From Rhodobiaceae bacterium (GTDB lineage Bacteria; Pseudomonadota; Alphaproteobacteria; RS24): a stretch of 36,717 bases of DNA. Positions within the stretch are counted from its first letter, which is position 1. Each line of letters begins with the position of its first letter. Where the stretch lies: contig JAHEGN010000008.1 in the NCBI GenBank assembly GCA_024645085.1, positions 1 through 36,717 on the forward strand. The letters run 5' to 3'. Below, piece after piece: positions 1 through 36,717 of this stretch. Below the pieces are notes generated by a model. It was not told where the DNA came from. It made no database searches and saw nothing but the letters and a program-made list of their open reading frames with translations. The position numbers and the translations under genes were made by a program.

Positions 1-488
1 GCGGCATGAAAATCATTGCTCAATGGTTCAGGCCCGAGATGGGCCAAAAATGGCGTATTATTGGGCCCGCCATCGACCAAATCCATAAACCCGAAACGCC
101 GCGGGTCGGCGTAGGTCAGCACACTGCCATTATCGAGCGTGAGGCGCATATGCACATGTTTTTCCGCCGTCTGCGACGACACATCATGGGCATATTGGCC
201 GGGCTCTAATGCCAGCCCATCGTTTTGATACAGCCGATAGCGACCGGTCATGCCCAAATGGCTGAGCCAATAAAAATCGGCGCGATTGGGTTTTTCCAAA
301 CTAGCCAGGAGATATTTCGCGCGCCGGTTGAAACCGGTAATGCGCGCACCCTGCAACCGTTGGGCGAAGTCAGGCGGGAAAGGAAACCGCAAATCTTTGC
401 GGTTTAATTGGACGCGGGTGATTTCACGCCCCTGTAGATGAGGGGCTAATCCGCGACGCACTGTTTCAACTTCTGGTAATTCTGGCAT
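1..488 (-). CDS. mutM: Formamidopyrimidine-DNA glycosylase (Fpg/MutM), N-terminal part, cut by window edge
   Basis: Bifunctional base-excision repair glycosylase/AP lyase that removes 8-oxoguanine and ring-opened purines. Read on the minus strand from the ATG at 488, the protein begins MPELPEVETVRRG, carrying the catalytic N-terminal Pro2 and Glu3. RRAKYLL (with the conserved catalytic-domain lysine), HLGMTGRYR, DPRRFG and HLGPEPL follow in the expected order. About 162 residues are visible; the helix-two-turn-helix and the C-terminal zinc finger lie outside the window. It diverges from ubiE, the usual alphaproteobacterial arrangement. Identification is near certain from the motifs. Confidence 0.95.
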   Translation of the reverse strand, partial: MPELPEVETVRRGLAPHLQGREITRVQLNRKDLRFPFPPDFAQRLQGARITGFNRRAKYLLASLEKPNRADFYWLSHLGMTGRYRLYQNDGLALEPGQYAHDVSSQTAEKHVHMRLTLDNGSVLTYADPRRFGFMDLVDGGPNNTPFLAHLGPEPLSNDFHA

Positions 489-632
489 GGCGCATCATAT
501 ACTAATGGGGGCAGAATGACAGCCTCGACGTGTAGGCCGCCATTGGCGCTTTTGGCGCAGCTGCGGCTGCAGCCGAGGCTGGCAATGGCGGCCGCTTTCG
601 GCTATCGTCGCCTCGTAATTTGGGAATAGGCT
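489..632. promoter_or_regulatory. mutM-ubiE divergent intergenic region with imperfect palindrome
   Basis: This 144-base gap separates two divergent genes and must hold both promoters. An inverted repeat is visible: GGCCGCCATTGGC at 535-547 against GGCAATGGCGGCC at 581-593, one mismatch in 13. Nested inside is a small hairpin, GCAGC-TGCG-GCTGC (557-570). There is no T-run, and the genes diverge, so a terminator role is unlikely. It could be an operator or a leader RNA structure for ubiE. No convincing -35/-10 pair was found. Confidence 0.4.
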
Positions 633-1403
633 ATGGAATCGTCACAAAACACCACCAGCTTTGGCTTTCAGACGGTCAATGAAGAAGACAAGCAAGGGCT
701 TGTGCGCGGCGTGTTTGACGCTGTTGCCGATAAATATGACATTATGAATGATTTAATGTCAGCTGGTTTGCATCGCCTGTGGAAACAACGGCTGGTCGAC
801 AGCCTGCATATTCGCCCGCATGCAGATGGCGTGTTGCGGCTGATTGATATGGCTGGCGGCACCGGCGATATTGCCTTTCGGGCTTGTCAGCGCGCCGAGA
901 AGCTTGGCTCGCAAATCAGCGTTCAAGTGTTAGATGCCAATGAGCAAATGGTTGGTGTTGGCGCCAAACGGGGCCGGGCCAATGGATTTGGCCAAGTTGA
1001 TTTTATCACCGGCACAGCTGAGGCGCTGCCAATGGTCGACCAAAGCGTTGACTATGTGACCATCGCCTTTGGCATTCGCAATGTGACCCATCGCGACCGT
1101 GCCTTGGCCGAGGCCTATCGGGTTTTGAAACCGGGCGGGCGGTTTGTGTGTCTGGAATTTTCACATATGCCGCTGAAGTTGGCGCAAAAACTTTATGACG
1201 CCTATTCCTTCAGCCTGATTCCGCCAATGGGCAAAGCGATTACTGGCGATGCGTCAGCCTATCAATATTTGATCGAGTCAATTCGGCAATTCCCAAAAGC
1301 CGAGGCGTTTTTGGAGGAAGTAGCAGCGGCTGGATTTGCGCGTTGCCAATTCCAGCGCCTCAATGGCGGCATTGCGGCGCTGCATGCGGGCTGGCGGGTC
1401 TAG
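633..1403 (+). CDS. ubiE: Ubiquinone/menaquinone biosynthesis C-methyltransferase UbiE
   Basis: SAM-dependent C-methylation of the benzoquinol ring in ubiquinone (and, where present, menaquinone) synthesis. The 256-residue length is normal. The UbiE/COQ5 signature is visible: VFDAVADKYDIMNDLMSAGLHRLWK near residues 28-52, then SAM motif I DMAGGTGDIAF near 73-83, and later AFGIRNVTHRDRAL and RVLKPGGRFVCLEFS. The gene starts the plus-strand cluster, and ubiB begins 3 bases after its TAG, so the two are almost surely cotranscribed. Confidence 0.97.
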   Translation: MESSQNTTSFGFQTVNEEDKQGLVRGVFDAVADKYDIMNDLMSAGLHRLWKQRLVDSLHIRPHADGVLRLIDMAGGTGDIAFRACQRAEKLGSQISVQVLDANEQMVGVGAKRGRANGFGQVDFITGTAEALPMVDQSVDYVTIAFGIRNVTHRDRALAEAYRVLKPGGRFVCLEFSHMPLKLAQKLYDAYSFSLIPPMGKAITGDASAYQYLIESIRQFPKAEAFLEEVAAAGFARCQFQRLNGGIAALHAGWRV

Positions 1404-1406
1404 ACG

Positions 1407-2948
1407 ATGTTTGTGTTTCGTCTGATTAAATTATTGCGCATGATGCGGCTGTTGCTGGCGCAAGAAGCGCTTTTGCCCGACGGTTTTCACCGCCAAGCGC
1501 CGCTATCCGTGCGAATTTTCCGACGCCTCTTCACCTTTGGCGCGCGCCGTTTCAATGGCCAAGAGGGCAAGCATGAATTGGCTGATTTTATCCGTCGTCT
1601 GGGGCCCAGCTATATTAAACTAGGCCAGTTTTTGGCGACGCGGCCCGATGTGATTGGCGATGCCATGGCCGCCGACCTTGGGCATTTGCAAGACCGGCTG
1701 CCGCCTTTTGCGGCTGAGTTGGTGGATAAGATTTTACTCGATGAGCTGGGCGATTATAGCCAGCATATGAGCCAGCCGGGGCCCGCCCTTGCGGCCGCCT
1801 CCATCGCCCAAGTGCACCAAGCGCACCGGCCAGACAATGTTGATGACAAATTGGCAGTGAAAATATTACGGCCGAATATTGAAATAACTTTGGCCCGCGA
1901 ACTGGCGGTGTTTCTGGCGCTGGCCAAATGCGTCGAATGGCTGATGCCAAGCGCCCGACGGCTGCGCCCGGTGGCGGCGCTGGAAACCTTATCGCGGTCT
2001 ATTCAAGGCGAAACCGATTTGCGCATGGAGGCGGCGGCGCTGTCTGAAATGGCCGCCAATACGCAGGATGATAAAGACTTCACCGTGCCCGCCGTGGTCT
2101 GGGAAGCCAGCACCCGCCGCGTGCTCACCATGCAATGGATTGATGGCACCAGCGCCGCTGACATTGCCGGCCTGCGGGCCGCCGGACATGATTTACCGGC
2201 TTTGGGCGCGCGGCTTATTCAGAGCTTTCTCACCCTCGCTTTGCGTGACGGATTTTTTCATGCCGACATGCATCAGGGCAATTTATTAATCAAAGCCGAT
2301 GGCACGATTGTCGGCATTGATTTGGGCATTACCGGTCGGCTTGATATGGCATCGCGGCGGTTTTTGGCTGAAATTTTACACGGCTTCATCACCCGCGATT
2401 ATTACAAAGTGGCGGCTGTACATTTGGAAGCTGGCTATGTGCCAGCGCATCACAATGTCGATGAATTTGCCCAAGCTCTGCGCTCAATCGGCGAACCTAT
2501 TCGCGACCAAGACGCTGATAATATTTCCATGGCCCGCCTGTTGACACAATTATTCGAGGTTACCGAGCAGTTTCAAATGGAAACTCAGACGCAATTAATA
2601 TTGCTGCAAAAAACCATGGTCACGGTGGAGGGTGTGGCGCGCGGCCTTGACCCGAAATTAAACATATGGAATGCGGCCGAGCCGATTGTTAGCGATTGGC
2701 TGAAAAGCCAACTCGGGCCGCAGGCAATTTTGCGCGATATTAATGAAAATGCCGGCCGTACGCTGCGCGCCCTGCGCCGTCTGCCGGATACATTGGCCCA
2801 AGCCGAACGCGGCGCCGCCGCCTTGCAGGCCATGGCCGAGCAAGGAGCCAGCCGCGGTCAAAGCGCAAAAACCGGCCGCCTTACAAAAATCGTCAGCTGG
2901 TCGGCTTTGGCGCTGGCGGCAGCGGCAACCATCTTAAGTCTAGTGTAA
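1407..2948 (+). CDS. ubiB: Ubiquinone biosynthesis regulatory ATPase/kinase-like protein UbiB
   Basis: ABC1/ADCK/UbiB family protein-kinase-like ATPase that supports aerobic ubiquinone synthesis at the membrane. The family KxGQ motif appears as YIKLGQFLATRPD (residues 71-74). The A-rich nucleotide loop is AAASIAQVHQ, the catalytic-loop region reads DGFFHADMHQGNLL near 281-294, and the metal-binding motif is GIDLGITGRL. The C terminus ends in a hydrophobic helix (SWSALALAAAATILSLV), the usual membrane anchor. At 513 residues it is close to family length. It follows ubiE directly. Confidence 0.95.
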   Translation: MFVFRLIKLLRMMRLLLAQEALLPDGFHRQAPLSVRIFRRLFTFGARRFNGQEGKHELADFIRRLGPSYIKLGQFLATRPDVIGDAMAADLGHLQDRLPPFAAELVDKILLDELGDYSQHMSQPGPALAAASIAQVHQAHRPDNVDDKLAVKILRPNIEITLARELAVFLALAKCVEWLMPSARRLRPVAALETLSRSIQGETDLRMEAAALSEMAANTQDDKDFTVPAVVWEASTRRVLTMQWIDGTSAADIAGLRAAGHDLPALGARLIQSFLTLALRDGFFHADMHQGNLLIKADGTIVGIDLGITGRLDMASRRFLAEILHGFITRDYYKVAAVHLEAGYVPAHHNVDEFAQALRSIGEPIRDQDADNISMARLLTQLFEVTEQFQMETQTQLILLQKTMVTVEGVARGLDPKLNIWNAAEPIVSDWLKSQLGPQAILRDINENAGRTLRALRRLPDTLAQAERGAAALQAMAEQGASRGQSAKTGRLTKIVSWSALALAAAATILSLV

Positions 2949-3026
2949 AACTGTAAATTATTTTTTTTTACACAGCTTTATGGTAAATAAGGCAAATTCC
3001 GTTTATAGTGCCGAAAACCGGGTGAG
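2949..3026 (+). promoter_or_regulatory. ubiB-coaBC gap: T-tract and possible coaBC promoter
   Basis: A 78-base AT-rich gap in a tightly packed region. It contains TGTAAA and TTTACA flanking an uninterrupted T-run (2950-2980), a weak hairpin with only 6 base pairs that could give partial termination of ubiE-ubiB. A TATAGT hexamer near 3004-3009 resembles a -10 element 18 bases before the coaBC start, but no good -35 is seen. Both readings are tentative. Confidence 0.3.
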
Positions 3027-4283
3027 ATGATGGATCAAAAACGCGTTCTTCTGATAATTGGTGGCGGTATTGCGGCCTATAAAGCGCCTGAGCTGGTGCG
3101 CCAACTTAAGGCTCAGGGCTTGGCGACACGCTGTTTACTGACGGCAGCGGCAGAGCAATTTGTGTCGCCTTTGTCACTGGCCAGCGTATCTGGCGACAAG
3201 GTTTACGAAAACCTGTTTGACCTGACCGATGAAGCGGAAATGGGCCATATTCAATTATCGCGCGATGCCGATATGATTTTAGTGGCGCCAGCGACCGCCG
3301 ATTTGATTGCCAAAATGGCGCAAGGCTTGGCCAATGATTTGGCCAGCACGGCGCTTTTGGCGACCGACAAGCCGGTGATGATTGCTCCGGCGATGAATGT
3401 GCGCATGTGGGAACACGCCGCCACTCAACGAAATTTAGCGCAATTGGCCGAAGATGGGATTGGCATTATCGGCCCCGATGAGGGCGATATGGCATGCGGT
3501 GAATTTGGCTTGGGACGGATGAGCGAACCGGCCGAGATTGCCCAAGCGGCAAAGGCCATGCTGGCGCAAACGCCGGCCCGTGACACGCCTTTGACGGCAG
3601 CCAAACCGCTGGCCGGTCGCAAAATATTAGTGACCGCCGGGCCGACCTATGAGCCGATTGATCCGGTGCGCTATATCGCCAATCGCTCGTCTGGCAAACA
3701 GGGCTATGCACTGGCCGAGGCCTTGGCGGCTTTGGGCGCCAATGTGCATTTGGTCAGCGGGCCGACGGCGCTCAACGACCCAAAAAATGTCACCACCAAA
3801 CGGGTTGAAACGGCGCGGCAAATGTTAGACGCCTGCACCGCTTGCTTGCCGGTTGATGCGGCCATTATGGCTGCCGCCGTTGCCGATTGGCGCCCTGCCG
3901 AAGCGCAAGAGGCAAAGATTAAGAAAACAAAGTCAGGGCTGGACGATTTGAAATTGGTCGAGAACCCAGACATTTTGGCGACATTGTCGGGCCATGCCAG
4001 CCAGCGCCCGCAGTTGGTCGTCGGCTTTGCGGCGGAGACCAATGATATTGAAAATTATGCCCGCGAAAAATTGGCGCGCAAAAAATGTGACTGGATTGTC
4101 GCCAATGATGTCAGTCAAAACAGCGGCATTGCCGGTGGGGTGATGGGCGGCGACGACAATCAAGTTCACATTTTGTCGGCCACCCAGACCCTGCAATGGG
4201 AGACCATGTCGAAGACCGCCGTGGCGGCAAAACTGGCCGCCCATATTGCTGATTATTTCGCAGCCACGAAGGAGCACGAGTGA
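3027..4283 (+). CDS. coaBC: Bifunctional phosphopantothenoylcysteine decarboxylase / phosphopantothenate-cysteine ligase
   Basis: Catalyses two consecutive steps of coenzyme A synthesis: ligation of cysteine to 4'-phosphopantothenate (CoaB), then FMN-dependent decarboxylation (CoaC). The N-terminal flavoprotein half carries [15 protein letters not shown], the [10 protein letters not shown] segment and [12 protein letters not shown] with the conserved cysteine. The C-terminal half starts near residue 195 with the CoaB signature [24 protein letters not shown] and contains AAAVADWRP. At 418 residues it is a full-length fusion. ATGs at 3027 and 3030 are both possible starts. It overlaps dut, so translation is probably coupled. 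Confidence 0.96.
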
Positions 4284-4759
4284 TGACTGGCCCATTGATT
4301 GAAATCAAACGACTGCCGCATGGCGCCGACTTACAATTACCGGCTTATGAAACCGCTGAAGCCGCCGGTATGGATTTACGCGCGGCGCTGGGCGCTGATG
4401 AAACGGTGACCTTGAAGCCGGGCCAGCGGGCCTTGATCCCAACCGGGCTGAGCATGGCCATGCCGGCCGGCTATGAAGCGCAAATTCGGCCGCGTTCGGG
4501 ACTGGCAGCGAAAAATGGCATTACCGTGTTGAACACGCCGGGGACAATTGACAGTGATTATCGCGGCGAGCTGAAGATTATTCTTATCAATCTCGGCGAC
4601 GAAGATTTCGACATCACCCGCGACATGCGAATTGCGCAAATGATTATTGCCCCAGTGGTGCAAGCGCGCCTGCAAGAAACCGACAGCCTATCTGACACTG
4701 TGCGTGGGGCGGGTGGCTTTGGCTCAACCGGCACCGATGCTAAAGGGGCGGCAAAATGA
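4283..4759 (+). CDS. dut: Deoxyuridine 5'-triphosphate nucleotidohydrolase (dUTPase)
   Basis: Hydrolyses dUTP to dUMP and pyrophosphate, keeping uracil out of DNA and feeding thymidylate synthesis. The trimeric dUTPase motifs are present in order: [18 protein letters not shown], the [13 protein letters not shown] catalytic segment with the conserved Asp, and the C-terminal P-loop-like [10 protein letters not shown]. The ATG at 4283 is preferred over the GTG at 4280: it overlaps the coaBC stop as TGATG and sits 8 bases after AAGGAG (4269-4274). Protein length 158 residues is typical. Adjacency to coaBC is the common bacterial pairing. Confidence 0.96.
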
Positions 4760-5205
4760 TGAATCTATCGCGCAAAGCCCTACTGGCGCTTGAAGCTGTG
4801 CTGGATGTTGCCATTCATGCGCGCCCCGATCCGGTGCAAGCGCGCGAAATTACCGCCCGCCAAGGGGTGCCGCAACGTTATTTAGAGCAAGTCATGCAAG
4901 CCTTGGTGCGGGCCAATATTTTGCGCGGCGTGCGCGGCCCGCGAGGCGGCTATCGCTTGGCCCGTGAACGCCGCCGCATTAGCGTGCGCGATATTATTGC
5001 CGTCATTAATGATTTAGAAGAACAAGAAAATGAGCCTGTCTCGCATTCTGATCTTGGCCAAACTGTTATTCAACCCTTGTGCCAGCGCTTGCATAGCGCC
5101 ATTGAAAAGGAAATTGGCGATTTAACTATTGCTGATTTATGCGATGATGCGCACAGGCATGGTCAAGACATCTCGCCGGCACAGAACTCAGACTTTACAA
5201 TATAA
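4756..5205 (+). CDS. Rrf2-family transcriptional regulator, cysteine-poor (CymR-like)
   Basis: Winged-helix Rrf2 DNA-binding protein of 149 residues. Visible family features are [18 protein letters not shown], the [36 protein letters not shown] recognition-helix and wing region, and [10 protein letters not shown]. It has only two cysteines (PLCQRL and ADLCDD), spaced about 40 residues apart, so the three-cysteine Fe-S site of IscR is absent. This makes it more like CymR, the Rrf2 repressor of cysteine genes. It overlaps the dut stop by 4 bases (ATGA), and cysK begins 11 bases downstream. Control of cysK by this protein is an inference from position. Confidence 0.85.
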
Positions 5206-5216
5206 GGAAGCAAGCG

Positions 5217-6188
5217 ATGAAAACTGAAAACCCCGAAGGCACAAAAGCTGGTCGCGGCCGCATTTATACATCTATCACCGAAACCATTGGCAATACGCCG
5301 ATTGTGCGACTGGATCGGATGATGCGCGAACATGGCGCGCAAGCTACGATTCTGGCCAAGCTGGAATTTTTCAATCCGATTGCCAGTGTGAAAGACCGTA
5401 TTGGTGTGGCGATGATTGAATCGCTGGAAGCGCAGGGCAAATTATCGGCCGATAGTGTGATTGTTGAGCCGACATCCGGCAATACAGGCATTGCGCTGGC
5501 TTTCGCTTGTGCGGCTAAGGGCTATCGTTTGATTTTATGCATGCCGGAAAGCATGTCGATTGAGCGGCGCAAAATGCTTTTGCTATTGGGCGCCGAACTA
5601 GAATTGACCCCTGCCGAAAAGGGCATGAAAGGGGCGATTGGGCGGGCCGAAGAAATGCTGGCGCAAAACCCCAATTGGGTGATGCCACAGCAATTCAACA
5701 ATCCAGCCAATCCTGAAATCCATCGCCGCACAACGGCAGAAGAAATTTGGAACGACACTGATGGCGAGGTCGATGTGATCATCTCTGGCGTCGGCACTGG
5801 CGGCACTTTCACCGGTGTTGGCAGCGTTTTGAAAGCCCGCAAGCCGGGGCTGAAAATGATTGCCGTCGAACCCGAAGACAGCCCTATTTTGTCTGGTGGT
5901 GCGCCAGGCCCGCATAAAATTCAGGGCATTGGCGCAGGCTTTGTGCCGGGCAATATGGAAATGGATTTGATCGACGAAATCATCACCATTGGCAATGAAA
6001 CGGCATTTGAAACGGCGCGTCTATTGGCCCGCACTGAAGGCATTCCCGGCGGCATTAGTTCTGGCGCCGCCGTCGCCGCCGCTTTAGAGCTGGCCGGTCG
6101 AGCCGATATGCAGGGTAAGAATATTGTGATTATTCTGCCAAGCTTCGCCGAGCGCTATTTGTCGACAGCGCTATTCGAAGGCCTATAG
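5217..6188 (+). CDS. cysK: Cysteine synthase A (O-acetylserine sulfhydrylase)
   Basis: PLP enzyme making L-cysteine from O-acetylserine and sulfide. The PLP lysine is in [11 protein letters not shown] (Lys59), the substrate loop is [11 protein letters not shown], and the phosphate-binding loop reads [10 protein letters not shown]. The C-terminal [13 protein letters not shown] is also typical. Length 323 residues is normal. The ATG at 5217 follows AAGGAAG (5204-5210) with a 6-base spacer. It lies between an Rrf2 regulator and an E1-like protein, suggesting a sulfur-assimilation unit. The CysK class is favoured over cystathionine beta-synthase by length, but CysK and CysM are hard to separate by eye. 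Confidence 0.93.
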
Positions 6189-6195
6189 GCGCCCA

Positions 6196-6993
6196 ATGGG
6201 TCTTGATGATCGGCAAATAGAACGCTATCAGCGCCATCTTTTGTTGAAAGAGATTGGCGGCCCCGGACAACAAAAACTTTCCAATGCCAAAGTCTTATTG
6301 ATAGGCGTCGGTGGGCTCGGCCATCCGGTGGCGCAATATTTAGCGGCCGCCGGTGTTGGCACTTTGGGGCTGGCTGATGATGATGTGGTCAGCCTGTCTA
6401 ATTTGCAGCGCCAGACTCTTTTTAACGAAGCCGATATCGGCCACGGTAAAGTGACGGTGGCAACAAAGGCGCTGAACCGGCTCAATCCGCATATTCATAT
6501 TGTGCCCCATGAGCTGCGCGCCGATGGCGATAATATCGCCGAATTAATCGCCGACTATGATGTTGTGGTCGATGGCTGCGATAATTTTGCCAGCCGTTTT
6601 ATTATCAATGACGCATGTTATGAGCACCGCAAAATTCTTATTTCCGGTGCTGTCGGGCGTTTCGACGGGCAGGTGAGTTGTTTCAAAGCATGGCTCAGCG
6701 ACGCCGAGGGGACGCCCTTGCCGTGCTATCGCTCCCTGGTGCCGGCGGCGCCAGAGCTGCTGGCGGCGCAAGATGATTGCGCCACCACCGGCATTATTGG
6801 CGCCCTAACGGGGGTGATTGGCAGTCTGATGGCGGTTGAGGTGATTAAGGAAATCACTGGTGCCGGCGACAGTCTGGCCGGCCGGTTGATGATCTATGAT
6901 GGATTAACCGGCGCCATGCGCACCGTCAAATTAAACTGGGATCCGAACAATCCGAATAATGGCACGCGCCTGAACAGCTCAGGCCAAGGCTAA
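6196..6993 (+). CDS. MoeB/ThiF/HesA-family E1-like adenylyltransferase lacking the zinc-site cysteines
   Basis: E1-like enzymes adenylate the C-terminal glycine of a ubiquitin-like sulfur carrier (MoaD, ThiS and relatives). The ATP-binding loop is LLIGVGGLGHPVAQYLA (residues 34-50), the arginine-finger segment is SLSNLQRQTLF, and DGCDNFASRF and the cysteine in DDCATTGIIGAL (Cys195) are at the expected places. The structural zinc site is degraded. The first CxxC is PCYRS (Cys177 kept, Ser180 in place of Cys). The second pair near the C terminus is replaced by DPNNPNNG (249-256). No carrier gene is adjacent. It begins 7 bases after cysK, so a role in sulfur transfer is likely but the partner is unknown. 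Confidence 0.85.
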   Translation: MGLDDRQIERYQRHLLLKEIGGPGQQKLSNAKVLLIGVGGLGHPVAQYLAAAGVGTLGLADDDVVSLSNLQRQTLFNEADIGHGKVTVATKALNRLNPHIHIVPHELRADGDNIAELIADYDVVVDGCDNFASRFIINDACYEHRKILISGAVGRFDGQVSCFKAWLSDAEGTPLPCYRSLVPAAPELLAAQDDCATTGIIGALTGVIGSLMAVEVIKEITGAGDSLAGRLMIYDGLTGAMRTVKLNWDPNNPNNGTRLNSSGQG

Positions 6994-7985
6994 ATATCAG
7001 CTGAGCTTGGCAAGACGCGGTCAGGTGGACGGTGGCCGTCGGCCCAAGAACGAATATTGATAATGACTTTTTCGCCCATGCCTTGGCGCCCTTCCATGGT
7101 GGCCGAGGACATATGCGGCAATAAAATCACATTATCAAAAGCCCGCAATCGCGGATTGATCGCCGGTTCGCGCTCAAAGACATCAAGCGCCGCACCGCCA
7201 ATCTCGCCAGCCGCCAGCCGATCGGCCAAGGCGTTTTCATCAATCACCTCACCGCGACTGGTGTTAACGACCATGGCGTGCGGCTGCAAAAGGCCCAAAC
7301 GGCGGGCCGAAAGGAGGTGATAAGTGGCCGGTGTGTGCGGACAATTGACCGACACAATGTCGACCTCGCGCAACATCCGATCCAGCGTGTCGACATAGGT
7401 CGCCTTGCATTGGCTTTCAATATCAGGGTGTAGCTGATTGCGATTATGATAAAAAATGTCTAACCCAAAGGCGGTGGCGCGACGGGCAATCGCTTGACCA
7501 ATGCGGCCCATGCCGATAATGCCGAGTTTCTTGCCAGCCAGACGACGGCCCAGCATCCAATTCGGCGACCAACCAGTGAAGGCACCCTCTTGATGCATAA
7601 TCCGATCACCCTCGACCAGACGGCGCGGCAGGGCCAATATCAGCGCCATTGCCATATCGGCCGTGTCATCGGTTAAAACGCTTGGCGTATTGCTGACAAT
7701 AATGCCGCGCTCATGCGCCGCATCAATATCAATATTGTCTGTGCCATTGCCAAAATTGGCGATCAGCTTTAACCGCGGGCCGGCATTTTCAATCAGGGCG
7801 CGGTCAATGCGGTCGGTGACAGTCGGCACTAACACATCATGATCGGCCATGAGTGCCGCCAATCCAGCGCGGTCAAGGGCGCTATCGTCTTCATTATAGG
7901 TCACGTCGAAAAGCTCCGACATGCGGCTTTCAATCTCTCGCGGCAAACGGCGCGTAACGCCAACGCGTGTATGTGAGTGAGGCAT
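6990..7985 (-). CDS. D-isomer-specific 2-hydroxyacid dehydrogenase, glyoxylate/hydroxypyruvate reductase-like
   Basis: NAD(P)-dependent reduction of a 2-oxoacid. The Rossmann loop is LGIIGMGRIGQAIARRA, followed by YHNRNQ. The catalytic residues are recognisable as Arg in VVNTSRGEVID, Glu in ALDVFEREP and His in LLPHMSSAT. The 331-residue length fits GyaR/GhrA-type enzymes; substrate is not determined by sequence alone. The ATG at 7985 has AGGA 8 bases upstream. Its TAG overlaps the TAA of the facing E1-like gene by 2 bases and no terminator separates them. Confidence 0.9.
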   Translation of the reverse strand: MPHSHTRVGVTRRLPREIESRMSELFDVTYNEDDSALDRAGLAALMADHDVLVPTVTDRIDRALIENAGPRLKLIANFGNGTDNIDIDAAHERGIIVSNTPSVLTDDTADMAMALILALPRRLVEGDRIMHQEGAFTGWSPNWMLGRRLAGKKLGIIGMGRIGQAIARRATAFGLDIFYHNRNQLHPDIESQCKATYVDTLDRMLREVDIVSVNCPHTPATYHLLSARRLGLLQPHAMVVNTSRGEVIDENALADRLAAGEIGGAALDVFEREPAINPRLRAFDNVILLPHMSSATMEGRQGMGEKVIINIRSWADGHRPPDRVLPSSADI

Positions 7986-8081
7986 AGTTCATCCTAAAGA
8001 ATACAGCTCAGATTACCAGATTAGTTCGATGGCGCAAAGCGTCTGCTTGCTGTCGGCGACGCAAATTTGTATCACTGAAGC
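7986..8081. promoter_or_regulatory. Divergent promoter region between the 2-hydroxyacid dehydrogenase and the SH3 protein
   Basis: A 96-base gap between two genes transcribed in opposite directions, so it should contain two promoters. I could not assign convincing -35/-10 pairs, and I see no clear palindromic operator. Confidence 0.3.
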
Positions 8082-8639
8082 ATGGTTGTTTTGCTGATTC
8101 GACGCTTCGCTAAAATGTCGCTTTTGCGGCCACTGCTGACCTTGGGTTTGTGTCTGGTGCTAACGACCGCCGCCTTATCAAGCCGGGCATTGGCAGAACA
8201 ACGCACGCGCGGTCAAAGCGGCTTATTATTGCCGCGTTTTGTGGCCACCAGCGAAGCCAAGGCCAATGTTAGGCGAGGGCCGGGCCAAGAATATCCGTTA
8301 CTGTGGCAATATCAGGGGCTTGGTATTCCGCTGGAGATAATCGCCGAATATGGCCATTGGCGGCAAATCCGCGACCATGAGGGCGACGAGGGCTGGATGC
8401 ATATGCGGCTGTTGCGCAGCACCCATCGGGTGATGGTGCAAAGCGGGCCGCATGCGATTGCTTTGAAAGCCCGCCCAGACACCGGCGCCAGCACCCGCGC
8501 CTATGTCAGCAACGGCGCCTTAGGCAAGGTCTCACAATGCAGCCAAGGCTGGTGTGAGATTGCCATAGGCGACTATGATGGCTGGTTGCCAAGGGACAAA
8601 TTATGGGGCCTTCACGCCTCTGATTTCACCGACGATTAG
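8082..8639 (+). CDS. Secreted/periplasmic bacterial SH3-domain protein
   Basis: Hypothetical exported protein of 185 residues. A basic N-terminal stretch is followed by a hydrophobic core (LLTLGLCLVLTTAALSS) and a plausible signal-peptidase site after SRALA near residue 38. The mature part holds two SH3-like units. The first is FVATSEAKANVRRGPGQEYPLLWQYQ through GWMHMRLL. The second includes KARPDTGAST and GWLPRDKLWGL. Two cysteines in SQCSQGWCEI could form a disulfide. Such proteins often bind cell wall, but no enzymatic domain is present and the role is unknown. It is monocistronic and converges on the DUF3501 gene. Confidence 0.85.
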   Translation: MVVLLIRRFAKMSLLRPLLTLGLCLVLTTAALSSRALAEQRTRGQSGLLLPRFVATSEAKANVRRGPGQEYPLLWQYQGLGIPLEIIAEYGHWRQIRDHEGDEGWMHMRLLRSTHRVMVQSGPHAIALKARPDTGASTRAYVSNGALGKVSQCSQGWCEIAIGDYDGWLPRDKLWGLHASDFTDD

Positions 8640-8654
8640 AGACTTTAGCGACGA

Positions 8655-9248
8655 TTAAGCGTCGAAATCGGCTGCCAATGAGGCTTTGGTTTCGGCGTTT
8701 AATTCGGTCATATGGCGATAATTCTCATGGCCAATGCCCAAAATTACCCGCGTCTCATCGGCAGCAAATTTACTAATCAAAGCGGCTGGAAAACGGAAGT
8801 GCAGGAAGTGAACCGAGGAGGTTTTCCCATCCGCTGCTGTGCGCTCAACTTCTTGTTCAGGCTCGGCAAAAACTTTCTCGCCATCGACTTCTATATAGGC
8901 GGTCAGCTCAACATCGGTCAGACTGCGCAGCACTTTGCCGCGCCGCACTTCATCATTGATTTCGAACATCAATGTGGCGGTCAGTTCTGAGCCTTGCGGA
9001 ATCATCGGATTATAGGCCTCAAGCTCGTCGATCAATTGTTCATCGCCGCCCTTTTCAATATACAGCATTTCTTGAATCTGCTGTTTCATGGTGGCGTAAT
9101 TTTCGAAGTAAAACGTCGCATCAGGGCCAATTTCAATACGCCGTGGTTTTTTTATTTGCACAATGTCGCGGCGCAATTGGTCGCGCACGGGCAGATAATA
9201 TTCGAGTGTCAAAATGTCGTTTTTGGTGAGGGTTTTGGGAGTTGTCAT
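8655..9248 (-). CDS. DUF3501 family protein
   Basis: Soluble protein of 197 residues with no signal peptide. It opens MTTPKTLTKNDILTLEYYLPVRDQLRRDIV and contains RRIEIGPDATFYFENYATMKQQIQEM, MIPQGSELTATLMFEI and VHFLHFRFP, which I recognise as DUF3501. It has no cysteines, so it is not itself an Fe-S protein. It is the last gene of the operon: its start lies 12 bases after the Fe-S gene stop, with AAGGA in front. This family is repeatedly found beside rubrerythrin and this Fe-S oxidoreductase; the biochemical role is undetermined. Confidence 0.85.
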   Translation of the reverse strand: MTTPKTLTKNDILTLEYYLPVRDQLRRDIVQIKKPRRIEIGPDATFYFENYATMKQQIQEMLYIEKGGDEQLIDELEAYNPMIPQGSELTATLMFEINDEVRRGKVLRSLTDVELTAYIEVDGEKVFAEPEQEVERTAADGKTSSVHFLHFRFPAALISKFAADETRVILGIGHENYRHMTELNAETKASLAADFDA

Positions 9249-9260
9249 GTTGTGTCCTTA

Positions 9261-10619
9261 CTAAACCAGCTGATAGGCGCTGGCAAAAACTTCAATAGGA
9301 TGTTTGGCTTCTGGTGGTGTGTTTTCGTTTATATCTTCTACCAATTGCACCAAATGTTTGGCCGCCAGTGGGCAATCTGAACAGACCGTGTCAGGCTCTG
9401 CCTTAGCGACATTGCGGGCCGCTGGCTTGCCAATTTTCACCGCCAATGGACGGGTTTCTTTCATCACGCCAAAAGTGCCGCCATGGCCCGAACAGCGCTC
9501 GATAATGCTGACTTCGGCTTGCGGAATAAAACGCAGCATTTCAGCTGATTTAGGCCCAACATTTTGCGCCCGTGCGTGACAGGCCAAATGCATGGCAATT
9601 TTTTCGCTGCCGCCATTGAGCGGCATCAGGCCATCGGCCAAGCCTTCTTTATTGGCAATAGAGACGACATATTCTGAAATATCGCGGGTCGCCGCACTCA
9701 GGGCTTTGACGTCTTCATTGTCGGGCACAATCAATGGCCATTCAAATTTGAACATCAAACCGCAACTGGCGGTCAGGGTGATGATATCTTTTCCGGCATC
9801 AACCAGCGGGCGCAGGGCGGCGGCGACTTTTTCTGCCTGTTCAGCGACTTTCGCCAAATTGCCTTGCTCAAGATATGGCATGCCGCAACAGCCTGGATAT
9901 TCAGTGGTCACATTGACCCCCAAATGAGCCAGCACTTTGGCGGCCGCTTCGCCGACTTGCGGGTTGTTGTAATTAACCGAACATGTGGCGAATAACACGG
10001 CCTCGCGGCCTTTAGCTGGGCCGTTTGGATTGGCGTCATAGGCGCCTTGCGCGACCGCTTCTGCGGCCCGTTTCAAAAATGTTTTGCCAGCAAATTTCGG
10101 TAGCTCTGCTTGTTTGTCAATACCGGCGACGGCTTGCATAACCGGGCGGGTCAGCGCATTGCCTTTTTTCGAGCCCCAATTGGCCAGCGGTGCAACCGGC
10201 GCCAACATGGTGCCATTGCGATCCATTTGCGCCAATTGATTTTGCACGAAAGGCACTTTGCCGGTTTCTTTTAATTCGACGGCGCGATAGCGCAGCATCA
10301 AATGTGGAAAATCAAGATTAAATTCATGCGGCGGCACATAGGGACATTTGGTCATGAAGCACATATCGCACATGGTGCAAGCGTCAATAATCGGCGCAAA
10401 ATCTTTGCTGTCGACACTGTCCAATTCGCCGCTCTCGCTATCGTCGATTAAATCGAATAGGCGCGGGAAACTATCGCATAGGTTAAAACACCGGCGGCAG
10501 CCGTGACAAATGTCAAACTGGCGGCGCAGCTCATCATCGAGCGCGGCGCGGTCATAAAATTCTTCGCTGTGCCAATCAATTGGATGGCGCGTTGGTGCGT
10601 CGAGGCTGCCTTCTTTCAT
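9261..10619 (-). CDS. Two-[4Fe-4S] heterodisulfide-reductase/GlpC-like Fe-S oxidoreductase with CCG domains
   Basis: A 452-residue cytoplasmic iron-sulfur protein. Two ferredoxin-type sites are visible. Cys38, 41, 44 and 48 form CHGCRRCFNLC. Cys81, 84, 87 and 92 form CTMCDMCFMTKCP, with four residues before the last cysteine rather than the usual three. The C-terminal half carries cysteine-rich CCG-type modules: Cys213, CCG at 244-246, Cys286, Cys347, RCSGHGG with a CSG variant at 376-378, and Cys413/Cys416. No flavin or transmembrane domain is seen. It lies between rubrerythrin and DUF3501, so a role in electron delivery during oxidative or iron stress is an inference. Confidence 0.85.
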   Translation of the reverse strand: MKEGSLDAPTRHPIDWHSEEFYDRAALDDELRRQFDICHGCRRCFNLCDSFPRLFDLIDDSESGELDSVDSKDFAPIIDACTMCDMCFMTKCPYVPPHEFNLDFPHLMLRYRAVELKETGKVPFVQNQLAQMDRNGTMLAPVAPLANWGSKKGNALTRPVMQAVAGIDKQAELPKFAGKTFLKRAAEAVAQGAYDANPNGPAKGREAVLFATCSVNYNNPQVGEAAAKVLAHLGVNVTTEYPGCCGMPYLEQGNLAKVAEQAEKVAAALRPLVDAGKDIITLTASCGLMFKFEWPLIVPDNEDVKALSAATRDISEYVVSIANKEGLADGLMPLNGGSEKIAMHLACHARAQNVGPKSAEMLRFIPQAEVSIIERCSGHGGTFGVMKETRPLAVKIGKPAARNVAKAEPDTVCSDCPLAAKHLVQLVEDINENTPPEAKHPIEVFASAYQLV

Positions 10620-10653
10620 CGGTCTATCCTATTCGGTAAAAAGTCAAAGAAAA

Positions 10654-10679
10654 TCCCGGCCTCCAATTGGAGGCCGGGA
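10654..10679 (-). terminator. Hairpin between rubrerythrin and Fe-S gene (terminator or processing stem)
   Basis: Perfect 11-bp stem: TCCCGGCCTCC at 10654-10664 pairs with GGAGGCCGGGA at 10669-10679, loop AATT. On the minus-strand transcript it is followed by UUUUCUUUGAC, a moderate U-tract. It sits 10 bases after the rbr stop and 35 bases before the Fe-S gene start. It may terminate most transcripts after the small, abundant rubrerythrin and let a fraction read into the Fe-S/DUF3501 genes. Confidence 0.75.
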
Positions 10680-10689
10680 CTTCAATTTA

Positions 10690-11106
10690 TTAGTCCATTG
10701 AGTCCAAAGCTTTTTGGAAACGGCCTGCGTGTGACTTTTCAGCCTTCGCAAGGGTCTCGAACCAATCAGCAATTTCATCAAAGCCTTCTTCGCGAGCGGT
10801 GCGCGCCATACCTGGATACATGTCGGTATATTCGTGCGTTTCGCCTGCAATAGCGGCTTTCAGATTGTTTTCAGTTGAACCAATTGGCTCACCTGTTGCT
10901 GGATCACCAACTTCTTCCATGAATTCCAAATGACCATGGGCGTGACCTGTTTCGCCTTCCGCAGTTGAGCGGAAAACAGTGGCAACATCATTGTAACCCT
11001 CAATATCGGCTTTTTGCGCGAAATAGAGGTAACGACGGTTTGCTTGGCTTTCGCCAGCAAAAGCAGCCTTGAGATTCTCAAGGGTCTTCGATTGTGCGAG
11101 TGACAT
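10690..11106 (-). CDS. rbr: Rubrerythrin (ferritin-like diiron domain only)
   Basis: Diiron peroxidase-type protein protecting against hydrogen peroxide. The four-helix ligands are in place: Glu19 in [11 protein letters not shown], Glu52-x2-His55 in GETGHAHGH, Glu89/Glu92 in [11 protein letters not shown], and Glu123-x2-His126 in [10 protein letters not shown]. Length is 138 residues. The C-terminal rubredoxin domain of classical rubrerythrins is missing, so electrons must come from a separate partner. GGGAG precedes the ATG by 6 bases. An Irr-type palindrome lies upstream of its promoter, and irr is the next gene upstream. Confidence 0.92.
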
Positions 11107-11226
11107 GGGCGTCTCCCAGTTTAAGAGTTATAAATAATCGAAAGGCGTCATGCCTTCGATGATGAGATAGAGCATCAGCCCTAACTATCAAGAAAGATAG
11201 GCGGCAAATTATAGGAAGTCAAGGTA
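11107..11226 (-). promoter_or_regulatory. rubrerythrin promoter and structured leader
   Basis: On the minus strand, TTGACT (11222-11217), a 17-base spacer and TATCTT (11199-11194) form a good sigma-70-like promoter. An alternative -10, TATAAT, lies at 11213-11208. The leader of about 80 bases has two possible hairpins, TGATG/CATCA and CGAAGGC/GCCTTTCG (one bulge), before the rbr ribosome-binding site. Promoter assignment is by inspection only. Confidence 0.5.
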
Positions 11227-11245
11227 ATTTAGAATTATTCTAAAT
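11227..11245. promoter_or_regulatory. Irr box / iron control element (ICE)
   Basis: Perfect 19-bp palindrome ATTTAGAATTATTCTAAAT. The core TTTAGAA-N3-TTCTAAA equals the ICE consensus I recall for Irr in alphaproteobacteria. It lies between the irr stop (11249) and the proposed rbr promoter, only 4 bases from its -35. It also overlaps the -35 position that would serve the alternative TATAAT. Placement suggests Irr controls rubrerythrin according to iron or heme status; the direction of control cannot be read with certainty. Confidence 0.8.
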
Positions 11246-11248
11246 AAA

Positions 11249-11677
11249 TTATTTGTGACGCAGGCGGATAATCACATCGACACCCGCTGGTTCAAAGCCA
11301 GCCGGCGTTTGCGGCAGGTCGCTAATGGCAATGTCTTGATTATCAATGTCGATCAACCGGCTTTCGCTTTCGATATAAAAATGATGATGATCGCTGAGAT
11401 TAGTATCGAAATAGCTACGGCCTTGCTCGACAATCACTTCGCGCAACAGGCCAGCTTCGTGAAACTGGTTCAGCGTATTGTAAATCGTTGCTTGCGACAC
11501 GGCCAAACCATTAGCCCGCGCTTCAGCATGCAAAATTTCAGCGGTTATATGGCGATTGCCGCCAGAAAACAGCAAATCGGCCAGCGCCAGACGCTGTTTG
11601 GTCGTGCGCAGACCGGCGGCGCGCAATTTGCCGCTCAATTCACTCAATGTGGCTTCAGAAATATTTGTCTCATGCAT
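11249..11677 (-). CDS. irr: Fur-family iron response regulator Irr
   Basis: Alphaproteobacterial Irr senses iron through heme and controls heme, iron-storage and iron-uptake genes. The protein has the Fur-type winged helix (GLRTTKQRLALADLLF, then SQATIYNTLNQFHEAGLL). It also has RSYFDTNLSDHHHFY with the HHH motif at residues 97-99, which is diagnostic for Irr. The N-terminal heme regulatory motif of Bradyrhizobium Irr is absent. The ATG at 11677 gives 142 residues and aligns with known Irr starts; the ATG at 11707 would add ten residues (see findings). It diverges from fabA-fabB, a known arrangement. Confidence 0.9.
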   Translation of the reverse strand: MHETNISEATLSELSGKLRAAGLRTTKQRLALADLLFSGGNRHITAEILHAEARANGLAVSQATIYNTLNQFHEAGLLREVIVEQGRSYFDTNLSDHHHFYIESESRLIDIDNQDIAISDLPQTPAGFEPAGVDVIIRLRHK

Positions 11678-11712
11678 GGTGCAAAGCTTAGTGTTAGTTA
11701 AAATCATTCCAA

Positions 11713-11741
11713 TAAATAAATGTCTGGCCGCGCCCTGTCAA
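11713..11741 (-). promoter_or_regulatory. irr: Putative irr promoter
   Basis: TTGACA at 11741-11736, a 17-base spacer, then TATTTA at 11718-11713 on the minus strand. The -35 is a perfect consensus. The predicted transcription start is close to 11706, which places the upstream ATG (11707) at or before +1 and leaves about 30 leader bases for the ATG at 11677. Confidence 0.55.
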
Positions 11742-11815
11742 GCGTCGAATATGCTTGGGCTGGTTTGGGCGCCATGTTAGCTTGGCACAATACGAATAGA
11801 GAGAGAGCCGAGTTC

Positions 11816-12328
11816 ATGTCTGGTAAAAATTCTTATGGTTATGACGACTTAATCGCTTGCGCCAATGGCGAGATGTTTGGCGTCGGCAATGCCCGTCTGC
11901 CCGCCCCGCCCATGCTGATGTTTGATCGCATCACAAAAATCACCGACGATGGCGGCGCCTTCGACAAGGGTGAGATTATTGCTGAGCTAGATGTGAAACC
12001 GGATCTGTGGTTCTTTGACTGTCATTTCCGCGAAGACCCGGTCATGCCAGGCTGTCTTGGCCTCGACGCCATGTGGCAATTAATCGGCTTTTACCTCGGC
12101 TGGCGTGGCAATCCGGGCAAAGGGCGCGCCCTGGGTGCGGGGCAGGTAAAATTTACCGGCCAAGTGATGCCCGATGTAAAATTAGTGCGTTATGAAATTG
12201 ACATTAAGCGGATGATGACCGGTCGACTGACCATGGGCATTGGCCACGCACGGCTGTTTGCCGATGATAAATTAATTTACACGGCCGAGGACTTGCGCGT
12301 CGGCCTGTTCAAACCCGAACAAATGTAA
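11816..12328 (+). CDS. fabA: 3-hydroxydecanoyl-ACP dehydratase/isomerase FabA
   Basis: Dehydrates 3-hydroxydecanoyl-ACP and isomerises trans-2- to cis-3-decenoyl-ACP, the branch point of anaerobic-type unsaturated fatty acid synthesis. The active-site pair is visible in [23 protein letters not shown] as His70 and Asp84. The [10 protein letters not shown] and [11 protein letters not shown] blocks match the family. The ATG at 11816 gives 170 residues, like the 172-residue E. coli enzyme; the longer reading frame from 11720 lacks family support and runs through the promoter region. It forms an operon with fabB 16 bases downstream. Confidence 0.96.
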
Positions 12329-12347
12329 TCGGTTTTCGGAGGACATG

Positions 12348-13559
12348 ATGCGGCGAGTAGCAATTACCGGTATTGGTATCATTTCAAGCATTGGCAATAA
12401 TGCCACAGAAGTTTCCGCCAGCCTGCGCGAGGGTCGCTCTGGCATTAGCCGCTCTGATGAGCAGGTTGATTTGGGCTTTCGCAGCCAAATAGCTGGCCGC
12501 CCGCGTTTCGACATTGACGCCAATATTGATAAACGCAATCGCCGCTTTATGGGTGATGGCGCGGCATGGAATTTTGCCGCCATGGAGCAAGCCATTGCTG
12601 ACGCTGGCCTGTCACCTGATGATGTGTCGAACCCGATGACTGGATTGATTATGGGCTCCGGCGGGCCGTCGACCAAAGCCTTAATTGCCGCCGCTGATAC
12701 AGCCCGCAATGCCAGTCCGAAACGGGTTGGCCCCTTCGCCGTGCCGAAATGCATGTCATCGACCAATTCAGCCACATTGGCGACGCCATTCGCCATTAAG
12801 GGCATTAATTATTCCATCTCATCAGCCTGCGCTACCTCCACCCATTGCATTGGCAATGCCTCGGAGATGATTCAATGGGGCAAACAAGATGTGATGTTTG
12901 CTGGCGGCGGCGAAGAATTAGACTGGGCGCTCTCAGTTCTGTTTGACGCCATGGGCGCCATGTCGAGCAAATATAATGACACGCCAGCTGTCGCCAGCCG
13001 TGCCTATGACGCCAATCGTGATGGCTTTGTTATCGCCGGTGGGGCTGGTGTTGTGGTGCTGGAAGAAATGGAACGGGCGAAAAAACGCGGTGCCAAAATC
13101 TATGCCGAAGTGGCCGGTTATGGCGCCACATCAGATGGCTATGACATGGTGCAACCATCTGGCGAGGGCGCCATTCGCTGTATGCAAATGGCCATGAAAG
13201 ACCTTGATTGCCCGATTGATTATATCAACCCACACGCTACATCGACGCCGGTCGGTGACATCAAAGAGATTGAAGCCCTGCGCACTCTATTTGGCGCCGA
13301 CTGCCCACCGATTAGCGCCACCAAATCTTTGACCGGCCATTCGCTCGGCGCGGCCGGTGTGCAAGAGGCGATTTATTCCTTGCTGATGATGCAAGATGAT
13401 TTCATTGCCGCCTCAGCGCATATTGAAACACTTGATCCAGACTTTGCCGATATGCCAATCATTCGCGAGCGGCGCGACAATGCCGGGCTGAATTGTGTGA
13501 TGTCGAATAGTTTTGGCTTTGGCGGCACCAATGGCACGCTGGTGATGAAAAAAGTCTAG
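12348..13559 (+). CDS. fabB: 3-oxoacyl-ACP synthase I (KAS I) FabB
   Basis: Elongating condensing enzyme needed with FabA for unsaturated fatty acids. The thiolase-fold triad is Cys161 ([10 protein letters not shown]), His296 ([11 protein letters not shown]) and His331 ([12 protein letters not shown]); Lys326 is also conserved. The C-terminal [11 protein letters not shown] is typical. I choose the second of two tandem ATGs: 12348 gives [10 protein letters not shown], the usual FabB start, 5 bases after GGAGG (12338-12342). Length is 403 residues. The gene ends before a strong terminator, so fabI is not part of this operon here. Confidence 0.96.
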
Positions 13560-13589
13560 CGACAAACGTCTCAATCTCAAGACAACAAA

Positions 13590-13619
13590 AAACCGCCGCA
13601 GACGAGTCTGCGGCGGTTT
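13590..13619. terminator. Bidirectional intrinsic terminator between fabB and pnp
   Basis: Thirteen-bp perfect stem, AAACCGCCGCAGA (13590-13602) with TCTGCGGCGGTTT (13607-13619), loop CGAG. An A-run precedes it and a short T-run ends it, so it can terminate fabB on the plus strand and pnp on the minus strand. Confidence 0.9.
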
Positions 13620-13644
13620 ATGCTCTCAGCGAAGAGACGCCAGA

Positions 13645-15777
13645 CTATTCGTCAGTCGCTTCTTTCGCTTTCCCCTCAAGGTCTTCACCGGTTTCTTGAT
13701 CGACAACTTTCATCGACAAACGCACTTTGCCGCGATCATCAAAGCCCATCAATTTCACCTTCACTGTATCGCCTTCTTTGACGATATCATTGGTGTTCTC
13801 AACCCGACGATCAGCCAGTTGTGAAATATGCACAAGGCCATCGCGCTTGCCAAAGAAATTGACGAAAGCGCCAAAGTCCATGGTTTTCACAACAGTCCCT
13901 TCATAAATCACACCAACTTCAGGCTCGGCAACGATTGAGTTGATCCAATCAAGAGCCGCACGAATGGCTTCGCCATCTGATGATGCCACTTTGATTAGGC
14001 CGGTGTCGCCAATATCAATTTTGGCGCCGGTTGTTTCAACGATTTCACGAATGACTTTACCGCCCGTCCCGATGACTTCACGGATTTTATCCTGAGGCAC
14101 CTGAATGGTTTCAATCTTCGGCGCATATTCGCCCATTTCCGAACGCGCTTCGGTCAAAGACTTGGCCATTTCGCCAAGAATGTGAGCCCGACCGCCTTTG
14201 GCTTGGTCCAATGCAACCTGCATGATTTCTTCGGTAATACCGGTGATTTTAATGTCCATTTGCAGCGAGGTAATGCCTTCGGCCGTACCAGCCACTTTAA
14301 AGTCCATATCACCAAGGTGATCTTCGTCACCGAGAATATCTGACAAGACAGCGAAACGATCGCCTTCTTTAATCAGACCCATGGCGATACCAGCCACCGG
14401 TTTTTTCAACGGCACACCAGCATCCATCATCGCCAATGATGAGCCGCAAACTGTGGCCATTGATGACGAACCATTGGATTCGGTAATTTCAGATACCAGA
14501 CGCAAGGTATAGGGGAACTCTTCTTTGCTTGGCAACATGGCTTTCAGCGAACGCCAAGCCAATTTACCGTGGCCGATTTCACGACGACCGGTAAAGCCAA
14601 CACGACCCGTCTCACCAACTGAGTAAGGCGGGAAATTATAATGCAACATAAAGTTTTCGCGATATGTGCCTTCCAAAGCGTCGACGAATTGCTCATCATC
14701 GCCTGTGCCCAAAGTAGCGACAACCAAGGCCTGCGTTTCACCACGGGTGAACAGAGCAGAACCATGAGTACGCGGCAACACACCGGCTTCGGCAACAATC
14801 TGACGCACATCAGCAAGGCCACGACCATCAATACGTTTTGATGTGTCGAGAATGCCGCCGCGCACAATATTGCTTTCCACTGACTTAAAGGCAGATGATA
14901 CCGCAATGCGCTCGTCCGGTGAGGCGTCTGCGCTAACCAATTCGGCGTTTACTTTATCGCGCAATTCGGCAATTGCCGCTTGGCGCATTTGCTTATCAGC
15001 ATGCTGATAAGCTTCCTGCAGGCCAGCTTGTGCCAGCTCAGCAACTTTTGCTTTTAATTCTGAATCATCAGATTCAGGCACCACGCGTGGCTCTTTAGCT
15101 GCTTGTTCAGCCATCCGAATACACGCTTCAATAACCGGCTGGAAGCCTTTGTGACCGTGCATTACCGCACCGAGCATCACATCTTCTGGCAGTTCATTGG
15201 CTTCTGATTCAACCATCAACACCGCATCATCTGTGCCGGCAACCACCAGATCCAAATCGCTTTCGGCCATTTGATCCAGCGTTGGGTTCAGCACATATTC
15301 GCCATTGATAAAGCCAACGCGCGCCGCGCCAATTGGCCCTTGGAAAGGAATGCCAGAAATCGTCAACGCCGCTGAAACAGCAACCAGCGCAACAATATCG
15401 GCATCATTTTCAAGGTCATGGCTCATCACAGTGGCAATGACTTGGGTTTCATTTTTAAAGCCTTTAACAAAAAGCGGGCGAATAGGACGGTCAATCAACC
15501 GTGAGACCAATGTCTCTTTTTCGCTCGGGCGCCCTTCGCGTTTGAAATAGCCGCCAGGTACTTTACCGGCTGCATAGGCTTTTTCTTGGTAATTTACTGT
15601 CAGGGGAAAAAAGTCCAACCCTGGTTTTGGACTGCGGTCAGCAACAACCGTTGCCAAAACGCTGGTTTCGCCATAGGTCGCCAAAACAGCGCCATCGGCT
15701 TGGCGTGCAATACGCCCGGTTTCTAGAACGAGCGGCCGTCCGCCCCAATCAATTTCTTCTCGTGTAATCTTAAACAT
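13645..15777 (-). CDS. pnp: Polyribonucleotide nucleotidyltransferase (PNPase)
   Basis: Phosphorolytic 3'-5' exoribonuclease of RNA decay. Two RNase PH domains flank a helical domain. The second contains [15 protein letters not shown] and the metal-binding [18 protein letters not shown] domain ([20 protein letters not shown]) and an S1 domain ([28 protein letters not shown]) follow. The ATG at 15777 ([13 protein letters not shown]) is chosen over the upstream frame start at 15816: it has AGGAAA 5 bases before it and gives 710 residues, matching E. coli. It is the last gene of the rimP-nusA-infB run. Confidence 0.97.
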
Positions 15778-15991
15778 ACGTTTTCCTATCAAGGTGCCCG
15801 CAGCCATAGTTTCCAAGCTTTGAGCGCCGTGCCAGAGCAGCCCAATTGCTGCCCACTGGCCATGCAGAGAATATGTCGAAAGACTAAGCCTATTCTCATA
15901 AATTTCTGTCCCGACCCCATGCCGGTGCAGATTATATTGGGCTTAACAATATTTGAGGGCTGGCCCCGCCAAGCGAAGCCAGCCCCAAATT
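15778..15991 (-). promoter_or_regulatory. rpsO-pnp intergenic region with hairpins
   Basis: A 214-base gap. Just after the rpsO stop, GGGCTGGC (15957-15964) and GCCAGCCC (15978-15985) can form an 8-bp stem, without a strong U-run, so it may protect the rpsO 3' end or act as a weak terminator. A TATAAT (minus strand, 15936-15931) could be the -10 of a pnp promoter, though its -35 is poor. A smaller stem, GCAGC/GCTGC near 15838-15853, lies in the pnp leader. In E. coli this leader carries the RNase III/PNPase autoregulatory stem; an equivalent here is only suggested. Confidence 0.45.
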
Positions 15992-16261
15992 TTAACGCCG
16001 CAAACCAAGTCGTTTAATAATGCCTTGATAGCGTTCCTCATCGCGTCCCTTAACATAGTCAAGCAAACGACGACGTTGGCTAACCATTTTCAAAAGGCCG
16101 CGCCGCGAATGATTATCCTTGGCATGGGTTTTGAAATGATCGGTCAAATTGGCGATACGTTCTGTCAGAATGGCAATTTGAACTTCCGGTGACCCAGTGT
16201 CGCCGGCGACAATTGCATGTTCTTTAATCAGCGCTTCTTTGCGCTCTGCTGTAATCGACAT
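15992..16261 (-). CDS. rpsO: 30S ribosomal protein S15
   Basis: Primary 16S rRNA-binding protein of the small-subunit platform. The sequence [67 protein letters not shown] and [12 protein letters not shown] is unmistakable S15. Of two adjacent ATGs (16264 and 16261), the second is preferred: GGAG lies 5 bases before it and it gives 89 residues, the usual length. It lies between truB and pnp, the standard order. Confidence 0.98.
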
Positions 16262-16289
16262 CATAGCTCCTTCTTGGCCCGAGGCCAGA

Positions 16290-17225
16290 TTAGAGGTTGA
16301 AAACCCGCAAAGGACGCAGCCCATTGGCGTCGGCCTGACAAATGGCAATCGGTAAATCTGCGCAATGCACATAAACCACTTGCCCCTGATCCATCGTCTT
16401 CCCTTGCGGGTTGATGAGATGTTGCGGCGAAATCGCTTGCCCCTGCTTTATGCGTGACGCTTGTGTGTCGTCAACGGCCAACGCCAAGATGTCGTCCAGC
16501 GCGGTCGTCAAAGGCAGCAGACAAGCGTCAAGAGCAGCCAAATCCGGCGCACTATGGCCCAAAAGACGAAGTTTTTCTAGCCCTATTGCATTTTTTTCGT
16601 TGAAGCCGCCAACTTGCGTTCGGCGCAGGCTCACAACATGGCCATAAGTGCCCAAAAACTGGGCTAAATCGCGGGCCAGAGAGCGAATATAGACACCTTT
16701 TCCGCAGGCCACATCCAGCGTCGCATAATCGCTATGGCTGGCATCAACCAGCTCAATCGCGTCAATCCGCACCTGACGGGCCGCCAAATCGACGGTTTCG
16801 CCAGCCCGCGCCAAAGCATAGGCGCGCTGGCCGTTTTTCAAAATTGCTGAAAACTGTGGCGGCACTTGCGCAATGACGCCGGTAAAATGGCCCAGCGCAT
16901 CGGCAATTTGTTGCGCCGTTGGCCGCTGCTCGCTGCTGGCAATCACTTGCCCTTCCAAATCATCTGTATTGGTCGCCGCACCCCACGCAATGCGCACTTG
17001 ATAGCGCTTGGCGGCATTTTGCATAAAGCTCACCGTCTTGGTCGCTTCGCCCAAAGCAATCGGTAAAATACCGGTCGCCAGCGGGTCAAGCGTGCCAGCG
17101 TGGCCGGCCTTATTGGCATTGAAAAGCCGCCGGACAATGGCGACGGCGGGGGTTGAGCCCAGCTCAAGCGGTTTGTCGAGATTGACCCAACCGCTAATCG
17201 CGCGACCGTTTTTGCGGCGCCCCAT
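16290..17225 (-). CDS. truB: tRNA pseudouridine(55) synthase TruB
   Basis: Makes pseudouridine 55 in the T-loop of tRNAs. The catalytic Asp47 lies in [45 protein letters not shown] and the [18 protein letters not shown] block are also typical. Length is 311 residues. Its ATG overlaps the TAA of rbfA by one base, so translation is coupled. The C-terminal segment after about residue 240 looks like a PUA-like tail. Confidence 0.96.
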
Positions 17226-17659
17226 TACTCACCATCTTCAACGTCGACAGGGTCATCGGCGGCGGTATCGCGGATGACTTTTTGCGATGCCAAAAGCGCG
17301 TCCATTTTCACCGCTTGGTCAAAACTCGCATCGGCGGCGAATTTAATATCCGGCGTGAATTTCAAGCGCATGCCAGTCAGCGCGTGTTTTTTCAAACGCG
17401 GCACTTCGAGATTTAGCAAATCGACGATTTTATCGAGATTGTCGCCGCCGAGCGGCATAATATAGGCCGTCGCATGGCGCAAATCCGGACTAATGCGCAC
17501 TTCCGTCACACTAATGACCGCGCGTTTCAATATTTTGGCTTCAAAATCGCCGCGATGCAAAACCTCGCTGAGACGATGGCGCAGCACTTCGCCGACCCGC
17601 AATTGTCGCTGGCTCGGCGGCTTGCCCGCAATATTTTTTTTGCCAGATGCGGCGACCAT
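17225..17659 (-). CDS. rbfA: Ribosome-binding factor A
   Basis: Single KH-fold protein that helps mature the 5' end of 16S rRNA in 30S assembly. Recognised from RQLRVGEVLRHRLSEVLHRGDF, VISVTEVRISPDLRHATAYIMPLGG and LKFTPDIKFAADASFDQAVKMDALL. It is 144 residues long, slightly more than E. coli, with a short charged tail rich in Asp. It starts 5 bases after infB and overlaps truB. Confidence 0.95.
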   Translation of the reverse strand: MVAASGKKNIAGKPPSQRQLRVGEVLRHRLSEVLHRGDFEAKILKRAVISVTEVRISPDLRHATAYIMPLGGDNLDKIVDLLNLEVPRLKKHALTGMRLKFTPDIKFAADASFDQAVKMDALLASQKVIRDTAADDPVDVEDGE

Positions 17660-17664
17660 ATCGA

Positions 17665-20157
17665 CTAGCTATCTAATGTGCGGGCGACTTCTTCGACGCT
17701 GTAACATTCAATCATGTCACCGGCTTTAAGGTCTGTATATTTCTCAAAGGCCATACCGCATTCTTGTCCGGAATTAACCTCTTTGACTTCATCCTTAAAG
17801 CGCCGCAGAGAACTCAACTCGCCTTCATGAATAACAATGTCGTCGCGAATGAGGCGGACTTTGGCGCCACGGCGCACCAGCCCTTCCACAACCCGACAAC
17901 CTGCCGCCTTGTCGCCCTTGCCAACGGCAAAGATTTCCAACACCTCGGCCTTGCCCAAAGCTGTTTCGCGCAAATCAGGTGACAACATGCCAGCCATGGC
18001 GGCTTTCAAATCATCGACCAAATCATAAATCACATTGTAGTAACGAATTTCTGTGCCCGTCGCTTCAGCCGCTGCCCGAGCCTGTGCATTGGCGCGCACA
18101 TTAAAGCCAATAACCACAGCATTTGAGGCCGAGGCCAATGTCACATCGCTTTCCGTAATCGCGCCGACGCCAATATGAACGGCGCGGGCAATGACTTCAT
18201 CCGTGCCAAGTTTTTCAGCCGCTTGCGCAATCGCCTCAACCGAGCCCTGCACGTCGCCTTTGACGACCAGAGTCATTTCATGAATCTCAGCATCTTTCAG
18301 CTGCGTCATCATTTGATCAAGCGAGGCCGCGCGTGGGCCAGCCGCACTGGCAACTTCGCGGTCTTTACGGCTACGATATTCGGCAACTTCACGGGCCCGC
18401 GCTTCATTCTCAACAACCGAGAAAATCGTGCCCGCACCGGGCGCGCCACCAGCCCCCAAAACTTCAACCGGCATGGATGGGCCAGCTTCTTTGATTTGCT
18501 CGCCGCGGTCATTAATCAAGGCGCGCACGCGGCCCGATTCACTGCCGACGACAAAAACGTCGCCAACCCGCAATGTGCCGCGTTGCACCAGAACCGTTGC
18601 CACTGGCCCACGGCCCTTATCAAGCTTGGCCTCAATCACTACGCCTTCGGCTTCGCGATCGACATTGGCTTTCAGTTCCATCAACTCGGCTTGTAAGGCC
18701 ACCGCTTCTAAGAGGTCATCAAGGCCAGCGCCGGTTTGCGCCGAGACTTCAATCATTTGCGTATCGCCGCCCATTTCCTCGGAAATGATTTCGTGCTGCA
18801 GCAAATCATTTTTCACCCGATTAGGATCGGCTTCTGGCTTGTCCATTTTATTGATCGCCACAATCATTGGCGCTTCGGCGGCTTTGGCGTGGTTAATCGC
18901 CTCGACCGTTTGCGGCATCACCCCATCATCGGCGGCCACCACCAAAATCACAATATCGGTAACCCGCGCGCCGCGCGCCCGCATGGCGGTAAAGGCGGCA
19001 TGGCCCGGTGTGTCGATAAAGGCAATGACATCGCCATTTTTGGTCGTTGTTTGATAGGCGCCAATATGCTGAGTAATACCACCAGCTTCGCCATCGGCTA
19101 CTTTGGCCTGACGCAGGGCGTCGAGCAAAGATGTTTTACCATGGTCAACGTGACCCATAACCGTCACAACCGGTGCCCGAGGCGATTTATTGGCTTCCGC
19201 ATCATCGTCACCGACAACACCAATTTCAACGTCGCTTTCTGACACGCGGCGCACCGTATGGCCAAATTCCTCGGCAACAATCTGCGCCGTGTCCGCGTCA
19301 ATCACATCGTTAATTTTCAGCATCATGCCCTGCTGCATCAATACTTTGATGACGCCAACAGCGCGTTCTGCCATGCGGTTTGCCAATTCCTGAATGGTAA
19401 TGGTTTCAGGCAATTGCACGACACGCGATACTTTTTCGCTGGCATCTTGCGACGATGATTGGCGCTTCTCGCGCTCGCGACGCCGCTTGATAGAAGCCAA
19501 TGAGCGCATCCGCTCCTCATCATTCAAGGCATCATTAATGGTCAGTTTACCAGCCCGACGGCGGCGCTCACCAGCCCGACGATCAGGTGGCCGTTTGGCC
19601 GCTTCCGGACGGTCTTTAACTTCTTCGCGACGCGGCGCGGCAGGGCTTGCCACAGGCGCCACATCGGCTGGATTGGCCTTATCGGCTTTCTTTTTCTCGC
19701 GCGCAAGCGCCTCTGCGCGACGCGCTTCTTCGGCTTCTTGCAGGGCGCGTTCTTCGGCCAGGCGGGCATCTTCTTCGGCCCGCACTTTGGCATCAATCTC
19801 GGCCTGTTTGGCCTCCTCAACAGCGCGCACTTTGGCATCAGCAACCGCTGCCATGCGTTTATCATGCTCGGCTTTTGACAAACCGTCTGGAATTTTATTC
19901 TCAACCGGTGCCGCAGCTGGCGCGACCGTTGGTGCGGCGCTAGATGCAGCTGAAGCTTCCTCCATTGTCGCTTGATCTTCACCAGCAGCGCCCGGCTTAA
20001 TCATCCGCTTGCGGCGTTTTTCAACCAGCACAGATTTACTACGGCCATGCGAAAAGCTCTGGCGCACTTGGCCAGATTCAACAGTCCGTTTAAGGCTCAG
20101 GGTCTTGCCGCGTTGGCCAGCGCCTTCGCTATCATCGCCTTTATCTGTATCACTCAT
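17665..20157 (-). CDS. infB: Translation initiation factor IF-2
   Basis: GTPase that places initiator fMet-tRNA on the ribosome. At 830 residues it has a basic N-terminal segment and an Ala/Glu/Arg-rich probable helix or coiled coil (about 95-160). The IF2-N-like region is near 245-310. The GTPase domain has G1 GHVDHGKT (335-342), DTPGHAAF and NKMDKPEAD. Domains II-IV end in [18 protein letters not shown] and [21 protein letters not shown]. The ATG overlaps the TGA of the YlxR gene by 4 bases. This is the long alphaproteobacterial form. Confidence 0.97.
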
Positions 20158-20723
20158 TCGCTCTCACTCCTGTTACCCCCATTTTGCGAACCCATATAGG
20201 CCACAAAACGGTTTGCCTGCTGTTGAATGCGGCGCGCCCAATCTGCATCGGTAACCGCTGCGTGTATCACATTTGTGCCGCCAAAAGCCAAGCACAATTG
20301 TTCCACTGAAAACGCTTCAAGCACCACCAAATGGCGGGCATCGGCGCGGGCCGCTATTTGTTTGCGCCCATTTTCAGCCCCGTCAGAAGCCGCCAACAGC
20401 ATGGCCACCCGACGGTTTTTGAGTGCCGCATCCACTTTCGTGAACCCTAACACAATTCGTCCTGCTTTGCGGGCCAATCCCAAGAGAGACAAAACCCGCT
20501 TTTCTAAAAGAACCGCCACTTGCGCCGCCAAATCATCAGGCACCGACAAATCGGCTTGTTCTTTTAATTGCGCCACCGCCTGAAATTGGCTGATGACCCA
20601 AAACCCGTCGCCGGGTAATTTTTCCGCCAAATCAGGTGTTACCACCCCATGTGGCGAAATAACAAAGCGCAACATATCTGCCTCGTCGGCCTGCTGACCG
20701 GTAATCCGGCATGTCTGCTGCAT
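20154..20723 (-). CDS. YlxR (DUF448)/L7Ae fusion RNA-binding protein
   Basis: Two small RNA-binding modules are fused in 189 residues. The N-terminal YlxR-like part reads [40 protein letters not shown]. The C-terminal L7Ae/L30e-like part includes [24 protein letters not shown] and MLLAASDGA. This fusion between nusA and infB is normal in alphaproteobacteria; the function is probably ribosome- or transcription-associated RNA binding. The protein starts very close to the YlxR motif, and the ATG has GAGG only 2 bases upstream, so initiation may depend on coupling from nusA. Confidence 0.9.
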
Positions 20724-20737
20724 GACCTCACGCTGCC

Positions 20738-22378
20738 CTAAACTGCGGGCACCTCAGCCTCGGCTTCGGCTTCTTCTTCGGCCAAAAGCGCGGCTTGTTG
20801 CTCAGCCGCTTGCGCGTCCAATTCTTCCTGCGTTACCCAGCCAACTTTCACCCGCGACTGCATAATAATCGCTTCCGCTTCATCGGCGGTGATATCGAAA
20901 CCGTCGAGAATACCGTCTTGGCGCACACGTTTGCGATCGACGGTTTCAAACCAACCAGTCAAATCATCGGTGACGCAACCAGCAAAGTCTTCCAAGGTTT
21001 TAATATCATTTTCACCCAAACGCACCAACATAGCGGGGGTCAGGCCTTCAATTTCGGCCAGATCATCGGCCACACCGATTTCTTTGCGTTGCGCATCAAG
21101 CGCCGCATTTTCGCGGTCCAAGTGATCGCGGGCACGGTTTTGAATTTCGTCGGCCGTGTCATCATCAAAGCCTTCGATATAAGTGATTTCCTCAAGCGGC
21201 ACATAAGCGACTTCTTCGACTGTCGCAAAACCCTCTGAGGCCAGCAATTGGGCAATCATTTCATCAACATCAAGCGCTTCCATAAACAACTGAGACCGCT
21301 CGCTAAATTCAGCCTGACGACGCTCGCTTTCTTGCGCCTCGGTCATGATATCAATATCCCAACCGGTTAATTGTGAGGCCAAGCGCACATTTTGACCACG
21401 ACGGCCAATGGCCAAGCTCAATTGCTCATCTGGCACCACAACTTCAATACGTTGCACATCTTCATCCAAAACAACTTTTGAAACTTCGGCTGGCGCCAAA
21501 GCGTTGACGATAAAAGCGGCGGCATCTGGCGACCATGGAATAATGTCGACTTTTTCGCCTTGTAACTCATTTACCACGGCTTGCACGCGGCTACCGCGCA
21601 TACCAACGCAGGCACCGACCGGATCAATACCCGGGTCATTTGAAATCACGCCAATTTTAGCACGACTGCCTGGGTCACGGGCGACAGAACGAATTTCAAT
21701 CACCCCGTCATAGACTTCTGGCACTTCTTGCATGAATAATTTGGCCATAAAGGCAGGGTCTGTGCGTGACAGAATAATTTGTGGGCCGCGCTGTTCGCGA
21801 CGCACGTCACGAATATAGGCACGAATACGATCGCCCGGACGGAAGACTTCGCGAGGGATTAGATTATCCCGGCGCACAACCGCTTCCCCGCGACCAAGGT
21901 CGAGCACCACATTGCCATATTCAACACGCTTGACAACGCCATTGATGATTTCACCAACGCGGTCTTTAAACTCTTCATATTGCTGCTCGCGCTCGGCTTC
22001 GCGCACGCGTTGCACAATCACTTGTTTGGCAGCTTGGGTGGCAATGCGGCCAAATTCAACCGGCGGCAGTTCGTCAATAATCTCATCACCAATTTGCGCT
22101 TCAGGATTTTCGCGCTGGGCCACGGCCAGTGAAATTTCCGTATCATCATTTTCGACCAATTCGACCACTTGAACGGCGCGCAGCAAACGCGTTTCGCCAG
22201 TCTTTGAATTGATGTCGACGCGAATATCATTTTCCGCACCATAGCGTGCTTTCGCGGCTTTCTGGATGGCGTCAGCCATTGCCGATAAAACAATCTCAAC
22301 TTCAATGCCTTTTTCGCGTGCGACGGCATCTGCGATTTGCAGCAATTCGAGTTTATTTGCACTAATACCTGTGGCCAT
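20738..22378 (-). CDS. nusA: Transcription termination/antitermination protein NusA
   Basis: RNA polymerase-binding factor controlling pausing, termination and antitermination. At 546 residues it has the N-terminal RNAP-binding domain, an S1 domain (VKRVEYGNVVLDLGRGEAVVRRDNLI region, about 150-200), KH modules with VGMRGSRVQAVVNEL and AIGRRGQNVRLASQL, and C-terminal helix-hairpin-helix repeats (IEGFDDDTADEI; IEGLTPAMLVRLGE). It ends in an acidic Glu/Ala tail. GGAG precedes the ATG by 6 bases. The operon leader carries an intrinsic terminator, suggesting feedback control by NusA itself. Confidence 0.97.
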   Translation of the reverse strand: MATGISANKLELLQIADAVAREKGIEVEIVLSAMADAIQKAAKARYGAENDIRVDINSKTGETRLLRAVQVVELVENDDTEISLAVAQRENPEAQIGDEIIDELPPVEFGRIATQAAKQVIVQRVREAEREQQYEEFKDRVGEIINGVVKRVEYGNVVLDLGRGEAVVRRDNLIPREVFRPGDRIRAYIRDVRREQRGPQIILSRTDPAFMAKLFMQEVPEVYDGVIEIRSVARDPGSRAKIGVISNDPGIDPVGACVGMRGSRVQAVVNELQGEKVDIIPWSPDAAAFIVNALAPAEVSKVVLDEDVQRIEVVVPDEQLSLAIGRRGQNVRLASQLTGWDIDIMTEAQESERRQAEFSERSQLFMEALDVDEMIAQLLASEGFATVEEVAYVPLEEITYIEGFDDDTADEIQNRARDHLDRENAALDAQRKEIGVADDLAEIEGLTPAMLVRLGENDIKTLEDFAGCVTDDLTGWFETVDRKRVRQDGILDGFDITADEAEAIIMQSRVKVGWVTQEELDAQAAEQQAALLAEEEAEAEAEVPAV

Positions 22379-22446
22379 TATGATCTCCTGCCTATGGCTG
22401 CCCTAAGGGCGGGTTATATATGCCGAATAGCTCGGCGGTCGTTAAT

Positions 22447-23016
22447 CTACTCTGACTTCGTCGGTGACTTAGTCGGTTTCTTGCCTTTGCTGGCCTTCAA
22501 AGACGCTTCAAAAGCGGCGTCATCTGGCACCAAACGGGCGTCGGCGACATCGGTCAACTGAAACCCTAAAATCTGCGGCGTCTCAAACCCCTTAAGTGTC
22601 ACCTCAAGGCGCGCTTCGCCGTCTTCAAATCCTTCAATCACACCGCGAAACCGGCGTTGGCCCTCAATCGCATGCAACAGCTCAATTTTCGCTTCCTGCC
22701 CAGCCCAACGCTCGAAATCAATCGGACGGGTTAGCGGGCGACCCGCACCAGGCGACGACACCTCCAGCGAATAGGCCGCGGTAATTGGGTTTTCGACATC
22801 CAATACCGCCGATAGGCTGCGGCTAATGGTTTCGCAATCTTCAATGCGCAGCTCGCCCTCTTCATTATCGGCCATCACTTGCATAATCATCGTCGTGCCT
22901 TCGCCGGTCATGCGAATGCGCACCAAATGAAAGCCAGCGTCTTCGACCACAGGCTGAATGATGCTCAGCAAAGGCCGTGCCGGCCCCGGCGCCAATAAAT
23001 GCGCAAAATCGTCCAT
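22447..23016 (-). CDS. rimP: Ribosome maturation factor RimP
   Basis: 30S assembly factor. The family signature is visible in LLSIIQPVVEDAGFHLVRIRM, EDCETISRSLSAVLDVENPI and YSLEVSSPGAGRPLTRPIDFERWAGQ. The ATG at 23016 (MDDFAHLLAPG) is chosen because GAGG lies 6 bases upstream and because the longer frame, starting at 23118, would run through the proposed terminator hairpin. The result is 189 residues, longer than E. coli RimP because of a C-terminal Lys/Pro/Ser tail. First gene of the nusA-infB operon. Confidence 0.95.
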   Translation of the reverse strand: MDDFAHLLAPGPARPLLSIIQPVVEDAGFHLVRIRMTGEGTTMIMQVMADNEEGELRIEDCETISRSLSAVLDVENPITAAYSLEVSSPGAGRPLTRPIDFERWAGQEAKIELLHAIEGQRRFRGVIEGFEDGEARLEVTLKGFETPQILGFQLTDVADARLVPDDAAFEASLKASKGKKPTKSPTKSE

Positions 23017-23068
23017 ATCAAACCTCGAAGGCCACCCCATGGTGCGCCACCAATTACGTTTCGGCACT

Positions 23069-23102
23069 AAAAAAAGCGGGGCTCTTTCGAGCATCCCACT
23101 TT
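23069..23102 (-). terminator. Intrinsic terminator (attenuator) in the rimP-nusA leader
   Basis: On the minus-strand transcript, AAAGUGGG-AU-GCUC pairs with GAGC-CCCGCUUU. This gives 12 pairs including one G-U, a 2-base AU bulge and a GAAA tetraloop (stem 23102-23073). The U-run continues through 23069. It lies between the proposed promoter and the rimP start, so it interrupts the leader of the operon rather than ending a gene. It could instead be the trmB terminator for read-through transcripts; both can be true. Confidence 0.75.
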
Positions 23103-23126
23103 GAAAAAGTAGCACCAATGCGATGC

Positions 23127-23154
23127 ACTATAGCGTTTTTCGCGATTTCGGCAA
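23127..23154 (-). promoter_or_regulatory. Putative promoter of the rimP-nusA-infB operon
   Basis: TTGCCG (23154-23149), 16-base spacer, TATAGT (23132-23127) on the minus strand. It sits just after the trmB stop (23171) and gives a leader of about 100 bases before rimP. Assignment is by inspection. Confidence 0.5.
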
Positions 23155-23170
23155 GTGTTGTTTGAACGGC

Positions 23171-23878
23171 CTATAAATAACCGGCCTGAAGAGCCGCGCG
23201 GCGCTCAAATTGCAAATAGCCCGGCTGGCGACCGGCGGCAATGGCTTTGGCTTCATAGCGGGTGCCGGGCCAAGCCGGTGGCGCCTGCAGCCAATCATCG
23301 GCGCGCTTGGCTGTCCATGAAAAGCCGCCATGGCGTTTGACGTGCGACAAAGTCCAAGCGAGATAATCGGCAATGTCACTGGCCACGAAAAATTGCCCGC
23401 CGGGGCGCAGAACGCGGAAAATTTCTTGCACATTCTTCTGGCTGATAAACCGCCGCTTATTGTGGCGCAATTTATGCCACGGGTCGGGATATAATAAATA
23501 CACCACATCCAGACCGCCATCGGGCAACGCATCGAGCACGTCGCGCGCGTCGTCATCATGAATGCGAATATTATTCATGCCGTCTTCGCTAATCGACAGC
23601 AATAATTTGGCAACGCCATTGATAAATGGCTCACAGCCAATATAGCCAGTGTCGGGATTGGCTGCCGCGCGGGCCGCTAAATGTTCTCCACCGCCAAAAC
23701 CAATCTCCAGCGCATAGCTTTGCCGTGGGCGGTCGAAACATTTATCCAACGTCTTGGCTTGCGCTAAATCCAAACGCAATGTCGGCAACAAACTATCGAC
23801 CAGCTTGGCTTGGCGCGGATGCAGCCGATGACCTTGCCGACGGCCATAGATAAAACGCCGGTTTTCGGTTTGGCCCAT
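23171..23878 (-). CDS. trmB: tRNA (guanine-N7)-methyltransferase TrmB
   Basis: Adds the N7-methyl group at G46 of tRNA, using SAM. Motif I is ALEIGFGGGEHLAARA and the diagnostic motif is YLLYPDPWHKLRHNKRRF; GGQFFVASDIADY and SWTAKRADDWL follow. Length 235 residues is normal. It starts 3 bases after the metK stop, so the SAM synthase and a SAM user are cotranscribed; this is the common alphaproteobacterial order. Confidence 0.95.
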   Translation of the reverse strand: MGQTENRRFIYGRRQGHRLHPRQAKLVDSLLPTLRLDLAQAKTLDKCFDRPRQSYALEIGFGGGEHLAARAAANPDTGYIGCEPFINGVAKLLLSISEDGMNNIRIHDDDARDVLDALPDGGLDVVYLLYPDPWHKLRHNKRRFISQKNVQEIFRVLRPGGQFFVASDIADYLAWTLSHVKRHGGFSWTAKRADDWLQAPPAWPGTRYEAKAIAAGRQPGYLQFERRAALQAGYL

Positions 23879-23881
23879 GAA

Positions 23882-25051
23882 TTAGAGCGCGGCTTTAATC
23901 GCCTCAGCCAAATCAGTGCGCTCCCAAGAGAAGCCACCATCAGCATCAGGCGTGCGGCCAAAGTGGCCATAGGCGGCGGTGCGCGCATAAATTGGCCGGT
24001 TCAACTGCAAATGTTCGCGAATGCCACGCGGGCTGAGATCCATCACTTGGCCGAGCACTTTTTCAAGCGCCGCCTCATCGGCTGAGCCAGTGCCGTGGGT
24101 GTCGACCAAAATCGACAGCGGCTGGGACACGCCAATGGCATAAGATAATTGAATGGTGCAACGGTCGGCGAGGCCAGCAGATACAACATTTTTCGCTAAA
24201 TAGCGCGACGCATAAGCGGCTGAACGGTCGACCTTAGTTGGGTCTTTGCCAGAAAAAGCACCGCCGCCATGTGGCGCGGCACCTCCATAAGTGTCGACAA
24301 TAATTTTGCGTCCCGTCAGGCCAGCGTCACCATCTGGGCCGCCAATCACGAAGGTGCCGGTTGGGTTAACGTAAAACGCATCTTCTGGGCACATCCACCC
24401 TTGCGGCAAAACATTTTCAACGAAAGGACGCACCATTTCGCGGATATCGGATTGTGTCAGACCTTCGTCATGCTGGGTTGAAACAACAACCGAACTGGCG
24501 CCAACCGGTACACCATTTTCATAGCGCAACGACACTTGGCTTTTGCTATCTGGGCCAAAACCCTGCACCGCGCCACTGTGGCGGGCGGCGGCCATGTCTG
24601 CCAAAATTTGATGCGCATAGGCAATTGGCGCCGGCATGAGCTGCTCGGTCTCGCGACAGGCATAGCCAAACATAATGCCTTGGTCGCCAGCCCCTTCATC
24701 TTTATTGCCGCCGTCAGCGTCAACCCCTTGCGCAATATGCGCCGATTGCGCATGCACGCGGACTTGAACTTCAGCATTTTTCCAGTGAAAGCCGTCTTGC
24801 TCATAGCCAATATCTTTCACCGCTGCCCGGGCAATGGCTTCCATTTCATCGGCCGACACCAAACCATCAGGCCGCACTTCGCCAGCCAAGACAATCAAAT
24901 TTGTGGTGGTCAGTGTTTCCACCGCCACACGAGCGTCAGATTGACGGGCCAAAAAGGCGTCAAGAACACTATCGGAAATCCGGTCGCAGACCTTATCCGG
25001 ATGCCCTTCGGAAACCGATTCACTGGTGAAAATATATGATTGGCGCGGCAT
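23882..25051 (-). CDS. metK: S-adenosylmethionine synthase
   Basis: Makes SAM from methionine and ATP. The conserved blocks are [21 protein letters not shown], the [15 protein letters not shown]-binding loop and [23 protein letters not shown]. Length 389 residues is typical. GGAG lies 8 bases before the ATG. I looked for a SAM-responsive riboswitch in the 62 bases upstream and see no recognisable one. The xre regulator directly upstream is a likely local controller. Confidence 0.97.
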
Positions 25052-25113
25052 ATCGCAGACTCCAGAGTTAGTAAACTGAAAGTGTTTTCGCAGTTGCGGC
25101 GGTTTTGGTCAAG

Positions 25114-25536
25114 TTAGGACTTGTCTTCTCCGGCGACACGGGCAATGTCTTCAACCATGGCCAAGAGTTTGCGCCGCGTTACATCATCATCTATTTGCAA
25201 ATAGGCCTGATTGAGCTGCACCCCTTCGCCGCTTGAAATAAAATCAAGATAGGGCGCCATTGGGTTGTTTTCCTGCATGGTGCCATATTCGGTTCCCGAT
25301 CCGGCACTTTTCAGCCCATCAAAGAAATAGCTCACGGGCACTCTGAGGGCATTGGCCAGCTCAAAAAGCCGGCTGGCTGAAATTCGGTTAATGCCCTTTT
25401 CATATTTTTGCACTTGCTGAAAGGTCAAAGCCAGCTCTTCGCCCAGAGCCTCTTGGCTCATTTGCAGCATCAACCGGCGCAAGCGCACGCGGGCGCCAAT
25501 ATAGGCATCAATCTCATGTTGTTTTTTCCTCGGCAT
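25114..25536 (-). CDS. XRE-family helix-turn-helix regulator upstream of metK
   Basis: Small DNA-binding protein with one Cro/C1-type HTH: IGARVRLRRLMLQMSQEALGEELALTFQQVQKYEKGINRISASRLFELANAL, followed by VPVSYFFDGL. The C-terminal half has no sensor domain I recognise. The ATG at 25536 (MPRKKQHEIDAY, 140 residues) lies 8 bases after AGGA; the ATG at 25542 adds two residues and is too close to it. Its position between lnt and metK is conserved in alphaproteobacteria. Regulation of metK or methyl metabolism is plausible but not shown here. Confidence 0.88.
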   Translation of the reverse strand: MPRKKQHEIDAYIGARVRLRRLMLQMSQEALGEELALTFQQVQKYEKGINRISASRLFELANALRVPVSYFFDGLKSAGSGTEYGTMQENNPMAPYLDFISSGEGVQLNQAYLQIDDDVTRRKLLAMVEDIARVAGEDKS

Positions 25537-25575
25537 TGGCATGTTCCTTTTTTTATTTTTATCAAGAACAAGTAA

Positions 25576-25604
25576 ATTATGCGTTAGCGGGGCATATACC
25601 GCAA
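25576..25604 (-). promoter_or_regulatory. Putative promoter of xre-metK-trmB
   Basis: TTGCGG (25604-25599), 17-base spacer, CATAAT (25581-25576), placed right after the lnt stop at 25611 and followed by an A/T-rich leader with AGGA before the xre start. Confidence 0.45.
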
Positions 25605-25610
25605 TGGCTT

Positions 25611-27155
25611 TTATTCTGGCGTGTGCCAGCGCCATAAAACCATTATCACGCTCATCATCATCAACCAAAGGGTGAAAAACCCAGCATCACCAATTTGTGC
25701 ATAGAGGCCAGATGGTAGCGGCGGCGGCAGGGTTACGCTCAACGTGCCGGCTTGGCCCAGAGGCAGCGCCGCCAATAGCCGCCCGCGCGCATCAAACGCG
25801 GCAGAGACGCCGGTATTGGCACTGCGCATCAGCGGCAGGCCTTGCTCAATGGCGCGCAGGCGCACATGCGCCAAATGCTGGCGCGGGCCGAGGCTTTCTC
25901 CGAACCAGCCATCATTGGTCAGATTAGCCAACCAAGCGGGGCGCTGATATTGTGCGGCCAGCAGCGGAAAAATCGCCTCATAACAAATCAACGGCGCCAA
26001 CGACGGCAAGTCGTCTTGGCTGAAGCGGGCCGCCGCCGGCCCCGCCTGATAGCCGCCGCGTAATTGGGTCAATTGCCGCAAACCAATAGCTTCGAGCCAA
26101 GCCTGCATTGGCAAATATTCCCCGAACGGCACCAGATGGTGCTTGTCGCTTCGCTGCACAAGTTGGCCATTGCCGCGCCATAACATGGCTGAATTATAAA
26201 ACTCTGTTTCACCGTCTTTGACTTGCCGGCGCAGGGCACCGGTCAAAAGATAGGTTGATTGCTTGGGCAGCTGGCGGCGCAAAGCATCGGCAAACCAATC
26301 GCCCTCGTCGATCAGCGCTGGAATGGCGGTTTCCGGCCAAATGATGATATGCGTTTGCGGCGCGGCGTCGAGACCGGCGCGGGTGATTTGGAAAATCTTA
26401 TCAATATGCGCCTGGCGTTTGTCAGCCTGCCATTTTTCACCTTGATCGAGATTGGGCTGAACCAGTAAAACCTCAACGCCCTCGGCGGTTAGAACCGCAT
26501 CTCTCTTGTTTAGAACCGTGGCCGAATAGGCAAAGCTAGCCACTACCAAAACCACGCTGGTGAGGAGCCCCCAATTTTGACGACTGACCAAAAGGGCGGC
26601 GCTGATCAGTGCCAGCAAGCCCAAACCATGCACGCCTATTATATTGACCGGTTGAGCCAGATATAACCAACTGCCCCAAGCCATGGATGGCAGGTTCCAC
26701 GGCAGGCCGGTCAATAACACTGACCGGCAATATTCCACCAAGGCCCAGAGCAGCGCCAGCCAAAGCAGTGCCAGCACCCGGGATAGCTGAGCATTGAGGG
26801 CGCGAAAACTGAGACCAAACAAGGTAAAAGCGGCGCCAGAAAACAGCGCCAAACCAGCTGGCAGCAAAGTCACGGCAAAGGGCAGCAGCCAAAGAAACGC
26901 CTCAGCGTCGACCAAAAATGCCTCGCCGAGCCAATAAAGCCCCGTGAAGAACTGCCCAAAGCCAAACAGCCACCCAAGCATGAATAGCTGCTTGAGCGAT
27001 TGACGGTGGACAAATGCCAGATAAAAAACCGTGGCGAAACTCAGATAGAAAACCGGTAAAAAATTAATCGGCGCATAGGCCAGCGGCAAGATACACCCCA
27101 GGCCCAAAGCCATGACATAAGGGTGCTGCAAGCTGAGCTGGCGCCAGCGAGACAT
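25611..27155 (-). CDS. lnt: Apolipoprotein N-acyltransferase
   Basis: Inner-membrane enzyme adding the third acyl chain to lipoproteins. The first ~215 residues hold several hydrophobic membrane segments. The periplasmic nitrilase-like domain carries the catalytic Glu275 (IIWPETAIPA), Lys338 (RSDKHHLVPFGEYLP) and Cys391 (LAPLICYEAIFP). A final hydrophobic helix lies near the C terminus. Length 514 residues matches E. coli. Its ATG overlaps the corC stop by one base. The presence of Lnt implies triacylated lipoproteins and an outer membrane. Confidence 0.96.
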   Translation of the reverse strand: MSRWRQLSLQHPYVMALGLGCILPLAYAPINFLPVFYLSFATVFYLAFVHRQSLKQLFMLGWLFGFGQFFTGLYWLGEAFLVDAEAFLWLLPFAVTLLPAGLALFSGAAFTLFGLSFRALNAQLSRVLALLWLALLWALVEYCRSVLLTGLPWNLPSMAWGSWLYLAQPVNIIGVHGLGLLALISAALLVSRQNWGLLTSVVLVVASFAYSATVLNKRDAVLTAEGVEVLLVQPNLDQGEKWQADKRQAHIDKIFQITRAGLDAAPQTHIIIWPETAIPALIDEGDWFADALRRQLPKQSTYLLTGALRRQVKDGETEFYNSAMLWRGNGQLVQRSDKHHLVPFGEYLPMQAWLEAIGLRQLTQLRGGYQAGPAAARFSQDDLPSLAPLICYEAIFPLLAAQYQRPAWLANLTNDGWFGESLGPRQHLAHVRLRAIEQGLPLMRSANTGVSAAFDARGRLLAALPLGQAGTLSVTLPPPLPSGLYAQIGDAGFFTLWLMMMSVIMVLWRWHTPE

Positions 27156-28039
27156 TATTGCTCCGGCGCGGGGTGGCTTTTAATATCGACGATTTTAATC
27201 CGCCGCGGGTCGCCATCACGAATAACAAACTCAACCTCGCTACCATCTTCAAATTGATAGCTGATCATTTCGCCGCGTTCGGGCACGCGTCCGGCAATGG
27301 CAAAAACCAAACCGCCAAGCGTATCAATATCTTCAAAATCATTATCGTCGGAAAACGGCAGGGCCAATTTCTCTTCCAGCTCGGCCATGGTCAAGCGGGC
27401 TTGCGCGCGCCAATGGCCAGCGCTTTCTTGGCGCAATAAATTAGCGCCATCTTCATCATGCTCGTCTTCAATGTCGCCGACGATTTCTTCAATCAAATCT
27501 TCAATCGTCACCAAGCCATCTGTGCCGCCATATTCATCGATTACCAATGCCATATGGCTGCGCGTCGCTTGCATTTTCAGCAATAGGTCCAGCGCCGGCA
27601 TAGAAGGGGGAACGAAAATCACTGGTCGAATGAGGCTGTGCACATCAATGTCATTAATATCAGCTTTTTCATGCATGGCTGACATTAAGTCTTTCACATG
27701 CAGCATGCCCAGCGGCTGATCCAATGTCTCGCGGTAAATCGGCATGCGCGAGTGACCGCAATCGGCAAATTGCGCTAGCACTTGGGGCTGCGGGCTGTCA
27801 ATCTCAGTGGCCTCAATATCGGCGCGTGGCACCATGACATCTTCAATGCGCACGTCACGAAAGCCCAGCAAATTGCGCAACATATGCAGTTCTTCGCGGG
27901 AAAATCCATCTTCATCATCGGCCGCGCTATCGCCCAAAACATCTTCAATGCTCTCGCGCACACTGCCTTCGCTCGAGCCAAAAACCTGGCTCCACCAACG
28001 CGCCCAAAACGGGCTATTAGAAGGGGTTGACGAACTCAT
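27155..28039 (-). CDS. corC: CorC/HlyC-type CBS-domain protein
   Basis: Soluble protein of 294 residues with paired CBS domains (MLRNLLGFRDVRIEDVMVPRADIEA and the ALDLLLKMQATRSHMALVIDEYGGTDGLVTIEDLIEEIVGDI block) and a C-terminal CorC_HlyC domain (GRVPERGEMISYQFEDGSEVEFVI). No transmembrane domain is present, so it resembles E. coli CorC (YbeX), linked to divalent cation efflux and, through its neighbours, to rRNA maturation. The ATG at 28039 overlaps the ybeY TGA by 4 bases and has GGGAG upstream; an earlier in-frame start at 28087 is less likely. Confidence 0.9.
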   Translation of the reverse strand: MSSSTPSNSPFWARWWSQVFGSSEGSVRESIEDVLGDSAADDEDGFSREELHMLRNLLGFRDVRIEDVMVPRADIEATEIDSPQPQVLAQFADCGHSRMPIYRETLDQPLGMLHVKDLMSAMHEKADINDIDVHSLIRPVIFVPPSMPALDLLLKMQATRSHMALVIDEYGGTDGLVTIEDLIEEIVGDIEDEHDEDGANLLRQESAGHWRAQARLTMAELEEKLALPFSDDNDFEDIDTLGGLVFAIAGRVPERGEMISYQFEDGSEVEFVIRDGDPRRIKIVDIKSHPAPEQ

Positions 28040-28599
28040 GAGGGGTCTCCCGACGTCGAAGTAAGATAGGGGTTGGCAATGTCGCATTGGGCCAAAAGGC
28101 TGATTTCCAATTGTTCCATATGGCTGGCTTGCGCGTCGTCTTGATGGTCATAACCAATCAAATGCAACAGGCCGTGGGTCAATAAATGCCGCGCATGATC
28201 AAGCAGGCTGAGCGCGCCTTCATCGGCTTCACGGGCGACGGTTTCATAGGCCATAATAATGTCGCCGAGCAAAATCGGGGGCGCCGGAAAATCATCACTA
28301 GTCGCCGGTTGGGTGAAATCCAAAGCCGGAAAAGACAGAACATTGGTCGGCTTATTTTTGTCGCGATAGCTTTGGTTCAATTGCTGCACGGCGGCGTCAT
28401 TGTCGAGCACGAGGCTCAACTCGCAGGCTGGTAGCGCCAGCGCCTGCCAGACAAATTGCCCGTGCGCGTGCAAATCAGCAACCAAGGGCTGCCAGCGCGT
28501 GTCGACAACACTGGTGTCAATCGTCAGCTGATCAGTCGGACTGTCGGGCTCCGGTTCATCAACCAGCACGGTAGATTGTTGGTTATTATTTTTCATCAT
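28036..28599 (-). CDS. ybeY: Endoribonuclease YbeY
   Basis: Metal-dependent RNase in 16S rRNA 3'-end maturation and ribosome quality control. The zinc-binding motif HGLLHLIGYDHQDD is clear, as is YRDKNKPTNVLSFP. The N-terminal ~30 residues are polar and poorly conserved. The in-frame codon at 28605 is TTG; the ATG at 28599 or 28596 is preferred. It overlaps the phoH end by 14 bases. phoH-ybeY-corC-lnt is a classical conserved run. Confidence 0.95.
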   Translation of the reverse strand: MMKNNNQQSTVLVDEPEPDSPTDQLTIDTSVVDTRWQPLVADLHAHGQFVWQALALPACELSLVLDNDAAVQQLNQSYRDKNKPTNVLSFPALDFTQPATSDDFPAPPILLGDIIMAYETVAREADEGALSLLDHARHLLTHGLLHLIGYDHQDDAQASHMEQLEISLLAQCDIANPYLTSTSGDPS

Positions 28600-29761
28600 T
28601 TTCAACTTCTTGTGAGGTCTCTGCTGTGGGCTGCGGGGCCACTGGTTTGCGGCGCCGTTGATTATGTGCCGGTAAAATTGTGTCTCGCTTATTATAGGCT
28701 TTCACGATGCGTGTCACCAAATCATGGCGTACCACATCTTCTTCGCCAAATTCGATAATTTCAACACCCTTCACTTTCGGCAAAATCTCAAGCGCGTCTT
28801 TAAGGCCAGATTTGGCGCCAAAGGGTAAATCAATCTGGCTTGGGTCGCCGGTAATGACCATGCGCGAATTTTCACCCATACGGGTTAAAAACATTTTCAT
28901 TTGCATGGGCGTCGCGTTTTGCGACTCGTCAAGGATGACGAAAGAATTGCTCAATGTGCGGCCACGCATAAACGCCAATGGGGCAATTTCAATCTCGCCG
29001 GACTCCAAAGAGCGCACCACTTGCGGGCCTGGCAGCATGTCATAAAGCGCGTCATAAAGCGGCCGTAAATAGGGATCGACTTTATCGCGCATATCACCGG
29101 GCAAAAAGCCGAGGCTCTCGCCAGCTTCAACCGCTGGGCGCGACAAAATAATACGATCGACTTTGCCTTCGACCAACATGGCGGCGGCGGCAGCGACCGC
29201 TAGATAAGTTTTACCCGTACCGGCCGGGCCTGTGCCAACGACCAATTCGCGGTTCATCAACGCATTAATATAGGCCGCCTGCATCGGCGAGCGCGGCAGC
29301 ACTTCGCGCCGGTGCGTGCGAATAGCCGTCATATCGCCAAGGCGTTTGACATTTGCCTTATCGCCAGAGGAACCGCCCGATTGACGTTTGGCTTTTGACG
29401 GCGTTTGGCTTTTGCTCATATTTTTTCCTACTGTTGGGGGTGGTGTCGCGACCAATGAATCAAGGCTGAGGCGCAAGGCCCCGTCTACATCGCCGCGCGT
29501 GACTTCGGCGCCGCGCTGCAAGTGATGGTAAAGAGTGTTCAACACTAATTCAGCGCGCCCGCAGGCCTGCGCCTCTCCGCTAACAAAAACCTGATTGCCG
29601 CGATTAACCAAAGACACATCCAAAGCCTCTTCGATACGCGTCAGATGTGCGCCATAGGCGCCGTAAAGCTCTGGGAGCAAACGATTATTATCAAATTCGA
29701 GAACCAATTTGGCATCGGCATTGCTTCCGGCGGTCACCGTCTGATCAATGGGGCGGCTCAA
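28586..29761 (-). CDS. phoH: PhoH-like ATPase
   Basis: P-loop ATPase linked to RNA metabolism through its ybeY partner. Walker A is GTGPAGTGKT (residues 176-185) and Walker B is FVILDESQNA. The N-terminal ~105 residues form a KH-like module. A basic, Ser/Lys-rich linker (112-140) joins it to the ATPase domain. The start appears to be a TTG at 29761 with GAGG 7 bases upstream; no ATG occurs in frame until residue 115. Length 391 residues is slightly above the usual, because of the linker. Confidence 0.93.
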   Translation of the reverse strand: MSRPIDQTVTAGSNADAKLVLEFDNNRLLPELYGAYGAHLTRIEEALDVSLVNRGNQVFVSGEAQACGRAELVLNTLYHHLQRGAEVTRGDVDGALRLSLDSLVATPPPTVGKNMSKSQTPSKAKRQSGGSSGDKANVKRLGDMTAIRTHRREVLPRSPMQAAYINALMNRELVVGTGPAGTGKTYLAVAAAAAMLVEGKVDRIILSRPAVEAGESLGFLPGDMRDKVDPYLRPLYDALYDMLPGPQVVRSLESGEIEIAPLAFMRGRTLSNSFVILDESQNATPMQMKMFLTRMGENSRMVITGDPSQIDLPFGAKSGLKDALEILPKVKGVEIIEFGEEDVVRHDLVTRIVKAYNKRDTILPAHNQRRRKPVAPQPTAETSQEVENDEK

Positions 29762-29811
29762 GAGGCCACCTCGCTGTGTCCAAGTTTAGATATCATCATC
29801 ATCTAGCTAAA

Positions 29812-29840
29812 ATTATCGGTAAATTTGTTTCATTAGGCAA
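29812..29840 (-). promoter_or_regulatory. Putative promoter of phoH-ybeY-corC-lnt
   Basis: TTGCCT (29840-29835), 17-base spacer, GATAAT (29817-29812) on the minus strand, giving a leader of about 45 bases before the phoH TTG. It directly follows the hairpin that ends miaB. Confidence 0.55.
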
Positions 29841-29849
29841 GCCTTAAAA

Positions 29850-29872
29850 GCCGCAAAGCGTCGCACGGCGGC
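29850..29872 (-). terminator. Possible weak terminator after miaB
   Basis: GCCGC/GCGGC stem (29850-29854 with 29868-29872) enclosing a short inner CGT/ACG stem, directly after the miaB stop. On the minus strand it is followed by UUUUAAGG. The stem is short, so termination would be partial. Confidence 0.4.
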
Positions 29873-31267
29873 CTAATCGCCATCGCTCAAATGCCCGCTC
29901 AAACTATTATTATGAGCGGCGGTAATGGCGACCGGCAAAATGCGCCCGCGCACAGATTCCATAATTGCCTCATCCATAGTGACATGCACGGTTTGCAAAT
30001 AGGGGCTGCGGCCCGACATTTGGCCGTTCTTCTTGCTCGGCTTGTCAAATAGCACGGGCAATATATTGCCTATCTGCGCTTCATTAAAGGCGCGTTGCTG
30101 ACCATTCAGCAAAGCTTGTAAGCGGTGCAAGCGGGTGGTTTTAATCGCCTCATCAACTTGCGCCTCATCTTCTGCCGCTGGCGTGCCCGGGCGCGGCGAA
30201 TATTTGAACGAATAGGCTTGGGCATAGGTGACATGCTCAATCAGCGCCATTGTGGCGTCAAAATCAGCGTCGGTCTCGCCCGGGAAGCCGACAATAAAAT
30301 CAGACGATAGGGCAATATCGGGGCGCACAGCGCGGAAGCGCGCGACCAGCTCAATATATTCAGCGGCGCTATGTTTGCGATTCATCGCGGTAAGAATATT
30401 GTCGGAGCCCGCCTGCACCGGCAGATGCAAATACGGCATCAGCTTGAGATTATTGCCATGCGCGGCAATTAAGGCGTCATCCATATCACGCGGATGGCTG
30501 GTGGTGAAACGCAGGCGCTCAATGCCAGTGATGGCGCCCAATTGCGCCAACAGTCCATCAAGCCGCAAGCCACTTTGGCGGTCTTGCCAAGCGTTGACAT
30601 TTTGCCCCAAAAGCGTGACCTCGCACACGCCCTGGTCAACCAAAGCTTGCGTCTCAGCGATAATATCGGCGGTTGGCCGCGAGACTTCTTCGCCGCGCGT
30701 GTAAGGCACAACGCAAAATGTGCAGAATTTATCACAGCCCTCTTGCACCGTTACAAAAGCACTGGGGCTGCGGGTGATGGGGGCGCGGGTGACAGATTTC
30801 AGGGCGGTGAATTTTTCCGCTGCCGGAAACTCTGTCCGCACCAAACGTGATTTTTTGCCCTTGGCACGCAGCGCATGAACTTCGTCCAACATGTCTGGCA
30901 ATTGCTGAAAGGTTTGCGGGCCAAACACCATATCAACGACCGGCGCGCGGGCGATAATCTCAGCCCCCTCGGCCTGCGCCACACAGCCAGCGACGGCGAT
31001 AATCATGTCGTTTTTCTTTTTCTTTAATGGCTTGATGCGGCCAATATCGGAATAGACTTTTTGCACGGCTTTTTCGCGAATATGGCAGGTGTTCAAAATC
31101 ACCATATCGGCGTCATCGGCGGTTTCGACTTGCTGGTAACCAGACAGCACTAAGGCCTCAGCCATGCGCTCGCTGTCATAGACATTCATCTGGCATCCAT
31201 AAGTTTTGATGTAACACGTTTTCGTGTTGCCCGACTTTGACGCCGCCATTTGTTGTTTCTCAGTCAT
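29873..31267 (-). CDS. miaB: tRNA-2-methylthio-N6-isopentenyladenosine synthase MiaB
   Basis: Radical-SAM methylthiotransferase acting on A37 of tRNAs. The N-terminal UPF0004 domain has the auxiliary-cluster cysteines Cys25 (TYGCQMN), Cys61 (NTCHIREKA) and Cys94 (VAGCVAQ). The radical SAM cluster is Cys178, 182 and 185 in [13 protein letters not shown] domain closes the protein ([24 protein letters not shown]). The ATG at 31267 gives 464 residues and overlaps the plsC stop region. The long upstream part of the open frame, to 31420, lies inside plsC and is not supported. No good ribosome-binding site is seen. Confidence 0.95.
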
Positions 31268-31277
31268 CTTGCTTGGC

Positions 31278-32069
31278 TTAGCGGTTTTCCGCATTGACGG
31301 CAAGGCGTCGGCATAAAATATCGTCAAGGCCATTGCGCACCATTTGTTCGCTGGCCCGCGCCATGGACTTGCGATCAACCATATCAGCTTCGGCCAAAGG
31401 CGGATGGAAGATGATATCAACGGTCAGCGGAGGGGTGCCGAAAATTGACAATAAATGCGGTAAAAACGCGACATCGCCGACCCATGCATAGGTCTGGCGC
31501 TGGCGACGCCCCATGGCGATATTACACAAATCGCTAAACGCCATGCTCATTGGCTGCACTTGCACCGGCTCGGCTTGCCGCTCAACCGAGGCAAATAAAG
31601 AGGACTTAAAGGGTAAAATCCGCAAACCATCGGTGCTGGTGCCTTCGGGAAACAACACCAGCCTATCTTTGGCGGCCAAGCGGCGGGCCAATTGATTGCT
31701 GGTCGCCACAGTATGGCGGCCCGGCTGTCGATCGACAAAAACCGTGCGCTGCAATTGCGCCAAAAGCCCAAACAGCGGCCAGGTTTTGACTTCTTTTTTG
31801 GCGACAAACGACACCGGCGCGATGGAGCCAATTAAAACAATGTCGAACCACGACAAATGATTGCACACCAGCAGCGCGCCCTTGACCGGCTCAGCGCCCC
31901 AAACGCGGACCCTTACGCCGAGCAGTTTCAACATCATGCGGTGATAAAAAATCGGAATGACATCGCGCAGTCGCGGCACAAAGACAAAAATAATCTGCAA
32001 GGGTATCAACGCCAAAGTGAAGGCGAAGAAAATGATAAAGCGGAGAAAAATTTTTACAAAACGCGCCAT
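31278..32069 (-). CDS. plsC: 1-acyl-sn-glycerol-3-phosphate acyltransferase PlsC
   Basis: Membrane acyltransferase making phosphatidic acid. An N-terminal hydrophobic helix (residues 8-32) is followed by the catalytic HX4D motif NHLSWFD (His71, Asp76) and by FPEGTSTDG. Length 263 residues fits the bacterial lysophosphatidate acyltransferases. It lies 6 bases after the fur stop and just before miaB. Some homologues at this locus act on other lysolipids, so substrate detail is open. Confidence 0.92.
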
Positions 32070-32075
32070 TATTTG

Positions 32076-32495
32076 CTAGTCGTCTTTGTCGAGCGGCACG
32101 GCGTATAATTCAAGGCGATGGTCGACCAGCCGATAGCCGAGCTTGCGCGCCACTTCGGTTTGCAAACGCTCAATCTCTTCATTGGTGAACTCAATCACCC
32201 GGCCTGACTGAATATCAATCAGATGGTCGTGGTGGTCTTCCGAGGCGGGCTCATAGCGCGAGCGGCCATCGCCGAAATCATGGCGTTCCAAAATACCAGC
32301 CTCTTCAAACATCCGCACGGTGCGATAGACAGTGGCAATGGAAATCGCTTCATCTTGAGCTGAGGCGCGGCGATAAACCTCCTCAACATCTGGGTGGTCG
32401 TCCGCCGCCGATAGAACGCGGGCAATCACGCGCCGCTGCTCGGTCATTCGCATGCCAGCGGCAACCGCCGCCGCTTCAATATCTGATGGGTTCAT
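32076..32495 (-). CDS. Fur-family metal regulator (Fur or Mur)
   Basis: Second Fur-family protein in the window, distinct from Irr. The winged helix is MRMTEQRRVIARVLSA and SIATVYRTVRMFEEAGILERHDF. The metal-site region reads EPASEDHHDHLIDI (HHDH at 88-91). The C-terminal CxxC zinc motifs of E. coli Fur are absent, as in alphaproteobacterial Fur/Mur, which often responds to manganese. The ATG at 32495 (139 residues) lies 7 bases after AAGG; the ATG at 32501 is too close to it. Its location before plsC-miaB is the standard alphaproteobacterial one. Confidence 0.9.
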   Translation of the reverse strand: MNPSDIEAAAVAAGMRMTEQRRVIARVLSAADDHPDVEEVYRRASAQDEAISIATVYRTVRMFEEAGILERHDFGDGRSRYEPASEDHHDHLIDIQSGRVIEFTNEEIERLQTEVARKLGYRLVDHRLELYAVPLDKDD

Positions 32496-32512
32496 TGTCA
32501 TGCCTTAAACTA

Positions 32513-33001
32513 TCACAGCTGATTTGATAAATCACGCTGCATCAGAACCGCGTCGACGTTTTCATAATAGGCCGGACGGCGACCGGTTTCGACAAATCCA
32601 AATCGGCGATAGAGCGCCAGAGCGGGCTGATTGTCAGCCGCCACTTCTAAATGCCAATGCTGCACGCCACGCGCCCTCAGCCAATCAGTTGCGGCGGTGA
32701 GCAAGCGCATGGCCAAACCAGTACGGCGCGCCTCAGGCGCCACCGCCAATGTTAAAACTTCGGCCTCATCGGCGACATGCTGCAAGAGAATAAAGCCATG
32801 CAAACGATCTTTGCCGCCAGTGGCGTCTCCCTTGCCCTGCACATTTGTATCAGTAGCGGCCAAAGCGACGCGCCATTGTGCCGCCAAAAGATTGGTAAAA
32901 CTCTCGGCCGTCCATGGGCGGTCAAAACAGCGGTGATGCAACGCCGCCAGTGCCTCAGCATTTTCAAAGGGGAGAATCTCTGTCACCGGCTCACCCGTCA
33001 T
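32513..33001 (-). CDS. rimI: Ribosomal-protein-alanine N-acetyltransferase RimI (GNAT)
   Basis: GNAT enzyme that acetylates the N terminus of ribosomal protein S18 in E. coli. Typical segments are HRCFDRPWTAESF near the N terminus, VLTLAVAPEARRTGLAMRLLTAA (acetyl-CoA loop) and HLEVAADNQPALALYRRFGFVETGRRPAYY. The ATG at 33001 gives 162 residues and overlaps the tsaB stop by 11 bases; the upstream frame start at 33070 lies deep in tsaB. The tsaB-rimI pair is conserved. Confidence 0.93.
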   Translation of the reverse strand: MTGEPVTEILPFENAEALAALHHRCFDRPWTAESFTNLLAAQWRVALAATDTNVQGKGDATGGKDRLHGFILLQHVADEAEVLTLAVAPEARRTGLAMRLLTAATDWLRARGVQHWHLEVAADNQPALALYRRFGFVETGRRPAYYENVDAVLMQRDLSNQL

Positions 33002-33701
33002 TAAGGCGACGCAATTGCTTATCGGGATTGGGCAAGCTGGCGTCGGGCGGGCGCAAATAAAGCGGCTCATGATGCGGGCTAATACTGGCCCATGTCTCGT
33101 CGCTCAACGCCTCAGCCAAGCGCAGCACATTGGCGGCATGTGGATAGGCGGCAATATCTAAGGCGCTGAAACGCTGCCCATCAATGGCGCATAGGGCGCT
33201 GGCGCCAGTGCCGGCAACGCGAATGGCGGCGTCTGGCAACAGGCTTTCAAGAGCCGCCAAAGAACAAGCTTGCGGGGCGCTGAGAGGTTGGTTTTGGCCG
33301 TCAAAAACTTGCGTATAATAAGTGTCGCGGCGGGCGTCCACGGCGACAATCAGCTTTTGGTCTGAAGGCGCCGCCGCCGCGGCCATGGCGTGCAATGTGC
33401 CAATAGCGCATAGGGGCACGTTGAGGGCCAGCGCCAAACCGCGCATGGCCGACAGGCCAACCCGAACACCGGTAAAAGTGCCGGGCCCATGGGTGACGGC
33501 TAAACGTTGAAGCTGCGACATTGGTATCTGCGCCTGCTCACATAGGCGCTCAATCATCGGCATCAAAGCCTCAGCATGACCTCGCGTCATGACTTGTAAT
33601 TCGGAGATAATCTCGCCATTTTTGCGCAGGGCCACGGAACACGCCCCTTGCGTCGTATCGCAAGCCAGCAAAACTGGCTGGCCAGACGATTGATTAGACA
33701 A
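32991..33701 (-). CDS. tsaB: tRNA threonylcarbamoyladenosine biosynthesis protein TsaB
   Basis: Partner of TsaD in making t6A37 of tRNA. It has the ASKHA-fold opening LLACDTTQGACSVAL and the signature VTHGPGTFTGVRVGLSAMRGLALAL. No ATG lies near the fold start. The likely start is a TTG at 33701 (protein begins MSNQSSGQPVLLACDTT, 236 residues), which overlaps the end of the nitroreductase gene and has GAGG 9 bases upstream. The longer frame, to 33863, would be an out-of-frame product of that gene. Confidence 0.92.
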   Translation of the reverse strand: MSNQSSGQPVLLACDTTQGACSVALRKNGEIISELQVMTRGHAEALMPMIERLCEQAQIPMSQLQRLAVTHGPGTFTGVRVGLSAMRGLALALNVPLCAIGTLHAMAAAAAPSDQKLIVAVDARRDTYYTQVFDGQNQPLSAPQACSLAALESLLPDAAIRVAGTGASALCAIDGQRFSALDIAAYPHAANVLRLAEALSDETWASISPHHEPLYLRPPDASLPNPDKQLRRLNDG

Positions 33702-34287
33702 TCTGACAGGCCTCGTCAAAGGCAAGGCGCGGCGAGCGAGCAAACACAGCCTCCATATTGCCATGGCCGATATTGCACAAGAAATTGCTTTTGAACCGGC
33801 CGTCGGGGAAAAATTCCTGATCGACGCCCTGTGCATCAAACCCTGACATTGGCCCAACATCAAGACCCAGAGCGCGGGCCGCCAACATTAAATAGGCGCC
33901 CTGTAGCGAGCCATTGCGCATGGCGGTTTGCGCGGCGAATTCTTCGCTGCCGGTGAACCATTCGCGGGCCCCCGGGTCATGCGGAAATAACTGCGGAATC
34001 AAATCATAGAATTTGCTGTCATGGGCAATGATGACGCAAACCGGTGCGGCTTGGGTTTTTGGCTGATTGCTCGGCATCAAAAACGGCAATAGGCGTTGTT
34101 TACCGGCATCGCTGGTGACAAAGACAAACCGCGCTGGCGAACAATTGGCGCTGGTCGGCGCCATTTTCATCAAATCATAGAGAGCGGTGATTTGCTCTGG
34201 CGTCACCGCTTTGTCATGGAAATCATTATGCGAGCGGGCCTCGACAAAAAGCTGATTGAGGCTGGCTTGATCTAACGGAGATGACAT
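33694..34287 (-). CDS. Nitroreductase-family protein, RutE/HadB-like (malonic semialdehyde reductase type)
   Basis: FMN-dependent reductase of 197 residues. The match to E. coli RutE is strong by eye: LFVEARSHNDF, ALYDLMKMAPTSANCSPARFVFV, REWFTGSEEFAAQTAMRNGSLQGAYLM, ARALGLDVGPMSGFD and a DEAC near the end. No other rut (pyrimidine catabolism) genes are here, so the physiological substrate may be a different aldehyde or nitro compound. AAGGAAA precedes the ATG. It starts 9 bases after nfuA. Confidence 0.88.
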   Translation of the reverse strand: MSSPLDQASLNQLFVEARSHNDFHDKAVTPEQITALYDLMKMAPTSANCSPARFVFVTSDAGKQRLLPFLMPSNQPKTQAAPVCVIIAHDSKFYDLIPQLFPHDPGAREWFTGSEEFAAQTAMRNGSLQGAYLMLAARALGLDVGPMSGFDAQGVDQEFFPDGRFKSNFLCNIGHGNMEAVFARSPRLAFDEACQIV

Positions 34288-34296
34288 ATGGTTTCC

Positions 34297-34854
34297 TTAC
34301 ATGACGGCGCGCACTTCAGTGACTGAAGGCACAAAATGTTTAAGCAAATTTTCAATACCATGTTTCAGCGTCGCTGTGGCGCTGGGGCAGCCAGCGCAGG
34401 CGCCGCGCATATGTAAAGACACCACGCCATTGTCGAACCCATGGAAAACAATGTCGCCGCCGTCTTGGGCGACCGCCGGACGCACCCGGGTTTCAAGAAT
34501 TTCTTTAATCGCCGCAATCACTTCCGCATCTTCGCCCGTGTCTTCACTGGCCGCTTGGGCGCTGGCCCCGGGGCGCATGATTGGCCGCTCGGCAACAAAA
34601 TGCTCCATAATTGTGTTCAGCAATGATGGTTTCAAATGCTGCCACTCGCCGCCAGATTTGGTGACGGCAATAAAATCGCTGCCCAAAAATACGGCGCTGA
34701 CATGTTCGGTTTCAAACAAAGCAGCGGCCAGCGGCGAGGCTTGCGCGGCATCGACATTAGGAAAATCAGCCGGTGGGGCGGTATCCATAACGGCGCGGCC
34801 CGGCAAAAATTTCAACGTGGCCGGATTTGGCGTGTCTTCGGTCTGAATAAACAT
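34297..34854 (-). CDS. nfuA: Fe-S cluster carrier NfuA (NifU N-terminal-like plus NifU C-terminal)
   Basis: Carries Fe-S clusters to client proteins. The N-terminal Nfu_N domain starts MFIQTEDTPNPATLKFLPGR. The C-terminal NifU domain has RPAVAQDGGDIVFHGF and the cluster-binding GACAGCPSA (Cys153, Cys156). Length 185 residues is the usual alphaproteobacterial form. GGAG lies 6 bases before the ATG. Likely clients in this window are MiaB and the Fe-S oxidoreductase. Confidence 0.95.
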   Translation of the reverse strand: MFIQTEDTPNPATLKFLPGRAVMDTAPPADFPNVDAAQASPLAAALFETEHVSAVFLGSDFIAVTKSGGEWQHLKPSLLNTIMEHFVAERPIMRPGASAQAASEDTGEDAEVIAAIKEILETRVRPAVAQDGGDIVFHGFDNGVVSLHMRGACAGCPSATATLKHGIENLLKHFVPSVTEVRAVM

Positions 34855-34868
34855 TGCTATCTCCTCGC

Positions 34869-34886
34869 GTCACGACGCGGCGTGAC
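34869..34886 (-). promoter_or_regulatory. Inverted repeat upstream of nfuA
   Basis: Perfect repeat GTCACG-N6-CGTGAC, with its near edge 14 bases before the nfuA ATG and close to the GGAG ribosome-binding site. It could be an operator or a leader hairpin limiting translation. No regulator can be assigned from the sequence. Confidence 0.45.
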
Positions 34887-34939
34887 ATTGTTTGACGTGT
34901 CTCTTATATAGGTATGCCTTGGCTGAATTGCCAGCCCTA

Positions 34940-35425
34940 TTAGGTCAGCGCGTCAATCTCATCATCGGTTAAATGGCCCGGGACAATGGTCACCGGAATA
35001 CGAATAGCCGCCCTGCCGCTGCCGATCGACGAAACCAAAGGCCCAGGACCAGCTGGATCAGAACCGGCCGCCAGAACCAAGGTCGATATGCTGGGGTCTT
35101 GCTCAATGAGCTTGGCAATTTCTTCGCTAATATGGCCGTGGCGAACATGCGTCACCGGTTTTTGGCCGCCGAGCAATTCGACCAGCCCTGAACATTCGGT
35201 CAATATCCGCTCCGCCTCATCTTGCGCTTCTTCTTTCATCAGACTTTCAACGCCCAACCAATGTTCAAAGCCTGCCGCTTCAATGACCAGCAAAAGCGCT
35301 ACTGACCCGCCAGTGCCATGGGCCCGACGGGCGGCAAAGCGCAAAGCCGCATGCGCTTCAGGCGTGCCGTCTACGACGACCAAAAATTTACGCTGTAAAT
35401 GTTGATTTATATCCATGACACGCAT
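34940..35425 (-). CDS. Universal stress protein (UspA family)
   Basis: Single UspA domain of 161 residues: RKFLVVVDGTPEAHAALRFAARRAHGTGGSVALLLVIE at the start and TLVLAAGSDPAGPGPLVSSIGSGRAAIRIPVTIVPG at the end. The nucleotide-binding glycine loop (GSDPAGPGPLVSSIGSG) deviates from the classical spacing, so ATP binding is uncertain. ATG at 35425 or 35416; neither has a clear ribosome-binding site. It lies 32 bases after trpS. A short stem, GGCTG/CAGCC (34921-34936), follows its stop. Confidence 0.88.
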   Translation of the reverse strand: MRVMDINQHLQRKFLVVVDGTPEAHAALRFAARRAHGTGGSVALLLVIEAAGFEHWLGVESLMKEEAQDEAERILTECSGLVELLGGQKPVTHVRHGHISEEIAKLIEQDPSISTLVLAAGSDPAGPGPLVSSIGSGRAAIRIPVTIVPGHLTDDEIDALT

Positions 35426-35433
35426 GCTGCCAT

Positions 35434-35451
35434 GTTTGCCCTATGGCAAAC
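35434..35451 (-). promoter_or_regulatory. Hairpin between trpS and uspA
   Basis: GTTTGCC (35434-35440) and GGCAAAC (35445-35451) form a perfect 7-bp stem with a 4-base loop. It lies 6 bases after the trpS stop and 8 bases before the uspA start. There is no U-run, so it is more likely a processing or translational element than a full terminator. Confidence 0.45.
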
Positions 35452-35457
35452 AAGTGC

Positions 35458-36471
35458 CTAATTACCAAGAAAGCCAACACGCTGGCGCACCTCGGCCATA
35501 ATCGGTTCAGCAATCGCCCTAGCGCGAGCCGCGCCATCTGCCAAAATCGCGTCAATGGTCGCCGGGTCATCGGTCAAACGTTTCATTTCAGCCCCAATTG
35601 GCGCAATTTTTTCAACCGCCACTTCGGCCAATTGCTCTTTCAAAACAGAGAATTGCGCGCCAGCAAATTGTCCGATAACAGCGCTCAATTGCTGGTCGGT
35701 CAGGGCCGCGAACAGGCCCAATAAATTGGCCGCCTCAGGCCGCCCCGGCAACTCATCGGCGGTTTCTGGCAAAGCGTCTGGATCGGTTTTGGCCTTGCGA
35801 ATTTTGCGCGCAATATCATCAGCCTGATCGGTCATGGTGATGCGCGATAAATCTGATGGATCGGATTTCGACATTTTTTTGCTGCCGTCGCGCAAAGACA
35901 TGACCCGCGTCGCTGGCCCCTGAATAATGGGCTCAGGCAGCGGAAAAAACTCTGGCGCGTTAAAATCATTATTGAATTTTTGCGCAATATCGCGGGCCAA
36001 TTCTAAATGCTGTTTTTGGTCTTCACCGACTGGCACATGAGTGGCTTTATAAAGCAAAATATCGGCGGCCATCAGATTGGGATAAACATAGAGACCAACC
36101 GAGGCTTTTTCGCGGTCCTTGCCAGCTTTTTCCTTGAACTGGGTCATCCGATTGAGCCAGCCCATGCGGGCCACGCAATTCAGCACCCAAGCCAATTCGG
36201 CATGTTGCGATACTTGCGCTTGGTTGAACACAATATGGTTTTTGGGGTCGACGCCGGCGGCGATAAAGGCAGCGGCAACTTCGCGCGTGTTGGCGGCCAG
36301 CTCAACCGGATCTTGAAAAACCGTAATGGCGTGCATGTCGACCACGCAATAAAGACATTCATGGGTTTGTTGCAGGCCGACGAAATTGCGAATGGCGCCA
36401 AGATAATTGCCCAAATGCAAATTGCCTGTCGGTTGCACACCCGATAAAACGCGGGCCTTTACCTGTGTCAT
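35458..36471 (-). CDS. trpS: Tryptophanyl-tRNA synthetase
   Basis: Class I synthetase charging tRNA-Trp. The HIGH-type motif is [18 protein letters not shown] (residues 10-27) and the KMSKS loop is [42 protein letters not shown] is also diagnostic. The ATG at 36471 is chosen because GAGGAG lies 6 bases upstream; it gives 337 residues, the usual length. It follows murJ, as in most alphaproteobacteria. Confidence 0.97.
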
Positions 36472-36507
36472 CTCATACTCCTCTTGCCGCTTTCTTATGA
36501 CCAATTA

Positions 36508-36717
36508 TCAGCGCCTGCGCAAGCGGTGCAGCTGGTGTTTATTTATGCCGCCAAGCAGCCATGCCGCGACGCCGAAAACCACACCGCCGCCAACCACCAT
36601 GACCGCCACCCACAAACCCAAGCCCAAGCCGCTGCTTGGTGGCGCCATCGCCTGACCGGCCCAGATGAGGGCGGCCACCATTAAAGCGGTTGCCGCCAAT
36701 TGCGCTGTCGCCATGCG
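36508..36717 (-). CDS. murJ: Probable lipid II flippase MurJ, C-terminal end only
   Basis: The last ~69 codons of a minus-strand gene entering from the right edge. The visible part has two hydrophobic segments (AATALMVAALIWAG and LWVAVMVVGGGVVFGVAAWLLGG) and a basic tail HQLHRLRRR. This is consistent with the last helices of MurJ/MviN. The identification rests mainly on the conserved murJ-trpS order; the fragment alone is not diagnostic. Confidence 0.6.
   Translation of the reverse strand, partial: RMATAQLAATALMVAALIWAGQAMAPPSSGLGLGLWVAVMVVGGGVVFGVAAWLLGGINKHQLHRLRRR

Follow-up and report, generated by a model that had tools for sequence, protein, structure and literature searches.

A predicted Irr operator conserved at the rubrerythrin promoter of Alphaproteobacteria, with a probable role in peroxide defence

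The separate parts of the locus described here, namely the iron control element (ICE), the regulator Irr and the rubrerythrin operon, are already known. Rodionov et al. 2006 (RegPrecise) reportedly predicted ICE-based Irr regulons in Alphaproteobacteria, and the ICE site at the rubrerythrin gene (rbr) may itself already have been predicted there. In R. sphaeroides, Irr binds the mbfA and ccpA promoters, and an irr mutant resists H2O2 (PMC3413700). With the ICE-Irr systems of B. japonicum and R. sphaeroides, our locus shares the palindrome TTTAGAANNNTTCTAAA, an Irr encoded in the genome and the location at a promoter; the R. sphaeroides targets ccpA and mbfA are also peroxide-related (PMC3413700), as are those found here. 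It differs from both systems in that the ICE abuts the -35 box at a near-fixed spacing, and also in its targets: in the order of this bacterium these are the rbr operon, katG and prx instead of bfr, mbfA or heme genes. PerR regulons, and perR or furA genes beside peroxide genes, likewise have a Fur-family gene next to katG or rbr, a 7-1-7 operator and five metal ligands; however, the regulator here belongs to the Irr equivalog family and lacks the CxxC zinc-site cysteines of PerR, and its sensing of peroxide is a prediction. The RBR-RFO-DUF3501 system of Cardenas et al. 2016 (PMC5114695) matches the locus in its three genes and their order, and in having a rubrerythrin that lacks a rubredoxin domain. 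Neither Irr nor a binding site came up in a search of that paper, and the Irr-ICE link proposed here would be an addition to the aerobic-type rubrerythrin system.

In the window, that is, the whole stretch of 36,717 nucleotides that was analysed, positions 11227-11245 read ATTTAGAATTATTCTAAAT, a 19-bp palindrome without strand assignment whose core TTAGAATTATTCTAA lies at 11229-11243. The ICE consensus, which we take to be TTTAGAANNNTTCTAAA and to act both positively and negatively (see also PMC3413700 and PMC7762939), is matched exactly at 11228-11244, and the palindrome fits TTTAGAA-N3-TTCTAAA exactly. There is no second match to TTTAGAANNNTTCTAAA in the window, even when up to three mismatches are allowed. 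The exact 17-mer occurs a single time in the 1,705,443-base genome; under an order-1 Markov model of the window, the chance expectation is 5.4e-5 per window and 0.0025 per genome of this size. The perfect ICE palindrome claimed in the first-pass annotation is borne out by this exact match, unique in the genome, and the end of irr, placed there four bases away, is close enough to what we found: three bases separate the palindrome from the irr stop codon (11249-11251, minus strand). Genome-wide matches with two mismatches were set aside, and only exact or conserved sites were used, since the real pattern gave four such matches and the reversed control seven. A weak match from that scan, on contig C33 near a FAD-oxidase-like gene, was lopsided and was discarded.

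The irr gene (11249..11707, minus strand) encodes a Fur-family iron response regulator of 152 aa, although the gene may actually begin with the ATG at 11677. The protein scored above the cut-offs of the NCBIfam Irr and IrrA equivalogs, with 190.6 bits against NF045678 (cut-off 150) and 178.8 bits against NF045677 (cut-off 170); PerR profiles gave at most 62.7 bits, with cut-offs of 180-250. An HxH heme-binding motif is present as HHH at residues 107-109 and is shared by all 20 Irr proteins that were aligned, and no CP dipeptide, as in the Cys-Pro heme regulatory motif of the Bradyrhizobium type, occurs in the 152 residues. Irr residues H53, D101, H107, H109 and D120 align with H37, D85, H91, H93 and D104 of PerR, and all five are invariant among the 20 aligned proteins. 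In B. japonicum Irr, the same five residues form a non-heme iron site, which activates H2O2 and oxidizes the first histidine, as in PerR (PMC4700492). The CxxC structural zinc site of PerR is missing from the Irr sequence, and for this reason the protein was not filed as PerR.

Upstream of irr lies a weak ICE-like site, TTAAAATCATTCCAA (11698..11712, no strand assigned), with two mismatches. It is identical in the close relative G003, and comparable sites occur in most genomes of the order. Class-wide, an ICE with at most two mismatches was found upstream of irr in 12/99 cases versus 2/495 shuffles, and autoregulation of irr is possible on this comparison. The divergent neighbours of irr, fabA-fabB (11720..13559, plus strand; FabA equivalog), serve as context only and recur at nearly all irr loci.

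On the other side of the palindrome, rbr (10690..11106, minus strand; PF02915, E=1.4e-31) encodes an aerobic-type rubrerythrin of 138 aa with no cysteine and no rubredoxin domain. It is followed by a gene for a Fe-S oxidoreductase of the GlpC/COG0247 type, the RFO of the rubrerythrin system (9261..10619, minus strand; PF02754, GlpC-like below cut-off), and by the third gene of the operon, which encodes a DUF3501 protein (8655..9248, minus strand; PF12007, E=1.1e-58). Synteny is conserved for both. A rubrerythrin without a rubredoxin domain thus stands together with RFO and DUF3501, as in the aerobic-type rubrerythrin operon. Just past DUF3501, an ORF of 185 aa (8082-8639 of the window, plus strand) resembles proteins encoded beside irr in three genomes of the order (G020, G023 and G026), and all of these are SH3-like, of the 'EANMRRGPGEDYPLLFQY' type. 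The same three genomes have neither rbr nor katG after irr, and no ICE there. Since they lack the rbr operon between irr and the SH3-like gene, this arrangement suggests that the operon may have been lost from them by clean deletion.

The rbr promoter (11194..11222, minus strand) consists of a -35 box TTGACT at 11222-11217 and a -10 box TATCTT at 11199-11194 with a 17-nt spacer. This is the sole conserved promoter ahead of rbr, and its TTGAC is invariant in an alignment of 11 genomes. The first-pass annotation had put the palindrome four bases from the -35 box of one candidate promoter, which proved correct for TTGACT, and over the -35 box of another, a promoter marked by TATAAT at 11213-11208; the latter promoter was rejected, as it is present in the alignment in this genome only. 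The ICE abuts the conserved -35 box on its upstream side and does not cover the start site, its centre lying at about -49 when transcription is taken to start 7 nt past the -10 box; from such a position an activator could act just as well. In the position profile, conservation on the promoter side extends from the ICE into TTGAC. The spacing was measured class-wide at the 59 irr-rbr gaps with an ICE of at most one mismatch: the distance from the ICE centre to the first base of the -35 match is 10-15 nt in 54/59 and exactly 12 nt in 36/59, and it is 14 in the window.

The order comprises 28 genomes, belonging to one family and six genera. The exact core TTAGAANNNTTCTAA is present in 24/28 of these, and the reversed control pattern in one. 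Apart from a handful of sites taken up below, the exact ICEs have three locations. In 11 genomes the ICE separates irr from rbr-RFO-DUF3501; in ten it directly precedes katG, adjoining irr wherever the contig shows it; an eleventh katG genome (G027) has its ICE with one mismatch. Five genomes carry an exact ICE in a divergent peroxiredoxin/globin promoter. The katG and peroxiredoxin promoters repeat the layout seen at rbr, with the ICE, a few nucleotides, TTGAC, about 17 nt and the -10 box. Across the order, rbr was found in 11 genomes, katG in 14 and both in none (Fisher p=3e-5, uncorrected for phylogeny). The genomes with irr-linked katG form two separate clades in a FabA-FabB-Irr tree, each near an rbr genome (G011 and G019, respectively); therefore, rbr would have been replaced by katG at least two times, or katG would have moved between lineages. 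In these gene neighbourhoods, rbr and katG swap beneath the same ICE, and the operator is kept.

The peroxiredoxin and globin genes of the genome that holds the window (G000, contig C29; L150:3012-4076) share a divergent promoter, in which two ICE-like sites bracket the peroxiredoxin -35 and -10 boxes. The gene pair and both sites are common to this genome and G003, and in both of them the second ICE falls just past the -10 box; one site is present in G019, G020 and G023. In G020, which has neither rbr nor an irr-linked katG, a divergent katG (64% identical; G020:C20:5393-7950) stands beside a third Fur-family-like match, so that another Fur-type gene adjoins its katG. Within one genus, an exact ICE core sits at the 3' end of a TrkA-like gene or close to it, immediately ahead of TrkH (L118, L119 and L120; contigs C95, C16 and C39 of G007, G008 and G009). 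This context was read in G007, whose spacing the other two share, and the sites were judged a coding coincidence. An ICE near a contig end (G011:C50) was left without an assignment. No ferritin-family or VIT1/MbfA genes were detected in the genome that holds the window.

For the class, we examined 240 alphaproteobacterial genomes, leaving out G000 and G003. At the thresholds used, 140 had an Irr match, 122 an rbr match and 107 both; of these 107, 102 have rbr as the gene immediately downstream of irr. The best ICE match in the irr-rbr gap (n=100) had no mismatch in 25, one in 34 and two in 24. Thus an ICE with at most one mismatch was found in 59/100 gaps versus 1/1000 shuffled gaps, and with at most two in 83/100 versus 10/1000. 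Relatives are not independent, and the shuffle and Fisher figures therefore overstate significance; the better guide to conservation is the spread over families, 41/63 of which have at least one gap with an ICE of at most one mismatch. Where Irr was not found at the threshold used, an ICE with at most one mismatch lies upstream of rbr in 1/15 genomes, which compared with 59/100 gives a Fisher p=1.4e-4 (kinship of the genomes ignored). The exception, G216, has an exact ICE ahead of rbr in a very AT-rich region and no detected Irr. A divergent Irr-like match was found in G224, whose site has two mismatches. Of four rbr genes that share a genome with irr but lie away from it, three keep an ICE with at most one mismatch. 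The ICE therefore goes with rbr and with Irr being present, not with the end of irr, as it is kept at rbr genes away from irr and is rare without Irr. The absences in G216, G001, G007 and G013 carry little weight because the genomes are partly incomplete. In two genomes in which Irr was not detected, another Fur-family-like match occupies the usual place of irr, directly upstream of a distant rubrerythrin of 51-53% identity (L261, G191:C83:2662-3200; L262, G197:C2:18276-18790). Conservation of the palindrome upstream of rbr in relatives, which had been proposed as a check, holds across the order and the class, and this agrees with the earlier assignment of the ICE to the rbr operon promoter.

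The palindrome is, from its conservation and sequence, a predicted ICE-type operator and conserved regulatory element, and the Irr encoded next door almost certainly would dock there: the cognate Irr is present and co-occurs with the ICE, irr adjoins the site, and the site sits at a promoter, 4 nt from the conserved -35 box of rbr. Irr as the predicted ICE binder is well supported. The genome encodes exactly two Fur-family proteins, Irr and one of the Fur/Mur type (32103-32459, minus strand; PF01475, E=2e-40), 21 kb from irr. This count was put in favour of the palindrome serving Fur/Mur, or being a PerR box, instead of an Irr site, as was the 7-1-7 core TTAGAATnATTCTAA, which resembles PerR and Fur boxes. 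Such an assignment is nonetheless very improbable: several genomes with a Fur-family match and no irr have no ICE, so that the element tracks irr rather than Fur, and no third Fur-family gene of the PerR type was found in the genome. Proximity to the irr stop codon, only three bases away, would fit a part of the irr transcription terminator. However, the palindrome is AT-rich and absent from the terminator scan, and the ICE is gone after irr where no target follows and kept at rbr genes away from irr. The expectation of 5.4e-5 in the window speaks against a chance palindrome. A chance or terminator origin has a negligible probability and was ruled out by conservation together with the background counts.

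When the class was searched for the composite promoter (ICE plus -35 box), 32 matches in 30 genomes were obtained, against none with the control. Besides many irr-rbr sites, the targets are katG, a catalase gene, an NfuA-like gene, sufB (in two small genomes) and possibly a globin. In G135, from a different family, katG directly follows irr under an ICE. In the two small genomes, which are AT-rich, the cassette precedes the Fe-S cluster assembly gene sufB and faces a divergent gene (L274 and L275). The same cassette lies ahead of a gene for an NfuA-like Fe-S scaffold (L294, G048) and of a monofunctional-type catalase gene (L293, G092). A further site, in G201 (L283), precedes a gene for an outer-membrane-like protein and is of unclear relevance.

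We consider it probable that the Irr operator controls the rbr operon and that its likeliest purpose is peroxide defence, with Irr repressing and peroxide relieving the repression. Irr, as a dimer, would bind the palindrome next to the -35 box, and bound Irr would set the use of the rbr-RFO-DUF3501 promoter by RNA polymerase. In this order, the cassette of ICE and promoter would drive whichever scavenger follows irr, the rbr operon or katG, plus the peroxiredoxin. Irr would hold these promoters down in the absence of peroxide, and peroxide, acting on iron at the PerR-like His/Asp site with the help of heme, would remove the hold. The comparisons themselves show the element, its conservation and geometry, its co-occurrence with irr, the target genes and the conserved ligands; that Irr binds, that it represses instead of activating, and that peroxide outweighs iron as the signal, we infer. 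Peroxide defence is favoured because of the target list, the PerR-like ligands and the R. sphaeroides irr data.

The first-pass annotation had linked the operon to iron or heme status, and not only to peroxide. Its broader part finds some backing outside the order, where the cassette stands ahead of sufB, the NfuA-like gene and a catalase gene, so that Irr may also respond to iron; the strict sites in the order, however, are on peroxide scavengers. If Irr repressed rbr at low iron to spare iron, with heme as the relief, one would point to the iron requirement of both Rbr (diiron) and KatG (heme), to heme sensing by Irr in the species studied (PMC7762939) and to the cassettes ahead of Fe-S assembly genes in other families. 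Yet a thiol peroxiredoxin, expected to be iron-free, is under the same promoter in five genomes, and no classical iron-storage target turned up in the genome; the peroxiredoxin ICE and the lack of detected ferritin and MbfA weaken a reading by iron status. Ca. Pelagibacter ubique encodes Irr and no ferritin, and when iron is limiting its transcripts of rbr and suf increase (PMC2864753); this disfavours simple Irr repression at low iron and also counts against the peroxide-defence reading. The R. sphaeroides irr mutant is altered in peroxide resistance and hardly in iron-limited growth (PMC3413700). We regard control by iron or heme status as possible but doubtful, and the earlier statement that Irr represses when iron is scarce is not supported as it stood; the ICE abuts the -35 box rather than covering the start. 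The Ca. Pelagibacter transcripts would fit activation better, as would the near-fixed spacing of 12 nt from ICE centre to -35 box, typical of an activator, and the ability of Irr to activate depending on the ICE location (PMC7762939). The ICE would then be a promoter-upstream element at which apo-Irr aids RNA polymerase at low iron. We find this unlikely. The ICE of R. sphaeroides ccpA is some 40 nt ahead of the start, and ccpA is modestly higher in the irr mutant (PMC3413700), the second ICE of the G000 and G003 peroxiredoxin promoter is in a repressor position past the -10 box, and little activator help should be needed because the -35 hexamers are near consensus. In one sentence, we favour an operon for peroxide defence that is predicted to be controlled by Irr and to take iron and heme as inputs.

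New here are the conservation of irr and the rbr operon as one block across Alphaproteobacteria (102/107) with the operator near-fixed in the promoter, and, in one order, the exchange of the gene under the ICE (rbr for katG) at least two times or by transfer, with the operator retained. Taken together, these comparisons suggest that defence against peroxide is one of the core tasks of Irr, possibly an ancestral one. More tentatively, Irr in this order might be a PerR-type peroxide switch and not an iron regulator, sensing H2O2 via iron at H53/D101/H107/H109/D120 without a heme regulatory motif and having as its strict regulon the rbr operon or katG plus the peroxiredoxin. If this were true, the class-wide irr-ICE-rbr block would represent the ancestral role of Irr in Alphaproteobacteria, and the rhizobial iron regulon would be derived from that role.
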